From the NCBI GenBank assembly GCA_030830785.1, contig JAURMI010000022.1, forward strand, positions 1 through 64,000: a stretch of 64,000 nt of DNA, written 5' to 3'. This document shows positions 1-64,000 of the stretch, one piece after another. The notes under the pieces were generated by a model. The model was not told the DNA's origin. It was given only the letters and a program-made list of their open reading frames with translations, and made no database searches. Both the position numbers and the translations under genes were made by a program. Origin of the DNA: Crocinitomicaceae bacterium. Lineage in GTDB: Bacteria > Bacteroidota > Bacteroidia > Flavobacteriales_D > Crocinitomicaceae. How positions within the stretch are numbered: position 1 is the first letter of the stretch; every line of letters starts with the position of its first letter.

Positions 1-130
1 AATTAAGCAGCAAGTGCGTATGACGTGTTGTCATTTATTGTTCGTAGCACGAGATTTAAGAGGAGCACTACAAGCCTCTGCATGCTGACACCTGACTACC
101 GCTATCGCTGTCAAATCCAATGTCGACCCC
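1..130 (-). ncRNA. ssrA: tmRNA (5' part; 3' part lies outside the window)
   Basis: Transfer-messenger RNA rescues stalled ribosomes by adding a degradation tag. Read on the minus strand, the segment begins GGGGTCGACATTGGATT, the typical tmRNA 5' end, at position 130. It continues through a region like other Bacteroidota tmRNAs to a short tag reading frame. That frame ends in codons for Asn-Asp-Asn-Thr-Ser-Tyr-Ala-Leu-Ala-Ala and a TAA stop at positions 5-3. The Tyr-Ala-Leu-Ala-Ala ending is the classical proteolysis tag. The pseudoknots and 3' acceptor half after the tag are cut off by the window edge. The resume codon cannot be fixed from this fragment. Confidence 0.9.
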
Positions 131-144
131 AAAGAACGTTTTTA

Positions 145-152
145 CAAAGTTA
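145..152 (-). promoter_or_regulatory. ssrA: Candidate -7 box for the tmRNA gene
   Basis: On the minus strand the octamer TAACTTTG matches the Bacteroidota -7 consensus TAnnTTTG. It lies 14 bases upstream of the mature tmRNA 5' end, which leaves room for a short precursor leader removed by RNase P. No convincing TTTG -33 element was found at the usual distance. The rest of 153-260 shows nothing else recognisable. Confidence 0.4.
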
Positions 153-260
153 CAAAGAAAGGTGTCAATAAGCTAAAATGTTCTATTTCTCTATTGTTTT
201 GCCTTAGAAATATTCTAATCCAAGGACAATTTATCAATGAAAAGTAATTTTATTTCGCGT

Positions 261-280
261 TTTTAAACATTTGTTTAAAA
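261..280. promoter_or_regulatory. Palindromic operator, probable TetR binding site
   Basis: A perfect inverted repeat has 9-base arms TTTTAAACA and TGTTTAAAA separated by TT. A further half site, TGTTTAAA, follows at 285-292. It lies directly upstream of, and partly over, the promoter of the TetR/efflux operon. This is the expected place and symmetry for the operator of a self-regulating TetR repressor. The assignment to this TetR protein is inferred from position only. Confidence 0.6.
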
Positions 281-288
281 AGAGTGTT

Positions 289-296
289 TAAATTTG
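289..296 (+). promoter_or_regulatory. -7 box of the tetR-efflux operon
   Basis: TAAATTTG is an exact match to the Bacteroidota TAnnTTTG element. It overlaps the half site at 285-292, so a bound repressor would block it. A TTTG at 270-273 could act as a -33 element, although its 15-base spacing is short. The box covers the TTG at 294, which argues against translation starting there. Confidence 0.5.
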
Positions 297-320
297 CAGC
301 GATTTTTACCTAGATATATT

Positions 321-941
321 TTGAAAGGAGACAATTCAACAGAAGAAAAGATCAAGCAGGCGGCTAAAAAAGTATTCATGACCAAAGGTTTTGAAGGCTC
401 TTCTGTACGCGACATTGCCAACGAAGTAGGTAGTAATGTGGCTTTGCTCAATTATTATTTTAGATCGAAAGAAAATCTATTTGAGCTCATCTTTCAAGGC
501 GCAATGACAGACTTTTTGCAATCTATGCTTGAAGTTTTTAGTGCTGACATGAGCCTTAAAGAAAAAACATCCCTGCTCATTGAAAAAGAGTTTGATTTTT
601 TCATGGCCCACCCCGAATTGCCCATGTTCATCTTACAGGCCATTCATCAAACGAAAGGTGAAATCCCAATTTCGAGTCATTTTTTTGAGCCTATAGCTGA
701 AACAGGAATTTTTGAACAAATCGCTGCTGCGCAAATTAATGGCGAAATGCGCAACATCAGTTTAAGAAATGTGACAATATTGCTTATGTCTAATGTGCAT
801 TATCCATTCATGTCAAAAAAGTTAACCCAAGAATTTCATGGTGTAGATCAAGAGACTTTAGAACAGGATCTTTTGCGCCATAAAGAATATGTCAAAGAGA
901 TGTTAATTGATTATTTATTTGTTGAAAATCATAAAATATGA
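321..941 (+). CDS. TetR/AcrR family transcriptional regulator of the efflux operon
   Basis: This is a one-domain repressor with an N-terminal helix-turn-helix and a C-terminal ligand-binding helical region. The segment running through SVRDIANEVGSNVALLNYYF is a canonical TetR DNA-binding domain, and the length (about 206 residues) fits the family. The frame extends upstream to a TTG at 294, but that codon sits inside the -7 box. The next usable start is the TTG at 321, just before the conserved STEEKIKQAAKKVF helix; no ATG precedes the domain. The stop overlaps the start of the tolC-like gene (ATGA), so the regulator and the pump are one operon. It probably represses that operon through the palindrome at 261-280. 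Confidence 0.88.
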   Translation: MKGDNSTEEKIKQAAKKVFMTKGFEGSSVRDIANEVGSNVALLNYYFRSKENLFELIFQGAMTDFLQSMLEVFSADMSLKEKTSLLIEKEFDFFMAHPELPMFILQAIHQTKGEIPISSHFFEPIAETGIFEQIAAAQINGEMRNISLRNVTILLMSNVHYPFMSKKLTQEFHGVDQETLEQDLLRHKEYVKEMLIDYLFVENHKI

Positions 942-2245
942 AAATGAATTACAGGATTACTTTTGCTTTAATGCTTATCGCATTAAGCCCTGTCTATTGG
1001 GGGCAAGCTTTTGATTTAGCTACTTGTTTACGCATGGCAGATAGTGCAAATGTTCAAATTAGAAGTGCACAGTTGGAAGTGGCAATAAATGAAAGTCAAC
1101 GCGCAGCATATCTCTCGAGTAGGATGCCCACTTTAAATTTTGTCGCAGATTATAAGTACAATGCTGTAATACCCGGACAAGTGGTACCTGCCCAATTTTT
1201 TGGTGGTGCACCAGGTACCTTTGCCGAGGTTAAATTTGGCGTACCCTATGTTTTAGGCAATACTGTTCAACTTAATCAAATCTTGTTTAATTCTCAAGTG
1301 AATTATGGACTAGCTGCTCTTCGCATTAACCGTGAGATTGTCAAAATTCAAAAGGACATTACCATTCAAGAGGTAAAATATCAAGTTGCCAATACCTTTT
1401 TTATTTTACAAGGCATTTATGAGCAAATTGAATTTATTCAAAGCAATTTATCCTATAATGATCAAATGCTCAAGAATTTGGAGCTTATGGTTAAAGAAGG
1501 ATTACTCATTCAAACAGAAGCCGATAAGTTAAGGATCAATCACCTGAATTTAGAGAATTCAAAAAGTAACTTGGATGCCACTAAAATTCAGCTTGAAGAA
1601 ATTCTCAAGATTCTTATTGGTATCGATAAAGATGCTTCTTTGAATCTTCAACGCGATCAGATGGTACAGCAAACGCTTTTAGTAGATAAAAACGCTGCCA
1701 ATCTTTTTGCACTACAGCTTATCGAACAACAAAAACTCATGGCAGAGGAGGAGGCCAAAGGCATTAAAATGGGCTATCTACCAAATGTTAATTTATATGG
1801 GATTTATCAATATAACTACAACATGAACCCAGAGACCAATTTTAAAACAGGGATTGATGGTGCATTTGTAGGCTTGCGTGTTGATTGGAATTTATTTGAC
1901 GGTTTAGATAAACACCATAAAGCCGCCATGAATGCATTAAAACAAGAGCAATTAGACTTACAAAGCTACCTTGTTCAGCAGCAATTAGCACAGCAAATAG
2001 ATCAAAATAAGCGTTTAATCGAAGTCAAAGCCAGTGCACTTGAAATGGCTAAGGAACAATTAGCACTTGCCCAATCTGTCCATCAAAATGCAGATTTGAA
2101 ATTTTTAGAAGGTCTTATAAGTACAAATGATTTACTACAAGCACAAACAGCTCTTGAACAAGCGCAAACTGGTGTGATTGCCGCATATGTGGCATTGCGA
2201 CAAGCGGAATTAGACTATTTAAAATCAAACGGAAATATCAAATAA
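938..2245 (+). CDS. TolC-family outer-membrane efflux protein
   Basis: This is the outer-membrane channel of a tripartite exporter. The 435-residue protein has a signal peptide (about residues 1-24). Two long helical, coiled-coil-rich halves follow, full of Gln, Leu and Ala, as in the OEP repeat of TolC. The DATKIQLEEILKILIG segment and the C-terminal ALEQAQTGVIAAYVALRQAELDY segment (split here only by reading, not by a gap) are typical of the family. It overlaps the tetR stop by four bases and lies seven bases before the membrane-fusion gene. The order regulator-channel-adaptor-pump is common in Bacteroidota. Confidence 0.92.
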   Translation: MKMNYRITFALMLIALSPVYWGQAFDLATCLRMADSANVQIRSAQLEVAINESQRAAYLSSRMPTLNFVADYKYNAVIPGQVVPAQFFGGAPGTFAEVKFGVPYVLGNTVQLNQILFNSQVNYGLAALRINREIVKIQKDITIQEVKYQVANTFFILQGIYEQIEFIQSNLSYNDQMLKNLELMVKEGLLIQTEADKLRINHLNLENSKSNLDATKIQLEEILKILIGIDKDASLNLQRDQMVQQTLLVDKNAANLFALQLIEQQKLMAEEEAKGIKMGYLPNVNLYGIYQYNYNMNPETNFKTGIDGAFVGLRVDWNLFDGLDKHHKAAMNALKQEQLDLQSYLVQQQLAQQIDQNKRLIEVKASALEMAKEQLALAQSVHQNADLKFLEGLISTNDLLQAQTALEQAQTGVIAAYVALRQAELDYLKSNGNIK

Positions 2246-2251
2246 TAAAAA

Positions 2252-3301
2252 ATGAAAAGAATTATCTTTATTTCAATTGGTGTATTGGCCTTGCTAGCAC
2301 TTACAATTACGAAACTATTTTCAAACGCCAAGGAGGCAAAAAAGAAAATCTACATTCACGATATGCAGGCCGCAGTATTGGTTGAGACTAGCCATCCACA
2401 GATGCATACGTTCGAAAGTGCATTTTCATATCTAGGCAGTTTTGAGGCCATGCATCAAAATAATATTTGTTCGGAAGGCTCCGGAAAGCTAACCGAATTA
2501 TTGGTTAAAGACGGAGATCATGTTTCAAGAGGACAAGTTATTGCCAAACTAGATAATGAACTTATTTTATTGCAAATTGAAACTGCCAAACTTAATATTG
2601 CACAATTAAAGAATGACAATTCACGCTTTTCAAATTTGAGAAAAGAACAAGCTGTTTCTTCTATGGAAGCAGAAAAGATGGAGTTGGCGCTTAAAACAGC
2701 GGAGGTCCAACTCAAACAATTACAAAAACAGCTGAAGTCTACGCTCGTACTTGCACCTTTTTCAGGTGTAGTTACAAAAAAAATAGCAGATTTAGGTTCG
2801 ATGGTAATGCCTGGTTCGCCAATTATTGAACTTACCGATATTTCTCAGCTAAAATTGAGTATTTCAGTTCCAGAAAGGGATATCACTAAAATTACAAGGG
2901 GTCAGAATGTCAATGTATATGTTGATGCCTTAAGTACATCAATTCCAGGTTCGATTTACAGTATTTCTGTTCAGGCAGATGCACTGCATAATTTTAAGGT
3001 ACAAGTCATCGTAAAAAACCAATCAAATCAAATATTGGCTGGCATGTATGGTACGGCGAGTATTGATAATAATCAAAAACAAAGTGCTTTGTCGGTGCCG
3101 AGAAAAGCGATTATTGGATCGACTAAAAATCCGCAAGTCTTTGTTGTGCGCAATGGCAAGGCTCATTTAAGTGCTTTTAGCCCTGGAATTGCCGATGGGA
3201 ATTATTTAGAGGTAGTTTCGGGCCTCACAGCTAAGGACGAAATTGTCATTAAAGGTCAAGTGAACTTGGAGGATAAAATGAATATTAAACGCAATAAATA
3301 A
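2252..3301 (+). CDS. RND efflux periplasmic adaptor (HlyD/membrane-fusion family)
   Basis: This adaptor links the inner-membrane RND pump to the outer-membrane channel. The 349-residue protein has an N-terminal hydrophobic anchor (about 1-24). No lipobox cysteine is present, so it is probably membrane-anchored rather than lipidated. A split biotinyl-lipoyl domain is visible: GKLTELLVKDGDHVSRGQVI near residues 79-98 and VLAPFSGVVTKKIADLGSMV near 166-185. A coiled-coil hairpin lies between the halves. A beta-barrel and membrane-proximal domain follow. It sits six bases upstream of the RND gene. Confidence 0.93.
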   Translation: MKRIIFISIGVLALLALTITKLFSNAKEAKKKIYIHDMQAAVLVETSHPQMHTFESAFSYLGSFEAMHQNNICSEGSGKLTELLVKDGDHVSRGQVIAKLDNELILLQIETAKLNIAQLKNDNSRFSNLRKEQAVSSMEAEKMELALKTAEVQLKQLQKQLKSTLVLAPFSGVVTKKIADLGSMVMPGSPIIELTDISQLKLSISVPERDITKITRGQNVNVYVDALSTSIPGSIYSISVQADALHNFKVQVIVKNQSNQILAGMYGTASIDNNQKQSALSVPRKAIIGSTKNPQVFVVRNGKAHLSAFSPGIADGNYLEVVSGLTAKDEIVIKGQVNLEDKMNIKRNK

Positions 3302-3306
3302 GCCCT

Positions 3307-6300
3307 ATGACTCTTACAGAATTGGCCATTAAACGGCCATCGTTTATCATTGTCATTTTTACCATATTGGTCGGTGGCGGACTTATAAGTTATAAGGCTT
3401 TGTCTTATGAATTGATGCCTGACTTTTCGGCGCCATTATTGACAATTACCACGGCATATCCAGGTGCTTCGCCATCTACGGTTGAAAATCAAGTTTCCAA
3501 ACCGCTAGAGGATATGTTGAGCGGAATGGAAAATGTTGATGAAGTAACTTCATTTTCCTTTGACAATGCTTCATTTGTATTATTAGAATTTAAGGCTTCT
3601 GCCAATATTGATGATGCCCTGCAAGATGCACAGCGGAAAATCAATAATAATCTTAATAAACTACCAGACGATGCTCAAAATCCGATGGTAGCTAAAATAG
3701 AACCAAATGCCACCCCAGTTTTACAAATGAGTGCGGTTGCAAAAAATCTTTCTGATGCCGAGTTGATGCGTTTGATGGATGAGCATTTACTTCCCGCCAT
3801 AAAGCAAGTTAAAGGGGTAGCCGAGGTTCAAGTAATTGGGGGTGAGCGAAGGGCATTTAGAGTGAATGTTGATAAAGAGAAAATGAGAAATTTGGGTCTT
3901 TCAATGTCCCAAATTAACCAAGCCATTGCAATGGCTAATTTAGATTTTCCAACAGGCAAGTTAAAAAGCTCAGAAGAGCAAATTACTGTTAGACTGACAG
4001 GGAAATTTCAAGATATCGAAGAGCTTCAAGATTTAATCCTTTTTTCAAAAGGTACAAGTTCAATTAAATTAAAAGATGTAGCGGAAGTTATTGACGCAAG
4101 TGAAGATCAAATTACAATTTCACGTTTAAATGGTGTAAATGGAATTGGGCTTCGAATAAAAAAACAAAGTGATGCCAATGCTGTGGATGTTGCAAACACG
4201 ACCAAAGCAAAATTAAAAGAACTCGAACAAAAATATAAAAAAGAGGAGCTTAGTTTTACCATTGCCACAGACACATCCATTCCAACTATCGATTCAGTAG
4301 ATGCCGTAATACATGATTTGGAATTGGCCGTATTTTTAGTGGCACTAGTAATGCTATTATTCTTGCATACGGTTCGCAACGCCTTTATTGTTTTAGTCTC
4401 AATACCAGCTTCATTGATTTCGACATTTGTTGCAATGTATTTATTAGGCTATACATTAAATCTCATGACACTTCTTGCCATGTCCTTGGTGATAGGAATC
4501 TTGGTTGATGATTCTATTGTTGTCTTAGAAAATATTTACAGACACCTTCAAATGGGCAAAAAGCGCCGGCAAGCAGCCTTGGATGGTCGAAATGAAATTG
4601 GATTCACAGCACTTGCCATTACATTAGTTGATGTGGTTGTATTTTCACCGGTTGTTTTTATTGAAGGAACGATTTCTGACATTCTTCATCAATTCTCAAT
4701 CGTTGTTGTAGTTTCAACGCTTATGTCGCTTTTTGTGTGTTTTACCTTAACGCCATGGCTCGCTTCTCGTTTTGCCAAAGAAATAAAACTTAATCCCAAG
4801 AAGCCAATTCAAGCAGTTTTGTTATGGTTTGAACGTCGCATAACAATATTTACGGAATCTTATGTTAAAATCGTTGGTTGGGCACTAAGGCACAAAATTT
4901 CTATGGGCTTAATAGTGATTGCCATTTTCATTGCTTCGTTTGCCACAATGGGCCTTGGAATTGTAGGACAAGAATTTGTTTCTCAAGGCGATCAGGGTAA
5001 GTTCATGCTTAAACTCAAATATGAAAAAAGTGCCACTTTTTCTGAAAATAACCTTACCACTTTAAAAATTGAACAATTTTTATTGGCACAAAAGGATATG
5101 GTCGATATAGTTTTTTCCAACGTTGGTGGGCCAAGTGCCGGTTTAGGGGCAGCTGCATTTGGAGCAGAAAATCGATCTGAAATCACGGTGATGATGCATA
5201 AGGGGAAGCAAGAAGAAATACCAACGATTCAATATATGAACCTTATAAGGGCTAAAATACAAAATCAATTTCCAGGGGTGGAAGTTAAAGCCCTGAATAT
5301 GGGTCTGATCGATTCAGAACAAGCGCCAATAGAAATTTTCCTTTCAAGTAATGATAAGGAACTAATGAACCAGGAGGCGAGACGCTTAAAGAATGCAATA
5401 AAAGCAATGAAAGGAGCAAAAGATCCATACTTGAGTACAGAAGATGTTACTCCTGAAGTAAAAATTGCCTTAGATCGTCAAAAAATGGGTCAATTGGGTG
5501 TAAATGTTGCTACAATTGGAATGCAATTACAAGGTGCATTATCCGGAAACAACGATAGCCAGCTCGATATAGAAAATACCGACTATGACATTCGCGTTAT
5601 GATGGATGCTTCTAATAGAATGGATGCAGAGGATATTGAAAATATGACTGTATTAAATAATAGCGGAAAACAAGTTTTACTCAGCGAATTTGCTTCAATT
5701 TCAGTTGATAACGCTGCGGGGACTCTTGAAAGAAAAAATCGCATAGGCAACACTACTTTGCGTTGTTATGTATTGGGTACTGCCCCCGGAACACTGGCTT
5801 CAGAAATAGAAAAATACCTTAAAACTAATCCTCTGGATCCAGGTGTAAGGCTAACTTGGGGAGGAGAAATAAAAAGACAAAAAGAGTCCTTTGGTGCATT
5901 GGGCACAGCAATGGGTATAGGCGTTATTTTGGTTTATTTAATTATGGTGGCTTTATACGATAATTTTGTCTATCCTTTTGTAGTATTATTTTCTATTTTG
6001 GTGGCTTTGGTTGGTGCAATTCTGGCATTGGCATTAAGTTCATCTAATATGGGGATATTTACTATGTTGGGTATGCTCATGCTATTGGGATTGGTAGCAA
6101 AAAATGCAATTCTCATTGTAGATTTCACGAATCATTTAAAGCAAAAGGGATTGTCTACCTATACGGCATTATTAGAATCTGTACGTGAACGCATGCGTCC
6201 AATTTTAATGACAACAATTGCCATGGTTATAGGAATGATTCCAATTGCAACAGCAACAGGATCAGGAGCAGAATGGAAAAATGGTTTGGCCTGGGTGCTA

Positions 6301-6441
6301 ATAGGTGGTTTAACGAGTTCAATGTTTTTGACCATCATCGTAGTACCTATGATGTATTATGTGGTAGATCGTATTCAAGCTAAAATTCAGTTTAAAAAAC
6401 TGGCGAAAATGGCTGATATTGATATAAATGAGGAGGTTTAG
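3307..6441 (+). CDS. RND efflux transporter, inner-membrane pump (AcrB/HAE1-like)
   Basis: This proton-driven pump is 1044 residues long, the normal size for AcrB-type proteins. The duplicated architecture is clear: an N-terminal helix, a porter domain, a six-helix block, then the same again. The intramembrane proton-relay residues are present. There is an Asp-Asp pair in GILVDDSIVVLENI (fourth helix) and a lysine in GLVAKNAILIVDF (tenth helix). The protein is therefore predicted to be active. The substrate cannot be read from the sequence. It is the last gene of the operon and ends six bases from the convergent MFS gene, with no hairpin terminator between them. Confidence 0.95.
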   Translation: MTLTELAIKRPSFIIVIFTILVGGGLISYKALSYELMPDFSAPLLTITTAYPGASPSTVENQVSKPLEDMLSGMENVDEVTSFSFDNASFVLLEFKASANIDDALQDAQRKINNNLNKLPDDAQNPMVAKIEPNATPVLQMSAVAKNLSDAELMRLMDEHLLPAIKQVKGVAEVQVIGGERRAFRVNVDKEKMRNLGLSMSQINQAIAMANLDFPTGKLKSSEEQITVRLTGKFQDIEELQDLILFSKGTSSIKLKDVAEVIDASEDQITISRLNGVNGIGLRIKKQSDANAVDVANTTKAKLKELEQKYKKEELSFTIATDTSIPTIDSVDAVIHDLELAVFLVALVMLLFLHTVRNAFIVLVSIPASLISTFVAMYLLGYTLNLMTLLAMSLVIGILVDDSIVVLENIYRHLQMGKKRRQAALDGRNEIGFTALAITLVDVVVFSPVVFIEGTISDILHQFSIVVVVSTLMSLFVCFTLTPWLASRFAKEIKLNPKKPIQAVLLWFERRITIFTESYVKIVGWALRHKISMGLIVIAIFIASFATMGLGIVGQEFVSQGDQGKFMLKLKYEKSATFSENNLTTLKIEQFLLAQKDMVDIVFSNVGGPSAGLGAAAFGAENRSEITVMMHKGKQEEIPTIQYMNLIRAKIQNQFPGVEVKALNMGLIDSEQAPIEIFLSSNDKELMNQEARRLKNAIKAMKGAKDPYLSTEDVTPEVKIALDRQKMGQLGVNVATIGMQLQGALSGNNDSQLDIENTDYDIRVMMDASNRMDAEDIENMTVLNNSGKQVLLSEFASISVDNAAGTLERKNRIGNTTLRCYVLGTAPGTLASEIEKYLKTNPLDPGVRLTWGGEIKRQKESFGALGTAMGIGVILVYLIMVALYDNFVYPFVVLFSILVALVGAILALALSSSNMGIFTMLGMLMLLGLVAKNAILIVDFTNHLKQKGLSTYTALLESVRERMRPILMTTIAMVIGMIPIATATGSGAEWKNGLAWVLIGGLTSSMFLTIIVVPMMYYVVDRIQAKIQFKKLAKMADIDINEEV

Positions 6442-6447
6442 TTTCAG

Positions 6448-7668
6448 CTAAGTTTGTGATTGCACATATTTGTATACCCTGTGCGTGAGAAAAATATTGA
6501 TAAGTATCACACAAATTACAACCCAGCCCAAAAGTCTAAAGTTCATCAGCGGGCTCTCCGGACTGGCTTGCCAGACTATTTTACCACCGATGAGTGCTGC
6601 AATTCCACCGGCAATTTGTTGAAGTGAGGAATTGATGCTCATAAATGCACCGCGGTCATGAAGACTCGGCACAGCGCTTGTTAAAGCTTGCGATGGAACC
6701 ATTCGGGCCATAATCCCACACATCATTAAAGCATTGACCAATAATAATGTTAAAAAACTTGTTTGATCGAGCCTTACATATATGACCACGGATAAGGTCA
6801 TAATCAATGAAGCCCCCATAAATAATTGGAATTTATTTATTTTGTCGGCCAACCAACCGATGAAAGGCATGATTAAAAAGGTAGAGGTGCCAACTATCAT
6901 AAATAATAAAGGCAATTGTTCCTGCGTAATTCCGACATTATTTACTGCAAAAGCGCTGCCCCAAGGCATCATTAAATAGCCACCCAATGACATGAAGGCA
7001 GTTGCTAAAAATCCAATTCTATAATTTCGATTTTGAATAGTTTTAAGCAAATGTCCAAATGCTGACTGTTCGCGATTGTTCTTAAGATGATTACCAATTG
7101 GATTAAGCCCAAAAATAATTGTCGTCAACATGATTAAAGATAAAAAGACAATTAAGTAGAAAGGCATTTGCCAATTTGATTTTCCCGCAATGAATAAGGC
7201 AATTGGTATTCCTAGAATTTGGCTCAATCCAAAACCCATCTGAATGAACCCCATAACCCTACCACGCTGTTGCAAACTAAACAAATCGGCAACAATGGCC
7301 ATTGAAATAGAAGACATTACCCCACCAAAAATTCCAGTAAAAATTCTTGCACCAACAAGTTGGTAATAGGATTGCGCTAAACCACAAAATAAAGTGCCGA
7401 TAATAAACCCAGAGTAAAAAAATACAAGTAGACGTTTACGATCGAAACGATCGGCAAAACCTGCAGTAAAAAATCCCGAAACACCGGCAGCTAAAGCATA
7501 GCTTGAAACAACTATACCAAATTGTGTTGGTTGGACCTTTAAATCTTTCATTAGTAAATCGCCAAGTGGCGACATAACCATAAAATCCAATACCACAGTA
7601 AATTGTGTAAGTGCAAGAATTGCAACTACAAGCCATTGGTTTTTACTTAGCGGAATTTTGTTTTTCAC
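6448..7668 (-). CDS. MFS transporter (drug/metabolite antiporter-like)
   Basis: This 406-residue major facilitator protein has twelve predicted membrane segments. The loop between helices 2 and 3 reads GFADRFDRKRLLVFFYSGF, a standard MFS signature. The first helix, ALTQFTVVLDFMVMSPLG, resembles the DHA1 efflux branch (AraJ-like). The start is GTG at 7668, since no in-frame ATG precedes the first helix. A TAATTTCG box lies exactly four bases upstream of that GTG. The substrate is unknown; drug or sugar efflux are both possible. It is transcribed alone, convergent with the RND operon. Confidence 0.88.
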   Translation of the reverse strand: MKNKIPLSKNQWLVVAILALTQFTVVLDFMVMSPLGDLLMKDLKVQPTQFGIVVSSYALAAGVSGFFTAGFADRFDRKRLLVFFYSGFIIGTLFCGLAQSYYQLVGARIFTGIFGGVMSSISMAIVADLFSLQQRGRVMGFIQMGFGLSQILGIPIALFIAGKSNWQMPFYLIVFLSLIMLTTIIFGLNPIGNHLKNNREQSAFGHLLKTIQNRNYRIGFLATAFMSLGGYLMMPWGSAFAVNNVGITQEQLPLLFMIVGTSTFLIMPFIGWLADKINKFQLFMGASLIMTLSVVIYVRLDQTSFLTLLLVNALMMCGIMARMVPSQALTSAVPSLHDRGAFMSINSSLQQIAGGIAALIGGKIVWQASPESPLMNFRLLGWVVICVILINIFLTHRVYKYVQSQT

Positions 7669-7672
7669 AGTG

Positions 7673-7680
7673 CGAAATTA
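7673..7680 (-). promoter_or_regulatory. -7 box of the MFS gene, four bases from its GTG start
   Basis: Minus-strand TAATTTCG differs from TAnnTTTG at one position. CACT and then the GTG start codon follow. The spacing equals that seen at several other genes in this window and suggests a leaderless mRNA. Confidence 0.45.
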
Positions 7681-7690
7681 CGCTAAATTT

Positions 7691-9223
7691 CTAATCAGAA
7701 CATGATGAATTTTTTAAGATGATTTGATGAAAGTAACCTTTTTGATTCTCCAATATAATTTGATAGAATCCATCGGCGATCATACTTAAATCGATGCTTG
7801 ATTTTGGCTTATTAATTTCTTGTTGGAGTATGACTTTACCCATAAAATCACATACTTTAAAAGTTGATTTTAGCCAAGAATCATTGAACTCCAATTGAAG
7901 ATCTCCAGCTGTTGGATTTGGATATATAAGCGGTGTCTCAAGGGTGTTAATTAATAAACCATTCAATGGTAATTCAATCCAAAAAGTGTCGGACTCGGCC
8001 ATACAACCGTATATATTATAAACTACAAGTTGATAAGACCCATTTTGATCAATTTGTAGGCAATTTGAATCGGAATCCTGAATTATAGTGTTATTTAAAT
8101 ACCATTGGTTTTCAAATTCCAATTCAGCACTACAAAGCTCTTGGTCTATATCGTTATAGGTAAGCACAGGTGTATTAGGTAATGGATATATTTCAATACT
8201 ATCCAGGCTGTAAAATAGTGGTGAAGGTTCAATTATCTGATTTTGAACAGTATAATTAACTACTGAATTGCCAATGCTACAAGAAGAACAACCATTTATA
8301 TTTAATTGAATACTTCCAATGTAATCATCATCTCCAAGAAACAATTCACCACAACTTTGATCGGCCTCCCAAATTTCAATGGTATAATTCTGATTGGGAT
8401 TTAAAATGACATTCACTAACCATTGTATAGGAGGATTTTGATTTAATACAATGTTTGACTGGTAATAGGGTTGCCCATTTTCTAAAATCTTAAAATAGGC
8501 ATCGGCAAGTTCAAAGGAGGGAAAACCTCCTCCAAAGTTACCTAGCTCATCTATATTAAGGCCGGTAAAAGTAATAAGGTAATTGGTATCAATGGATTCA
8601 TACGCTGCATATTCAATCCAATAAATCCCTGATAATTCGAAATACTGTGATGGAGGTTGTTCAACATAGGATATATTTCCATTTCCAAAATTCCAATAAT
8701 AGTATTCAAGTCCGGGATGCAGGTTGTTAAAATTAACTATGGTTGGAGCGCAAGCAGGCGCTCCTGTAACGGTGTAGTTGGACGAGGAATTAGGAATTTC
8801 AATGGCCAACACTTCAAATGAAATTTGAAAATTAATAGGGTAGCCAGATACAATACTCAGGTCTGCTAATAAAAAAGCATCCATAGTATAAGAGCCTGCT
8901 ACGAGGGGAATACCATAAATTTGTATGCAGCCCTTGGGCGTGTTTTGTGGATTATAATTACAGTTGTTGGCTTCATTGTTGCATTGCCAATCTAAACCGG
9001 GAGGGAGATTTATTGAAACAATTTGAAAATTAGTAAAATTATAACCTAAGGTATCTAAGGGAAAAACAAAAGTAATATCTTGATTATAGGGTTGTCCGAC
9101 TGTAGCGGATGGTAAGTTGGATGGATGTATACCAATTTCGGTTTGTGCAAAATCAATAGTGCAATATTGACAGTGAAAAACAAAAATATTGGCAATGGAA
9201 AAAAACAAAAATAAGACTTTCAT
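7691..9223 (-). CDS. Secreted T9SS-sorted protein of unknown function
   Basis: The 510-residue protein starts with a signal peptide (about 1-19) and ends with a type A T9SS sorting domain. That domain begins around IYPNPTAGDLQLEF and continues through LSMIADGFYQIIL to the C-terminus. It should therefore be exported across the outer membrane and attached or released there. The middle contains Ig/PKD-like beta-rich stretches, for example YYYWNFGNGNISYVEQPPSQ, which resembles a PKD domain. No catalytic motif was recognised. It is followed on the same strand by the MFS gene, 22 bases away, but that gene has its own promoter box. Confidence 0.82.
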   Translation of the reverse strand: MKVLFLFFSIANIFVFHCQYCTIDFAQTEIGIHPSNLPSATVGQPYNQDITFVFPLDTLGYNFTNFQIVSINLPPGLDWQCNNEANNCNYNPQNTPKGCIQIYGIPLVAGSYTMDAFLLADLSIVSGYPINFQISFEVLAIEIPNSSSNYTVTGAPACAPTIVNFNNLHPGLEYYYWNFGNGNISYVEQPPSQYFELSGIYWIEYAAYESIDTNYLITFTGLNIDELGNFGGGFPSFELADAYFKILENGQPYYQSNIVLNQNPPIQWLVNVILNPNQNYTIEIWEADQSCGELFLGDDDYIGSIQLNINGCSSCSIGNSVVNYTVQNQIIEPSPLFYSLDSIEIYPLPNTPVLTYNDIDQELCSAELEFENQWYLNNTIIQDSDSNCLQIDQNGSYQLVVYNIYGCMAESDTFWIELPLNGLLINTLETPLIYPNPTAGDLQLEFNDSWLKSTFKVCDFMGKVILQQEINKPKSSIDLSMIADGFYQIILENQKGYFHQIILKNSSCSD

Positions 9224-9305
9224 AAGCTTGGAATTACATATAAAATTAGGCTCTCCAAGTGCTAAGAAATTCAGTAATAAATACCGATTTTTAAGTTTTT
9301 TTATA

Positions 9306-9821
9306 TCATTCTGTAATTTTACTCACTCTCGGGCCAAGCTCGATGCACTCTAAGTTTTCAATATTTTTTCCATCGATAGTAAATCTAAAAATTGTTTTGA
9401 TTTGATGAAATCCTTTATATCCACAGGCTCCAGGATTTAACCACAACATATTGAATCGTTTATCAAATTGTGCAAGGGCAATGTGAGAATGTCCACATAT
9501 AAAAAGTTGGGGTGAATTATATTTTGTTAATTCCTCCAATGCTTTTTTTGCATACTTTGAAGGCCTTCCGCCAATGTGCATCATAAGTACCTGTATTTCT
9601 TCAACTTGAAAGCGTAAAATTTCAGTACAACTTGCTCTTATTTGATGATCATCGATATTGCCGTATACGACGCGAAGTGGTTTCCATTTTTCAAGTTTTT
9701 CTAGCGTTTGAAGATTACCAATATCGCCAGCATGCCATATTTCATCAACTTCTGAAAAATATTTTTTAATTTTTGGATCTAAATATCCATGTGTATCTGA
9801 GAGTAAGCCGATTCGCCTCAT
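9306..9821 (-). CDS. Metallophosphoesterase, YfcE/MJ0936 family
   Basis: This is a small cytoplasmic metal-dependent phosphodiesterase of 171 residues, the usual length for the YfcE group. The metal-binding motifs appear in order: SDTHG (Asp9, His11), HAGDIG (Asp33), YGNIDD (Asn55), MHIGG, and CGHSH. All ligands look intact, so it is probably active. In vivo substrates of this family are poorly known. It is divergent from the T9SS beta-helix gene at 9864, with 42 bases between the two starts. Confidence 0.92.
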   Translation of the reverse strand: MRRIGLLSDTHGYLDPKIKKYFSEVDEIWHAGDIGNLQTLEKLEKWKPLRVVYGNIDDHQIRASCTEILRFQVEEIQVLMMHIGGRPSKYAKKALEELTKYNSPQLFICGHSHIALAQFDKRFNMLWLNPGACGYKGFHQIKTIFRFTIDGKNIENLECIELGPRVSKITE

Positions 9822-9825
9822 GGGT

Positions 9826-9833
9826 TAAATTTA
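9826..9833 (-). promoter_or_regulatory. Candidate -7 box of the metallophosphoesterase gene
   Basis: Minus-strand TAAATTTA matches TAnnTTTG except at the last base. It is followed by ACCC and the ATG, giving the recurrent four-base spacing. Confidence 0.35.
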
Positions 9834-9852
9834 AGTGGAACAATTTAATTAC

Positions 9853-9860
9853 TAAATTTA
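9853..9860 (+). promoter_or_regulatory. Candidate -7 box of the beta-helix gene
   Basis: TAAATTTA (one mismatch to TAnnTTTG) lies three bases before the ATG at 9864. With the box at 9826-9833 it forms a divergent promoter pair inside a 42-base gap. Confidence 0.33.
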
Positions 9861-9863
9861 TCG

Positions 9864-11600
9864 ATGCGAAATATTCTAGTTGCATTTATTTTATTTTCAT
9901 TTCCTTATTTTTCTCAAGTCAGTTTTCCCTATGATCGGTTTTCGCAATGGCAACACTCAGGTCTTTTACAATCATTTGATACCAATTATGAAGTAATACA
10001 TTTAGAGGACTACAATGTAGATCCTAATGGGATTTTGGATTGCTCGTCGATTCTCCAAGGTTTGTTAAATCAATATGATCATGCGATTTTTGAATTTCCG
10101 GAAGGCACCTTTAGACTTAATCAGCCCATCGAATTACATTCACATCAGGTCATTGTAGGAAAAGGTCCAGATCTCACTCATTTTTTAGCGGATTTAAATG
10201 GCTTAGGTCATGTATTTTCCATCAATGGGGGGCTTGGTCAACTTACTTTTGAAATCGATAGTGCAATTCAAAAGAATCAAGCATTTATCGTATGCCCACA
10301 ACACAACCTCAACATTGGCGAATGGATTTACTTGCAAAATGACGATACGAGTTTAGTTTATTCCACTTGGGCAATTGGTACAACCGGACAAGTTCTTAAA
10401 ATTCAACAAATCAATGGTGATTCAATTTGGTTAGATGAACCCATTCGGCGCGACTATAGCGGTGCATGTTGGCTGCGCAAAATAACTCCTGCCAGAGAAA
10501 TTGGATTTCGTTGTTTCTCGGTTGAACGTCAAGATGATACAGCGCCATCTCAAACAAGTACGTTTCGTTTTTATGCCACGGTAGATGCATTTATAGAATC
10601 TATTTATTCTCGCAACTGCACCTTTGCTCATGTCGATATTTCTTGTTCGTCTAGAATAACAGTAAGAAAGAATTTCTTTACAGAAGGTTTCTCCTATGGT
10701 GGAGGTGGACGAGCCTATGGGGTGGTGCTGCAACAATCCGCTGGCACGTGCCTCATAGAAGATAACATTTTCAAACATCTTCGCCATTCAATTTTACTGC
10801 AATCCGGAGCCAATGGAAATGTATGTACCCTTAATTATTCACTAGATCCATTCTGGCAAGAAAGTTTACTTACAAATAATTCAGCCGGTGAAATTGTCCT
10901 ACATGGTAATTATCCGTATTCAAATTTATTTGAACAAAATTGTGTAGGAAATATTGTTATCGATAATTCGCATGGATCCAATGGTCCAGACAATTTATTT
11001 TATAGAAATAGGGCCAATTTATATGGAATATTTTTTAGTGATCAGTCTTCACCAAATCAGCTTTTCATTGGAAATCACGTAACTAACCTAACATTTCCTT
11101 ATAATCTTGTAAATTGGACTATTTCTGGAAGCGGTCATTATTTATTTGCCAATAATAACAAGGGGACGATTGTTCCGGCAGAAACGCAACTCATTTCAGA
11201 TACCTCATTTGCCTATATTGAGAAGCCTGAATTTGTCAATACTGATGTTTGGTTGCATATCGGTGACCAACCCGCAATAAACTACCCAATACCAGCAGAA
11301 AATCGCTGGTTGAATCAAGCTATTTTTTCAACTTCTTGTGGCCAAACAGACTTATCTTTAGTGGAAGATTCTATTGTTATTGAGTATTTCCCAAATCCAG
11401 TAGAGAATAACCTAAAAGTTTGGTGTTCAACAGCCTATTTTGGTCCAGTAAAGTTAGTGGATGCTTATGGAAGATATTTTAATATAGAGCAAATGGTGGG
11501 CCAAGATTTAAATATACATGTAGAAAATCTGCCTTGTGGAGTTTATTTTTTAGAATTTTCTTTTCTAAATCGCGCCATAAAATTTATAAAGTCTTGTTAA
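9864..11600 (+). CDS. Secreted T9SS-sorted parallel beta-helix protein (pectate-lyase-superfamily fold)
   Basis: The 578-residue protein has a signal peptide (about 1-17). An N-terminal segment of the pectate-lyase-3/SGNH-associated beta-helix type follows: NVDPNGILDCSSILQGLL, then FEFPEGTFRLNQPIEL and IVGKGPDLTHF. Repeated short beta-strand turns continue to about residue 450. The C-terminus (IEYFPNPVENNLKVW to FIKSC) is a type A T9SS sorting domain. It is probably a surface or secreted carbohydrate-active or adhesive protein. The catalytic residues of polysaccharide lyases could not be identified, so enzymatic activity is unproven. Its stop overlaps the convergent M14 gene by four bases. 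Confidence 0.83.
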   Translation: MRNILVAFILFSFPYFSQVSFPYDRFSQWQHSGLLQSFDTNYEVIHLEDYNVDPNGILDCSSILQGLLNQYDHAIFEFPEGTFRLNQPIELHSHQVIVGKGPDLTHFLADLNGLGHVFSINGGLGQLTFEIDSAIQKNQAFIVCPQHNLNIGEWIYLQNDDTSLVYSTWAIGTTGQVLKIQQINGDSIWLDEPIRRDYSGACWLRKITPAREIGFRCFSVERQDDTAPSQTSTFRFYATVDAFIESIYSRNCTFAHVDISCSSRITVRKNFFTEGFSYGGGGRAYGVVLQQSAGTCLIEDNIFKHLRHSILLQSGANGNVCTLNYSLDPFWQESLLTNNSAGEIVLHGNYPYSNLFEQNCVGNIVIDNSHGSNGPDNLFYRNRANLYGIFFSDQSSPNQLFIGNHVTNLTFPYNLVNWTISGSGHYLFANNNKGTIVPAETQLISDTSFAYIEKPEFVNTDVWLHIGDQPAINYPIPAENRWLNQAIFSTSCGQTDLSLVEDSIVIEYFPNPVENNLKVWCSTAYFGPVKLVDAYGRYFNIEQMVGQDLNIHVENLPCGVYFLEFSFLNRAIKFIKSC

Positions 11601-13315
11601 TACAGCATATAAATTGGCAATTGCATAAAAGTTTGTTCAAAATAGGGGCTTCGCTGATAAATAAAAAATAATTGATCCCATTCGCTATTGGCAAAAGTTG
11701 GGTCTTCGGATTTTTTTTGTTCATATTGCTTATTTAATTCAGGATTTGCCTCTAATATTTTGCCAAGCGATTCTTTAAATACATAGCTAGAAAAATATTC
11801 CTTTTGCTGTAAGTAACTATCAAAGAAATTCCAAGTAAGATAGCTGTCTTCTGCTCCTGCTTGAAGCACTGAATGTATATACATAGCGCGTTCTTGCTTG
11901 CTTGGAATAAGTACATCTCCAGGTTTGATTTGAACGGATTTATCAATTTGTTCAAGTTCAATTGAAGATAGCTTGAAATGGCCTTCATAGGGTCGGGCAG
12001 GGGCTTTGAAATCTTTAACGTATGTACATGTCACTTTTTGATGATAAAATGAGTCAATTACTTGGTAATGAACACCATTTATTTTTAATAATTCAAGGAT
12101 GCGTTTTTCTTGTCCACCAATGATGTAGTACGTAGGAATTTTGATAGAATCAGAGGGGTAATATTGATTGAAGTAAGGGATGTATTTTTGGAAAGGTTGG
12201 TTTTGGTCGTATTCAAGCTGTGCAAGTCCTGTAATTGGATGAATTGGATAAATAGGAGTGTAACCCTTAAAGAAGATGCTATCTGTAGAATTATTCTGAA
12301 GCTTAAAATTGTATTTGAAAAAAGTTTGTTCTTCGTCCCATTTTTTGGCTTCTTTACGTGCTTTTTCAATAGTTGAAGCGTTTTCAATTGCATAAGCAAT
12401 AGTACTTTCCATAAATTGTAAGGTGGCTTGAACGCGCTGAGGAAACGCTTTTAACATATGTGTCTCAACAGTAAACGAAAGGCTATTAAATAAACTTGCA
12501 TAACCCATGGCATATCGCGGTAAATCATTAAAAGCAATAATTCCCTCTTCGGGTGTCTTACCCTTAAGTTCTACGTATGGAAATAGTTCAAATCCTCCTA
12601 AACAAGTTTCCTCTAAAAAAGGAATACAACTTGAGTAAGTGAGTTCTTTCATCGTTGGCGAAAGTCTTGCCTTGTTTGAACTTATATAGGTCAAGGTATA
12701 GGGGTAGTCGGCACCATTCGAAACATGATTATCTATAAAAATATCGGGATCTAAGGTTTGATAAATCTTAACAAAAGTCTTGGTGTTTTCGGCATCTAAT
12801 TTTGTGAAATCTCTATTGAGATCTAGGTTTTTTGCCGAACCACGAAAACCATATTCTTCAGGTCCGTTTTGATTTGCTCTGCTCGTTGAGGAGCGGTTGT
12901 GCATGCCGCCAACGTTGTATGCTGGAATAATAGCAATTAACGGTAGTGATTTCCCATTTTTACTACTTGTGGGTTTACCATCCTTAATCCAATTTTCAAT
13001 CCAAATTAAACATGCATTAACGCCGTCTGGCTCTCCTGGGTGAATGGCGTTATTGATCAGTATTGTAGTACTATTTCGGGCTTTTAAAAATGTTTTAGTT
13101 GAATCTTTATCCCCATTTACAACACATAAATAGATGGGTTGGCCATGATCCGAAGCCCCCATGTTGTAGAGTGAGATTTCTTGGTTTTCACGATCTAACT
13201 TTTGAAGATAAGTGATTAGTTCTCCATAAGTTGGAGTGGTATTTCCTTTCCAATCGGTTTGTCCATAGGTGAGTAGGTGAATGAAGAAAAAAGTAAGGAT
13301 TATTAGTCTTGTCAT
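11597..13315 (-). CDS. M14-family zinc carboxypeptidase, secreted
   Basis: The 572-residue protein has a signal peptide (about 1-18) and an M14 metallopeptidase domain. The first zinc-ligand motif is in NAIHPGEPDGVNA (His and Glu of HxxE). The third ligand is probably the His of FIDNHVSNGADYP. The catalytic glutamate is probably in TVETHMLKAF. An additional domain of about 200 residues follows the peptidase core, without an obvious sorting signal. It probably acts in the periplasm or outside the cell on peptides. It follows PorP/SprF on the same strand by 44 bases but has its own TAATTTTG box, so it may be transcribed separately. Confidence 0.87.
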   Translation of the reverse strand: MTRLIILTFFFIHLLTYGQTDWKGNTTPTYGELITYLQKLDRENQEISLYNMGASDHGQPIYLCVVNGDKDSTKTFLKARNSTTILINNAIHPGEPDGVNACLIWIENWIKDGKPTSSKNGKSLPLIAIIPAYNVGGMHNRSSTSRANQNGPEEYGFRGSAKNLDLNRDFTKLDAENTKTFVKIYQTLDPDIFIDNHVSNGADYPYTLTYISSNKARLSPTMKELTYSSCIPFLEETCLGGFELFPYVELKGKTPEEGIIAFNDLPRYAMGYASLFNSLSFTVETHMLKAFPQRVQATLQFMESTIAYAIENASTIEKARKEAKKWDEEQTFFKYNFKLQNNSTDSIFFKGYTPIYPIHPITGLAQLEYDQNQPFQKYIPYFNQYYPSDSIKIPTYYIIGGQEKRILELLKINGVHYQVIDSFYHQKVTCTYVKDFKAPARPYEGHFKLSSIELEQIDKSVQIKPGDVLIPSKQERAMYIHSVLQAGAEDSYLTWNFFDSYLQQKEYFSSYVFKESLGKILEANPELNKQYEQKKSEDPTFANSEWDQLFFIYQRSPYFEQTFMQLPIYMLY

Positions 13316-13319
13316 GAGG

Positions 13320-13327
13320 CAAAATTA
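13320..13327 (-). promoter_or_regulatory. -7 box of the M14 peptidase gene, four bases from its ATG
   Basis: Minus-strand TAATTTTG is an exact TAnnTTTG match and is followed by CCTC and the ATG at 13315. The predicted transcript would begin at or next to the start codon. Confidence 0.5.
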
Positions 13328-13359
13328 CAAATTGCCTTATTGCAAAAATGAAATATTCG

Positions 13360-14322
13360 CTAAAAAGAAGGACAACTTAATCTACGAAAATCTCGCACTG
13401 GCTTCTTGCACTTAAGATTTATTCCCAAAGAAACTTCATGGGAACCTCCACTAACGCCATTTCCTAATTGAGAAACCGTTAAATCATAGCTATAGCCAAT
13501 TCTGTACTTATCGGTAGTTAGCCCCAGAGTTAATATAAACGCATCCTTATTTCTATACCAAGCTCCAATGGTAAAACTTTCATATTTTAAATAGGCACCA
13601 ATATTGAGTTGTTGGAAGCCATTTTGGTATTGATATATGACATTGGGAGAGAGCGAAGTAGTGCTTGAATAACGTCCTCGTTGGCCCAGTTTTATGGTTG
13701 CACCCATATGTCCTGTCAATTTAATAGGTAGTTTGGAAACGCCCAAAATTAAAGATTCATCGGGTTGGTTGAGGTGATGGGCAGCTGCACCGAAATAAAA
13801 GTTTTTACTAAATCCTACTAGACCGGCAGAAACATCGAAGAATCCTCGGCTGCCATTGCCTCTAGGAACATCTCCTGTTTGATAAATAAAACCCCTACGT
13901 GGGTCTATCATGTCGCCAAAAGTTAATTTACTCCAATCTAGAAATTTTTGGTAATATGCTGCTTGGGTCCCAAACATGAGTCGAAATTTTCGGTTAACTT
14001 TTAAATAATAGGAATAGCTAGCACCAATCATAGATGTTTGTATTGTTCCTTGACCTTGCATATCGTGCATAGCTACTAGTCCAACACCTCCTGAAATGTT
14101 TTTAAAATAACTGTCATAGGCAGCAGCATAAGTGATGTAGTTGCCTGTTAGTTGTGGCCATTCATTACGGTAGTTTAGAGCGATTCTCGGACAGCCACTA
14201 GAACCCGATAATGCAGGATTCAGATAGGAAGGATTGGCATAAAATTGAGTAAAGGTAGGATCTTGAGCAAGGAAATTCCACCCAAAGGCAACGAATAAAA
14301 TTGTAAAGCAAATGTTTTTCAT
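13360..14322 (-). CDS. PorP/SprF family T9SS outer-membrane protein
   Basis: PorP/SprF proteins are outer-membrane barrels that help secrete or anchor specific T9SS cargo. The 320-residue protein has a signal peptide (about 1-19). The family hallmark near the mature N-terminus is FTQFYANPSYLNPALSGSSG. The barrel contains GGVGLVAMHDMQGQG, then SAGLVGFSKNFYFGAAAHHL and SPNVIYQYQ. It is the third gene of the sigma / anti-sigma-fusion operon, one base after the fusion gene. Its barrel can be aligned end to end with the C-terminal half of that fusion protein. No large T9SS cargo gene sits beside it, unlike the usual SprF-SprB arrangement. Confidence 0.93.
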   Translation of the reverse strand: MKNICFTILFVAFGWNFLAQDPTFTQFYANPSYLNPALSGSSGCPRIALNYRNEWPQLTGNYITYAAAYDSYFKNISGGVGLVAMHDMQGQGTIQTSMIGASYSYYLKVNRKFRLMFGTQAAYYQKFLDWSKLTFGDMIDPRRGFIYQTGDVPRGNGSRGFFDVSAGLVGFSKNFYFGAAAHHLNQPDESLILGVSKLPIKLTGHMGATIKLGQRGRYSSTTSLSPNVIYQYQNGFQQLNIGAYLKYESFTIGAWYRNKDAFILTLGLTTDKYRIGYSYDLTVSQLGNGVSGGSHEVSLGINLKCKKPVRDFRRLSCPSF

Positions 14323-14323
14323 G

Positions 14324-15919
14324 TCAAATTTTGATATAATGTCTGGCCTGGCGGCTTTGTTGTGAATAAATACGTAATGAAATTTGATGTAAATAGCTCG
14401 GCGTGTTCATCGAAAGGAGTTGTTGCTGACAACTTTGAAGCAGCAGCGCAGCGTTTTTGCCAACATAACCAATAGAAGCCTGATATAAATTATTTTGCGC
14501 TACATTCAAACCAAATTGCCATTTATTAATATTTAATTGCATTCCAGCATGAAATTGGCTGTTCAATGGATTTTGAGTGTATAAAAAATAAGGGGAGAAA
14601 CGCATTTTTTCATTACGTGACGCAAATTGGGTTCCAAGTGCAACTGTGATCAAATGTGATGCCCGACTATTTTTTGGTTGTAATTGATTGCCCATTACAT
14701 AGTCGAAATGTTTGAAAACATTTTCTATTTGCGCACTTGCAAATAAAATTGGAGTTTGAATAGCAAAGCCCAAATCAAGATCGCGATATAAAAGTCGTCT
14801 GCCTATACCTTGAGTACTATCAAAATTGACCTCACGTACATCGGCATTCTGAAATTCGATGAAGTCGAGATTACTTAGTTTTTCGGCATTGACTTCTCTA
14901 GAGCCCATACGCAAACGTGCTGCAGGTTCTATTATCACATGACGTGAAATTAGAAGTTTCGGCGAAGCAATCAATCCAATTTCATAATCGCAAATTGCTG
15001 CTCCACCATGCTGCATATATTTGCCTTGCAAACCAAAACCAGCACGAAGATTTCTCGAATAACCATCCAAACTAAACTGCTGACCTAAAAGTGCTTGTTG
15101 GTGATTGATACCACTACGCCCTAAACTCAGGGTTTGAAAACGGGTTTGAGATTTTGATCCAACACTACTTAAATTCGCATCTATAGCGCTCTTTGCTGGT
15201 AACAGTAAATCATAGCTTTGATTGTTGGTCAGCCCCAGCTCTTTTTGGGCAAAATTATTTAATTTTTGAAGATTGGGTAAACGAACTTTTTTATTGCCAT
15301 TGTTTTCAAGAGCAATTCCTGAAAGATGCTCAAATTGTAGATTTGTACGGTAGCCATCTATTAATCTTGGAAAAGCCGGTTTTAAAGTATGTATAGCTTG
15401 AACATGCGTCTGAAGATTAGATTTTTCATCCTTAAGAAATAATTCTTTGTTTGATAAAAGGGTATTTGAAGTCAACAGTTCAATATTTCTTCGATGATTG
15501 CTCAAAGGGTTGTTGGCATTTATGTTATCAAGGGGTTTTAAATTGTTATTTGAATTTAAATGAACCGTTTTTATTTGAGGAATGCTAGATTTTAACTTTG
15601 CAATTTGTTCGGGATTGTTCTCAAAAGGTATTGAATTTCTTGGCCTAAGAAAATAGCTACCGCCTAGAATTAACAGTAGAATTATGGCAGCAGCATAATA
15701 ATGCAACTTGGCGAACCTTTTTTGACGATACAACTCACTTTTAGGTTCATAAGTGATAGGAGCAGCGTCGAATTTGGTGGTTTCCCAAGCTTCTTGTTCT
15801 AAACTAAGTTCTGGATGATTATCAAGAAAACTGTCAAGTTGTGCTTGCTGTTCTGGGCTTAAATTTCCTTCTAAGGAATCAAATAGCCATTGATCTAGAT
15901 TTTCAAATGTTGGTTTCAT
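14324..15919 (-). CDS. Anti-sigma-like membrane protein fused to a PorP/SprF-like domain
   Basis: The 531-residue protein has three parts. Residues 1-72 are a cytoplasmic module (DQWLFDSLEGNLSPEQQAQL, then DNHPELSLEQEAW) like the N-termini of Bacteroidota anti-sigma proteins. Residues 73-89 form one membrane helix. Residues 90-260 are a Asn/Leu-rich linker without clear domain. Residues about 262-516 resemble PorP/SprF. AGFGLQGKYMQHGGAAI matches the neighbour's GGVGLVAMHDMQGQGTI, FAIQTPILFASAQIENV matches its VGFSKNFYFGAAAHHLN, and FSPYFLYTQNP matches its LSPNVIYQYQN. The PorP N-terminal FYxNPxxLNPA motif is missing. It overlaps the sigma gene by four bases (ATGA). The topology (inner-membrane helix plus barrel-like domain) is unusual. 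Similarity was judged by eye, and regulation of sigma is inferred. Confidence 0.78.
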   Translation of the reverse strand: MKPTFENLDQWLFDSLEGNLSPEQQAQLDSFLDNHPELSLEQEAWETTKFDAAPITYEPKSELYRQKRFAKLHYYAAAIILLLILGGSYFLRPRNSIPFENNPEQIAKLKSSIPQIKTVHLNSNNNLKPLDNINANNPLSNHRRNIELLTSNTLLSNKELFLKDEKSNLQTHVQAIHTLKPAFPRLIDGYRTNLQFEHLSGIALENNGNKKVRLPNLQKLNNFAQKELGLTNNQSYDLLLPAKSAIDANLSSVGSKSQTRFQTLSLGRSGINHQQALLGQQFSLDGYSRNLRAGFGLQGKYMQHGGAAICDYEIGLIASPKLLISRHVIIEPAARLRMGSREVNAEKLSNLDFIEFQNADVREVNFDSTQGIGRRLLYRDLDLGFAIQTPILFASAQIENVFKHFDYVMGNQLQPKNSRASHLITVALGTQFASRNEKMRFSPYFLYTQNPLNSQFHAGMQLNINKWQFGLNVAQNNLYQASIGYVGKNAALLLQSCQQQLLSMNTPSYLHQISLRIYSQQSRQARHYIKI

Positions 15920-16422
15920 GAAGCCAGTACAAATTGTCCTTTAATGCGTTTTTTGACTTTGAGCCTTGCTCTGAAAAGATATACTTTTACTTGGGCTTCT
16001 GATAACGACAAAAGCCCACCAATTTCTTGGTAAGTGTATCCTTCCAAGTCTCTAAGTAACAAGATGCTCTTTTGTAACGGAGGTAAACCTTCAACCAACA
16101 ATTGAATAAGTTGTTGATTTTCGAAAGAATTTGCATTACTCGAGTGCTGATTCAAATAGAGAGATTCCAAATGTTGCTGTTTTACTTTCTGGCGTTTTAT
16201 CTGATTTAACATCAGATGATTTGCGCAGGTAAACAACCAAGATTTAGATTTTTCTAAAGGTATCTGCTTCTTGTTGACCCACAATTTTTCAAAGCAATCT
16301 TGTACAGTATCGCGCGCTGAGTCCACATCTCTTGTAAAATGCAGGCAAAACCGGTACAGCGCATCGCTGTTTTGGTCCACGCAGATATTGTAGTCGTTGC
16401 GATTCAAAATTGTGTCTTGCAA
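15916..16422 (-). CDS. ECF-type RNA polymerase sigma-70 factor
   Basis: The 168-residue protein has sigma region 2 (DALYRFCLHFTRDVDSA, then VQDCFEKLWVNKK, about residues 20-85). Region 4 carries the helix-turn-helix around GYTYQEIGGLLSLSEAQVKV (about 125-150). No other domains are present, as expected for an ECF sigma. The start is TTG at 16422. The frame has a stop 12 bases upstream and no ATG before region 2, so this is the best start codon available. The stop overlaps the anti-sigma-like fusion gene, the typical sigma/anti-sigma coupling. A 28-base inverted repeat lies just upstream. The targets are unknown. Confidence 0.93.
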   Translation of the reverse strand: MQDTILNRNDYNICVDQNSDALYRFCLHFTRDVDSARDTVQDCFEKLWVNKKQIPLEKSKSWLFTCANHLMLNQIKRQKVKQQHLESLYLNQHSSNANSFENQQLIQLLVEGLPPLQKSILLLRDLEGYTYQEIGGLLSLSEAQVKVYLFRARLKVKKRIKGQFVLAS

Positions 16423-16426
16423 TAGA

Positions 16427-16434
16427 ACAATTTA
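16427..16434 (-). promoter_or_regulatory. Weak -7-like box four bases before the sigma gene TTG
   Basis: Minus-strand TAAATTGT is an imperfect match to TAnnTTTG. It is followed by TCTA and the TTG start, with the same four-base spacing as elsewhere in the window. Confidence 0.25.
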
Positions 16435-16440
16435 CTTTTA

Positions 16441-16468
16441 GTAAAAGTTACAACCAAATAACTTTTAC
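16441..16468. promoter_or_regulatory. Inverted repeat upstream of the sigma operon (candidate operator/autoregulatory site)
   Basis: Arms GTAAAAGTTA and TAACTTTTAC are perfect complements separated by eight bases (CAACCAAA). A third copy, ACTTTTA at 16434-16440, adjoins the left arm. It lies 19-46 bases upstream of the sigma start codon, where a promoter or operator is expected. No T-run follows in a position suited to a terminator. Binding protein unknown. Confidence 0.5.
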
Positions 16469-16494
16469 ACATAGCAAAGTACAATTATTTTAAG

Positions 16495-16513
16495 AAATTT
16501 CAAAATGAAATTT
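16495..16513 (-). terminator. Weak AT-only hairpin after the Nudix regulator gene
   Basis: AAATTTCA and TGAAATTT pair across three bases, right at the stop of the Nudix-like gene. With no G/C stem and only scattered T residues after it, termination would be inefficient. Confidence 0.2.
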
Positions 16514-17267
16514 AAAACCCAAAGTTGTCGAAACCTGTTTGTGTTAGTTCCTGATATTTTTCTTCATTGAATTCATATAGAAGAGAAGGTTTGTGTGGAA
16601 CACCGCGTTGTTTTTCTCTAAGGCTAGATAAAATATTGATTTTTAATATTTTTCGTCTAAAATTTCGCTTGTCCAAGGGCTTGTCTAGGATAGATTCATA
16701 AAGCCTATGCAATTGACTCAAAGTAAATTTTGTTGGTAAGAGGTTGAATCCGATAGGTTGAATTTTTATCTTTTGTTTGAGTTTGCCTTTTGCAGCTTGT
16801 AAAATCTCATAATGATCAAAAGCAAGCTCATTAATTTGGCTGACAGGTACCCAATAAGCATTCTTGGCAAAAGAGGAGGCCTGTGGTTTGTATTTTGACA
16901 TCGGGACCAGCGAATAGTAGGCGACGGTAATCACGCGCGCTTCGGGCTCTGCGCGAATACTTTTGAGCCACGCTTGATCTGATTGCTTATGAATTCTATC
17001 GGGATCCCCGAAGGCTCCAACTTGTTCTAAATAAATACTTTTAAGTCCTGTAAGTTCGTCCAAAACCCTATTTGCCGCCATGTCAAGATTTTCATTATCG
17101 TAAATTAGGTTTCCTGGAAGAGCAAGGCGCGGGCCAAACCCAGAAGAAATTTCACCTCGGTCAATGAGTAAGACGGTCAATTGTTCAAGATCAAAACCAA
17201 AGATAACACAGTCAACAGAAACGTTAGGATTGAGTTCTAAACTGAAATTATTTGTATTGTTAGGCAC
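16512..17267 (-). CDS. Nudix-domain transcriptional regulator (NrtR/AraR-like), probable sugar regulator
   Basis: The 251-residue protein joins a Nudix-like domain (about 15-155) to a C-terminal winged helix (about 165-235, around FTLSQLHRLYESILDKP and FRRKILKINIL). This is the NrtR/AraR architecture, in which the Nudix domain senses a metabolite. The Nudix box is degenerate. It has one extra residue between the Gly and first Glu, and the core REUxEE reads RVLDEL, so hydrolase activity is unlikely. The start is GTG at 17267. It is divergent from the maltodextrin operon, which usually carries a LacI regulator in Bacteroidota. Regulation of that operon is inferred from position. Confidence 0.85.
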   Translation of the reverse strand: MPNNTNNFSLELNPNVSVDCVIFGFDLEQLTVLLIDRGEISSGFGPRLALPGNLIYDNENLDMAANRVLDELTGLKSIYLEQVGAFGDPDRIHKQSDQAWLKSIRAEPEARVITVAYYSLVPMSKYKPQASSFAKNAYWVPVSQINELAFDHYEILQAAKGKLKQKIKIQPIGFNLLPTKFTLSQLHRLYESILDKPLDKRNFRRKILKINILSSLREKQRGVPHKPSLLYEFNEEKYQELTQTGFDNFGF

Positions 17268-17284
17268 GAATGAAGGATTATCTA

Positions 17285-17292
17285 TATATTTG
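17285..17292 (+). promoter_or_regulatory. -7 box of the maltodextrin operon
   Basis: TATATTTG is an exact TAnnTTTG match, placing the transcript start near 17298 and leaving a leader of about 40 bases before the ATG at 17340. The -33 element is unclear; TTG at 17257-17259 is rather far. Confidence 0.45.
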
Positions 17293-17296
17293 GAAA

Positions 17297-17311
17297 GTGT
17301 AAAATTGACAC
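17297..17311. promoter_or_regulatory. Short inverted repeat between divergent promoters
   Basis: GTGT and ACAC arms flank seven AT-rich bases. The site covers the predicted transcript starts of both the Nudix regulator and the sugar operon, so a bound regulator could control both. The arms are short and could be chance. Confidence 0.3.
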
Positions 17312-17318
17312 AAAGATA
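17311..17318 (-). promoter_or_regulatory. -7 box of the Nudix regulator gene
   Basis: Minus-strand TATCTTTG is an exact TAnnTTTG match. The transcript start would be near 17304, about 37 bases before the GTG start. Confidence 0.42.
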
Positions 17319-17339
17319 TAATTTACTCTATTTATCAGT

Positions 17340-18203
17340 ATGTATTTCATTATAGAAAGCGGCTCAACCAAGAGCGATTGGGTCTTAGTCGATAACAAAA
17401 ATAACCAAAGTTTTTTTTCAACAATGGGCTTCAATCCATATTTTCATTCCTCAGACTTAATAGAGGCCGAATTGAAAAATAATAAAGATATCATGCAATT
17501 GGCGCCATCCATTAAAGGAATTTATTTTTATGGTGCTGGCTGTTCAAGTCCTGAACTCAATCAAATCGTTCTAGAAGGGCTTAGCCGCATATTTACCCAT
17601 TCATCTATTCATGTAGATCATGATTTATTAGCGTGCGCCTATTCAACCTTTAAAGGAAACCCAGCTATTTCCTGTATCATAGGGACCGGAAGTAATTCTT
17701 GTTTTTTCGATGGTCAGAATTTGATTGAAGAAGTTCCAGCACTTGGTTATGTTCTAGGTGATGAAGGCAGCGGAAGTTACTTTGGCAAGCAATTATTGTC
17801 TGCATTTTTATATCATCATTTACCTCAAGAAATTGAAAACGACTTTTTAGCCACTTATCAATTAGATAAAGATATGATTGTTGATCGTGTATATCGAGAA
17901 CAAAATGCAAATGTTTTTATTGCCTCGTTTATGCCATTCATTGCAAAACATAAAGAGCACCCATTTTTCTCTCAAATGGTAATCAATGGATTACGACAGT
18001 TCATGAAAGTACATGTGTGCTGTTATGATAATTATAAAAATACAGAAGTGCATTTTGTTGGTTCGTTATCGAAAATTTTTGAAAAAGAACTCCATAAAGC
18101 GGCTGAAGAACTCGATATTAAAGTGACCTCAATTATTCAAAAACCAGTAATAGGTCTTGTAAATTATCATCTCCAATATATTCTTAAATCTGAAATTGTT
18201 TAA
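17340..18203 (+). CDS. BadF/BadG/BcrA/BcrD-type sugar kinase (N-acetylglucosamine kinase-like)
   Basis: The 287-residue protein has the ASKHA ATPase fold with phosphate-1 loop ESGSTKSDW (residues 6-14). A probable catalytic Asp is in VDHDLLAC (about 95). Phosphate-2 GTGSNS (115-120) and the adenosine-region motif LGDEGSGSYFG (139-149) follow. Relatives phosphorylate N-acetylglucosamine or glucose. As first gene of a maltose-phosphorylase operon it is a good candidate to phosphorylate the free glucose released by phosphorolysis; this is inference. The next gene begins two bases after its stop if the second Met is used. Confidence 0.85.
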   Translation: MYFIIESGSTKSDWVLVDNKNNQSFFSTMGFNPYFHSSDLIEAELKNNKDIMQLAPSIKGIYFYGAGCSSPELNQIVLEGLSRIFTHSSIHVDHDLLACAYSTFKGNPAISCIIGTGSNSCFFDGQNLIEEVPALGYVLGDEGSGSYFGKQLLSAFLYHHLPQEIENDFLATYQLDKDMIVDRVYREQNANVFIASFMPFIAKHKEHPFFSQMVINGLRQFMKVHVCCYDNYKNTEVHFVGSLSKIFEKELHKAAEELDIKVTSIIQKPVIGLVNYHLQYILKSEIV

Positions 18204-18204
18204 A

Positions 18205-19524
18205 ATGAAAAATGTAATTGCCATTTTCACTATTACTCTATTGAGCTTTAATTCATTGAGTCAACTCAAAACACCAGATTGGGTTAAAAATGCGACTATA
18301 TACGAAGTGAATGTTCGTCAGTTTTCTCCCCAAGGTACGTTTGCAGAAGTGGAAAAACAATTGCCTCGTTTGGAAAAAATGGGCATAGATATAATTTGGT
18401 TAATGCCAATTCATCCCATTGGACAATTGAATAGAAAAGGCAGTTTAGGCAGTTATTATGCGGTTCAGGATTATCGCGATATCAATCCTGAATTTGGTTC
18501 CCATGAGGATTTGATGAATTTGGTTCAAACAGCCCATAAGTTACAAATGAAGGTGATTATAGATTGGGTCGCCAACCATACATCTCCAGATAATATTTGG
18601 GTTCAGGAGGGTAAACTTGATTGGTATACCTTAGACTCGTTGGGGAAAATACAACCTACCATTGGAACAGACTGGTGGGATGTAGCAGATTTGAATTACG
18701 ACAATCAGGAATTGAGAAAAGAAATGATCTCCTGTATGGAATACTGGGTGAGAGAATTTGATATTGATGGGTTTCGATGTGATGTTGCAGGTTGGGTGCC
18801 CATGGACTTTTGGAATGATGCACGTGCAGCCTTGAATCAAATAAAACCAATTTTTATGCTGGCTGAGGCAGAAGGTAAAGAATTTCACTCAGCTTTTGAG
18901 ATGACTTATGGTTGGGAGTTTCATCATATTATGAACGAGGTGGCTCAGGGTAAAAAAAATGCAGCTGATATTTTAGATTATTTTGAAAGAGTGAAATTAC
19001 CAACCGGAACTTTTAGTATGCACTTTACTTCAAATCACGACGAGAATTCATGGAATGGAACAGAAATGGAGCGGATGGGTGAGGCAAGATTGGCGATGGC
19101 CGTATTGGCCTCAACAATCCAAGGCATGCCTCTTGTTTATAATGGACAAGAAACATCATTAGACAGAAGGCTGAAGTTTTTCGATAAGGATTCAATCAAT
19201 TGGGAAAAAATGGATCTCGTTGACTTTTATTCAAAATTACTTCACTTACATCAAACACATCCTGCGCTTATTGCGGGTCTAGGTCAGCAGGAACCGATTT
19301 TTTTAACCACAAAAGAACAAAAGGATATTCTTGTATATTCAAGACAATCTGGCGATGACAGGGTTTTGGTAATGCTCAATTTGAGTAATAAGGCAAAAAA
19401 AATCACCATAAATGCAAAAATGCTTGGTGCGTATTACAATTTATTTACTCAGAGCAAAGAAATACTTGAAGATAAGCAAGTTATTACCCTAGATCCTTGG
19501 GGTTATAGGGTTTACTACCGTTAA
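18205..19524 (+). CDS. Alpha-amylase family protein (GH13), periplasmic
   Basis: The enzyme of about 439 residues has a signal peptide (about 1-20, ending NSLSQ) but no T9SS domain or lipobox, so a periplasmic site is likely. The GH13 regions are all present: DWVANHTS (region I), GFRCDVAG with the nucleophile Asp (II), MLAEAEG with the acid Glu (III), and FTSNHDENS (IV). A compact C-terminal beta domain closes the protein. The ATG at 18205 is preferred to one nine bases earlier because it starts the signal peptide cleanly and avoids overlap with the kinase gene. It probably trims maltodextrins before uptake. Confidence 0.92.
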   Translation: MKNVIAIFTITLLSFNSLSQLKTPDWVKNATIYEVNVRQFSPQGTFAEVEKQLPRLEKMGIDIIWLMPIHPIGQLNRKGSLGSYYAVQDYRDINPEFGSHEDLMNLVQTAHKLQMKVIIDWVANHTSPDNIWVQEGKLDWYTLDSLGKIQPTIGTDWWDVADLNYDNQELRKEMISCMEYWVREFDIDGFRCDVAGWVPMDFWNDARAALNQIKPIFMLAEAEGKEFHSAFEMTYGWEFHHIMNEVAQGKKNAADILDYFERVKLPTGTFSMHFTSNHDENSWNGTEMERMGEARLAMAVLASTIQGMPLVYNGQETSLDRRLKFFDKDSINWEKMDLVDFYSKLLHLHQTHPALIAGLGQQEPIFLTTKEQKDILVYSRQSGDDRVLVMLNLSNKAKKITINAKMLGAYYNLFTQSKEILEDKQVITLDPWGYRVYYR

Positions 19525-19547
19525 ACTATAAATTTTAGTATTCCGCC

Positions 19548-20933
19548 ATGCAAAATAAACCCACGCTTTCGTTTTGGCAAATTTGGAATATGAGTTTTGG
19601 CTTCTTGGGCATTCAGTTTGGGTTTGCCCTACAGGGAGGTTACATGTCTCGTATTTTCCAATCTCTAGGAGCTTCTCCGGAAGATATTCCTGGTCTTTGG
19701 ATTGCAGCACCATTAACAGGATTGATCGTTCAGCCTATAATTGGTTTTCTTTCCGATCGCACTTGGCTTAGTATAAAAAATGAATCTTCCAATAGGAGTT
19801 GGACAATCATTTTTGGTAGACGAAAGCCTTATTTTTTATTAGGTGCCATTTTGAGTTCCTTGGCTTTATTTTTTGCGCCTTATTCTCCAACGCTCTGGAT
19901 GGCGGCTGGTTTTCTATGGGTTTTAGATGCTTCGATTAATATTAGTATGGAACCATTTAGGGCACTGGTGGCCGATAAACTGCCAGAAAATCAAAGGTCC
20001 TATGGTTTTGTGCTTCAGACCTTAATCATCGGAATTGGTACTTGGGTCGCTTCTAACTTGCCTTGGATGGTTACTAAATTAGGCTTCCATGATGATGTTC
20101 ATAGTAAAGGTATTCCAATGAATGTCAAGGTTGCCTTTGGGATTGGCGCCGCTGTATTTTTTCTAAGTATTCTTTATACTATTTTCACCACAAAGGAATA
20201 TCCTCCCTCTGACCAAGAACCTGTTGAAACCAAGAGAAAAAGCACCAATTTTTTAAAAGATTTTTGGTCCTCAGTGACGACAATGTCATCCACCATGCTA
20301 AAATTGGGCCTCATTCAGTTTTTTAGTTGGTTTTCATTTTTCACAATGTGGAGTATGGCCACACCAGCTTTAACATCTTTTGTTTACAAATCGCCAGCCC
20401 CAACCGAAATGATGTTTAAAATGGACAAAGTAAACTATGACTTAATGAATCAAAACTACCAAGCAGCCGCAGATTCAGTAGGAGCCAATATGGGGGTTTA
20501 TGGCCTTACCTCAATGCTTTTCGCGCTTGTTTTAACCTTTTATGCTTCTAGATTTCGTATCAATCGCAAATGGGTACATTTAGCTTCATTGGTTGTAGGT
20601 GGTATCGGATTTATATCAATGAGATTCATACCTAATCCAGATTATTTATGGCTTTGCTTCGCTCTAATTGGATTTTCATGGGGAAGTATATTATCCATGC
20701 CCTATGCAATGTTATCGAGTACGGTAGATGAAAAAAAGATGGGACTTATGATGGGCCTATTCAATATGTTCATTGTTATCCCTCAAATCATTGCCGCATT
20801 AGGAGGCGTGAATTTATTATCCAAGCTTTTTGGCGATAACCCAATTGCACCTATGCTTCTGGCCGGATCCTCATTGATTGTAGCGGGTTTGTTGAATTTA
20901 ATTTTAACCGATAAGCAAATTACTCGTGGATAA
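19548..20933 (+). CDS. MFS sugar transporter (maltose/maltodextrin type)
   Basis: The 461-residue membrane protein has about twelve helices of the MFS/GPH sugar-symporter type. The first helix carries FWQIWNMSFGFLGIQFGFAL. The loop after helix 2 reads GFLSDRTWL, followed by FGRRKPYFLLG, a pattern shared with Bacteroidota maltose transporters and plant sucrose/H+ symporters. A longer central hydrophilic loop is present. It lies between the periplasmic amylase and the phosphoglucomutase/phosphorylase pair, so it most likely imports maltose or short maltodextrins. The stop overlaps the next gene. Confidence 0.9.
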   Translation: MQNKPTLSFWQIWNMSFGFLGIQFGFALQGGYMSRIFQSLGASPEDIPGLWIAAPLTGLIVQPIIGFLSDRTWLSIKNESSNRSWTIIFGRRKPYFLLGAILSSLALFFAPYSPTLWMAAGFLWVLDASINISMEPFRALVADKLPENQRSYGFVLQTLIIGIGTWVASNLPWMVTKLGFHDDVHSKGIPMNVKVAFGIGAAVFFLSILYTIFTTKEYPPSDQEPVETKRKSTNFLKDFWSSVTTMSSTMLKLGLIQFFSWFSFFTMWSMATPALTSFVYKSPAPTEMMFKMDKVNYDLMNQNYQAAADSVGANMGVYGLTSMLFALVLTFYASRFRINRKWVHLASLVVGGIGFISMRFIPNPDYLWLCFALIGFSWGSILSMPYAMLSSTVDEKKMGLMMGLFNMFIVIPQIIAALGGVNLLSKLFGDNPIAPMLLAGSSLIVAGLLNLILTDKQITRG

Positions 20934-21570
20934 AATTCAGGCCTTTTTATTTGACTTAGACGGGGTTTTGGTGAGCACCGAACACAATCATTTTGTTTCT
21001 TGGCAACACTGCGCTCACTTGCTTGGTATCCCATTTTCTCAAAAGGAAAATGAGTTATTGAAAGGCGTAAGTAGGATTGATTCTCTAAAAAATATTTTAG
21101 CACTAGGTAATAAACAAATTTCAACAGATGAATTTGAATCCTTGCTTAAGATTAAAAATGATTTTTATCTGGATTCCATAAAACATATTAACCAAAGTAA
21201 TTTGCTGCCTGGAGTGTTAAACGTGTTAACTGTAGCCACTAAAAAGGGCATACTTCTTGGGGTGGGTTCTTCGAGTAAAAACGCAAATCTTATTCTTGAA
21301 AAATTACAAATCAAGGATTTTTTTAAAGTGATTATTGATGGCAATGGCGTAAAAAACCCTAAGCCCGATCCAGAAGTTTTTTTAAATGGAGCTTCTGCAC
21401 TAGGGGTTGAACCGGCAAAGACTTTAGTCTTTGAAGATGCTGCATCGGGAATTACCGCAGCTAAAAATGGTGGATTTAATACAATAGGTGTAGGAAATCC
21501 TCATATAGCTCATTTGTCAGATATTTATTTAGACGACCTGACCCAATTTAAGTTGGAAACTTATGCGTAA
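20926..21570 (+). CDS. pgmB: Beta-phosphoglucomutase (HAD superfamily)
   Basis: The enzyme converts beta-glucose-1-phosphate to glucose-6-phosphate. The 214-residue protein has the HAD nucleophile motif FDLDGVLVST (Asp at residues 9 and 11). A helical cap follows, then the Ser of GVGSSSKN, the Lys of NPKPDPEVF, and the acidic motif VFEDAASGI. This set is typical of beta-PGM. It starts with GTG, overlapping the transporter by eight bases, and overlaps the phosphorylase gene by eight bases. The coupling to GH65 explains the stereospecific beta-phosphate route. Confidence 0.93.
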   Translation: MDKIQAFLFDLDGVLVSTEHNHFVSWQHCAHLLGIPFSQKENELLKGVSRIDSLKNILALGNKQISTDEFESLLKIKNDFYLDSIKHINQSNLLPGVLNVLTVATKKGILLGVGSSSKNANLILEKLQIKDFFKVIIDGNGVKNPKPDPEVFLNGASALGVEPAKTLVFEDAASGITAAKNGGFNTIGVGNPHIAHLSDIYLDDLTQFKLETYA

Positions 21571-23854
21571 TTTATTTGAAATTGATCCTTGGAAGATCAT
21601 TGAAACCAATTTTGACCCCAATAAGCAAAAACAAGCTGAAAGTATTTTTAGTATAGGAAATGGATCCTTTGGTCAGCGCGCAAATTTTGAAGAAAAATAC
21701 AGTGGTCCTTCCTTACAAGGCAGTTATGTTGGCGGGGTTTATTACCCGGATAAAACGCGTGTTGGGTGGTGGAAAAATGGCTATCCTGAATATTTCGCCA
21801 AGGTATTAAATGCCACAAATTGGATTGGCATAGATATTAAAATTGATGGTGAGCATCTGGATTTAAATAGTCAAAAAATAAAGCATTTTCATCGAGAACT
21901 TGACATGAAAAATGGTTTGTTGAAAAGAACCGTGCGCATTGAATTTAATAATGGTAAAGAGTTGGAGATTGATAGTATCCGTTTTTGCTCTATGGCTAGG
22001 GAAGAAGTAGCAGCTATCGCTTATAGTGTAACACCAATAAATTTCAGTGGAAATGTAAAATTTACGCCATACTTAGATGCAAATGTACATAACCACGATG
22101 CAAATTATGATGAGTTTTTTTGGATTGAAGATTCGAAAAAAGTCGATATGCAAAAAGCAATACTTTGTACGCGAACCAAAAAGACAAATTTTGCCATTTC
22201 AACTGCCATGCGCTATAGTTTTTGGGAAGATGACGAATTATTACAGATACACCCAAATATTGCTCAAAGTGATTTTTATGTCGAAAATAATTTTGAACAT
22301 TTCTTAACAAAAGGTAAAAAATACACGCTTAAAAAGTATGTGGCCATTACCTCAACAATAAATCATTCAGAATTTGATCTTGTACCCAAGGCGATTAAGC
22401 GAGTTCGCGAAGCCTACATAACAGGATTTGATAAATTAAAGCAAGAACACCAGGCAGCTTGGGCCAACATTTGGAAAAGTGCCGATATTACCATCGAAGG
22501 TGATAGCGCCTCACAACAAGGAATCCGATTCAATATTTTTCATTTATATCAAACCTATACCGGAAAAAATGCCAAGTTAAATATAGGTCCTAAAGGATTT
22601 ACAGGTGAAAAATATGGAGGTGCAACTTATTGGGATACAGAAGCATATTGCTTGCCGTTTTATTTAAAAACAGCGGATCCAAGTGTAGCACGTCAATTAT
22701 TGATTTATCGTTTTAACCATTTGGATCGGGCAATTGAAAATGCAGAAAAATTGGGATTCAAAGAAGGTGCTGCATTATTTCCAATGGTAACAATGAATGG
22801 GGAGGAATGTCATAATGAATGGGAAATTACTTTTGAAGAAATTCATCGCAATGGTGCCATCGCATTTGCCATTTATAACTATATCAGACATACTGGAGAT
22901 ACTGATTATTTAACAACATATGGATTTCCAGTAATTGCCGCTATTGCAAGATTTTGGGCGCAACGATTTAATTGGTCTGAAGACAAACTTGCATATGTCA
23001 TGCTCGGTGTAACTGGCCCTAATGAATATGAAAACAATGTCAATAATAATTGGTATACCAATTACATTGCTAGATGGTGTATTGCCTATTGTTTAGAGGT
23101 TAACGAAATGTCGGAAATTAAAACGGCGCATAAATTAGATGAACGAGAAATTAATAAATTTAAGCATATTGTAGAAAATGTCTACTTCCCGAAACTAAAA
23201 AGTACGCAAATCTTTTTGCAGCAAGATGGGTTTATGGACAAAGAACAACTCAATGCCTCAGATATTCCAAGAGCTCAAAGGCCTATTAATCAGCATTGGT
23301 CTTGGGATAGAATTTTACGTTCAATTTTTATTAAGCAGGCCGATGTTTTACAAGGATTGTATCTTTTTGAAGACCATTTTTCGACAGAACTCATTAAAGA
23401 AAACTTTGACTTTTACGAGCCTAAAACGGTTCATGAATCTTCGTTATCGCCTTGCGTGCATGTTATTCTAGCTGCTAAAATCAATAAACTTGAAAAGGCC
23501 TTAGAATTGTACTTGCGCACAAGTCGTCTAGATTTAGACGATTATAATCATGAGGCTGATGAAGGATTGCACATTACTTCAATGGCTGGAACTTGGATGT
23601 CAATAGTGGAAGGCTTGGCAGGGGTTCGGATTTTAAAAGAAGGGCTCTATATTGATCCTAAAATACCTCAACCGTGGGAAAGCTATTCCTTTCAAATTCG
23701 CTATCAAAATAGGCCCTTGGCAATTTCAGTTAGCCAGAAAAATGTGAAGATTACTAACTTAGGCAAAGAATTACTCAAGTGTCAGCTTAAAGGAATAGAT
23801 ATTGAAATATTGGCAGACGACACCTATACTTTAGAATTAAACCAAGCACAATGA
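21563..23854 (+). CDS. Maltose phosphorylase (glycoside hydrolase family 65)
   Basis: It splits maltose with phosphate into glucose and beta-glucose-1-phosphate. The 763-residue length suits GH65 phosphorylases. An N-terminal beta-sandwich (to about 270) precedes the (alpha/alpha)6 barrel. The signature around residues 412-430 contains NGEECHNEWEITFEEIHRN, which includes the general acid Glu. WDTE (357-360) and NEYENNVNNNWYTN are also typical of the family. No signal peptide is seen, so it acts in the cytoplasm after uptake. Specificity for maltose rather than trehalose or kojibiose is inferred from the NGEECHNEWE motif and the amylase context. Confidence 0.93.
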   Translation: MRNLFEIDPWKIIETNFDPNKQKQAESIFSIGNGSFGQRANFEEKYSGPSLQGSYVGGVYYPDKTRVGWWKNGYPEYFAKVLNATNWIGIDIKIDGEHLDLNSQKIKHFHRELDMKNGLLKRTVRIEFNNGKELEIDSIRFCSMAREEVAAIAYSVTPINFSGNVKFTPYLDANVHNHDANYDEFFWIEDSKKVDMQKAILCTRTKKTNFAISTAMRYSFWEDDELLQIHPNIAQSDFYVENNFEHFLTKGKKYTLKKYVAITSTINHSEFDLVPKAIKRVREAYITGFDKLKQEHQAAWANIWKSADITIEGDSASQQGIRFNIFHLYQTYTGKNAKLNIGPKGFTGEKYGGATYWDTEAYCLPFYLKTADPSVARQLLIYRFNHLDRAIENAEKLGFKEGAALFPMVTMNGEECHNEWEITFEEIHRNGAIAFAIYNYIRHTGDTDYLTTYGFPVIAAIARFWAQRFNWSEDKLAYVMLGVTGPNEYENNVNNNWYTNYIARWCIAYCLEVNEMSEIKTAHKLDEREINKFKHIVENVYFPKLKSTQIFLQQDGFMDKEQLNASDIPRAQRPINQHWSWDRILRSIFIKQADVLQGLYLFEDHFSTELIKENFDFYEPKTVHESSLSPCVHVILAAKINKLEKALELYLRTSRLDLDDYNHEADEGLHITSMAGTWMSIVEGLAGVRILKEGLYIDPKIPQPWESYSFQIRYQNRPLAISVSQKNVKITNLGKELLKCQLKGIDIEILADDTYTLELNQAQ

Positions 23855-26199
23855 TGTTTAGAAATTTTTATTTTCTCATTATTTTTTTTCTAGGATATCA
23901 AAACTTAAATGGACAAATAAACCCTACCAACAGGCAAGTTGTACTGCAGGCCTATTGGTGGGATTATTGGAATTCAAATTTTCCAAACGGATGGGCAAAC
24001 TATTTAACAGAATTGGCACCCCGACTTTCTGCTTTAGGAATAGATGCAATTTGGATTCCACCCAGTATAAAAAATTCAGGAACTAATAGTGTTGGCTATT
24101 CTCCTTTTGACCATTATGATCTTGGCGATAAATTTCAAAAAAATAGTACCAAAACCCGTTTAGGCGATAAAGATGAATTGCTGCGAATGGTCGCCGTTAT
24201 GCATGCCAATGGAATTGATGTAATACAAGACGTAGTCTTGAATCATGTAAGTAGTGCTGGCAGCTCGAACGGATCGGGAGGGCAAGATCCTGCTGCTTTG
24301 GACGACGGACAAAATAACAGGTATAAAAATTTTCGTTATGTGAGTTTTAAAACACCCGCTAGTGCCGAAACAGCAAATAATTATCTTTCAAGAGAAGGGC
24401 GCTTTTCAAAGAATTGGCAAAATTTTTATCCCAACAATAATAATATTTGTTGCACAAATGACATCAATTCGCCTTATTGGGGGCCCGATATTTCTTATGA
24501 AAGCAATGCCAATGGGCTTTCTTCAAATGCCATCTACAACCCAATTCAGGGTTCAGATTACATGCGTTCAAATATGCGCAATTGGTTAATTTGGTATAAA
24601 AAACAAGTGGGTTTTGATGGTGTGCGTTTTGATGCAGTAAAACATTTCCCAACTTATGTTTCAGAAGACGTACTTTGGAATTTGCAATATGGAGCTCTAT
24701 GGGCGAGCGGTGGCCCTGAAATGTTTGCAGTAGGTGAATGGGTCGGCAATTCAGCACAACTAGATGCATGGGCAGATGCAGTTCAGAATAGAGCTGGTAC
24801 CTTCGATTTTAATTTGCGTTTTGCGCTTTCGGAAATGGTTGGAGGTAATGGTAATTATAATTTAGGATTTATCCCATCACAACAACAGCAAAATAGGCAG
24901 CGCACAGTCCCTTTTGTAAATAATCACGATACTTTTCGCCCTCAACTTTCTAGCCAAGGGAACTACACAGGTTGGAATACTGGCTCAGAATTAAGTTTGC
25001 ATATCGAACCCAATGATCCAAGAAGTAGTATAGCACATGCCATTGTGATGGCCATTGACGGTGCACCGCAATTATTTTTTGAAGATTTATTCAATATTGG
25101 CTATAATTCTAATCGATTTACACATCAACCAACTGATTTACTGCAATTGCCAGTAAATAGCGATGTCGCTAATTTGCTTTGGTGTCATCAAAATTTACAT
25201 TTTAAGGAGGGTGCATATTTTGTTAGATGGCAGGCTCCAGATGCTTTGGTAATAGAGCGCGAGGCAAAGGCATTGATCTGTGTAAATGATCAATGGAATC
25301 AATGGCAATATTTGAGTGGAGTGCAAACGAGTTGGCCTGATGGCACAGAATTAAAAGACTATTCAGGAGCAAATAGCAATGCGATTTTTGTGTATGGAGG
25401 AGGAAAGGTAGATATGGCTATTCCGCCATGTGATGGGAGTGCAAATTATGGCAGACGAGGTTATTGCGTATGGGGGCCTACAAATATAGATACCAATTAT
25501 TTTCGACCGTCTAAAAACATTATACAAGAATGGGAAATGAACGATGACCTTGGAGATCGACATGCAAATTCATTGCAACAAGGTGGGAAATTGCCAAACA
25601 ATAGTTTGGATTGTAGGGTAGTGGGAAGAATATACGCCCAACAAGGACAAGAAGTTCAGATAGAATGGTATCCAAGCGCGCCAAGTTTGCCTTTGACTTT
25701 ATCAATCCTAGATAATAATTGTGTGTCAATCGATTCGCTTACGCTATCGGGAAATGGTGTTTATAATTTTGTGCCTACCTACAGCGGATGGCACACAATC
25801 AGAATTGGAAATGCAACCCAAACACAAGCAGCACAGCATTGTTGGGTGAAAGCAATTTACACGGCTCCTCAAGTTGTTCAAACTAATGAGATAAAAAATA
25901 AATGTGCCTGTAATTTTACAGATCCAAATGCGTCTTTATCACAATTCCAATCCATTCAAAATCTTATTGTTTATCCCAATCCAAATAATGGATCTTTCGA
26001 AATTGTTGGTGCAGAAGGTTTAAACATTAAGTCCTTGCAATTAATGGACATTTCAGGTGTTTGCCATCCCATAGAATATTCAATTTTGAATAATCGAATT
26101 ATTCAGGTTAGTATCAATAAAAATTCAAAAGGTATTTATTGGCTAAAGCTTGAAACCGATAAAGGAAGCGTGGTAAAAATGATTTCAGTCCTCGATTGA
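23851..26199 (+). CDS. Secreted alpha-amylase (GH13) with T9SS sorting domain
   Basis: The 782-residue enzyme has a signal peptide (about 1-22). The GH13 catalytic domain contains DVVLNHVSS (region I), GVRFDAVKHF with the nucleophile (II), FAVGEWVG with the acid Glu (III) and FVNNHDTFRP (IV). A C-terminal all-beta region follows, then a type A T9SS sorting domain from about VYPNPNNGSFEIVG to the end. It should be exported to the cell surface and degrade starch there. The start overlaps the phosphorylase stop (ATGA). It is the last gene of the operon and ends directly against the convergent gene at 26200. Confidence 0.93.
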   Translation: MMFRNFYFLIIFFLGYQNLNGQINPTNRQVVLQAYWWDYWNSNFPNGWANYLTELAPRLSALGIDAIWIPPSIKNSGTNSVGYSPFDHYDLGDKFQKNSTKTRLGDKDELLRMVAVMHANGIDVIQDVVLNHVSSAGSSNGSGGQDPAALDDGQNNRYKNFRYVSFKTPASAETANNYLSREGRFSKNWQNFYPNNNNICCTNDINSPYWGPDISYESNANGLSSNAIYNPIQGSDYMRSNMRNWLIWYKKQVGFDGVRFDAVKHFPTYVSEDVLWNLQYGALWASGGPEMFAVGEWVGNSAQLDAWADAVQNRAGTFDFNLRFALSEMVGGNGNYNLGFIPSQQQQNRQRTVPFVNNHDTFRPQLSSQGNYTGWNTGSELSLHIEPNDPRSSIAHAIVMAIDGAPQLFFEDLFNIGYNSNRFTHQPTDLLQLPVNSDVANLLWCHQNLHFKEGAYFVRWQAPDALVIEREAKALICVNDQWNQWQYLSGVQTSWPDGTELKDYSGANSNAIFVYGGGKVDMAIPPCDGSANYGRRGYCVWGPTNIDTNYFRPSKNIIQEWEMNDDLGDRHANSLQQGGKLPNNSLDCRVVGRIYAQQGQEVQIEWYPSAPSLPLTLSILDNNCVSIDSLTLSGNGVYNFVPTYSGWHTIRIGNATQTQAAQHCWVKAIYTAPQVVQTNEIKNKCACNFTDPNASLSQFQSIQNLIVYPNPNNGSFEIVGAEGLNIKSLQLMDISGVCHPIEYSILNNRIIQVSINKNSKGIYWLKLETDKGSVVKMISVLD

Positions 26200-26571
26200 T
26201 TAATCCAAGCTCAATTGTCCTTTCGCATAGCTAAATAGACGTTTAATTTGGGCAACTTCACCTCTGAAATAGGCATCTTGTTGTTTAGGAATATAGCGTT
26301 TTTTGTGCTGACCAACTAAAATAATATTGATTAATTTTTTACCGAAATTATATGTTGGAATGTAATTTTGGTCAATAGGAGCTGCTTGTTCAAGACTTAA
26401 ATGAAGGTCAGCGCGTAAGCCCATTTGTAACAATTGCTCGCGGACTTGCTCGGCGCGCAAAATAAATTTATAAAGCTGCTCAGGGTCTATTTTTTTTGAC
26501 TTGGCAATGCGGTTTGCTTGAAAGTCAATATCTAAAAAGGCGCGCTCCAATTCATCAATTCCCATTGCCAT
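26200..26571 (-). CDS. Conserved-looking hypothetical protein, 123 residues
   Basis: No family was recognised. The protein is soluble, without signal peptide or membrane segment, and rich in charged residues. A helical N-terminal half carries LERAFLDIDFQANRIAKSK and LRAEQVREQLLQMG, and a basic C-terminal half carries VGQHKKRYIPKQQDAYF. It is supported as a gene by a TATTTTTG box exactly four bases before its ATG and by its tight fit between neighbours. It lies downstream of tlyA on the same strand. Confidence 0.6.
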   Translation of the reverse strand: MAMGIDELERAFLDIDFQANRIAKSKKIDPEQLYKFILRAEQVREQLLQMGLRADLHLSLEQAAPIDQNYIPTYNFGKKLINIILVGQHKKRYIPKQQDAYFRGEVAQIKRLFSYAKGQLSLD

Positions 26572-26575
26572 GCCA

Positions 26576-26583
26576 CAAAAATA
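26576..26583 (-). promoter_or_regulatory. -7 box four bases from the ATG of the 123-residue protein gene
   Basis: Minus-strand TATTTTTG is an exact match to TAnnTTTG, followed by TGGC and the ATG. It sits just past the tlyA stop. Confidence 0.48.
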
Positions 26584-26585
26584 GC

Positions 26586-27317
26586 TTAAATCTTTTCACA
26601 GAAGGCTAAAAATTCCACATTACCATCTCCTCCGAGAATTGGCGAATCTATGCTACCTATCCACTCGAGTTGATTACACAATGTCATTTTTCGAATTGAA
26701 TCAATTAACTGAGGGTAAAGACTTGCATCTTTTACAACTCCCGCTTTATTTAATGCTCCAGGCCCAAGTTCAAATTGAGGCTTAATTAGTAAAACGACTT
26801 TTGCCCCTGATTTTAAGAAAGGAATTGCAAAAGGAAGTACCTTTTCTAATGAAATAAAAGAAACATCAACAACGATTCCGTCAATGGGTTCTTTAATTAT
26901 TTTATCTGTTAGGTCTCTTGCATGGGTTTTCTCTAGATTGATAACACGCTCGTCATTGATTAATTTTTCGTGTAATTGATTCTGACCAACGTCAATGCAA
27001 TAACACCGTTTAATCCCTCTACTTAACAAGACCTGAGTAAACCCTCCTGTACTTGCGCCCAAATCCATAAACACTTTATTAGAAACCTCTATATCCCAAA
27101 AATCCAGTGCAGCAAGAAGTTTGTATGCAGCGCGTGAAACCCAAGGAATTTCTTCAGCCATTAATTCAATTTGCGCTTCTATTGATACTTTCTTGCCGGG
27201 CTTAGCTATAAGTTTACCATTGACTTTAACCCCATATTTTCTTATCAATTCCTCGGCTCTCACTCGGGAACTTACTAATCGGCGAAGAAGTAATATCTTA
27301 TCTAAGCGTTCCTCCAT
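26586..27317 (-). CDS. tlyA: TlyA-family rRNA methyltransferase (hemolysin A-like)
   Basis: TlyA proteins are 2'-O-methyltransferases of ribosomal RNA with an N-terminal S4 RNA-binding domain. The 243-residue protein has the S4 domain at about 1-60 (RLDKILLLRRLVSSRVRAEE). An FtsJ-like Rossmann methyltransferase follows, with the SAM motif VFMDLGASTGGFTQVLL near residues 82-98 and VLLIKPQFELG near 175. Annotation as a haemolysin is historical. The start overlaps the stop of the upstream lipoprotein by one base (TAATG). Confidence 0.9.
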   Translation of the reverse strand: MEERLDKILLLRRLVSSRVRAEELIRKYGVKVNGKLIAKPGKKVSIEAQIELMAEEIPWVSRAAYKLLAALDFWDIEVSNKVFMDLGASTGGFTQVLLSRGIKRCYCIDVGQNQLHEKLINDERVINLEKTHARDLTDKIIKEPIDGIVVDVSFISLEKVLPFAIPFLKSGAKVVLLIKPQFELGPGALNKAGVVKDASLYPQLIDSIRKMTLCNQLEWIGSIDSPILGGDGNVEFLAFCEKI

Positions 27318-27766
27318 TATTCACTATATAGGTACAAGATTTTTTCGGGCCATCCTTCAATTTGAAGGTAAGTAGGTGATCCACTTGTTCTTTTTGTAGT
27401 TAATATTTGTACATCGCAATGAAGTTCAACAGGGAAGTTTAGTAATGTTTTCGCTTCTCTATTTTTAGGCCCAATTTCAATGAGTTTGCAGTGTCTGATT
27501 GGAGGAAATGATTTGGCAATTGATGTACTACCGACAAGTTGCATTTCCACTTTAGGAGTGCTAGTGCGGTATTGGATTTTTAATAAGTTGCCTTCGAGCA
27601 ATACAGTATCAATTTGAATTGGGGCTTGTGCTTCTTCGAACAGAACATCATCTAGAAGAGCGATAGAATTTTGAATCATGGTTTCATTTGGGGTAGAATT
27701 GGTGTGCAATGTGCTAGCACAGGCAGCTAATAATATACAAGAGAGGATAAGATTAGTGAATTTCAT
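27317..27766 (-). CDS. Hypothetical lipoprotein
   Basis: The predicted protein of about 149 residues begins with MKFTNLILSCILLAACAS, a lipoprotein signal peptide with a lipobox ending in Cys at residue 16. An upstream in-frame ATG at 27805 exists, but the residues from there do not fit a signal peptide and it lies above the promoter box, so 27766 is preferred. The rest is a small beta-rich domain without a recognised family. It is co-transcribed with tlyA. Confidence 0.68.
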   Translation of the reverse strand: MKFTNLILSCILLAACASTLHTNSTPNETMIQNSIALLDDVLFEEAQAPIQIDTVLLEGNLLKIQYRTSTPKVEMQLVGSTSIAKSFPPIRHCKLIEIGPKNREAKTLLNFPVELHCDVQILTTKRTSGSPTYLQIEGWPEKILYLYSE

Positions 27767-27790
27767 GGCTTCTTTTTTACTTACTATAAT

Positions 27791-27798
27791 CAAAATTA
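27791..27798 (-). promoter_or_regulatory. -7 box of the lipoprotein-tlyA pair
   Basis: Minus-strand TAATTTTG lies 24 bases before the chosen ATG at 27766. It also excludes the more upstream ATG at 27805. Confidence 0.4.
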
Positions 27799-27820
27799 AT
27801 ACCATTTAGCTAAAGAGCCC

Positions 27821-27828
27821 TATTTTTG
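27821..27828 (+). promoter_or_regulatory. rimO: -7 box of rimO
   Basis: TATTTTTG matches TAnnTTTG and stands seven bases before the rimO ATG, giving at most a few bases of leader. Confidence 0.45.
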
Positions 27829-27835
27829 TACCCAC

Positions 27836-29149
27836 ATGAAGACCAAAACGCTTAAAAAGAACAAAGTCAATGTTGTCACACTAGGCTGTTCAAAAAATAC
27901 TTTTGATTCTGAGGTGTTGATGGCACAATTAAAAGCAAATCAATTCGATGTTGAACATGAATCCATGAAAGATGATGCTCAGATAGTTATCATTAATACC
28001 TGTGGATTTATAGATAATGCGAAGCAAGAGTCTATTGATACCATTTTAAGATATGCAGAAGCAAAGCAAGATGGGTTAGTTGAAAAAGTGTATGTGACGG
28101 GATGTTTGTCCGAGCGCTATAGAGACGATTTAGAAAAGGAAATACCAGAGGTCGACGCCTATTTTGGTACTAGAGAATTACCCCGTTTGCTTAAAACCCT
28201 CAAGGCAGACTACAAGCAAGAACTAATCGGTGAACGCATATTAACAACACCTAGTCATTATGCATACCTAAAAATAGCAGAAGGTTGTGATCGCCCTTGT
28301 TCTTTCTGTGCGATACCATTAATGAGAGGTGGCCACAAGTCCACATCTATTGAAGATTTAGTCATACAGTCCAAAGGCTTAGTTAAAAATGGCGTGAAAG
28401 AGCTCATTCTAATTGCTCAGGATCTTACCTACTATGGTCTTGATTTGTATAAAAAAAGAGCCTTATCTGATTTATTGAAACATCTTTCTGATATTGAAGG
28501 TTTGGATTGGATTCGTTTGCACTATGCTTATCCGTCGGGATTTCCTATGGATGTGCTAGAGGTTATTGCTGAGCGTGATAATATTTGTAAATATCTTGAT
28601 ATGCCTTTGCAACATGGTTCATCAAAAATATTAAAGGCAATGCGCAGAGGAATCACGAGAGAAAAAACACAGGATCTTGTAGATAGTATTCGTTCAAGAA
28701 TTCCAGATTTGGCCTTACGCACCACCTTAATTGCTGGTTATCCAGGAGAAACTGAGGCAGATTTTCAAGAAATGTACAACTTCGTTGAGCAAACTCGCTT
28801 TGATCGTTTAGGTATATTTACTTATTCACACGAAGAAAATACGCATGCTTATCAATTTGAAGACAATGTTTCAGATCAACTAAAAAAAGAGCGAGCAGAT
28901 GCCATTATGGAATTGCAAAGTGGGATTTCCTTCGAGCTTAATCAGTCTAAGATTGGCAAGGAATATAAGGTTCTTTTTGATAGAGCCGAGGGAGATTATT
29001 TTATTGGACGTACTCAATACGATTCTCCAGAAGTGGATAATGAGGTGCTTGTAAAAAAAGCAGAAGGCTATGTTCGTTTGGGTGATTTTTCGCGTGTTAA
29101 AATTGTTAGTGCAGATCATTACGATTTGTACGGTTCAATAATTGTTTGA
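27836..29149 (+). CDS. rimO: Ribosomal protein S12 methylthiotransferase RimO
   Basis: RimO is a radical-SAM enzyme that adds a methylthio group to an Asp of ribosomal protein S12. The 437-residue protein has the N-terminal UPF0004 domain with cluster cysteines at 18, 56 and 90 (TLGCSKN, INTCGF, VTGCLS). The radical-SAM CxxxCxxC motif is in EGCDRPCSFCAIP (Cys 151, 155, 158). A C-terminal TRAM domain (about 370-435) completes the protein. The motif pattern and length separate it from the tRNA enzyme MiaB. A short lipoprotein gene overlaps its stop. Confidence 0.96.
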   Translation: MKTKTLKKNKVNVVTLGCSKNTFDSEVLMAQLKANQFDVEHESMKDDAQIVIINTCGFIDNAKQESIDTILRYAEAKQDGLVEKVYVTGCLSERYRDDLEKEIPEVDAYFGTRELPRLLKTLKADYKQELIGERILTTPSHYAYLKIAEGCDRPCSFCAIPLMRGGHKSTSIEDLVIQSKGLVKNGVKELILIAQDLTYYGLDLYKKRALSDLLKHLSDIEGLDWIRLHYAYPSGFPMDVLEVIAERDNICKYLDMPLQHGSSKILKAMRRGITREKTQDLVDSIRSRIPDLALRTTLIAGYPGETEADFQEMYNFVEQTRFDRLGIFTYSHEENTHAYQFEDNVSDQLKKERADAIMELQSGISFELNQSKIGKEYKVLFDRAEGDYFIGRTQYDSPEVDNEVLVKKAEGYVRLGDFSRVKIVSADHYDLYGSIIV

Positions 29150-29793
29150 TGTTTAAGTTTACTTTAATTGCCATTCTGTGTAGTTTGATTTTTGCTTGCG
29201 GTAGAGAAAATAAAATCCGCAATACACAATTTGATATACTTGAGAAAAGCGCAACAGCCAAGCAAATTAAATACAGCTATCTTGACATAAACGGTGCTAT
29301 TACTTCTATTAATTATCCAAACTTTGGGACACATCCATTTTCTAGAGTAATGGACAAATTAATAAAATTAGATACCACGGGGGTATTTTGCATTGAACAA
29401 CGTCAAGTTAAAATTCAATACAAGGTTTTATGGGCCACTGAAAATGTTTTGAGTTTGGATCAAGAAGTTTGGATGGATTGCCCAATGTCTCAGATGCCGC
29501 GAAAAACTGTTATACATTTGCTTTTTACCCGTCGTGAAAATCAAATTGCCCGGATTCAATTACAGGGGTCTATAGGTCTTCTCAAAGAAATAAATGCAGC
29601 ACTCCGAAAGCGTCGGGCTCCTTATTGCAGTGCTCCAAAAATTGAAGAAGTAATTCCTATAGTGCGTGGGGGTCGAATTGAGGTAACTCCGCACTATGCA
29701 AGTTCACTATGCGACACAACTTTTTGTAGAAAAGGAATTGTTAGGTCTGACCTTCGGATAACTAAAAATCAACGCTTTATAGACTTGAATTAA
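29149..29793 (+). CDS. Hypothetical lipoprotein
   Basis: The protein of about 214 residues starts MFKFTLIAILCSLIFACGR, a lipoprotein signal peptide with Cys at residue 17. The ATG overlaps the rimO stop by one base (TGATG). A TTG just before it would add one residue but is less likely. Four later cysteines (for example DCPMS, CDTTFCRKG) could form disulfides in the periplasm. No family was recognised. It is probably translated together with rimO. Confidence 0.68.
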   Translation: MFKFTLIAILCSLIFACGRENKIRNTQFDILEKSATAKQIKYSYLDINGAITSINYPNFGTHPFSRVMDKLIKLDTTGVFCIEQRQVKIQYKVLWATENVLSLDQEVWMDCPMSQMPRKTVIHLLFTRRENQIARIQLQGSIGLLKEINAALRKRRAPYCSAPKIEEVIPIVRGGRIEVTPHYASSLCDTTFCRKGIVRSDLRITKNQRFIDLN

Positions 29794-29831
29794 TCCGGTT
29801 TTTAGCGCTTCTTTCTTTTTTTAGAAAAGCT

Positions 29832-29839
29832 TATCTTTG
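29832..29839 (+). promoter_or_regulatory. -7 box of the fabG-hemB-hutH group
   Basis: TATCTTTG is an exact TAnnTTTG match, 24 bases before the fabG ATG at 29864. It covers an in-frame TTG at 29837 that might otherwise look like a start. Confidence 0.45.
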
Positions 29840-29863
29840 AGGACATTTTCAAATAATATTTAT

Positions 29864-30610
29864 ATGGGATTACTCGACAATAAAGTAGTACTTATTACAG
29901 GAGCATCACGAGGAATTGGTAAATCTATAGCGGAAACATGTGTAAAACAAGGGGCTATTGTTGCATTTACATATTTATCCTCAGAAGAAAAAGCGCGAGC
30001 GCTTGAGTCAGAATTAACTGCTAATGGAGGCATTGCCAAGGGCTTTCGTTCGGATGCTTCAAAATTTGATGAAGCGCAATCTTTAGTTGATCAAGTTGTT
30101 GAGTCTTTTGGAACGGTTGATGTCTTAGTAAATAATGCAGGTATTACGCGTGATACACTTTTGATGCGCATGACTGAAGAGCAATGGGATGAGGTAATCA
30201 CTACAAACTTGAAATCTGCTTTTAACCTGACCAAAGCAGTTCAAAAGCCAATGTTAAAAGCCAGAATGGGTTCTATTATTAATATGAGTTCTGTAGTTGG
30301 CGTAAAAGGAAATGCAGGGCAATCAAATTATGCAGCTTCAAAGGCAGGTTTGATTGGATTTACTAAGTCAATTGCTGCCGAATTAGGTTCGAGAAATATT
30401 CGTTGTAATGCAATCGCTCCAGGATTTATTGAAACTGAAATGACAGAAGTTTTAGATCAAGATGTTGTGGCTTCTTGGCGAAATAGTATTCCTTTAAAGA
30501 GAGGTGGGCAGCCAGAAGATGTGGCAAATGCCACGGTTTTTTTAGCTTCTGATTTATCGGCCTATATTACTGGTCAAACACTCCATGTATGTGGGGGTAT
30601 GTTGATGTAA
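29864..30610 (+). CDS. fabG: 3-oxoacyl-[acyl-carrier-protein] reductase
   Basis: This NADPH-dependent reductase of fatty-acid elongation belongs to the short-chain dehydrogenase family. The 248-residue length from the ATG is exactly typical. Visible motifs are the cofactor loop TGASRGIGKS, the structural NNAG, and the catalytic Ser/Tyr/Lys set in NMSSVVGVKGNAG and SNYAASKAG. The C-terminus reads ITGQTLHVCGGM, close to FabG of many bacteria. It is followed by hemB after one base. Confidence 0.95.
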   Translation: MGLLDNKVVLITGASRGIGKSIAETCVKQGAIVAFTYLSSEEKARALESELTANGGIAKGFRSDASKFDEAQSLVDQVVESFGTVDVLVNNAGITRDTLLMRMTEEQWDEVITTNLKSAFNLTKAVQKPMLKARMGSIINMSSVVGVKGNAGQSNYAASKAGLIGFTKSIAAELGSRNIRCNAIAPGFIETEMTEVLDQDVVASWRNSIPLKRGGQPEDVANATVFLASDLSAYITGQTLHVCGGMLM

Positions 30611-30611
30611 A

Positions 30612-31583
30612 ATGAACGAAATTCGCCCTAGACGCAATAGAAAGCATAGCGCCATTCGCCAAATGGTAGAAGAAACTCAATTGGGTTCGCAGCATTTAAT
30701 TTATCCTATTTTTTTGAAGGATGGGAAAAATATTAAGCAAGAAGTAGCTTCTTTGCCAAATAATTTCAGGTGGTCCTTGGATTTATTGTTGCCTGAAATT
30801 GAATCATGTTTGGAACTTGGCATAAAAACTTTTGATATTTTTCCAGCTATAGACGAGACATTAAAGGATAAGGTGGCAAGTTATAGTTTTGCTTCAGATA
30901 ATTTTTATTTAGATGCAATTAGACAAATCAAAGAAAGGTTTGCAGAGGCTATAATAATGACTGATGTTGCCATGGATCCATATTCATCAGATGGTCATGA
31001 TGGCTTGGTTGAAAATGGAATTATATTAAACGATGAAACACTGCCTATTTTAGCGAAGATGGCAATTGCCCAAGCCCAAGCGGGGGCTGATATTATTGGG
31101 CCTTCTGATATGATGGATGGTCGCGTTGGTTTTATTCGGGAAGCTTTGGATAATTCAGGTTTTGAGGAAGTTTCTATTATGTCCTATACGGCAAAATATG
31201 CAAGTGCTTTTTATGGTCCATTTAGAGACGCATTGAATTCAGCACCCAAAATGGGAGATAAAAAAACCTATCAAATGAATCCAGCAAATAAGCGAGAGGC
31301 TTTGCTTGAGGCTCAATTGGATTTTGAAGAAGGAGCAGATATGCTGATGGTAAAGCCAGCGCTTTGTTATTTAGATGTGATTGCCTTGCTTAAAGAAAAT
31401 TTCCCCATCCCAATTACAGCATATAACGTAAGTGGTGAGTGTGCCATGGTGTATGCTGCTGCTCAAAAAGGATGGATTGATTATCAAAGGGTCGTTTCGG
31501 AGATGCTACTTAGTATCCGTAGGGCAGGTGCCTCAGCAATACTAACTTATTTTGCAAAAGATTTCGCCCAATTCACGCGATAA
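30612..31583 (+). CDS. hemB: Porphobilinogen synthase (delta-aminolevulinic acid dehydratase)
   Basis: HemB condenses two aminolevulinates in haem synthesis. The 323-residue protein shows both Schiff-base lysines: Lys195 in MSYTAKYAS and Lys248 in MLMVKPALCY. The region that carries zinc-binding cysteines in zinc-dependent enzymes reads DVAMDPYSSDGHDG here (118-131). Aspartate and alanine replace the cysteines, so this is the magnesium-type enzyme. It lies one base after fabG and 11 bases before hutH. Confidence 0.96.
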   Translation: MNEIRPRRNRKHSAIRQMVEETQLGSQHLIYPIFLKDGKNIKQEVASLPNNFRWSLDLLLPEIESCLELGIKTFDIFPAIDETLKDKVASYSFASDNFYLDAIRQIKERFAEAIIMTDVAMDPYSSDGHDGLVENGIILNDETLPILAKMAIAQAQAGADIIGPSDMMDGRVGFIREALDNSGFEEVSIMSYTAKYASAFYGPFRDALNSAPKMGDKKTYQMNPANKREALLEAQLDFEEGADMLMVKPALCYLDVIALLKENFPIPITAYNVSGECAMVYAAAQKGWIDYQRVVSEMLLSIRRAGASAILTYFAKDFAQFTR

Positions 31584-31594
31584 AAATATGATTT

Positions 31595-33085
31595 ATGTCC
31601 ATTGAACTCTCTTCAAATTTTCTGAGTTATGAGCAATTTGAAAGTCTATTACAAAGCAACGAGCTGCTCGTTTTATCAGATGAATTAAAATCTAAGATAC
31701 GAGCATGCCGGAACTATTTGGATGAGAAAGTAAATGATAACACTCAATTGATTTATGGCATAAACACTGGTTTTGGTTCATTATGTGATACGGCAATAGA
31801 TGGGGCAGATCTTGAAACTTTGCAGCGAAATCTCGTTTGTTCACATGCTTGTGGAATGGGTGAGGAGGTGCCCCAAGCAATTGTGCGGCGCATGCTGTTG
31901 CTAAAAGTTTTAGGGCTTTCTAAAGGCGCATCGGGTGTGCAATTAGAAACAGTAGAACGTTTACTTTTTTATTATAATAATGCCATTTATCCGGTTGTTT
32001 ATCAGCAAGGCAGTTTAGGTGCTTCAGGAGATTTAGCGCCCTTGGCACATTTGAGTTTGCCTTTGTTAGGTGAGGGTGAAGTTTATTTTGATAATCAAAG
32101 ACTTAGTGGTAATGAATTAAATAAAAAGTTTAATTTAAAACCAATTGTTTTAAAGTCTAAAGAAGGTCTTGCTTTACTTAATGGCACACAGTTTATGTCT
32201 GCCTATGCGACATTCGCCTTAGATTGGTCTTATCGACTTTTCGACGGATTCAATCAAGTTGCTGCCTTATCATTAGAGGCTTATGATGCGCGCATTGAGC
32301 CTTTTGGAGCTAGAGTGAATGAAATACGAAATCAATTGGGTCAAGTTAAAGTGGCCACTTGGTTTAGAGAACATCTTAAGGGCAGCGAAATTATGTCTCA
32401 ATCAAAGTCCCATGTTCAAGATCCATATTCATTTCGTTGTATTCCACAAGTGCATGGTGCCAGTCTGGATACTTTGAATTATGCCGTGCAAATAATTACG
32501 CGTGAAATTAATGCTGTAACAGACAATCCAACTGTTTTTGTAGACGAGAATAATGTTGTTTCAGCCGGCAATTTTCATGGGCAGCCTTTGGCTTATATTT
32601 TAGATTTCTTGGGAATAGCTATGGCAGAAATGGGGAGTATTTCAGAGCGAAGAACGTATAAATTAATTTCTGGAAGTAGAGGATTACCAGCATTTTTAGT
32701 AAAAAATCCGGGCCTAAATTCAGGGTTAATGATTACTCAATATACATGTGCCTCGATTGTGAGTCAAAACAAACAATTGTGCACACCGGCTTCCATCGAT
32801 AGTATTGATAGCAGTAATGGACAAGAAGATCACGTTAGTATGGGTGCAAACGCAGCCACTAAATTGTATCGTATTTTAGATAATTGCCAAAAAATTCTTG
32901 CCATAGAATTAATGCATGCATCACAGGCTTTGGAATTCAGAAGGCCTTTGCAAGCTTCGGTTTGGTCAGAGTCACTATATTCGGCCTATCGCCAAGAAGT
33001 CCCTGCTTTAGATTCCGATCGTATTTTGGCTACAGATTTGGCTAAAAGTGTTTCATTTATTCAAGAATTAATAAAGCATGAGTAA
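31595..33085 (+). CDS. hutH: Histidine ammonia-lyase
   Basis: The enzyme removes ammonia from histidine to give urocanate. The 496-residue protein has the Ala143-Ser144-Gly145 triad in GSLGASGDLAPL that cyclises to the MIO cofactor. The Ser-His pair in VCSHACGMG (83-84) is the histidine-specific selectivity signature, unlike Phe-Leu in phenylalanine lyases. The tail GQEDHVSMGANA is also typical. The other hut genes are not in the window, so histidine breakdown must be completed by unlinked genes. It overlaps the next gene by eight bases. Confidence 0.93.
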   Translation: MSIELSSNFLSYEQFESLLQSNELLVLSDELKSKIRACRNYLDEKVNDNTQLIYGINTGFGSLCDTAIDGADLETLQRNLVCSHACGMGEEVPQAIVRRMLLLKVLGLSKGASGVQLETVERLLFYYNNAIYPVVYQQGSLGASGDLAPLAHLSLPLLGEGEVYFDNQRLSGNELNKKFNLKPIVLKSKEGLALLNGTQFMSAYATFALDWSYRLFDGFNQVAALSLEAYDARIEPFGARVNEIRNQLGQVKVATWFREHLKGSEIMSQSKSHVQDPYSFRCIPQVHGASLDTLNYAVQIITREINAVTDNPTVFVDENNVVSAGNFHGQPLAYILDFLGIAMAEMGSISERRTYKLISGSRGLPAFLVKNPGLNSGLMITQYTCASIVSQNKQLCTPASIDSIDSSNGQEDHVSMGANAATKLYRILDNCQKILAIELMHASQALEFRRPLQASVWSESLYSAYRQEVPALDSDRILATDLAKSVSFIQELIKHE

Positions 33086-33599
33086 TTCAGGGTTTTTGAA
33101 TCAAGATTTAGAACCAAAAAAAAGTCGTCCAAAGTTTTTATTAGTCTTGGTAGTTCTTTCTACAATAAATATTGTTTTTAGTACCATAGGAACTTTAGGT
33201 GCAGTTTTTGGTGTAAAGCCTGATCAACAACTAATCGACAAACTTGAAAAGGATTTTGCCACTATGCGTGAACAATTTAGTGCAATAGGTGGTGATCAAT
33301 TCATTGGATTAATCAATCAAATGGAAGAGATGGCAATGAATTTATTTGACCACTTTCAAAGTTATAACACCTTACAGCTATTGTTTTTGATCTTAGGTTT
33401 ATATGGTGTTAGACTGATGTATCTTGCAAAAAGATTGGGCTTCCATTTTTACATTTTGTATTGTTTAGGCTTGCTGCTCATGCCATATTTATTCAATCCT
33501 TTTTCAACGGTACCTGTCATTTTTACAATCTTTGGGATTTTGTATAGCGGATTATGGGTGTTCCTATATAGTAGAAATTTGCATTGGATGAAAGACTAA
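33078..33599 (+). CDS. Hypothetical membrane protein
   Basis: The 173-residue protein has a hydrophobic segment at about 18-42. A helical, probably extracytoplasmic stretch of about 40 residues follows. Three further hydrophobic segments lie between about 92 and 165, so it is a four-helix inner-membrane protein. No family was recognised. It overlaps hutH by eight bases and the convergent glcD-like gene by four bases (CTAA). Confidence 0.68.
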   Translation: MSNSGFLNQDLEPKKSRPKFLLVLVVLSTINIVFSTIGTLGAVFGVKPDQQLIDKLEKDFATMREQFSAIGGDQFIGLINQMEEMAMNLFDHFQSYNTLQLLFLILGLYGVRLMYLAKRLGFHFYILYCLGLLLMPYLFNPFSTVPVIFTIFGILYSGLWVFLYSRNLHWMKD

Positions 33600-34990
33600 A
33601 ATATTTTTCCCGGGTTGAGTATACCTTTTGGATCAAAAATAGATTTTATTCCACGCATCAAATCGAGTCCTTTAGTGTCAAATGCAATATCCATGTATGG
33701 CTTTTGCACTAAGCCAATGCCATGTTCTCCAGATATAGTTCCTCCCATTTGAACAACAGCAGTAAAAAGCGCTCGAATTGCTACTGAAAGTTCTTTGTTC
33801 CAAAAATCATCACTTAGATCGCCCTTAATAATATTTACATGAAGATTTCCGTCACCGGCGTGTCCGTAACAAACAGTTTCAAAACCAAATTGCTCACCTA
33901 TTTTTTTAATTGTTTGCAATAAGCGCGGTAATTCAAATCTCGGAACCACCGTATCTTCTTCTTTATAAACGGATTGCACTTTTACAGCTTCACCAACCTT
34001 TCGCCTCAAATTCCAGAGGGTGTTTTTTTGTGCCTCGGATTCGGCAAATAAAATTTCGTCGGTTTCAAACTGTTCCAAAACGCCCATAATAGCCTCACAG
34101 TCTTTAATTAATTGCTCGGCATCAAATCCATCCACTTCTATAAGCAAATGAGCAGCATGGGTCTTTTTAATCTCAATCGAGTAATCTTCTGTAAACAATT
34201 GTGCCCATTTGAGTGCATTATGCTCCATAAATTCCATGCCACTTGGCGTAATACCTTGATTGAAAATTGATGCCACCGCTTCACATGCACTTGTTGCATC
34301 AAAGAATGGTACAAGCATCAGCATGGTGTGTGTAGGATGAGGGATAAGCTTTAAAACTATTTTTGTAACCACGGCCAGTGTTCCTTCTGATCCGACAATA
34401 AGTTGGGTTAGATTGTAACCTGTTGCATTTTTAAGCACGTTTGCTCCAGTCCACATGATGGTGCCATCGGGTAAAACAATTTCAAGATTTAACACGTAAT
34501 CTTTTGTGACGCCATATTTTACTGCTTTCGGTCCACCGGAGTTTTCGGCAATGTTCCCTCCAATAAAGCAAGATCCTTTGCTTGCTGGATCTGGAGGATA
34601 GAATAGTCCTTTTTCCTTTACAGCATTTTGAAGAATTTCTGTAATTACACCAGGTTCAGTAGTCACTTGGGAATTCTTTTGATCAATTTCTATGATTTTA
34701 TTTAGTTTTTCACAACTGAGCAATACACCGCCATAAATTGGTAAACTGCCGCCGCTTAATCCTGTTCTTGCACCAGCAGGAGTAACGCAAATTTGGTGCT
34801 TATTGCAATGAGCGAGAATTTCTGATACTTCATTAGTTGTCTGAGGAAATAAGACCACATGAGGGGTGAATTTTAAATCTTCTGTGTGGTCATGGTTATA
34901 AGCCTCGCGGGTTTGAATATCATCCTTGCATCTATCGCCAAGGATGGATTTAAAAAAGGAGAGGTCTTCTTGGTTAATTTGATGATACAT
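33596..34990 (-). CDS. FAD-linked oxidase, GlcD/D-lactate dehydrogenase family
   Basis: This flavoprotein oxidises a 2-hydroxy acid such as glycolate or D-lactate. The 464-residue protein has the PCMH-type FAD-binding domain: VTPAGARTGLSGGSLPIYGG, then DPASKGSCFIGGNIAENSGG and GSEGTLAVVTKI. The C-terminal FAD-oxidase domain carries CYGHAGDGNLHVNI and SGEHGIGLVQKPYM with the active-site His residues. The iron-sulfur partner (GlcF type) is not adjacent. It shares a strand with the methyltransferase gene, three bases away. Confidence 0.9.
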   Translation of the reverse strand: MYHQINQEDLSFFKSILGDRCKDDIQTREAYNHDHTEDLKFTPHVVLFPQTTNEVSEILAHCNKHQICVTPAGARTGLSGGSLPIYGGVLLSCEKLNKIIEIDQKNSQVTTEPGVITEILQNAVKEKGLFYPPDPASKGSCFIGGNIAENSGGPKAVKYGVTKDYVLNLEIVLPDGTIMWTGANVLKNATGYNLTQLIVGSEGTLAVVTKIVLKLIPHPTHTMLMLVPFFDATSACEAVASIFNQGITPSGMEFMEHNALKWAQLFTEDYSIEIKKTHAAHLLIEVDGFDAEQLIKDCEAIMGVLEQFETDEILFAESEAQKNTLWNLRRKVGEAVKVQSVYKEEDTVVPRFELPRLLQTIKKIGEQFGFETVCYGHAGDGNLHVNIIKGDLSDDFWNKELSVAIRALFTAVVQMGGTISGEHGIGLVQKPYMDIAFDTKGLDLMRGIKSIFDPKGILNPGKIF

Positions 34991-34993
34991 GCG

Positions 34994-35845
34994 TTAATCA
35001 ATTTTTTTTGCTCCAATAAAAAATATATCAAAAGAGTTGAATGGAATGATCGCCTTAGATGGAATTTTCCCATAGAGCCAACTATGGAATTTTGAAGATT
35101 TTTTATTGAGAATGAAAAGGGCATAATAAATGAGCCCCATTGATCTATGAATTGTTGGGTATTTAATAAAAATGGGTTCAAATCCATGCTGCCTTAGCAA
35201 CCTATAAATAGATTTTTTTGTAAAGTAATGCAAGTGGGTAGGAGGGTGTATCATGCGCCATTTCTTGCCTTGAATCCTTGACATCAAGGATCCAAAATCT
35301 CCAGTTGTCAAATAAATCATGGCCCCTTTATTACATTGAGTATTGGCTTTTTTTAAAAATGCACTTGGATCGGAAAGATGTTCTATAACATCCCACATAA
35401 AAATTGCATCTACCTTTTTTTGGGATGCCGTTTCTAAAAAATTATTGGCAGAGAAATTCGGGCCATAATTCGCTGTGGCATAATCAATTGCGTCTGCAGA
35501 AATATCGAATCCCTGATAGTTTATGTTTGGAAATACTTCTTGGAGATTTTGATAAAAAAAACCATAGGCACAACCGATTTCAATTGCACTTTGAAGATTT
35601 GGATTTTGACTAACTATTTTTTTTAATCTTTTTTTAAAATTAAGTTGAAGAATTTCCTTGTCCGCTAAATAATCTGCATATTCTTCACCTTTGAAATAAT
35701 TTGAGGCATAAAGATTTTGCAAGAATTCATGGTCGAGTTTGAGATTTGCCCAACCATGTTGACAACTACTGCATTTAATTAAGGTGTCTTCAAAAATGGC
35801 TTTGGTATCCTTAGAATGGCAAATTGGACAATTGTTTTCTTCCAT
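34994..35845 (-). CDS. Class I SAM-dependent methyltransferase with N-terminal zinc ribbon
   Basis: The protein of about 283 residues opens with CPICHSKDTKAIF and KCSSCQHGW, two CxxC pairs forming a zinc ribbon. A class I methyltransferase fold follows, with SAM motif AIEIGCAYGFFYQNL and post-motif IFMWDVIEHLSDPSAFL. The family often modifies sugars or lipids of cell-envelope polymers; the substrate is unknown. The ATG at 35845 is chosen because an upstream ATG at 35857 falls inside a TATGTTCG promoter-like box that stands five bases before 35845. Confidence 0.85.
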   Translation of the reverse strand: MEENNCPICHSKDTKAIFEDTLIKCSSCQHGWANLKLDHEFLQNLYASNYFKGEEYADYLADKEILQLNFKKRLKKIVSQNPNLQSAIEIGCAYGFFYQNLQEVFPNINYQGFDISADAIDYATANYGPNFSANNFLETASQKKVDAIFMWDVIEHLSDPSAFLKKANTQCNKGAMIYLTTGDFGSLMSRIQGKKWRMIHPPTHLHYFTKKSIYRLLRQHGFEPIFIKYPTIHRSMGLIYYALFILNKKSSKFHSWLYGKIPSKAIIPFNSFDIFFIGAKKID

Positions 35846-35850
35846 AAATA

Positions 35851-35858
35851 CGAACATA
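35851..35858 (-). promoter_or_regulatory. Candidate -7 box of the methyltransferase gene
   Basis: Minus-strand TATGTTCG has one mismatch to TAnnTTTG and lies five bases before the preferred ATG. Confidence 0.33.
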
Positions 35859-35876
35859 ACTATAATTGGTGAATTC

Positions 35877-35905
35877 TTGTCGTCGGTACATTTTATTTAT
35901 ATTTG
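35877..35905 (+). promoter_or_regulatory. Promoter of the thiolase gene (-33 TTG, -7 TATATTTG)
   Basis: TTG at 35877-35879 and TATATTTG at 35898-35905 are separated by 18 bases, a good Bacteroidota promoter. The transcript would start near 35911, before the ATG at 35923. Confidence 0.5.
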
Positions 35906-35922
35906 AATAGAAAATATTGAGA

Positions 35923-37131
35923 ATGTCCGAAGATGTATATTTAATCGATGGAATCCGAAGCCCAATAGGTAATTTTGGAGGAAGTTTGGCCACATTACGT
36001 GCCGATGATTTAGCAGCAATTATTTTAAAAGAATTGCTTCAACGAAATCCTCAAATAGATCCCTATGCCATAGAAGATGTCTTATTGGGTTGTGCCAATC
36101 AGGCTGGTGAAGACAACAGAAATATTGCGCGAATGGCTTCTTTATTAGCAGGCTTACCCTTTGAGGTGCCAGGTGAAACAGTCAATCGACTTTGTGCATC
36201 GGGTTTGGCTTCTGCTATAAATGCAACGCGTGCTTTGCGCTGCGGCGAAGGAAATTTCTACATTGCAGGAGGAATTGAACATATGACGCGTGGCCCATGG
36301 GTTATTTCAAAAACTTCTACAGCCTTTGGCCGTGATGCAAACATGTATGATTCGAGTTTTGGTTGGCGTTTTATTAATCCAAAGATGGAAGCCGCTTATG
36401 GTGTGGATAGCATGGGCATGACGGCAGAAAATCTGGCAGAGAAATTTAAGATATCTCGTTTGGATCAAGACGCGTTTGCATGTTGGAGTCAAGAAAAAAC
36501 ACAGGCAGCAAAACTTGCCGGTTTCTACGATGATGAAATCGTGCCCATTGCCATTGCCCAAAAAAGGGGGGATGCCCTTGTTTTTAGTGAAGATGAGTTT
36601 GCACGCCCAAATACCACGCTAGAGACTTTATCTAAATTGCGCCCAGCCTTTAGAAATGACGGCACAGTAACCGCAGGCAATGCTTCTGGCCTTAATGATG
36701 GAGCCGCTGCTCTTCTACTTGCAAATACATCTGGTCTAGCGCAGTTTAATTTAAAACCAATGGCCAGAATTGTTTCTTCTGCTGTTTGTGGCGTAGAACC
36801 TCGAATAATGGGAATTGGTCCGGTTGAGGCCAGTCTCAAAGCTTTAAAACGAGCCCAGCTTTCACTTGACGACATGGATGTGATTGAAATAAATGAAGCC
36901 TTTGCTGCCCAAGTTTTAGCTTGCACACGTTCTTTAGGTCTTGCAGATCGCGATCTAAGATTAAATCCTAATGGTGGCGCCATATCTATTGGTCATCCGT
37001 TGGGAATGTCTGGGGCAAGATTGCTATTAACTGCCGCCCGACAATTAAAACGTAGTAATAAACGTTTTGCATTAGTTTCAATGTGTATAGGGGTAGGTCA
37101 GGGCTATGCTGCAATTATAGAAAATGTATAA
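35923..37131 (+). CDS. Thiolase, 3-oxoadipyl-CoA thiolase-like (PcaF/PaaJ type)
   Basis: It cleaves 3-oxoacyl-CoA with CoA. From the ATG the 402-residue protein carries the nucleophilic Cys91 in NRLCASGLASA. Also present are CANQAGEDNRNIARM, the His of GHPLGMSGAR and the second Cys of SMCIGVGQG. The run VILGCANQAGEDNRN-like plus GWRFINPKM and RPNTTLE resembles PcaF/PaaJ more than FadA. No other phenylacetate or beta-ketoadipate gene is in the window, so a general fatty-acid or amino-acid role is possible. An upstream TTG at 35917 is less likely. Confidence 0.88.
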   Translation: MSEDVYLIDGIRSPIGNFGGSLATLRADDLAAIILKELLQRNPQIDPYAIEDVLLGCANQAGEDNRNIARMASLLAGLPFEVPGETVNRLCASGLASAINATRALRCGEGNFYIAGGIEHMTRGPWVISKTSTAFGRDANMYDSSFGWRFINPKMEAAYGVDSMGMTAENLAEKFKISRLDQDAFACWSQEKTQAAKLAGFYDDEIVPIAIAQKRGDALVFSEDEFARPNTTLETLSKLRPAFRNDGTVTAGNASGLNDGAAALLLANTSGLAQFNLKPMARIVSSAVCGVEPRIMGIGPVEASLKALKRAQLSLDDMDVIEINEAFAAQVLACTRSLGLADRDLRLNPNGGAISIGHPLGMSGARLLLTAARQLKRSNKRFALVSMCIGVGQGYAAIIENV

Positions 37132-37132
37132 A

Positions 37133-38710
37133 ATGCGTTACGTTTATCTAATGATACTCTGCATGCTCATGGTGGCATGTAAAAAAGAAGCTACACGTTG
37201 GCAAACAGATTGGCTTGTTCCAATTGTCGAGGATACACTTAGTTTAAATCATTTATATAACGATTCTACGCTAAGCCTTAATGCAAGTCAAATTGAGATT
37301 AATTTAACACGTGAATTATTAAATCTAGGTCTTTCAGAATTAATCGAAATTCCCGATACAACAATTTCGCAATCCTTTCAATCAAATTTTACGATCTCAA
37401 ATGTATCGCCAGGATTTGTTTTCGTGAACAGTCTAAAAACTCACCAATTCGACCTTTTAGACATTCAACTCAAAAAAGTGCGTGTTAAAACCGGTCAAAT
37501 TGATTTAAAAGTTTTCAATCCACTAAATACAGCAGTAATATACACTATTGAATTCCCCTCAGTGAGTCTGAATGGTCAATCTTTTAATCAAAGTTTCACA
37601 GTTGCCTCTGGAAGCGTTCAGAATCCTACTGTTTCCTCGCAAATCATTGATTTAAGTGGTTATGACATTGCCTTAGGTGGAACCCAAGATATGGAGTTTA
37701 ATAAAATTCAGTCAAAGCTCACACTTCAAACTGACCCCAATGGCCCGAGTGTATCTATTTTTAATAATCAAAATTTTCATTTTGAAGCTAGCTTTGAAAA
37801 TTTAACATTTGATTTTGCCAAAGGATATTTTGGGTCGAGCACAATTTTCCAGAGCAGTCAATTTAACATTCCATATTTAAATAAGATTTCAGATGGATCT
37901 CTATCATTGCCTGATATGCAACTCTCGTTTGAAGTTGAAAATGGATTTAAAATGGGCCTTCGCGCTCAAATTGAACAGCTCAGTACAACCAATAATCAGG
38001 GTCAAATGGTTTCATTAATTGCGCCGAGTATAGGGCCAAGCATGTTTTTGGCAGGCGCATCTGGAAGTTTTAATTCTTTGCAGCCCAGTCATTTGGACAT
38101 AGAATTCAATAATAACAATTCGAACATTCAAGACTACATTGAAAATTTAGGAGCTTTACAACAAATAAGCTATCAATTACAACCCAATCCTTGGGGGAAT
38201 GTAAATGCCGGGCATGATGAGGCTTTTGCCAACAGTCGATTAAAGGTAAAGGTTCATGCCCAAATGCCATTGTCTTTGTGTGCAGATGGACTTTCTTTAC
38301 AAGATACCTTTAATATTAATCTTTCACAAGATTTTAATAAAACTCACATCAGCAGTGGAAACATTATTCTCGAGGCTACCAATGCCTTTCCATTGGCTTG
38401 TGATTTGATTTTGTACTTTTTAAAAGACGGCCAAATTTGGCATACCTTAGTTGCCGATGCCCAGATTGCATCTGCTGCCTTAGGACAAATAGACCCAATA
38501 GATGGATTGTTAAAAAAGAATAGTAAAATAAATATATCGTTGCCTGATCAAATAGTTGCTGATCTTAAGGATTTAAATCAACTTATTGTAAGGGCCACAT
38601 TGGCAACAACAGATCCCAACACTGGCTTAGCGATTTGGCAACAAGTACAAGCCAATGCTTTTCTAGCTTTACAAATGAAGCTTCGGCTTAAAACTCAAAT
38701 GATGCCCTAA
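37133..38710 (+). CDS. Large hypothetical lipoprotein
   Basis: The protein of about 525 residues begins MRYVYLMILCMLMVACKKE, a lipoprotein signal with Cys near residue 16. The mature protein is beta-rich with many Asn, Gln and Ser and no recognised catalytic motif. An ATG nine bases earlier, inside the thiolase gene, is also possible. Its stop touches the start of the following barrel gene (TAATG). Together with that gene and the T9SS-sorted gene it forms a three-gene envelope set. Confidence 0.72.
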   Translation: MRYVYLMILCMLMVACKKEATRWQTDWLVPIVEDTLSLNHLYNDSTLSLNASQIEINLTRELLNLGLSELIEIPDTTISQSFQSNFTISNVSPGFVFVNSLKTHQFDLLDIQLKKVRVKTGQIDLKVFNPLNTAVIYTIEFPSVSLNGQSFNQSFTVASGSVQNPTVSSQIIDLSGYDIALGGTQDMEFNKIQSKLTLQTDPNGPSVSIFNNQNFHFEASFENLTFDFAKGYFGSSTIFQSSQFNIPYLNKISDGSLSLPDMQLSFEVENGFKMGLRAQIEQLSTTNNQGQMVSLIAPSIGPSMFLAGASGSFNSLQPSHLDIEFNNNNSNIQDYIENLGALQQISYQLQPNPWGNVNAGHDEAFANSRLKVKVHAQMPLSLCADGLSLQDTFNINLSQDFNKTHISSGNIILEATNAFPLACDLILYFLKDGQIWHTLVADAQIASAALGQIDPIDGLLKKNSKINISLPDQIVADLKDLNQLIVRATLATTDPNTGLAIWQQVQANAFLALQMKLRLKTQMMP

Positions 38711-39876
38711 TGCACCGCGTACTTTTGTATTTTTTATTTTGTCATGGCCTGGTCTTCTCTCAACAGAGCGTTGAGTTTGAAGGTTTTGGTGCATATAATA
38801 GTACAGGAATTCATCGAGACATCCCTTCGGCATTTTTTTATGGTGGTTTTATTGATTCTTTGTCGATTGAAAAGTCATTGATAAAGCTCAAGGAGCGCAA
38901 TTTATTTGGGATGCAAACAGGGGGCAATATTTTATGGAAAAGCAATATAGGTCTTTGTAAGGATAGCAGTAAAAGATTTGCAGACTTTAATTGGGTGTTG
39001 GGAGCTGGCACACAACAATATGTTGGCATGCAATTTTCTAAAGATGCGTTTGGTTTGTTATTTCAAGGGGGGTATCCTTATATTGGTGACACCATGGCAT
39101 TAAGCGGTTTAAGATTGGAATCAACTTCTTTTTCGAAGTTGGGTATTGGCATGGTTAATAAGCATACTTTATCTTCTATTATCATCAACTTGGTTCGAAT
39201 TCAAAATCAAATCAGCGCAAAAACAAATCATTCATATTGGTATCAAGATGAGCAAAGTGCCGCTATAAATCTTGAATTAAATGGTGAAGCGAATTTTGGA
39301 AAACCTTCCAATTCTTTTGGAGTTGCCATCGATTTGGATTATCGTTTTGGCTCTATGCAAGAGGAGCAAAACGAACAGCAATTTCAATTAATCGTGCAAA
39401 ACTTTGGTATAGCCAGAAATTTTGCTTACCAAAAATATGTCCTAGACGGGCCCCTGCAATTTTCTGGCCTTTCGATTATGGACTTGCAAAATAATAATTT
39501 AGATACCTTGGCGCAAGATTTCCTAGACACCTTGGGTTTTCAAAAAATTAGCCAAAATGGTTGGGTAATTTTGCCAACAACAGTGCATCTTGCTAAAATT
39601 ATTGATTGGCACGCGAGTGCTAGGATTCAAGGATATTATGGGGCTCAATTTTTGTTTCGTCAAACCTATACGCCATTGGTATATGCTGGATCACATATTA
39701 AAATCACTGATTGGTGGCAGGCTGGTGTGGGGTTGGCCTATGGCGGTTTTGGTGGACTTAGGGTACAGTCATATTCTACACTAAGGTTTAAAACCACACA
39801 ATTGATAATTCGGTCTGATAATGTTGCTTTTCAAAATGGAGCTTCAATCATTTTACAATTAAAATGCGAATTCTAA
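38710..39876 (+). CDS. Outer-membrane beta-barrel-like protein (DUF5723-like)
   Basis: The 388-residue protein has a signal peptide (about 1-18). Alternating hydrophobic strands with aromatic ends, separated by Gly/Asn turns, run to a C-terminal Phe, as in outer-membrane barrels. The arrangement resembles Bacteroidota DUF5723 proteins, but that match is from memory and not tested. It overlaps the lipoprotein by one base and the next gene by 13 bases, so the three are co-transcribed. Confidence 0.68.
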   Translation: MHRVLLYFLFCHGLVFSQQSVEFEGFGAYNSTGIHRDIPSAFFYGGFIDSLSIEKSLIKLKERNLFGMQTGGNILWKSNIGLCKDSSKRFADFNWVLGAGTQQYVGMQFSKDAFGLLFQGGYPYIGDTMALSGLRLESTSFSKLGIGMVNKHTLSSIIINLVRIQNQISAKTNHSYWYQDEQSAAINLELNGEANFGKPSNSFGVAIDLDYRFGSMQEEQNEQQFQLIVQNFGIARNFAYQKYVLDGPLQFSGLSIMDLQNNNLDTLAQDFLDTLGFQKISQNGWVILPTTVHLAKIIDWHASARIQGYYGAQFLFRQTYTPLVYAGSHIKITDWWQAGVGLAYGGFGGLRVQSYSTLRFKTTQLIIRSDNVAFQNGASIILQLKCEF

Positions 39877-41336
39877 AAATACTTGTTTTATTGGTTCCTG
39901 TCCTCAATATTGTGGCCCAATCGCGATTTTACAAATTGTATTCGGGAACGGGTTTTGATAGAGGTGAAGATATTATAGAACTTCCAGATTCGTCTTTTTT
40001 GGTTGCTGGTACTAGCGGAAGTTGGGAAGATAATGCACAAGGGTTTTTAATGAAATTGGATTCCCTCGGGAATTATCAATGGAGTCATGCATACGGTGCA
40101 GAAGAGGCCGAAGAAATTAAGCGTGTATTTTATCGACCGGGACTTGGTTATTATCTGGCAGGAATGTCTAGTTCTTGGAATCCAAGTAACTATGATCCTA
40201 TGCTGATTTTTACTGATCTCTCGGGTAATCAACAATGGATAAAGACATATGAAAGTCCAGATTGGGAGCGCATTAATGACGGCGTACAAACCTTAGATAC
40301 AGGTTTAATATTAGTTGGAGAGCGCCAACCGGTTCTTGGAACTGCTTCACAGGTCTTGGTGATGCGATTGGACAAGAATGGAGATACCATCTGGACTCAA
40401 TCATTCGGCACCGAAGGTGCAGATTGTGCCAATAGTATAATTCGCCTTAGCGATACAACATATGCTATTGGTGGTAAGTGGTTTGTCTCTGATTCGAGTG
40501 CCACAAAGGGGTTTGTTGCATTAATACATGAGGATGGCCAACTAATTTGGCTCGATACTTTGGGGCACTTAAGTGGGGATTTTGAAGTGCTCGACATCAC
40601 TAAGAATTTATATGGAATACAATTTGCAGGCTATCATTTAAATCAAACATCTGACTATGACAAGTTTAGTGGATCGATCGATTTAGATGGTATTATTTTA
40701 ACGCAAGTTGCTCCTTTTGATGGTCTTAATTCTGATGAAATTATTCAACAACTAGCCTATATTGCGCAGCAAGATGTAACAATTTTGGGCATTCAAGAAC
40801 TTAATGACTTTACATTCGACCAACCCTATGACTTGTATTTTGGATATGGAGATGCATACTTCGGTTATTGGTTAACTGGTTGGCCTTCTACGACAATTCT
40901 AAACCAAGGAAATGATCAAGTAGGTAATATTTGTGCAACCATGGATGGTGGTTTTGCAGCCGTGGGAATGAATTCTGTCATAGTGGATGGTCAAAATCAG
41001 CTCAACGGTGGCAGCAATGTATTTGTCCTGAAATTAAATGGCGATGGTTCGGCGTATATACAAACTGATACAGTATTCACAACACAGCAACTTGTTGGTT
41101 TAAAACCAATTTTCAATGGAAGTGGAATTCGTTATTTTCCAAATCCTAGTTCCCATTTTATACATTTTCAATGGGATGGAAATGAACAAAAGCAAGTGTC
41201 TTTATACGATTGCCAAGGGAATATAATTTTTTACAAATACCTTGCATCAGATCAATCTATAGATGTGTCTTTTTGGTCAAATGGTCTGTATTTGTTGCGG
41301 ATAGATGGTAAATCCTATCCGATAATAAAAAACTAA
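39864..41336 (+). CDS. Secreted T9SS-sorted beta-propeller-like protein
   Basis: The 490-residue protein has a signal peptide (about 1-18). At least four repeats of a motif like GGTSGSWEDNAQGFLMKLDSLG follow in diverged form (for example FLMKLDSLGNYQWSHAYG and VMRLDKNGDTIWTQSFG), suggesting a beta-propeller. It ends with a type A T9SS sorting domain starting near RYFPNPSSHFIHFQW. It is probably displayed on the cell surface. Function is unknown. Its stop overlaps the convergent proline dehydrogenase gene by four bases. Confidence 0.8.
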   Translation: MRILKILVLLVPVLNIVAQSRFYKLYSGTGFDRGEDIIELPDSSFLVAGTSGSWEDNAQGFLMKLDSLGNYQWSHAYGAEEAEEIKRVFYRPGLGYYLAGMSSSWNPSNYDPMLIFTDLSGNQQWIKTYESPDWERINDGVQTLDTGLILVGERQPVLGTASQVLVMRLDKNGDTIWTQSFGTEGADCANSIIRLSDTTYAIGGKWFVSDSSATKGFVALIHEDGQLIWLDTLGHLSGDFEVLDITKNLYGIQFAGYHLNQTSDYDKFSGSIDLDGIILTQVAPFDGLNSDEIIQQLAYIAQQDVTILGIQELNDFTFDQPYDLYFGYGDAYFGYWLTGWPSTTILNQGNDQVGNICATMDGGFAAVGMNSVIVDGQNQLNGGSNVFVLKLNGDGSAYIQTDTVFTTQQLVGLKPIFNGSGIRYFPNPSSHFIHFQWDGNEQKQVSLYDCQGNIIFYKYLASDQSIDVSFWSNGLYLLRIDGKSYPIIKN

Positions 41337-42529
41337 AGGCGCTTTCTTCGTGACTTTTCTTTTATAATAAGAGCCAATTCGCGACTGGTTTGTCCGCCCA
41401 CCGATGTATTTTCATCTGCTCTCCTTAGTAAATAAGGAAGGACTTCATTCACTGGTCCAAATGGCACATATTTTGCCACTTGATAACCGGCATCGGATAA
41501 ATTATAAGATATATGATCTGACATGCCTAGTAATTGGGCAAAGTAGAAATCTTTATTTTGAGATGCAATAGAATTGAGCTGCATTAAATTGACCATGTGC
41601 AATGAACTTTGTTCGTTGTGTGTTCCAGCACAAACACAAAAAACTTCCTTGTGGTTTATTAAAAATTCTAATGCCAAATCAAAGTCTTTGTCCGTACTTG
41701 CTTTATTAGGCTGAATAGGTGAAGGATATCCTTTTGATTGTGCGCGTGCCCTTTCTTTTTCCATGTAGGCTCCTCTAACCAATTTTACACCATAAAAAAT
41801 TCCAGCCTCACGTGCCCTAATCAATTCGTTGTGTAAAAATTCCAAACGGTCGTGACGGTACATCTGAACGGTGTTGTAAACAATACACTGCTTACTATTG
41901 TATTTACACATCATTTCAAAACACCATTGATCTATAGCTGTTTGTATCCAAGTTTCCTCAGCGTCTATAAATAATCGCGTGTTACATGTTGCAGCTGCTT
42001 TGCAAATTCTATCAATGCGGTCTTTAATAGCCTCTATACCTGCCAATTGTACATCGCTAAAAGCATTAAAATGATTTGAAGATCTTTGGGCTCGAATTTG
42101 ATTTGAAACCAATTCAAGCAATTCGTGTTGTGCAATTCCAGTTATTTTAAAAACTGCAAAAGGAATTCTCGGATCGTTTGCCGCACGTTCAATGGTTTGT
42201 ATAATGATTTGTGTAGTATGTTCCAAATCTTCCTCTTTGGTTTTTCCTTCTACAGAATAATCAAGTATGGTTCCGATGCCGTATTTATCTAAATTTTCAA
42301 TGGTTGAATCACATTCTTGGATATTCTCCCCACCACAAAATTGTTTAAAAATAGTGCTCTTTATAATTCCTTTTATTGGCAGCCTCATTTTAAGAGAGAA
42401 GGGTGTTAGCCACTTACCAATTTTAACAATCGCTGGCGCACCAATTATTTTAAAAAGAAAATAAGCGCGTTGAAGGTCTTTTTTATTTTTTGAACGAAAA
42501 GCTATTTCGGTGTTGTCAAAAGAAATCAT
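41333..42529 (-). CDS. Proline dehydrogenase
   Basis: This FAD enzyme oxidises proline to pyrroline-5-carboxylate. The 398-residue single-domain protein has the PRODH (beta/alpha)8 core with VKLVRGAYMEKERARA. The substrate-binding tail RRADENTSVGGQ lies near residues 370-381. The long PutA fusion partner is absent, so the second step needs a separate enzyme elsewhere. It is divergent from aroB across only 35 bases. An exact TAATTTTG box lies four bases before its ATG. Confidence 0.93.
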   Translation of the reverse strand: MISFDNTEIAFRSKNKKDLQRAYFLFKIIGAPAIVKIGKWLTPFSLKMRLPIKGIIKSTIFKQFCGGENIQECDSTIENLDKYGIGTILDYSVEGKTKEEDLEHTTQIIIQTIERAANDPRIPFAVFKITGIAQHELLELVSNQIRAQRSSNHFNAFSDVQLAGIEAIKDRIDRICKAAATCNTRLFIDAEETWIQTAIDQWCFEMMCKYNSKQCIVYNTVQMYRHDRLEFLHNELIRAREAGIFYGVKLVRGAYMEKERARAQSKGYPSPIQPNKASTDKDFDLALEFLINHKEVFCVCAGTHNEQSSLHMVNLMQLNSIASQNKDFYFAQLLGMSDHISYNLSDAGYQVAKYVPFGPVNEVLPYLLRRADENTSVGGQTSRELALIIKEKSRRKRL

Positions 42530-42533
42530 GCCT

Positions 42534-42541
42534 CAAAATTA
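42534..42541 (-). promoter_or_regulatory. -7 box of the proline dehydrogenase gene
   Basis: Minus-strand TAATTTTG is an exact match, followed by AGGC and the ATG. The mRNA should be leaderless or nearly so. Confidence 0.5.
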
Positions 42542-42552
42542 AGTGCTTTTCG

Positions 42553-42560
42553 TAAATTTG
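42553..42560 (+). promoter_or_regulatory. aroB: -7 box of aroB
   Basis: TAAATTTG is an exact match, followed by AACC and the aroB ATG. It faces away from the proline dehydrogenase box 11 bases to the left. Confidence 0.5.
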
Positions 42561-42564
42561 AACC

Positions 42565-43635
42565 ATGGGTGAGGTTTCTTTTTCTTATCAGCAGTTTGGT
42601 ATCGAAATAGGCCATTTAGAATCCACGTCATTTTCAGGAATTCTTCAGAGCTATAGCAACTCAAAAATAGCCATCCTAACAGATGAAAATACCCATAAAC
42701 ATTGCTTGGATTTTTTAATTACAGGTTTTCAAGGGCTAAATAGCGCCGAAATAATTGTAGTGCCTGCTTTGGAAGAAAGTAAAGATCTAGATATTTGTGT
42801 CTATATATTAGAAACCTTAAGCGAAGCAGGATTTGGACGTAAAGATTTGTTAATTAATCTCGGTGGTGGAATGATCACTGATTTAGGTGGTTTTGTTGCA
42901 TCTATATATAAAAGGGGTATGCCATTTATTCAAATCCCAACGAGTTTATTGGCAATGGTTGATGCTTCAATTGGATCGAAGACAGGAATCAATTTTATGG
43001 GTTTAAAAAATCAACTTGGTACTTTTTCATCTGCCCGAAATACTTACATTGATAAGAAATGGCTCCAAACATTACCCACTTGCCAATGGAACAATGGTTT
43101 TGCTGAAATACTAAAAAATGCGCTCATTGCTGATGAAAAATTTTGGACAACCCTTATGGAAATTAGCAATTTAAAAGAGCAGCTCAATGATTCGGTTATC
43201 CAAAAGGCAATTGATATAAAATGTGAGATTGTAAGACAAGATCCCAAAGAACTTGGATTAAGGAAAATATTAAATTTTGGACACACAATTGGTCATGCTC
43301 TTGAGTCCTATTATTTTAATTCAAAGATGCCACTTTCGCATGGTCATGCCGTTGCAATTGGGATACTTGTCGAAAGTGAGATTTCTTTAATTAAACTAGG
43401 CTTACCAAAATTTGAATTTGAACAAATAAAAAAAGTAATTCTCAAAAATTATTCATTGCAAATTCCCGATGATTATTTGGCGATTTGGCAACTTATGCAA
43501 CACGATAAAAAGAACGATTTAGGAAAAGTTAAAATGAGTTTGTTATCTCGAATTGGTTCATGCGCTTTTGATCAAATCGTTGATCTCGAAGAATTTAAAA
43601 TGGCTTTCGAAAAAAGTGTAGAATTAATACGCTAA
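42565..43635 (+). CDS. aroB: 3-dehydroquinate synthase
   Basis: AroB catalyses the second step of the shikimate pathway. The 356-residue protein shows the NAD-binding LINLGGGMITDLGGFVAS. The metal and substrate motifs follow: KRGMPFIQIPTSLLAMVDASIG (split by residues as read), GFAEILKNALI, the zinc-site ILNFGHTIGHALE, and SHGHAVAIG. All ligands look intact. It is transcribed alone, and a strong bidirectional hairpin follows its stop. Confidence 0.95.
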   Translation: MGEVSFSYQQFGIEIGHLESTSFSGILQSYSNSKIAILTDENTHKHCLDFLITGFQGLNSAEIIVVPALEESKDLDICVYILETLSEAGFGRKDLLINLGGGMITDLGGFVASIYKRGMPFIQIPTSLLAMVDASIGSKTGINFMGLKNQLGTFSSARNTYIDKKWLQTLPTCQWNNGFAEILKNALIADEKFWTTLMEISNLKEQLNDSVIQKAIDIKCEIVRQDPKELGLRKILNFGHTIGHALESYYFNSKMPLSHGHAVAIGILVESEISLIKLGLPKFEFEQIKKVILKNYSLQIPDDYLAIWQLMQHDKKNDLGKVKMSLLSRIGSCAFDQIVDLEEFKMAFEKSVELIR

Positions 43636-43651
43636 TAAAAGAAGTGTAATA

Positions 43652-43678
43652 AAAAAGGCCTCTTTTGGAGGCCTTTTT
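43652..43678. terminator. Bidirectional rho-independent terminator
   Basis: AAAAAGGCCTC and GAGGCCTTTTT form an 11-pair stem around a TTTTG loop. T-runs on both strands make it work for the convergent aroB and S46 peptidase genes. It is the only convincing intrinsic terminator seen in the window. Confidence 0.85.
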
Positions 43679-43698
43679 TATTCGCTATACAATTGGTA

Positions 43699-45840
43699 TT
43701 ATTTGACAATAGTCATTTCATCTACTATGTGTTTCGCCCCAGCATACTTATCAATGATAAATAATACATATCGGATATCAACATTGATTGTTTTTTGAAG
43801 TTTATCATCGAATATGACATCTCCTGCCATTGCCTCGATATTTCCATCAAAAGCTAATCCAATGAGTTCACCTTTACCATTGAGAACTGGAGATCCTGAA
43901 TTCCCTCCAGTAATATCATTATTGGTTAAGAAATTTACAGGCATGTAGCCAGCTTTGTCTGCGTAAGGGCCAAAATCTTTTGCTTTATTCAGCTCTATAA
44001 GACGCTGTGGTAAATCAAATTCTTCATCATTTGGCTTGTATTTATTGATTGCACCTTGAAGCGTTGTGTAATTATTTATTTTCGCATCATTACTCTTGTC
44101 AGCTGGCAATGCACTTACCGAACCATAAGTTAAGCGAAGTGTACTGTTTGCATCGGGGTAAAGAACTGTACTCATTTTAGATTCTCTCAATCCCGCCACC
44201 AATAGTCGATATGCCTTATTGTAGTCATATGTAAGTTGGGTGAGTTCATCAGTTCGTTCCATTAATTTGGCAAGAATATCAGAGGATAATTTGTAAAGAG
44301 GGTCGCTACTGAGTTGAGCTTCACTTGGCATTTCAAGAAATGCCAGCATGCGATTTTTAGAAGCCAATATACTCATAGCATACATGGCACGGATTTCATT
44401 GGCGCAATTTCCATCGGCATACATTTCTGCTGCACCTTCAAACAAGGAATAGTTTGCTTTAGCAGCGTAAAGGTTTAGTCCATTAATGAGAATGTCCATT
44501 TCTGCCGGACCATAAGTAGTTTCAAAAAATTCATTGATTGCTGCAATAAGATTGGTTTTCATATCAGCACGCTTGCTTGCATCTGCTTTGGCATATTCCA
44601 TTAGTTGCCCACCTAATTTGCGAGAAATTGATGCGTATTCAGCATTTCTAAATAAGATACCTAGATAGTTATCATGACGTGCTTTATCATTGGTAAGCGC
44701 ATAATAATTATTAATAGTGCTTATGACACTTCCATATTTAGCTTTGTTTCCAGATTTATTTGCCCATTCATTAAATTTAGCTTCGTTTTTAGCTTTAGAA
44801 GCTGCCGTTTGAAATTTAGTCAAAGCTTCAATCATGCCTTGGCGGTTTTTCCAATAGTTGGCTGTGCGAGCATATTTCGATGCATAGTTTAAGCGTACAT
44901 TGGCATCTTGATCCATGTAAACTTTCATGGCATCCATTGCTGTTTTTGATGCTTCCACCCATGCAGGATATGCATAGTTTACATTTTGATCAATTCCACC
45001 CGCCGGCGACCAACGATTTGTTCGTCCTGGGTAACCTAAAATCATGGCAAAGTCACCTTCTTTAACTCCGTTAAGATTAATTGGAAGGTGATGTTTTGGA
45101 TTCAGTGGTACATTCGAAGTGCTGTATTCTGCCGGATTTCCGTTGGCATCAGCGTAAACGCGAAACATTGAGAAGTCTCCAGTATGTCTTGGCCATTCCC
45201 AGTTATCTGTATCGCCACCAAATTTACCGATATTATTTGGCGGCGTACCAACCAAGCGGACATCCTTGTAATCTTGATAAACAAAATAATAAAATTCATT
45301 GCCTTCAAAGAAAGATTTAACCGAAACTACATACTTTCCACCTTCGTTATTTTCAGCTTCTATGAGCGCAATTTCATCTTTAATGGCCTTGTTGCGTTCT
45401 ATTTCAGTCATATTATCGTTGACGTTGGCCAAAATTCTTTTTGTACAATCATCCATGCGAACAAAGAATCTAACATACAAGGATTTAGGTTTCATTTCTT
45501 GGCTTCTATCTGCTGCCCACCAACCATTGGTTAAATAATCGTTTTCTGGTGTAGAAAGCTCAGCTATGGCATCGTATCCACAATGGTGATTTGTCAAAAT
45601 CAAACCGTCTTTAGAAATGAGCTCTGCAGTACATCCTCCATTGAATTGAACAACCGCGTCTTTTAAAGAGGAGTGATTTATACTATATATCTCATCTGCA
45701 GTAAGTTGCAGCCCCATTTTTTGCATATCACGGTGGTTGAGCCGATCAATGAACATCAAAAACCACATGCCTTCATCGGCATGTACAAAAAGGCCAATAA
45801 ATAAAAAGATGGCCAAAGAAATACGTTTGAATTTTTTCAT
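43699..45840 (-). CDS. S46-family dipeptidyl-peptidase (DPP7-like)
   Basis: These periplasmic serine peptidases remove dipeptides from N-termini. The 713-residue protein has a signal peptide (about 1-21). The catalytic His lies in LTNHHCGYDA (85-86) and the nucleophilic Ser648 in GGNSGSPV. The specificity position in AFDGNIEAM carries Gly (about 666). That matches DPP7 (hydrophobic P1) rather than the Arg of the acidic-specific DPP11. The Asp of the triad is presumed in the 220-230 region around GDTDNWEWPRHTGD. It is transcribed alone. Confidence 0.93.
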   Translation of the reverse strand: MKKFKRISLAIFLFIGLFVHADEGMWFLMFIDRLNHRDMQKMGLQLTADEIYSINHSSLKDAVVQFNGGCTAELISKDGLILTNHHCGYDAIAELSTPENDYLTNGWWAADRSQEMKPKSLYVRFFVRMDDCTKRILANVNDNMTEIERNKAIKDEIALIEAENNEGGKYVVSVKSFFEGNEFYYFVYQDYKDVRLVGTPPNNIGKFGGDTDNWEWPRHTGDFSMFRVYADANGNPAEYSTSNVPLNPKHHLPINLNGVKEGDFAMILGYPGRTNRWSPAGGIDQNVNYAYPAWVEASKTAMDAMKVYMDQDANVRLNYASKYARTANYWKNRQGMIEALTKFQTAASKAKNEAKFNEWANKSGNKAKYGSVISTINNYYALTNDKARHDNYLGILFRNAEYASISRKLGGQLMEYAKADASKRADMKTNLIAAINEFFETTYGPAEMDILINGLNLYAAKANYSLFEGAAEMYADGNCANEIRAMYAMSILASKNRMLAFLEMPSEAQLSSDPLYKLSSDILAKLMERTDELTQLTYDYNKAYRLLVAGLRESKMSTVLYPDANSTLRLTYGSVSALPADKSNDAKINNYTTLQGAINKYKPNDEEFDLPQRLIELNKAKDFGPYADKAGYMPVNFLTNNDITGGNSGSPVLNGKGELIGLAFDGNIEAMAGDVIFDDKLQKTINVDIRYVLFIIDKYAGAKHIVDEMTIVK

Positions 45841-45858
45841 AATTTTTTTATTGAATCA

Positions 45859-45866
45859 CGAAGATA
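45859..45866 (-). promoter_or_regulatory. Candidate -7 box of the S46 peptidase gene
   Basis: Minus-strand TATCTTCG (one mismatch to TAnnTTTG) lies 18 bases before the ATG. Confidence 0.3.
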
Positions 45867-45900
45867 CGATGAAACAAGTAAAATCCCATTTAAAAATTGA

Positions 45901-47220
45901 TTATTTGGGAAGATGTCTTATGCGCCAGTGTAGCGGATGTAAGTTATTAAAACGTCGACCTAATTGTTTGATCATCGAAATAGCCTGATTCTTATAAGTG
46001 ACAATATAATAGTTTGGCGGTGCATCCCATAGTTGACTTTGGCCATTTAAAATGAGAATGGCAGTTTGAAGATCTACTTCTTTGATTGGAAGATTCCATT
46101 TGATGTTTAAACTGTAAACTAAATCAAAGGCCGGTGTCCATCCTTTTTTTTGAAAATTTGCTACATGAATACCTTTTTTAAGAAGTTTAAGTCTTTTAAT
46201 GAGTGAATAAAAAGAGAAGGCAAAGGGAGTAGTTGCAAAAAGTTTGTCTTCTTCTTGCCAATATTTGATTTCGCTAGGGCCAATAAGGTATTGCGCTATT
46301 TGAGAGGGGCGTCCTACCTTTAAATTAGGATGGTTCAATGCGACCTTGTAATTTGAAGGCCTCGTTTTTTGAATACAGGCAATATAAAACCCTTCACTTT
46401 TAATTTGATTTGGAAAAAAATAGTAGCCACACTTAATTCTATCTTTTTTCATACCCACAAATTCAATGAGTTCAACAGGCCTAGCGCTGTTGTCATTTAA
46501 AAAAGGTGAAATCTGTGCTTCATTTTCATTGGAATTAAAAGTGCAGGTGGAATAAATTAAATATCCACCTTCCTTAATAAGAGGCCAAACATCTTCAAGG
46601 ATTTGAGTTTGCCTTAGAGCGCATTGTTGCGTATTGTTTATCGACCATTCCATACGTGAGTTTGGATCTTTTCTAAACATGCCTTCCCCGGAACAGGGAG
46701 CGTCTATCACTAAAACATCTATTTGACCTTCCAAAAAACTAAATTCTGAAGGATTGTTGTTGCAAACAAAGGTATTTTCATAACCCCATTTACTCATATT
46801 TTCACTTAAAATATGCGCCCTAGATCTATTTATTTCGTTGGCAATCAAAATCCCTTTATGATCAAGCATACTGGCCAAGAGCGTGCTTTTGCCACCTGGT
46901 GCAGCACAGAGATCTAGCACAATGGGATTTTCTGGTAGTGTTAATCCTTTAAAGACTTGCTCTAAATACATCGATCCTGCTTCTTGTGGATAATATGCTC
47001 CAGCATGAAAATGTGGGTCGTAGGTAAATGCAGGACGATCCATTAAGTAATGCCCAAAAGAACTCCAGGGAACAGATTCCATTTTTTCAAATAATACTTC
47101 TCTATTGGGATGTTTCCGAATAGAGGTTGGGGTTGGGCTTTGTAAAGCAAATAGGAGCTCTGTTGAAATAAAGTCATCACTTTGAACCCTCGAAATAAAT
47201 TCCTTTGGAAGCTCAATCAT
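45901..47220 (-). CDS. rsmF: RsmF/NOL1-Nop2-Sun family rRNA (cytosine-C5) methyltransferase
   Basis: The enzyme makes 5-methylcytosine in ribosomal RNA. The protein of about 439 residues has the SAM motif LDLCAAPGGKSTLLASML. The catalytic cysteines lie in VIDAPCSGEGMFRKD and LIYSTCTFNSNENEAQI. A C-terminal domain of the RsmF/PUA type follows. A start at 47220 (MIELPKEF) is preferred, since the longer frame from 47244 lies deep in tilS. It overlaps tilS by eight bases. The rsmF symbol is by resemblance; it could be another member of the family. Confidence 0.86.
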   Translation of the reverse strand: MIELPKEFISRVQSDDFISTELLFALQSPTPTSIRKHPNREVLFEKMESVPWSSFGHYLMDRPAFTYDPHFHAGAYYPQEAGSMYLEQVFKGLTLPENPIVLDLCAAPGGKSTLLASMLDHKGILIANEINRSRAHILSENMSKWGYENTFVCNNNPSEFSFLEGQIDVLVIDAPCSGEGMFRKDPNSRMEWSINNTQQCALRQTQILEDVWPLIKEGGYLIYSTCTFNSNENEAQISPFLNDNSARPVELIEFVGMKKDRIKCGYYFFPNQIKSEGFYIACIQKTRPSNYKVALNHPNLKVGRPSQIAQYLIGPSEIKYWQEEDKLFATTPFAFSFYSLIKRLKLLKKGIHVANFQKKGWTPAFDLVYSLNIKWNLPIKEVDLQTAILILNGQSQLWDAPPNYYIVTYKNQAISMIKQLGRRFNNLHPLHWRIRHLPK

Positions 47221-48508
47221 AACCAAAAGTAAAGCTTTTTTCAAATTGAATTATGCCAATTTTTTTGCTGTTTGGCTCTGCCTTGATAAGCTCGTTTATA
47301 ACAAAAGGAGGAATTGCAAGTACTTTTTTTTCATCGCAAAGAAGCATTTGATTTGTTCTAATTGGCAAGGGCAGGCCTTGTTCTTTTAAAATTTGCATCA
47401 CCTTTTTGGATCCTTTTAGTCCTGCAACCTTGATTTTATCCTGTGCCATTGCTTTTCTGAAGTAGGGTTTTCCTTCAATCTTTTCTAAGTCTATGGCATT
47501 TGTTATTAAAGGTTTTGCAATTTGATGAATTTCAAATCTCCAAAACGTGGGAATGTCGTCAACGAGCTGCAATTGTTTGTCTATTTTAACTAGGTAAGAT
47601 TTATGCTTACGGTCCTTTCTTTTCCAGACTAGATATTTTCCATTTGGTGCGTTAAATAATTCACTTATTCGTTTGATAATATAGCTGGGTATATCTTTGG
47701 ATTTAAATAATTCAATATATTGATAAGCAGATAGTTGAGAAATATCATATAAACTAAAAGTTTCATATATTTTATATTGGTCTATCAATGATTTTAGTTG
47801 CTTTTCTTGATCGTCCATTTCACGATTTAGGCACCCTTGTAAATAATAAACTTGATCATCAATGTGGGGTATGTTTTCTCGTAAAAAAGGGAGCAAGTTA
47901 TGTCGCCATAAATTTCTCCGATACTTAATATTAATATTGCTACTATCTTCTCTAAATTTAATATTCAAAGCACTTACCAGCAAATCAATTTCATTTCGAC
48001 TCAAATTTAAAAGCGGTCTTAAAATAGCATTATTGGTTTTTTTCATTGCCCCCAAACCCTTCATTCCAGAACCTCTAAAAAGTTGAAGCCAAAAGGTTTC
48101 AACTTGATCATCTTTATGATGTGCCGTACAAATTAAACACCCAGGCCTTAAATTAAGAACTTCATTAAAAAAGTCGTAGCGGATTGCCCTAGCTTCTGCT
48201 TGAAGATTTCCAATATTTTCTTTCTGTATTTGTCTTTTTGAAATACGCTTTAAATGTAATTTTATGTGGTTTTCAATGCAAAATTCTTCAACGTGCTTTT
48301 GATCTAAATCGCTTTCACTTGATCTCAACCCGTAATTTATATGCATTATTTCAACAGGGATTTTTAATTGAAGCATTAAATGACAAAGCAGCATTGAGTC
48401 TCTTCCGCCACTGACAGCTAATAAATAGGTCGTTGCAGAGTGCCCTTGTAAAAAGCTCTTCAATTCACCTAGGACATTTTTCAAAAGCGTTTTTTCACTT
48501 GAGCCCAT
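47213..48508 (-). CDS. tilS: tRNA(Ile)-lysidine synthase
   Basis: TilS converts cytidine 34 of the minor isoleucine tRNA to lysidine, which is essential for AUA decoding. The 431-residue protein has the ATP-pyrophosphatase loop LLAVSGGRDSMLLCH (SGGRDS at 33-38). HHKDDQVETFWLQLFRG and GSGMKGLGAM are further family motifs. A C-terminal substrate-binding domain is present. It overlaps pabB upstream by 14 bases and the rsmF-like gene downstream. Confidence 0.94.
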   Translation of the reverse strand: MGSSEKTLLKNVLGELKSFLQGHSATTYLLAVSGGRDSMLLCHLMLQLKIPVEIMHINYGLRSSESDLDQKHVEEFCIENHIKLHLKRISKRQIQKENIGNLQAEARAIRYDFFNEVLNLRPGCLICTAHHKDDQVETFWLQLFRGSGMKGLGAMKKTNNAILRPLLNLSRNEIDLLVSALNIKFREDSSNINIKYRRNLWRHNLLPFLRENIPHIDDQVYYLQGCLNREMDDQEKQLKSLIDQYKIYETFSLYDISQLSAYQYIELFKSKDIPSYIIKRISELFNAPNGKYLVWKRKDRKHKSYLVKIDKQLQLVDDIPTFWRFEIHQIAKPLITNAIDLEKIEGKPYFRKAMAQDKIKVAGLKGSKKVMQILKEQGLPLPIRTNQMLLCDEKKVLAIPPFVINELIKAEPNSKKIGIIQFEKSFTFGYD

Positions 48509-49691
48509 GAGTCAGTTTTTGGGCCTTAAGCATACATTCATTAAATTCATCTTCGGCATTTGCATTAATGGTAATTGCACTTCCAACTGAACAAGATAAA
48601 TAATTGTTTTGCCTATTGTAGAGTAGGCTTCGAATGACCACATTAAAATCAAAATCACCATTTGGATCAAAAAGACCAATGCTTCCAGAATACAAACCAC
48701 GTTTAAAATCTTCATGCGCTTCAATAAGTTCCATAGATGCTAGTTTTGGCGCCCCAGTCATACTTCCCATTGGGAACAATGCACCTATAATTTCCCAGAA
48801 AGTACGATCTTCATCAAGTTTGCAACTAATTGATGAAATCATTTGGTGAACACTTTCAAAACTATAAATCTCACAAAGTTCTTCCACTTTTACACTATTT
48901 TTTTGAGCAATTCGAGAGAGGTCATTGCGTACTAAATCTACAATCATAATGTTTTCAGCACGTTCCTTAGGATTGTTTTTTAAGTTTTGTGCATTTTGTC
49001 TATCCTTCTCACGGTTCGTATTTCTCGGCGCTGTTCCTTTTATAGGTTGGGAAAGTAGGGTGTTTGCTTTTTTTTGAATAAATCGCTCTGGGCTGGCACA
49101 AAACACATAATGATCCTTTGTTTGAATAAATGCAGCGTGAGGAGCTTTTGTACACGTATTTAAGCGGCCAAATAAAGCATAGGGCCTGTCGATTGAATAA
49201 GCGGGCACATAGAGTTCTTGACAATAATTGACTTCATAAATTTCACCGAGCTGAAGTGATTTCTTTAGCTGTGAAAAATGATTAAAATACTCGTCTTTTG
49301 ACGTGCGTGCTTCAAAATTTGCTGCTATACTAGCATTTGCATTTAAAATTTCATGATGAATGTTTTTAGCTATTTTAAAGTTCGTTTCGCTACTGTCTCC
49401 CCAGAACAAAGAGGTTTGCTCATCGAGTTTATAAATGCTTTGAGGAATCCAAAAATGAAGGGTAGGGAAGTTTAATAAATCAGAATTATTTGATTTTAAA
49501 TTCTCAAGATGGTTTTTAACCTCATAGCTTAAATAACCAAAAATATATGCACCTTTATTTTCTTTAAAAAAAGAATCAATTTCAGAAGGAATCATTTCGT
49601 GGACTTCCTCATATTTCAGATACGCTCTTTGACCAATTCCTAAAATCGGCCCATGTTGATGATGATTCCAATAAAAACATGAGGTTTCCAC
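48495..49691 (-). CDS. pabB: Aminodeoxychorismate synthase component I (PabB)
   Basis: PabB makes 4-amino-4-deoxychorismate for folate synthesis. The 398-residue chorismate-binding protein has QPIKGTAPRNTNREKD, MIVDLVRNDLSRIA and GSMTGAPKLASMELI, the conserved active-site stretches. The Pro-Ile-Lys-Gly-Thr Lys suits PabB rather than TrpE. The glutaminase partner (PabA) is not adjacent. The start is GTG at 49691, since no in-frame ATG is available. An exact TACATTTG box precedes it by four bases. Confidence 0.9.
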   Translation of the reverse strand: METSCFYWNHHQHGPILGIGQRAYLKYEEVHEMIPSEIDSFFKENKGAYIFGYLSYEVKNHLENLKSNNSDLLNFPTLHFWIPQSIYKLDEQTSLFWGDSSETNFKIAKNIHHEILNANASIAANFEARTSKDEYFNHFSQLKKSLQLGEIYEVNYCQELYVPAYSIDRPYALFGRLNTCTKAPHAAFIQTKDHYVFCASPERFIQKKANTLLSQPIKGTAPRNTNREKDRQNAQNLKNNPKERAENIMIVDLVRNDLSRIAQKNSVKVEELCEIYSFESVHQMISSISCKLDEDRTFWEIIGALFPMGSMTGAPKLASMELIEAHEDFKRGLYSGSIGLFDPNGDFDFNVVIRSLLYNRQNNYLSCSVGSAITINANAEDEFNECMLKAQKLTHGLK

Positions 49692-49695
49692 GATT

Positions 49696-49703
49696 CAAAT
49701 GTA
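49696..49703 (-). promoter_or_regulatory. -7 box of the pabB-tilS operon
   Basis: Minus-strand TACATTTG is an exact match, followed by AATC and the GTG start of pabB. Confidence 0.5.
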
Positions 49704-49748
49704 CAACATCAAAAACAATTTTAATTGAGCTGCAACCTTTTGGAGTAA

Positions 49749-49775
49749 TTTGTTGTTATAACGGTATTAACTTTG
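49749..49775 (+). promoter_or_regulatory. Candidate promoter of the TonB-receptor gene
   Basis: TTTG at 49749-49752 and an exact -7 box TAACTTTG at 49768-49775 are 15 bases apart, slightly short. The transcript would begin near 49781, leaving a leader of about 27 bases. Confidence 0.4.
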
Positions 49776-49807
49776 CGCTTCAGGATTATAGGGTCCAATT
49801 ATCGATT

Positions 49808-52207
49808 ATGAAATTTATCTTAACGCTATTTCTATTTCTTATTCCACTACTTTCTCAGGCACAGACAAAAGCAACACTAAGTGGTTATATAACAGATAGC
49901 AGAAGTGGAGAGGCTCTCGGTACGGCTCGTGTTTATGTAAAAGAGTTACAACTCGGAACCATAGTAAACAACTATGGTTTTTACAGCATTACTGTTCCAA
50001 TCGGAGCCTACTCAGTTGAATTTCGTTGTGATGGTTTTCAAACAATAAATGAAAATATCGACTTGCAAGCTAACATGTCGTTACAGATTGAACTTCAAAT
50101 GGCTATTCAAGAAACTCAAGACGTTCGTGTAACTGCCAAGCGTTCGGAAAATGTTAATTCTGCAAAATTGGGTCAGATGGAACTCAAGATGGATCAAGTG
50201 AAAACTTTGCCTGCTTTTATGGGCGAAGTAGATGTTGTTAAAACCCTACAGCTTTTACCGGGAGTATCCTCCGTATCTGAAGGAGGGCAGGGCTTCTATG
50301 TACGCGGTGGTGGCCCTGATCAAAACTTGGTTTTATTAGATGAAGGTGTAGTATATAATGCCGCCCATCTTTTTGGATTCTTCTCAGTTTTTAACGCAGA
50401 TGCGATAAATAGTGTCAATTTGATAAAGGGTGGTATGCCTGCTAACTATGGGGGTAGACTTTCATCAGTTTTAGAAGTAAAAATGAATGAAGGAAATCTT
50501 AAGCAATTTAAAGTTAAAGGGGGTATTGGAGCTATTTCTTCTCGTTTAACGCTTGAAGGTCCTATTAAAAAAGATCGCGGTTCATTTATTGTTTCAGCGA
50601 GAAGAACTTACATTGATCTTTTAATTAAAGCCGCTATTGCAGATACATCTCCTTTTGCAGGGTCTGGGTATTATTTTTACGATTTGAATGCAAAATTGAA
50701 CTATAAATTAACCGATAAGGATAGAATTTATTTAAGCGGTTATTTTGGAGAGGATATATTTTCATTTAAAGACAATCAAGGTGGTTTTAAAGTTGAAATG
50801 CCATGGGGAAATTCCATAGCTGCACTTCGGTGGAATCATTTGTTTACTAGTAAATTATTCTTAAACACAACGCTTACTTATTCCGATTATAAATTTCAAT
50901 TTTCATCATCTCAAGATGAATTTCGAGTGGCCTTAAGCTCGGGAATTAAAGACTATACTGCAAAGGTCGATTTTTCATATTTTCCCAACCCTATGCACCG
51001 CATTAAATGGGGAGGGGCATATACTTATCACGATTTTACACCCACGAGTCTATCGGCACAAAATGATACTATTGTATTTAATACCGGGTCGGTGCAGCAT
51101 CTATTTTCTCATGAAACTGGGCTGTATGTCTTGGACGAATTTGATGCAAATGAGGCTCTTAAAGTCAATGCAGGATTGCGGTTAAGTTCTTTTGCTCATG
51201 TTGGGCCTTTTGATCGCTTTATAAAGGGCGATGGAATTTCCACCTTGGATAGTGTCGTGCATTATAACCCAAATGAAAATATTGCTACTTATTTTGGCCT
51301 TGAACCAAGATTGTCATTTAGATATCTGTTGCCCAATAACAGTTCCATTAAAGCGGGATATGCCTATAATTTTCAGTACGTGCATCTTGTAACGCTTAGT
51401 GCAGTTTCTCTGCCTACAGACATTTGGTTTCCAACAACCGACTTGGCCAAGCCTGAAAGAGGTTTTCAAACCTCTATCGGTTATTTTAAAAATTTTCTAA
51501 AAGACCAATATGAGGCCTCTTTTGAGTTGTATTACAAAGGGATGAAAAATCTCATAGAATTTAAAGAGGGTGCCTTACCCGGAGATAATGTAAATGACAA
51601 TACAGATAATTTGTTAGTTTACGGCGTTGGTTGGGCTTATGGAGCCGAGTTTTTCTTAAAAAAAACCCAGGGGCCTTTTACAGGGTGGGTGGGTTACACT
51701 TGGGCAAAAACCAATCGTAGGTTTGATGAGATAAATCAAGGCGATGTTTACCCAGCTAAATACGATCGTCGTCATGATTTGTCGCTGGTGGCCACCTATA
51801 AACTAAATGAAACCTGGACTTTTGGTTCGAGCTTTATCTACGCAACTGGAAATACGCTTACGCTACCCGCAAGTTGGTATATTCAAGGTCAGGATTTGCT
51901 TTTTCAATATGGGCCAAGAAATTCCACACGAATGGCTCCTTATCACCGGCTAGATATTAGCGCCACGCGCTTTGGCAAACAGTACAAAACCAAATTTGAT
52001 GTGAACACAGGATTAGAGATAAAACAAAAAAAAGCTTACAGAAGCAATTGGTCTTTTTCAATTTATAACGTTTACAACAGATTAAATCCATTTTTTCTTT
52101 ATGTGGATAACGATGGCGATTTGCTGAGTGGTAATTTTTCTTTAACTATTAAACAAGTTTCATTATTTCCTATTATACCGAGCGTAACATGGAATTTCGA
52201 ATTTTAA
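49808..52207 (+). CDS. TonB-dependent outer-membrane receptor with carboxypeptidase-like N-terminal domain
   Basis: The receptor of about 799 residues has a signal peptide (about 1-18, ending LLSQAQ). A carboxypeptidase-regulatory-like beta-sandwich follows (about 22-100), then a plug domain (about 115-215, with GFYVRGGGPDQNLVLLDEG) and a 22-stranded barrel ending in Phe. The ATG at 49808 is chosen because the upstream frame lacks a signal peptide and overlaps pabB. It overlaps the DUF4249 lipoprotein by 19 bases. The ligand is unknown. Confidence 0.92.
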   Translation: MKFILTLFLFLIPLLSQAQTKATLSGYITDSRSGEALGTARVYVKELQLGTIVNNYGFYSITVPIGAYSVEFRCDGFQTINENIDLQANMSLQIELQMAIQETQDVRVTAKRSENVNSAKLGQMELKMDQVKTLPAFMGEVDVVKTLQLLPGVSSVSEGGQGFYVRGGGPDQNLVLLDEGVVYNAAHLFGFFSVFNADAINSVNLIKGGMPANYGGRLSSVLEVKMNEGNLKQFKVKGGIGAISSRLTLEGPIKKDRGSFIVSARRTYIDLLIKAAIADTSPFAGSGYYFYDLNAKLNYKLTDKDRIYLSGYFGEDIFSFKDNQGGFKVEMPWGNSIAALRWNHLFTSKLFLNTTLTYSDYKFQFSSSQDEFRVALSSGIKDYTAKVDFSYFPNPMHRIKWGGAYTYHDFTPTSLSAQNDTIVFNTGSVQHLFSHETGLYVLDEFDANEALKVNAGLRLSSFAHVGPFDRFIKGDGISTLDSVVHYNPNENIATYFGLEPRLSFRYLLPNNSSIKAGYAYNFQYVHLVTLSAVSLPTDIWFPTTDLAKPERGFQTSIGYFKNFLKDQYEASFELYYKGMKNLIEFKEGALPGDNVNDNTDNLLVYGVGWAYGAEFFLKKTQGPFTGWVGYTWAKTNRRFDEINQGDVYPAKYDRRHDLSLVATYKLNETWTFGSSFIYATGNTLTLPASWYIQGQDLLFQYGPRNSTRMAPYHRLDISATRFGKQYKTKFDVNTGLEIKQKKAYRSNWSFSIYNVYNRLNPFFLYVDNDGDLLSGNFSLTIKQVSLFPIIPSVTWNFEF

Positions 52208-53118
52208 ACCGTATACTTTTCATTGTTTTATTACTTGCTGTATTTAGTTGCACTAAGGAGGTGCAAATTGTTCTGCCAGGTTATCAAGAACAACTCGTTG
52301 TGGATGGTCGAATTGAGACAGGTCAGCCAGCTATCGTTTTATTGTCTAAGAGCAATAATGTTTATACCAATACAAATTACCAAGCCTACCTCAATAGTTT
52401 TGTTGACGATGCCATTATTACCATCTCAAATGGAACACAAATAGATACGCTGACCCAAATTTGCACCGATGATTTGCCTCCAGGGTTTGAAGACATTGCC
52501 AGTGCTATTTTTGGAATACCTGCCGAGATCCTTGTAAATCTTCATCTATGTGCCTATGTAAGTCTAAATATGTTAGGAGAAGTAAATAAAACCTATACTT
52601 TACAAATATTCCATCAAGGAAAACAATACAGTTCCTCGTCAAAAATTTTTAATCCTTTGCCATTAGATTCAGTATATTGGAAACCAGAGGGCATCTTCAA
52701 TGATCGCGGTTTTTCTTGGGCAAAATTATCTGATCCTGCCCAAACAGCCGATGCCTATTTGTGGGAGGTTAAATATCTTCAAGATTTTCAGTTTACTAAA
52801 ACCTTCAATCCCTATTTCAACGATAAGTTTTTCAATGGAATTCCCTTTGACTTTGCCTACGAAAATCCCATGAGTTTTCAAGATACTAGTGTCAATGATG
52901 CCTACAGAGGTTTTTATAAAGTTGGCGACACGGTAGTGATTAAATTTTCAAAATTAGGGCTCAAAGAATACAATTATTTTGAAAAAAAATACAATCAAAT
53001 TTATTCAGGGGGAAGCCCTTTTGCTGTTCCTACAAATATTCCAACCAATGTTGAAGGTGGTGCCTTAGGAATTTGGGTAGCTTATTCTCCCTGGTTCGAT
53101 ACCCTAATTTGCCAATAA
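52189..53118 (+). CDS. DUF4249-family lipoprotein, partner of the TonB receptor
   Basis: The 309-residue protein starts with a lipoprotein signal ending in LLLAVFSCTKE (Cys at 21). The start of the mature part, LPGYQEQLVVDGRIETGQPA, is typical of DUF4249 proteins, which are usually encoded directly after a carboxypeptidase-domain TonB receptor. It is expected on the outer membrane. Function is unknown; the pair probably works together in uptake or sensing. Confidence 0.85.
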   Translation: MEFRILNRILFIVLLLAVFSCTKEVQIVLPGYQEQLVVDGRIETGQPAIVLLSKSNNVYTNTNYQAYLNSFVDDAIITISNGTQIDTLTQICTDDLPPGFEDIASAIFGIPAEILVNLHLCAYVSLNMLGEVNKTYTLQIFHQGKQYSSSSKIFNPLPLDSVYWKPEGIFNDRGFSWAKLSDPAQTADAYLWEVKYLQDFQFTKTFNPYFNDKFFNGIPFDFAYENPMSFQDTSVNDAYRGFYKVGDTVVIKFSKLGLKEYNYFEKKYNQIYSGGSPFAVPTNIPTNVEGGALGIWVAYSPWFDTLICQ

Positions 53119-53127
53119 GCAAAATTG

Positions 53128-53604
53128 CTACTTAAAGGTATAATTGCGTTGAAGTAAATAGGAGAGAAGTACAACGGCCAAACTAGAGCAGACATTTGCA
53201 ATTGAAGGGTAGAAGTTTAAAAATTCAATGAGTATTTTAAGCAAAAGATAATTGCCAATCCAAGCAAATCCAGCACTAACTGCATAGCGAAATAACTGAA
53301 TGCGCCCAATTAATTTGCTCGCTGTAAAAACCACATATTTGTTAAGAAGAAAGCCCAACCCAAAAGCTATTAAAAAACACAAAATAGAGCTAAGTGTATA
53401 AGCCGAAACAATATAAGTGGTTGATAAAACTTGGATATTGAAAATGCGTTTTTCGAATAAAAATTGATAAAAAACGAAAAAAAGAACCCAACTCGATACC
53501 AAATTGACGCCGCCACATGCTGCATAATAGAAAGTTTGCTTGTCAAAAATGCGCGCAAAAAGCGGATAAAAAATATCTAGAAAATGTCGAATTAACTTTC
53601 CCAT
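53128..53604 (-). CDS. GtrA-family membrane protein
   Basis: GtrA proteins are small four-helix membrane proteins, often linked to flipping or transfer of polyprenyl-linked sugars. The 158-residue protein has four hydrophobic segments and the family features YAACGGVNLVSSWVLFFVFY near the N-terminus and LGFLLNKYVVF in the middle. It overlaps the DUF2797 gene by 13 bases and ends the gldB-gldC operon. Confidence 0.87.
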   Translation of the reverse strand: MGKLIRHFLDIFYPLFARIFDKQTFYYAACGGVNLVSSWVLFFVFYQFLFEKRIFNIQVLSTTYIVSAYTLSSILCFLIAFGLGFLLNKYVVFTASKLIGRIQLFRYAVSAGFAWIGNYLLLKILIEFLNFYPSIANVCSSLAVVLLSYLLQRNYTFK

Positions 53605-54383
53605 CTTATCTGATAACCAGTATGTCTACGCATATTAATTACTTGCGTTTCATTGAGATATAAATATTGGCCTCTGATGCCACTAAGTGTGCCATTTATT
53701 TTATTTACTTGATCTAATGATATAGATTTGACAAGGTTCGGGTACTTGAGAACTGGGTAATTAAAGTTCCAAAGAATTTGATCGTCTGTCCAATATTGCG
53801 TAAGGTCAGTTGGTAGAGATTCCTCCATTTCCCATTTTAGATCGCGTAAATCAGGTCCCAAATAAGGCGTGTTTTTGAGCATATGTTGCCAATTGGTTTT
53901 GTCTGAAAAAAAATCTTTAAGTGCAACTTCCAACACCCCCGATAAATATCTATTTGGAACCTCAGCCAAGACTATTGCTGCGCTTGCGCCTTGGTCTATC
54001 CACCGGGTAGGCATTTGTGTTTTTCTCGTGATTCCAACTTTGGCTTTGTCAGTTTGTGCTAAATATACCAGATGTGGTTGATTGTGGTTATTTTGCTCAT
54101 AAATAGGATCGCGTCCCAACCCTAAATGGGCCTGGCAAAGTTCGGGGTGCAAAATGCAAGGGCTTGCTGCTGCTGCCGTCGAGAAACAATCAAAGCAAAA
54201 CCCTTCGCCGAAGGTTTTCTTTATTGCTTTAGTACAAATGCAGCAATTGATTTGTCCTGTAAATTCGAAACAGACCTCTTTTCCCAGATAGGAATTGAGA
54301 TCAATAGAACCATCGTGAAATTTCAATTTATATTGTATTGGATCCTCAAATTGAGTGTCCATTTTAGTTATGTGGAGCTCCAT
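53592..54383 (-). CDS. DUF2797-family protein with GIY-YIG-like region
   Basis: The 263-residue protein belongs to the DUF2797 family by its cysteine pattern (CCICTKAIKKTFGEGFC, then FDCF), which suggests a zinc site. The following segment HLVYLAQTDKAKVGITR, then WIDQGAS, resembles a diverged GIY-YIG fold. Biochemical role unknown. The start shares a base with the gldC stop (TAATG), so it is co-translated with the gliding genes. Confidence 0.85.
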   Translation of the reverse strand: MELHITKMDTQFEDPIQYKLKFHDGSIDLNSYLGKEVCFEFTGQINCCICTKAIKKTFGEGFCFDCFSTAAAASPCILHPELCQAHLGLGRDPIYEQNNHNQPHLVYLAQTDKAKVGITRKTQMPTRWIDQGASAAIVLAEVPNRYLSGVLEVALKDFFSDKTNWQHMLKNTPYLGPDLRDLKWEMEESLPTDLTQYWTDDQILWNFNYPVLKYPNLVKSISLDQVNKINGTLSGIRGQYLYLNETQVINMRRHTGYQIRWES

Positions 54384-54727
54384 TATTCGGGCATTATTTG
54401 CATTTTTTCAGCAAAATGATAACAGTAATCTCTGAGATCTTCACATATTAAGTGTTCTGCCGTAGCTTTTTCGAATGTATCTGCAAGCGTTAGCAATGTT
54501 TGATGAAAAAATTGCTTCATTTCTTCAATGGTCATATCTTTTGTCCATAGATCAATTTTCATCGTGTTTTTATTTTTAGCATCCCAAATTGATAGTAAAA
54601 AGGCAGCGGCCTCTTGCTTTTCAATTTGACTGTCACTGGCAGACCACAACATGCGCACTGGGAGTTGGTTGTCATTTAATCCAACTTGAATGTTAATTTG
54701 GGAGGTTTTTGTTATCTGATCGCTCAT
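54383..54727 (-). CDS. gldC: Gliding motility protein GldC
   Basis: GldC is a small cytoplasmic protein needed for efficient gliding in Flavobacterium. The 114-residue protein opens with TSQINIQVGLNDNQLPVRM. It continues with KNTMKIDLWTKDMTIEEMKQF and LADTFEKATAEHLICEDLRDY (read in overlapping pieces), the conserved features of the family. It overlaps gldB by four bases and DUF2797 by one base. Confidence 0.93.
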   Translation of the reverse strand: MSDQITKTSQINIQVGLNDNQLPVRMLWSASDSQIEKQEAAAFLLSIWDAKNKNTMKIDLWTKDMTIEEMKQFFHQTLLTLADTFEKATAEHLICEDLRDYCYHFAEKMQIMPE

Positions 54728-55728
54728 TTGGGTACTTCGTATTTTTTAAGAATTTGATGATAGGGTGTGTTTATTAGCTGCTTTAGGGTAGGTTTTTGCG
54801 CAACAATATATTGCTTTACGATACGATATCCTAAGAATCTTCCCATCCGATCAGGGCTCTCTTTGGGTAATCCGATGGTATATGGTCCTTCATTGAGCAA
54901 ATTCATATTGAGCTCTTGATCAGTTTTAAATAGAAACTGTTGTTCGACGATATATTCCCAAAAACCACGCTCAGCTTGTAGGGCCCATTTTAAATCTGTT
55001 GGAGAATATCTTAATACTTTATGTAATTGAATTTCTGGGGCACATATTTCAACAATGGCCAATAATTTCCCCCATCGGATCATTTCACTGGCCAAATTCT
55101 CGTCAGATGATTTTAATACATTGGTGCTTAGCCAAACCAGCAATCCATCAGTCGATGCAAACTCTGGTTCCATGCCTTTTTTAATCCAATCAAAAAATTG
55201 TTGCGATGGGAGGGCTTTAATCATGGGATGATTGTAGCCTAAATATCTTTCTTGACCTATGACAATTGATTTAGAGGAGGCATAGGCACTTGCTGCAAAT
55301 TGCGTATATGTAAAGCATATGGTTGAAGGAATTTTAGCGTCTGGTAAAAGGATTTGAAAGCGTTTTAATGCTGTTTCAATTTGATTGAATGTTTTTAGTC
55401 GCCATTTATGCTGCTTGTCAATACTTTGGATAATTTGTTTGGTGTATGGATGCTGAAATGTTGTGTTTAGACCATTATAAAAAGAGCTGTCTGTTTCAAT
55501 AGAAATATTAAGTGCATATGGAAAGCTGAATTCTACAAGGTCAAGATCAGTTTTAAGTAACTTTTGAAATTCTTTGCGTTGTTGTCCCTGTGTGCTGAAT
55601 CGAAATGTAGAGTCTAAATTTAAATAATTAACATGCAGCTTTGAGCGATTAATATCGACCTTATATGGATCATGACCACAACTTGTAATCACTGCTAGAA
55701 GAAGAAGAAAACCAAGCTTTTGTATCAT
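54724..55728 (-). CDS. gldB: Gliding motility lipoprotein GldB
   Basis: GldB is an outer- or inner-membrane lipoprotein required for gliding and T9SS stability in Flavobacteriia. The 334-residue protein has a lipoprotein signal ending ITSCGHD (Cys17). Family features include HYTRQF-like helical blocks and LPSQQFFDWIKKGMEP. Its pairing with gldC in the order gldB-gldC is the canonical arrangement. It is divergent from the barrel gene at 55772. Confidence 0.9.
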   Translation of the reverse strand: MIQKLGFLLLLAVITSCGHDPYKVDINRSKLHVNYLNLDSTFRFSTQGQQRKEFQKLLKTDLDLVEFSFPYALNISIETDSSFYNGLNTTFQHPYTKQIIQSIDKQHKWRLKTFNQIETALKRFQILLPDAKIPSTICFTYTQFAASAYASSKSIVIGQERYLGYNHPMIKALPSQQFFDWIKKGMEPEFASTDGLLVWLSTNVLKSSDENLASEMIRWGKLLAIVEICAPEIQLHKVLRYSPTDLKWALQAERGFWEYIVEQQFLFKTDQELNMNLLNEGPYTIGLPKESPDRMGRFLGYRIVKQYIVAQKPTLKQLINTPYHQILKKYEVPK

Positions 55729-55737
55729 GAATATTAT

Positions 55738-55745
55738 TATTTTTG
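55738..55745 (+). promoter_or_regulatory. -7 box of the barrel-nadE operon
   Basis: TATTTTTG is an exact match, 26 bases before the ATG at 55772. Confidence 0.42.
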
Positions 55746-55747
55746 TT

Positions 55748-55755
55748 CAAATTTA
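55748..55755 (-). promoter_or_regulatory. gldB: -7 box of the gldB operon
   Basis: Minus-strand TAAATTTG is an exact match, 19 bases before the gldB ATG. It stands two bases from the opposing box at 55738-55745, so the two promoters overlap and could interfere. Confidence 0.42.
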
Positions 55756-55771
55756 ATACTAAAAAGGCAAC

Positions 55772-56590
55772 ATGAATTCAACTAAATTTTCTTATCTGTT
55801 TATTTTGTCTCTTGTTTGGTTACAATCTCAAAATGCATTTAGCCAAGCTGTTGCCGAAAAAAGACTTCAAGGAGGCATCACAGGTGCAGTTGGGCTGAAT
55901 TTCCCAAAAATGGGCACAAACATGCTTGAAAGTTCGGTTGGCTTTTCCTCTTGTTTTGGCGTTAATTTTACCCGATCTACAAAAGAGTCGCAGAATATTG
56001 CATTTAATGCTGGCCTAGAATTTGATATTGATCAAATAAATTATAAGGTTACAGGAACAGATGTGTTTTATCGCTTTACAGACAAACAAATCAAAACAAA
56101 GGATCAAACGGTTTCGACCGATAAGTATTTCAATTTATTGGAAAGAACCTATGAGCCTCTGTATTTAACGTTGCCACTAGGGTTGACATTTCGAACAGAT
56201 TTCATTGGTGACTATCGAGGTGTGTTTAAATTTGGATTACGTAACCGTTTATTATTGACAAGTAGTGTAAACGATAAAGGGTCGGTGGTTGATGTTTCAG
56301 GAGGGTTGCCCACAGATTTAACTGAAAATATTGGGATGAATGTTGATAAAGATTTATTCTTTTATAATGGTAATTTGGGTTTGAGTGCTGGTGTAGAATG
56401 GAATTTTTCAGGATCGACGTGTTTGCTGATCGAGGCTGGATTTAATTATGGATTCATGCCACTACATTTAACGGGCAAAGAACAAAATTATACCTTGTTC
56501 AACCTAGATCCCAACACGCTTACAGCATCTTATTTTAGAAATCAAGCTACCTTAAATCAAACCCATTTAAAATTCACCTTATTGTTCTAA
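55772..56590 (+). CDS. Putative outer-membrane beta-barrel protein
   Basis: The 272-residue protein has a signal peptide (about 1-25, ending NAFSQA). The rest is a series of short amphipathic strands with Gly turns ending in LKFTLLF, a C-terminal Phe typical of outer-membrane barrels. No specific family was recognised, though it resembles PorT-like small barrels. It lies two bases before nadE. Confidence 0.72.
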   Translation: MNSTKFSYLFILSLVWLQSQNAFSQAVAEKRLQGGITGAVGLNFPKMGTNMLESSVGFSSCFGVNFTRSTKESQNIAFNAGLEFDIDQINYKVTGTDVFYRFTDKQIKTKDQTVSTDKYFNLLERTYEPLYLTLPLGLTFRTDFIGDYRGVFKFGLRNRLLLTSSVNDKGSVVDVSGGLPTDLTENIGMNVDKDLFFYNGNLGLSAGVEWNFSGSTCLLIEAGFNYGFMPLHLTGKEQNYTLFNLDPNTLTASYFRNQATLNQTHLKFTLLF

Positions 56591-56592
56591 AC

Positions 56593-57372
56593 ATGCATCC
56601 TGTTGCACAACATATTGTTGATTGGTTGGCATCGTATCATGAAAAATCTGGGTGTAAAGGCTTTGTAATTGGTGTTTCAGGCGGAATAGATTCAGCTTTG
56701 AGCTCTACTTTGTGCGCACTAACTGGTATTCCGACTATATGTCTTAGTATGCCCATACGTCAAAGTTCGGCAGAGTTTAAACGTGCCAATGAACACTTGG
56801 AGGATCTTACTGCCCGATTCGAAAATGTAAGTTGTCAAATCATTGAATTAACTGATGCATTTGCAGCCCTCGAGGCTTGTTTGCCATTAGATTCTCAATC
56901 ACATCCTTTGGCAATGGCCAATACAAGATCTAGATTGCGAATGACTACGCTTTATGCTATAGCTCAAAAGCATCATTCTCTTGTGGTTGGCACTGGCAAT
57001 AAAGTGGAAGATTTTGGAGTGGGGTTCTATACAAAATACGGCGATGGTGGTGTTGATTTAAGTCCAATCGCTGACCTCATGAAGACGGAAGTTTTTGCAC
57101 TGGCTAAATCTTTGAATATTGTCGATTCGATTCAAAAAGCAGCGCCTACCGATGGCCTTTGGGAGGATGGTCGCTCGGATGAAGATCAAATAGGTGCAAG
57201 TTACCCTGAATTAGAATGGGCAATGCTTTATAATGGCGATTCATCTAAGCTTAGTTCAAGGCAAAATCAAGTGTTAAAAATTTACAGGCATTTTCATCAG
57301 GCCAATGTCCATAAAATGAAGCCAATACCAGTTTGCACAATTCCAGATCAGTTAAAGGGAAATTTTCATTGA
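56593..57372 (+). CDS. nadE: NAD synthase, ammonia-dependent
   Basis: NadE makes NAD from its deamido form. The 259-residue protein has the ATP-pyrophosphatase loop VIGVSGGIDSALSSTL (SGGIDS at 29-34) and the NAD-binding region VVGTGNKVEDFGVGFY, then YGDGGVDLSPIADLMKTEV. It lacks the N-terminal glutaminase domain of large NadE, so it uses ammonia. Its stop overlaps the WG-repeat gene (TGATG). Confidence 0.95.
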   Translation: MHPVAQHIVDWLASYHEKSGCKGFVIGVSGGIDSALSSTLCALTGIPTICLSMPIRQSSAEFKRANEHLEDLTARFENVSCQIIELTDAFAALEACLPLDSQSHPLAMANTRSRLRMTTLYAIAQKHHSLVVGTGNKVEDFGVGFYTKYGDGGVDLSPIADLMKTEVFALAKSLNIVDSIQKAAPTDGLWEDGRSDEDQIGASYPELEWAMLYNGDSSKLSSRQNQVLKIYRHFHQANVHKMKPIPVCTIPDQLKGNFH

Positions 57373-59333
57373 TGAAAAATTTAAAAATCTTTTTTTTTAT
57401 TTTCATTCCTATCAGTGGGCATCTATGGGCTCAAAAAAATACGCAAAAAGGACTTGAAGCACTTTCTGCTCAAAATTTTGGATTGGCCCTTAACTTCTTT
57501 TACAAGGATTTAAATAAAGACAGTTTGTCTGCAAGCTTTGGTTTATCAAATTATTATTTGAACAACTATTGTTTTAATGCAGACAGCGCTTATTTATATA
57601 TTAATTCTTGTCTCGCATCCTGGGACCAAGCAAATTCAAAAAATAAAATAGCCATACAACAAAGATTGCCAATATCAGATAGTTCAATTTTTCTGTTATT
57701 GCAACATTTGGCGGATAAAGAATTTTATTTGGCCAAACAAAAAGAGAACATAGCGGATTTGCAACAAGTTATTTTGCGCTATGGTAGAGAATTTGAAAAA
57801 ATTGAACAAGAGGCCATATTGATTCGCGATTCAATCGCATTTAAGGATGCTGCTAATGCGAACACCTCTCAATCCTTTTATAACTTTATATCAAAGTACC
57901 CAGCGTCTAGACAATTTGTTTTGGCCCAGGATCGATATCAAAAACTGCTCTATAGCGAACAAACTTCTCTAGGTACAGAATTGGCATTTTATAACTTTAT
58001 TGAAAAAAATCAAAATAGCCCTTTTGTAGATGAGGCTTGGCAAAGAATTTATGTTTTTTACGAGGATACAAATAGCGTTGCCCAATTTCAAAATTTCATA
58101 CTTCGTTATCCCGACGCACCTGAACAATTAATTGTCAAGGCATGGGAGGGTATATATAGATGCTACATGCAGCCCTTTTCATCGGAAAAATTAGCGCAAT
58201 TTAGAATTGAATTTCCAAACTACCCATTTTCCCAAAAGATCAAAGGTGATTTAGAATTACTATCAAAAAAATTATACCCATTTAACCTAAATGGGCACTT
58301 TGGTTATATGGATGAAAATGGCACAAAAATAATTGTGGCCCAATACGATGATGCAAATCCATTCATTGAAGACTTGGCTATTGTTTCCAATAGAGAATTG
58401 TATGGAATCATAAACAAAAAAAATGATATTATCTTGCCATTTATCTATGTGGATATTTCAAGGATTAATAAGGGTTTTTTACTTGAAGATGAAAACGGTT
58501 ATTACCTCCTTGATTCATCATTGAATTTTATAAATTCCAAACCCGAACAATGGGAGGACATTCAACAGTATTTATCTACATTAAATCCGAGCGTAGAGCC
58601 AGAAATTTCCAATTCAGCGGTCTTTGATTTAATAGAACAAAATGGAAAATATGGATTAAATTTTAATTCGAAGAAAATCATAGAAGTTAAATACGATCAA
58701 ATTCTCTTTGAAAGTCCGTTGCAAATAATTTCAGTAAGACAAGGTCAATCTTTGTTATACTTTGATAATACAGGTAAAAAACTAGCAATCAATGGAATGG
58801 AATGGTTTTTGGAAGCACCTGAATTGACATTATTTAATGAGGATGGAATAGCTGTGTTTTTCAAAGCGGGAAAACTTGGTTTGATCAATAGCAAAGGTAA
58901 AGAACTTATAAAGAGTAAATACGAAATGGCTTTGCCTGAATATAAGGGCTTGTGGCCTGTTAAATTTAATGGGCAATGGGGGGTGGTTGACCTTTCACAA
59001 AAAAATATTTTGCCATTTCAATATAAGAGTATTGTTTCATTTCAACCCATTGGATTTTTAATTGAAGACAATACGGGTATTGGCCTTATAGACTCCCTTG
59101 GAAATTGGATATTAACACCTAGCTTTAAAACTATAAAATCTTTGGATTCAAACTGTCTATTGGTTGAGAACGAGAAAGGGCTTGGAATTTATTCAAGTAG
59201 TGGCGAGCAATTAGTAGAATGTGCATTTAATCGGATTATACCTTTTGATAATGATTGTCTGCAACTTTTCTCATCAGAGGGATTGTCTTATTTTGTGTTG
59301 TCCAAGAGAAAATATATTTCTTTTACGCCATGA
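57372..59333 (+). CDS. WG-repeat protein with helical N-terminal region
   Basis: The protein of about 653 residues has a signal peptide (about 1-22). A helical TPR-like region follows (about 25-310). At least five WG-type repeats occupy about 320-650. Examples are GHFGYMDENGTKII, GKYGLNFNSKKII, GKLGLINSKGKELI, GQWGVVDLSQKNIL and GIGLIDSLGNWIL. WG repeats are structural and usually lie outside the cell or in the envelope; no enzyme activity is suggested. The start follows the nadE stop by overlap, and the end overlaps the TonB-like gene (ATGA). A frame beginning 39 bases earlier lacks a proper signal peptide. Confidence 0.84.
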   Translation: MKNLKIFFFIFIPISGHLWAQKNTQKGLEALSAQNFGLALNFFYKDLNKDSLSASFGLSNYYLNNYCFNADSAYLYINSCLASWDQANSKNKIAIQQRLPISDSSIFLLLQHLADKEFYLAKQKENIADLQQVILRYGREFEKIEQEAILIRDSIAFKDAANANTSQSFYNFISKYPASRQFVLAQDRYQKLLYSEQTSLGTELAFYNFIEKNQNSPFVDEAWQRIYVFYEDTNSVAQFQNFILRYPDAPEQLIVKAWEGIYRCYMQPFSSEKLAQFRIEFPNYPFSQKIKGDLELLSKKLYPFNLNGHFGYMDENGTKIIVAQYDDANPFIEDLAIVSNRELYGIINKKNDIILPFIYVDISRINKGFLLEDENGYYLLDSSLNFINSKPEQWEDIQQYLSTLNPSVEPEISNSAVFDLIEQNGKYGLNFNSKKIIEVKYDQILFESPLQIISVRQGQSLLYFDNTGKKLAINGMEWFLEAPELTLFNEDGIAVFFKAGKLGLINSKGKELIKSKYEMALPEYKGLWPVKFNGQWGVVDLSQKNILPFQYKSIVSFQPIGFLIEDNTGIGLIDSLGNWILTPSFKTIKSLDSNCLLVENEKGLGIYSSSGEQLVECAFNRIIPFDNDCLQLFSSEGLSYFVLSKRKYISFTP

Positions 59334-60100
59334 GGCCATTTAAAATTCAGTCTGAGCATTATTTTAAAGCCTTAATTATCGTTTTAAGTGTTTATGTGGG
59401 CTCTTTTGTCTATTTGGAACTCACCACGGTAAAAAAAGAAGACATGCTTTCCACTGAAGGACTTTATGAAGTCGCCTTACAAGAGCTAAGTCCTGAAGAG
59501 AAGGATCTAATGCGGGAGCAAATGAATATTGAAAGAGCGGAGCAATTACGAAATATTGCTCGAGATGCAAACGACCAAAGGATGCAATCCTATGAAAATT
59601 GGTCTGCTCAGACATCCAAGGCTGCACAAGGTGATCCAGAACAAGCTGCACGCGATTATGAAGCAGAAGTATTTGCCCAAACTGGAGGTGAGCAAACGCG
59701 CGCCAACATGATTAATCAAAGTAAAAAGAGAATTGAGCAGTTAAAACAAAAAAATACAACGAATTCAACATCGCATTCAAATAATGCTGCTCCAAATCAA
59801 TATGCCGGGGCAGTTATGGTTGATTTTAGCGTAAATAGACGCACTGCTTTGGATGGCAACACTTGGTATGTTCGCAACCCAGGGTATACCTGTGGTTTTA
59901 ATGCCTCTGGTTTAGTTTATGTTCAAATTCAAGTCAATTCATCAGGAAAAGTTAGTGCAGCAAATTATCAAGAGGCTAAAAGTATAAATGCATCTCCTTG
60001 CATGATTGAACAAGCGATCAAATATGCTAAAATGTCTAGATTTAGCCCAGGAGATGGGAGTGAAAACGGTTGGATTTCTTATCAATTTGAATCACAATAG
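59330..60100 (+). CDS. TonB-like energy-transducer protein
   Basis: The protein of about 256 residues has a single membrane helix near residues 13-30. A long charged helical stretch follows (about 50-150). The C-terminal TonB-type domain (about 195-256) carries GLVYVQIQVNSSGKVSAAN and AIKYAKMSRFSPG. The usual proline-rich spacer is replaced by the helical region, and no ExbB/ExbD genes are beside it. It is translationally coupled to the WG-repeat gene. A role in passing inner-membrane energy to an outer-membrane partner is inferred. Confidence 0.78.
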   Translation: MRPFKIQSEHYFKALIIVLSVYVGSFVYLELTTVKKEDMLSTEGLYEVALQELSPEEKDLMREQMNIERAEQLRNIARDANDQRMQSYENWSAQTSKAAQGDPEQAARDYEAEVFAQTGGEQTRANMINQSKKRIEQLKQKNTTNSTSHSNNAAPNQYAGAVMVDFSVNRRTALDGNTWYVRNPGYTCGFNASGLVYVQIQVNSSGKVSAANYQEAKSINASPCMIEQAIKYAKMSRFSPGDGSENGWISYQFESQ

Positions 60101-60126
60101 ATTTAAGATGTTTGCGAGAAAACAAC

Positions 60127-60145
60127 TTGATTAAAAAATAATCAA
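60127..60145. promoter_or_regulatory. Inverted repeat upstream of the XRE/S24 regulator
   Basis: TTGATTA and TAATCAA are perfect complements around AAAAA. The site lies about 50 bases before the start of the regulator gene. No T-run follows, so it is more likely an operator than a terminator. Confidence 0.42.
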
Positions 60146-60162
60146 AACAATGACGAGATACT

Positions 60163-60192
60163 GATAATTTAATTATATTTGACAAAATTATC
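60163..60192. promoter_or_regulatory. Inverted repeat flanking the regulator's -7 box
   Basis: GATAATTT (60163-60170) and AAATTATC (60185-60192) are perfect complements that bracket the -7 box. A repressor bound here would block transcription of its own gene. Confidence 0.42.
60174..60181 (+). promoter_or_regulatory. -7 box of the XRE/S24 regulator gene
   Basis: TATATTTG is an exact TAnnTTTG match, 14 bases before the ATG, leaving only a few bases of leader. Confidence 0.45.
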
Positions 60193-60195
60193 TGT

Positions 60196-60996
60196 ATGTT
60201 TATCGCTCAGAATCTAAAATTTTTACGCAAAAGAAAAGGACTTTCTCAGGAAGAAATGGCATCAATTTTAGGGCTTAATCGTTCGACTTATAGTGGATAC
60301 GAAAATGAAGTGGCGCAACCAAATTTGGAAATATTATTACAACTTGCTAAATCTGAGAATATTCCTCTTGAAGTAATCCTCTCTAAGCAGCTTGATCAAC
60401 TTTCAAGTGTTGGTCTTGATCAATTACAAGGAACTTGGAAGGCAGATGCAAGAGGTCAAAATTTGCGCGTATTAGCCACTGTTGTCAATTCAGAAAATGA
60501 AGAAGAAATTGAATTGATTCCTCAAAAGGTAAGTGCAGGGTATTCTAGTGGCTATGCAGATCCAAATTATTTAGAAAAGCTTCCCACGATGCGCTTGCCT
60601 TTTTTATCCAAAGATCGTAAATACCGGGCGTTTCCTATCAGTGGTGATTCTATGCCTCCTGTTGTTCACGGTTCTTATGTAGTAGGGGAGTTTGTACAAG
60701 ATTGGTTGAGTTTACCCTCAAATATACCTTGTATTGTAGTGACAAAAGAGGACGGCATTGTTTTTAAATATCTTCAAAATCGATTACAAGAAGACCAAAT
60801 GCTTCGACTTAGTTCGACAAATCCAATCTATGCGCCATTTAATGTCCCAGTTTCAGAAATTCTCGAAATTTGGCGTTTTGTTTCCTATATATCTAAAGAG
60901 TTACCAGACGTGCAATTGGATCATACTTCACTAAGTGAACAAATTAGAGCCATGCAATCTGATTTACATTCTGCTTTAGGACTTAAAAACAAATAG
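60196..60996 (+). CDS. XRE-family regulator with LexA/S24-like autoprotease domain
   Basis: The 266-residue protein has an N-terminal helix-turn-helix (about 5-60; SQEEMASILGLNRSTYSGYE) and a C-terminal S24/LexA-like domain. The self-cleavage features are present: Ala114-Gly115 in KVSAGYSSGY, Ser152 in ISGDSMPPV, and Lys191 in IVFKYLQNR. The spacing of these residues is close to that in LexA (Ala-Gly to Ser about 35, Ser to Lys about 37). It is therefore probably a repressor that can be switched by self-cleavage, perhaps on DNA damage; this is inferred. It lies upstream of thrS but has its own promoter and operator-like repeats. Confidence 0.88.
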   Translation: MFIAQNLKFLRKRKGLSQEEMASILGLNRSTYSGYENEVAQPNLEILLQLAKSENIPLEVILSKQLDQLSSVGLDQLQGTWKADARGQNLRVLATVVNSENEEEIELIPQKVSAGYSSGYADPNYLEKLPTMRLPFLSKDRKYRAFPISGDSMPPVVHGSYVVGEFVQDWLSLPSNIPCIVVTKEDGIVFKYLQNRLQEDQMLRLSSTNPIYAPFNVPVSEILEIWRFVSYISKELPDVQLDHTSLSEQIRAMQSDLHSALGLKNK

Positions 60997-61016
60997 GTAA
61001 GAACCACTTTTTTATG

Positions 61017-61024
61017 TAATTTTG
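61017..61024 (+). promoter_or_regulatory. thrS: -7 box of the thrS operon
   Basis: TAATTTTG is an exact match, 19 bases before the thrS ATG. It gives thrS-infC-rpmI-rplT a promoter separate from the upstream regulator. Confidence 0.42.
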
Positions 61025-61043
61025 CGCTTCATTTGTTCAATAC

Positions 61044-62981
61044 ATGACCATTAACGTTACCTTTCCGGACGGCAACATTCGTAAGTTTGACGCCGGAACC
61101 ACTGCCTACCAAGTTGCTTTATCCATCTCAGAGGGTTTGGCACGAAATGTCTTAGCTGCAAATATTGATGATCAAATCAAGGATGCTTCAACCCCTTTGA
61201 TTGCTGATTGTCGTCTTCAATTGCTAACTTGGTCCGACAAAGATGGAAAATCTACGATGTGGCATTCATCAGCTCACTTGATGGCCGAAGCCCTTGAATT
61301 TTATTATCCAGGAATTAAATTGGCGATAGGGCCACCTGTAGCAAACGGATTTTACTATGATGTTGATTTAATGGATTATACCATTTCTGAAAAAGACCTC
61401 GAAAAAATCGAACTCAAAATGAAGGAATTGGCCAAGCTTAAAAACCCCTTTGTTCGAAAAGAAATTTCTAAAGCAGAGGCTATCCATTATTTTGAGCAAA
61501 AAAAAGATCCCTATAAACTTGAACTTCTTGAAGAATTACAAGATGGTACTATAACATTCTACACGCAGGGAAATTTTACGGACCTATGCCGTGGACCGCA
61601 TTTACCTGACACAGGATTCATTAAAGCAATTAAACTAACTGCAATTGCTGGAGCCTATTGGCGTGGAGATGAAAAAAATAAACAGCTTACTAGAATCTAC
61701 GGCATTACCTTTCCCAAACAAGCTGAATTAACTGAATATTTAGAAAGAGTTGAAGAGGCCAAGCGTCGTGATCACCGAAAACTAGGAAAGGAACTCGAAT
61801 TGTTTACTTTCAGTCAAAAAGTAGGGCAGGGCTTACCGATGTGGTTACCTAAAGGAGCGGCCTTGAGAGAACGCCTAGAAAATTTTCTTAAGAACGCCCA
61901 GCGGAAAGCTGGTTATCAACAAGTAATAACCCCTCACATAGGAAATAAAGAGCTCTATGTTACTTCAGGGCATTATGAAAAATACGGTGCCGATTCATTT
62001 CAGCCCATCAAAACACCAGACCCAAACGAAGAGTTCTATTTAAAGCCAATGAACTGCCCGCATCATTGTGAAATTTTTAAAAGTAGACCAAGATCTTACA
62101 AAGATTTACCGGCACGTTTTGCAGAATTTGGAACTGTTTATCGTTATGAACAATCAGGTGAGTTGCATGGCCTAACAAGAGTGCGTGGTTTTACTCAGGA
62201 TGATGCGCATATATTTTGTTCACAAGATCAAGTCAAGGAAGAATTTAAAAATGTTATTGATATCGTACTTTACGTCCTTAAGACGCTAAAATTTGAAAAC
62301 TTCAAGGCTCAAATATCGCTTCGAGACAAAGAGAATCGTGCCAAGTACATTGGTTCAGAGCAAAATTGGCAGCTTGCAGAGCAAGCAATAATTGAAGCGG
62401 CAGCTGAAAAAGAATTGCCAACAATAGTCGAGTATGGAGAGGCAGCATTCTACGGCCCAAAACTAGATTTTATGGTTCAAGATGCCTTAGGACGCGAATG
62501 GCAATTAGGGACTATTCAAGTAGATTATAATCTTCCAGAACGATTCGAATTGGAATATATAGGTTCTGATAATTTAAAGCACCGACCTGTAATGATCCAC
62601 AGGGCTCCGTTTGGTTCTATGGAAAGATTCGTTGCTGTCCTTCTTGAACACTGCGCCGGAGACTTTCCTTTGTGGCTTTCTACCGAGCAATTTGCTATCT
62701 TACCCATTTCCGATAAATACAATTCCTACGCAGAAAAAGTTTTAGAATTCCTAAATAATTCCGATATTCGCGGACTTATTGATGACCGCAATGAAAAAAT
62801 TGGCAAAAAAATTCGAGATGCGGAACTCAAAAAAGTACCTTTCATGCTCATTGTTGGAGAGAAAGAGGCCGAATCTGAAACCATAGCGGTACGTCAGCGA
62901 GGCATTGGAGACCACGGAAGTATGAATCTGGATCAATTTGCGGTATTGATTCAGGGAGCAATTACCGCTGAATTAGCTTAA
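61044..62981 (+). CDS. thrS: Threonyl-tRNA synthetase
   Basis: The 645-residue enzyme has the full class II architecture. It comprises an N-terminal TGS domain (about 1-60), the editing domain with [11 protein letters not shown] and [13 protein letters not shown], the catalytic core with [10 protein letters not shown] (zinc ligand Cys) and [17 protein letters not shown], and a C-terminal anticodon-binding domain (about 545-645). All motifs are intact. It heads the conserved thrS-infC-rpmI-rplT operon. Confidence 0.97.
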
Positions 62982-62998
62982 GTTGAACTAAAATTTGA

Positions 62999-63544
62999 AT
63001 GAGAAGAAATTCTAAACCGTTTGTAAAAAGAGAGGAGGCAGCACAGCACCGCATCAACGACAAAATTTTTGCGTCTGAAATTCGCTTAGTGATTGAAGGA
63101 CAAGAACCTCAAGTTATGACAGTAGTTAAAGCAATCGCTTTGGCTGAAGAACAAGAGCTTGATTTGGTTGAAATTTCTCCCAATGCAACCCCGCCTGTTT
63201 GTAAGATAATGGATTACAAAAAATTCATTTACAATCAGAAGCGAAAACAAAAAGAACTTAAGGCAAAACAAAGTAAAGTTATTTTGAAAGAGATTCGTTT
63301 TGGTCCAAATACAGATGATCACGACTTTGCTTTCAAATTGGCTCATGCCAAGAAATTTTTAGAGGAAGGTAGTAAGGTCAAAGCATTTGTTTTTTTCAAA
63401 GGAAGAACAATTGTTTTTAAAGATCGTGGCGAAATCCTCTTATTAAAATTTGCTCAGGAACTAGCCGAATTAGGTACAGTTGAACAATTGCCTAAGCTAG
63501 AAGGTAAAAAAATGATCTTATTGATCAACCCAAAAAAGAAATAA
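62999..63544 (+). CDS. infC: Translation initiation factor IF-3
   Basis: The 181-residue protein has the two IF-3 domains joined by a basic linker ([16 protein letters not shown]). Family motifs include [33 protein letters not shown], and [14 protein letters not shown]. The gene starts with ATG rather than the rare AUU used for autoregulation in Escherichia coli. It lies 17 bases after thrS. Confidence 0.97.
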
Positions 63545-63585
63545 AAACGCTGATATAAAAGTATAACTATCAAAAAGCAGAACAA

Positions 63586-63783
63586 ATGCCTAAAATGAAA
63601 ACAAAATCCAGTGCAAAGAAGCGATTCACCATCACTGGTAGTGGCAAAATCAAGCGCAAGCATGCATTCAAGAGCCACATCTTAACCAAAAAGGCTACAA
63701 AACGTAAGCGCAACCTTACGCATGCCGGAATGGTTCATGATGCTGACCTTTCGAATGTTAAATTGCAATTGTGCATGAAGTAG
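63586..63783 (+). CDS. rpmI: 50S ribosomal protein L35
   Basis: The 65-residue basic protein matches L35: [20 protein letters not shown] at the start and [13 protein letters not shown] in the middle. It lies 41 bases after infC, in the standard order. Confidence 0.96.
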
Positions 63784-63869
63784 TCAATTAATGGTTAATA
63801 AATTGTAGAACCCGGTATTGAGTTTCAAAGACTTCCAAGAAGCACTCCCTACCAAAAAATTTAAAAAAT

Positions 63870-64000
63870 ATGCCAAGATCAGTAAATCACGTTGCATCAA
63901 GAGCAAAAAGAAAAAACTTGATGAAACTAGCCAAAGGTTACTTTGGTCGTCGTAAAAATGTTTGGACAGTTGCTAAAAATGCCATTGAAAAAGGATTGGT
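63870..64000 (+). CDS. rplT: 50S ribosomal protein L20 (5' part; runs off the window)
   Basis: The ATG at 63870 begins [18 protein letters not shown], followed by [20 protein letters not shown], the conserved L20 N-terminus. About 43 codons are visible before the right edge. It lies 86 bases after rpmI; no clear L20-binding leader was recognised in that gap. Confidence 0.95.

Follow-up and report, generated by a model that had tools for sequence, protein, structure and literature searches.

A candidate trans-envelope anti-sigma factor with a PorP/SprF-type barrel in Crocinitomicaceae and related Bacteroidota

Results and Discussion

A three-gene operon for an ECF sigma factor, a fusion protein and a PorP/SprF protein

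The window, a stretch of 64,000 nucleotides from a Crocinitomicaceae bacterium (contig JAURMI010000022.1 of assembly GCA_030830785.1), carries on its minus strand an operon that encodes an ECF sigma factor, a fusion protein and a PorP/SprF protein (Table 1). The end of the sigma gene and the start of the fusion gene share four nucleotides (ATGA), and the PorP/SprF gene starts one nucleotide past the stop codon of the fusion gene. The open reading frame of the fusion, from which the original prediction had started, was confirmed with the position, strand and length given in Table 1. The sigma protein matched PF04542 with 39.2 bits and PF08281 with 58.4 bits, which places both ECF regions 2 and 4 above the curated cut-offs, and it matched the general ECF model TIGR02937 with 75.8 bits (cut-off of 42.9). 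Its best NCBIfam match was NF058625, the score of 114.8 bits being under the 130-bit cut-off of that model. The likely start of the sigma gene is a TTG codon at position 16407, giving a protein of 163 residues, because the listed start at position 16422 lies only 3 nucleotides past the promoter box and the sigma proteins of relatives mostly have 161-185 residues. The third protein of the operon is unambiguously a PorP/SprF protein (PF11751 with an E-value of 1.2e-58 and TIGR03519 with an E-value of 1.8e-69).

Table 1. Features of the sigma-fusion-PorP locus in the window.
Feature	Position	Strand	Remarks
ECF sigma factor gene	15916..16422	-	168 aa as listed; TIGR02937 match
Fusion gene	14324..15919	-	531 aa; predicted anti-sigma domain, membrane helix, tether and PorP/SprF-like barrel
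PorP/SprF protein gene	13360..14322	-	320 aa; third operon gene
Predicted ECF-type promoter TGTAACTTT-N12-ATTGTT	16426..16452	-	Exact match
Fusion residues 1-60, predicted cytoplasmic anti-sigma domain (helices 8-47)	15740..15919	-	AlphaFold2; alignment of 22 N-termini
Fusion residues 68-90, predicted inner-membrane helix	15650..15718	-	AlphaFold2; hydropathy in relatives
Fusion residues 91-239, predicted periplasmic tether, mostly predicted disordered	15203..15649	-	pLDDT, linker lengths, dN
Fusion residues 240-518, N-terminal barrel-domain segment and predicted 14-strand PorP/SprF-like barrel	14366..15202	-	Profiles, AlphaFold2, structure match

Relationship of the C-terminal half to PorP/SprF

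The original prediction had aligned residues 262-516 of the fusion protein with the adjacent PorP/SprF protein. Compared as two single sequences, the window fusion and its neighbour are weakly similar (BLASTP E-value of 0.006), and the window fusion alone gave no PorP_SprF match, nor any other relevant match, up to an E-value of 10 in Pfam or NCBIfam. Profiles built from 29 aligned fusions and 16 adjacent PorPs were aligned by hhalign over 287 columns with a probability of 99.5 and an E-value of 2.7e-22, fusion residues 234-529 being paired with PorP residues 20-313. As a control, the profile comparison with five OMP_b-brl_2 proteins gave no match (probability of 0.1, E-value of 0.73). At an E-value of 0.01, 10 of the 29 aligned fusions matched PF11751 in Pfam (best E-value of 7.4e-23) and 11 matched TIGR03519 in NCBIfam (best E-value of 6.6e-30). 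Sequence searches of the PDB returned no relevant chain, whether the PorP protein or the fusion profile served as query. Judged by these profiles, the barrel of the fusion is homologous to PorP/SprF. The likeness that the original prediction had seen was thus borne out, as the profile check of the C-terminal half did return PorP/SprF.

PorV and PorP-like proteins have been described as 14-stranded FadL-family barrels (available text of PMC9143113). With the PorP/SprF shuttles of the type IX secretion system (T9SS; PF11751, TIGR03519) the fusion shares such a homologous barrel, as far as these shuttles are covered by the available text of PMC9143113 and PMC12618676. However, PorP/SprF proteins are stand-alone exported barrels, and the N-terminal signal peptide of such proteins was not found in the fusion, which starts with a helical domain followed by the hydrophobic helix at residues 68-90. 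Because this predicted cytoplasmic domain and inner-membrane helix occupy the place of the signal peptide, we regard the fusion as a protein that carries a PorP/SprF-homologous domain and not as a PorP/SprF protein.

Predicted structure of the fusion protein

The AlphaFold2 model of the fusion starts with three helices (residues 8-17, 22-34 and 36-47), the block pLDDT values being 91-95 for residues 1-40 and 79 for residues 41-50. A single membrane helix is predicted at residues 68-90, the original prediction having proposed one at residues 73-89. It is followed by a tether, in which residues 92-214 have pLDDT values below 50 and are predicted to be disordered, and by a short helix at residues 215-225. 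The C-terminal half is modelled, mostly with high confidence, as a barrel with 14 main strands within residues 260-518, so that the outcome of a fold other than a barrel did not occur. The even number of strands would fit with an entry of the tether from the periplasm. Among the 71 relatives with a complete fusion (from the best 80 of 94, see below), a hydrophobic stretch that starts at residue 71-90 was above the threshold in 70, and the linker measured 139-277 residues with a median of 181, in line with the approximately 170 residues originally proposed.

Plain Foldseek placed general porins first and 8gl6_F at rank 33. Upon re-ranking with VIA-align against solved structures, CymD (Z of 22.5) was tied with 8gl6_F (Z of 22.4, rmsd of 3.2 over 253 residues); 6h3i chain F had a Z of 21.9 and 9n2d chain B a Z of 19.9. 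We take chain F of 8gl6, a structure of the T9SS translocon, and 6h3i chain F to be the T9SS protein PorV, and 9n2d chain B to be BamG of the BAM complex of Bacteroidota. The top VIA-align matches were FadL-family channels together with the T9SS chain 8gl6_F, which by its tied Z score is inseparable from FadL/CymD-type chains. The fold searches concern the barrel and barely probed residues 1-239. For the adjacent PorP, the best matches were OmpG and CymA, and 8gl6_F had a Z of 17.6, all for a low-confidence model (mean pLDDT of 61).

Estimates of dN/dS were obtained for 10 of the 15 selected pairs of close relatives. In these 10 pairs, they amounted to about 0.03-0.12 for the barrel versus 0.24-0.56 for the linker, and the values for the 60 N-terminal codons were erratic (0.03-0.62). 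The dN of the linker exceeded that of both ends in all 10 pairs. The combination of a conserved barrel and a fast linker is the pattern that should be expected of a working barrel on a loose tether.

No significant match to an anti-sigma family or to a PDB chain was found for the N-terminal domain, and no Pfam family was confirmed. Matches to zf-HC2 were sub-threshold only, the best one being in a barrel-less paralogue. Paralogues of this kind, which have the same N-terminal family without the barrel, likewise come after a sigma gene. Because the domain has no family or PDB match, we infer its anti-sigma activity from gene order, predicted fold and topology. The original idea of an anti-sigma-type N-terminus is in line with these three kinds of evidence and found no backing in the family and structure searches.

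Distribution, gene order and origin of the fusion

The protein was matched at an E-value of 0.01 or better in 48 of 60 relatives, in some of them via the PorP part or the N-terminal part only. The locus set was obtained by scanning the genomes of named species with a pattern of the N-terminal domain and consists of the best 80 of 94 relatives. An ECF sigma factor gene lies directly upstream of the fusion in all 80 of these best loci, which supports a pairing of the fusion with this gene. The fusion is complete in 71 of the 80, and all 71 complete open reading frames have both ends, namely the N-terminal domain and the barrel. Directly downstream, a PorP/SprF gene was found in 65 of the 66 loci of this best-80-of-94 set that have a gene there, locus L148 being the exception. 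The open reading frame is not intact in genomes G008 (frameshifted), G288 (broken), and G145 and G169 (internal stop). Most carriers among the best 80 of 94 belong to the Crocinitomicaceae or are unclassified Flavobacteriales, and a cultured strain, Crocinitomix catalasitica ATCC 23190 (locus L126), is one of them.

A search at the level of the order (299 genomes) identified 92 genomes with a near-full-profile match by hand count, including G145 and G169 with their internal stops. These matches fall in families f1, f3, f10, f11 and f13 and in one genome of family f9. At the level of the class (396 genomes), 17 genomes matched at an E-value of 1e-38 or better, among which G377 has a PorP-only match and G022 an N-terminal piece. 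Eight of the 17 belong to family f24, which represents a second order, and the trio of sigma, fusion and PorP genes is present in all eight loci, with a fragmentary PorP in two. The PorP-type fusion is widespread in Crocinitomicaceae and their relatives, occurring in several families of the Flavobacteriales and in a second order. A chance open reading frame or an artefact of a single assembly is ruled out by the relatives across species and by the order-level and class-level genomes, and confinement to one genus is ruled out by the order-level search and the f24 loci.

In a midpoint-rooted tree of 49 barrels, which leaves out one PorP of the window's own genome (L157), 20 fusion barrels lie on one side and the 29 other PorPs on the opposite side (labels of 84 and 100). 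The fusion branches mirror the order of their PorP neighbours, with much longer branches. The simplest reading of this tree, within the limits set by midpoint rooting and low identity, would be that the fusion barrels arose once, long ago, from a duplicated PorP gene.

A conserved promoter element and its predicted target genes

The regions upstream of the sigma genes share an element of the form TGTAACTTT-N12-WTTGTT. Of 77 such regions from the best 80 of 94 relatives and the window (78 of the 81 regions were available, and the mis-cut L082 was removed), 60 contain the exact element and 74 match a relaxed form of it. The window contains one exact element, the one that precedes the operon (Table 1), and none was present in 100 shuffles of the window. 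In the f24 loci the element is recognisable by eye, the strict form being present in only two of eight. We also inspected by eye the upstream regions of the sigma genes in nine loci with barrel-less paralogues, and found TGTAAC in seven and a CGTC-type -10 box in all nine; the two systems therefore have different -10 boxes.

Among 46 genomes of the genus, own genome included, 56 exact sites were found versus 3 for the reversed pattern. A sigma gene follows 32 of these, as judged by the place of the site for 30 and by an individual check for two. Behind 23 of the other 24, we recognised by eye a gene that starts with a signal peptide or like a lipoprotein. The 23 include L265, where the lipoprotein start is truncated at the end of the contig, and L270, scored by the script below its threshold; the site at L279 has no such gene. 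In 117 genomes of the family, the table sums are 135 exact sites versus 14 for the control pattern. From other genera we read 41 further sites, excluding 17 from genomes outside the order-level search and the extra sites of G290, G332 and G244. According to a crude hydropathy score, a signal-peptide-like start was present in 58 of 63 downstream open reading frames of both sets versus 95 of 314 background genes; the choice of downstream frames favours long ones, and the 63-aa frame at L313, counted among the 58, probably does not represent a gene.

Extra sites numbered 57 in 69 genomes with the fusion versus 4 in 30 genomes without it (Fisher p-value of 1.5e-5, relatedness being ignored). This comparison comprises the 99 family genomes common to the order-level and promoter searches, with L265 and L333 left out as the script found no open reading frame there, and presence of the fusion means an E-value below 1e-38 in the order-level search, which includes the partial G022 and G032 and the broken G288. 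Only one of the 4 sites in fusion-less genomes (L280) precedes a gene for an exported protein. Neither G204 nor G123, both of them fusion-less, has a convincing gene of this kind behind its site, and the second site of G288 precedes a lipoprotein gene. Because the extra sites are concentrated in genomes with the fusion, and only one fusion-less site precedes an exported-protein gene, the element appears to be tied, by association, to the sigma-fusion system.

Inspection by eye showed that certain downstream products recur, namely small lipoproteins of two families (16 and 8 of the 63 open reading frames) and several barrel-like families. For most families the term barrel-like was likewise assigned by eye; in a Pfam search with ten representatives, one exceeded the PF13568 cut-off and two had sub-threshold barrel matches. 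Profiles for PorP, fusion and sigma proteins were run on all 63 frames, and three of them encode PorP/SprF proteins (E-values of 5.8e-34, 6.9e-20 and 1.5e-11). Two sites precede other sigma factor genes, which may reflect chance or a cascade. Among the genes that follow the other promoter copies, reading by eye, supplemented for part of them by family searches, revealed neither a cargo with a type B C-terminal domain (CTD) nor a core gene of the T9SS. Taken together, the predicted targets, which are exported lipoproteins, barrel-like proteins and PorP/SprF proteins, suggest a control of outer-membrane composition.

The window's own genome, which is 83 percent complete, has one exact site, that of the operon, and one credible site with one mismatch, which precedes a lipoprotein gene. 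The product behind a site of a different genome resembles this lipoprotein, with an identity of 33.6 percent across 113 residues. Sites with two mismatches were rejected as noise in this genome (34 found versus 61 in the control), as was the relaxed pattern (4 sites versus 6 in the control).

Comparison with known systems

Cell-surface signalling of the FecR type places an ECF sigma factor under the control of an outer-membrane event, and its TonB-dependent receptor and anti-sigma factor are separate proteins. The fusion would likewise connect an outer-membrane event to an ECF sigma factor, but receptor and anti-sigma parts are predicted to lie in one protein here and are found in two proteins there. 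The likeness to PorV (8gl6, 6h3i) and BamG (9n2d; available text of PMC12611786) lies in the FadL-type 14-strand fold; it is one of fold only, and PorV and BamG have no regulatory domain.

The closest layout is that of Dma, the dual membrane-spanning anti-sigma class of Bacteroides, which consists of a sigma-binding domain, a membrane helix, a disordered tether and a barrel (available text of PMC13088901). The fusion resembles Dma in the order of its parts, in the adjacent ECF sigma gene, as described there for Dma1 and Dma2, and in its occurrence in Bacteroidota. Indeed, three features of the Dma layout, the membrane helix, the long disordered tether and the C-terminal beta-barrel, are predicted for the fusion, and by this layout we class it as a protein that would work like Dma. 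Set against the published description of Dma, the fusion differs by its PorP/SprF-type barrel, by the PorP/SprF gene in third place of the operon and by its predicted targets, which are other barrel-like proteins and lipoproteins. The terms 'PorP' and 'type IX' are absent from the main text of the 2026 Dma paper (PMC13088901).

According to the available text of PMC9308784, the Phocaeicola vulgatus pair M0N98_03761/03760 and the EcfO pair of B. fragilis also have a large barrel-bearing anti-sigma factor, downstream of its sigma factor and predicted to span the periplasm. Judged by layout, the fusion is similar to both. The Phocaeicola sigma/anti-sigma pair is described there as induced by a toxin.

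The expectation that the combination of parts would be unusual did not hold, since the same layout has been published for Dma of Bacteroides and the PorP-type variant is itself widespread in Crocinitomicaceae and relatives. What we did not find described in the literature searched, which covered few subscription papers and preprints, is the PorP/SprF-type anti-sigma fusion, its trio with PorP and the linked promoter. Thus, the layout was already known from Dma, and the PorP/SprF-type barrel within it, the PorP trio and the linked promoter appear to be new.

A working model and its alternatives

We consider it probable that the fusion is a Dma-type trans-envelope anti-sigma factor with a PorP/SprF-type, FadL-fold outer-membrane barrel, which controls the composition of the outer membrane according to the state of this membrane. 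From the computed features, namely the open reading frame, the homology of the barrel, the predicted fold, the gene order and the promoter with its distribution, we infer a model for how the sigma factor is bound and released, how the chain inserts in both membranes at once and what the signal is. The N-terminal domain would keep the ECF sigma factor of the preceding gene bound. The helix would fix the chain in the inner membrane, and from there the disordered tether would extend across the periplasm to the barrel in the outer membrane, so that a single chain is predicted to reside in two membranes at the same time. The trigger would be a change at the barrel, such as the binding or loss of a partner or a failure of insertion, which would be relayed by the tether and free the sigma factor, most likely via cutting of the tether or the helix. 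The freed sigma factor would transcribe its own operon of sigma, fusion and PorP genes, thereby creating feedback, as well as genes for barrel-like outer-membrane proteins and lipoproteins, and the composition of the outer membrane would in this way track its state. In FadL-family barrels the N-terminal tail runs into the pore (available text of PMC12611786). Fusion residues 234-259 align with the PorP N-terminus and the tether leads straight into this segment, through which a signal may pass either mechanically or by exposure to a protease.

What the barrel responds to can be read in two ways, neither of which we favour beyond a tentative level. One possibility, also raised by the original prediction as a report on T9SS cargo or secretion state, is that a T9SS shuttle barrel has been turned into a receptor. 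Its bound or free state, set by type B CTD proteins, the SprA translocon or the neighbouring PorP, would then be read by the ECF sigma factor, which would adjust the supply of PorP shuttles, barrel-like proteins and lipoproteins. The tether continues without a break into the N-terminal segment of the barrel, so that a mechanical readout of cargo binding is conceivable. This possibility is in line with the binding of type B CTD cargo by PorP/SprF proteins (available text of PMC9143113 and PMC12618676), with 6 PorP/SprF genes and 17 type B CTD matches above the cut-off in the own genome, and with the PorP encoded in the operon and the three further PorP/SprF genes that carry the promoter. In F. 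psychrophilum, SM6-class promoters are found in front of several T9SS genes and of an ECF sigma/anti-sigma pair (available text of PMC9723704), which may serve as a parallel for ECF control of T9SS genes. However, the other promoter copies yielded no recognisable type B CTD cargo or T9SS core gene, partly judged by eye, and the whole-genome search for type B CTDs gave no match inside the window; therefore no such cargo gene lies beside the operon. Moreover, the fusion barrels are on much longer branches than the adjacent PorPs, so that cargo binding may have been lost. We regard the reporting of T9SS cargo by the fusion as a tentative possibility. It is equally conceivable, and just as doubtful, that the barrel is a test substrate of the BAM complex, the failed insertion of which would leave the tether unprotected and cut, whereupon the sigma factor would rebuild outer-membrane proteins and lipoproteins. 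The predicted targets do resemble outer-membrane proteins and lipoproteins, and the Phocaeicola system of the same layout answers a toxin, which its authors read as envelope stress (available text of PMC9308784). A stress response would, however, be expected to include chaperones, proteases or BAM genes, none of which were recognised by eye among the targets, and the conservation of a specific barrel type, that of PorP, together with a PorP partner points beyond the role of a generic test substrate.

Two further explanations question the trans-envelope architecture itself. A routine cut in the periplasm could split the chain into an anti-sigma factor of the ordinary inner-membrane kind and a PorP-like barrel of its own, in which case the fusion would merely couple their amounts. 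The predicted disorder of the tether and its dN, higher than at both ends in all 10 pairs, are consistent with such a cut, but we regard this as unlikely given that both ends are kept in all 71 complete open reading frames (from the best 80 of 94) and in those of the second order, the exceptions to paired ends being the frameshifted G008, the broken G288, and G145 and G169 with an internal stop. Very improbable is the view that the N-terminal domain is no anti-sigma domain at all and that the protein is a PorP-like barrel anchored in the inner membrane with another role. It draws on the absence of a significant anti-sigma family match; against it stand the sigma gene immediately upstream in all 80 loci (best 80 of 94), with an overlap of 4 nucleotides in the window, the short helical domain followed by one membrane helix in the AlphaFold2 model, and the sigma gene that precedes the same N-terminal family in barrel-less paralogues too.

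Implications

The Dma-type anti-sigma factor that we propose would extend the Dma layout from Bacteroides to the Flavobacteriales and one further order, and it would mean that the outer-membrane part of a trans-envelope sensor can be a shuttle-type barrel related to the T9SS. The predicted promoter and its targets make the question of what trans-envelope sensors detect a testable one, and a cultured carrier exists. If the barrel senses type B cargo, the system would provide direct feedback from T9SS-related events at the outer membrane to transcription.

Promoter region and genes behind the promoter

In the predicted ECF-type promoter that precedes the sigma gene, the -35 box shares bases with the inverted repeat GTAAAAGTTA...TAACTTTTAC, and by eye GTTAC...GTAAC is present at the same position in a number of relatives. 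Could this repeat be a candidate second binding site? Inspection by eye also suggested that the sigma gene starts with TTG a short distance behind the promoter, and in the upstream regions of many relatives TTG likewise appeared to be the start. The genes most commonly found behind the promoter encode small lipoproteins of unknown function, which fall into two families (16 and 8 of the 63 ORFs behind its other copies), located at L271, L272, L275-L278, L282 and many of L317-L352; at the related-genome locus L277, one member of each family adjoins the other.

Fusion copies, paralogues and a second PorP

In some relatives, the fusion gene is frameshifted, broken or stop-bearing. Four related loci carry implausible organism names (L073, L078, L089 and L148: Sphingomonadales, Chryseobacterium gleum, Chitinophaga pinensis and Saccharospirillaceae), and their records are probably mislabelled metagenome bins. 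The organism's own genome encodes a second PorP, at locus L154, which shares a subfamily with the adjacent PorP by both profile match (E 7.1e-189) and tree placement.

Positions of features in the window, the organism's own genome (G000) and related genomes
Feature	Position	Genome
Inverted repeat	16468-16441 (-)	window
Apparent TTG start of sigma gene	16407 (-)	window
Second PorP	C10:62005-62850	G000
Frameshifted fusion copy	L009 and L039	G008
Broken fusion copy	C7:359877-362527	G288
Fusion copy with internal stop	C509	G145
Fusion copy with internal stop	C71	G169
Barrel-less protein	L063:5541-6860	
Barrel-less protein	L067:5503-6774	

The related loci L063-L071 encode a barrel-less protein class of about 390-470 residues that shares the N-terminal domain of the fusion, apparently in repeated form, and has a single helix and a C-terminal end that is conserved. 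At 8 of these 9 loci a related sigma gene lies 5' of the barrel-less gene, and a separate inspection found one at the ninth as well. Among seven neighbours scanned on the downstream side, five were OMP_b-brl_2 proteins and two were peptidyl-tRNA hydrolases, both encoded by the opposite strand. Might this arrangement be a two-protein counterpart of the fusion?
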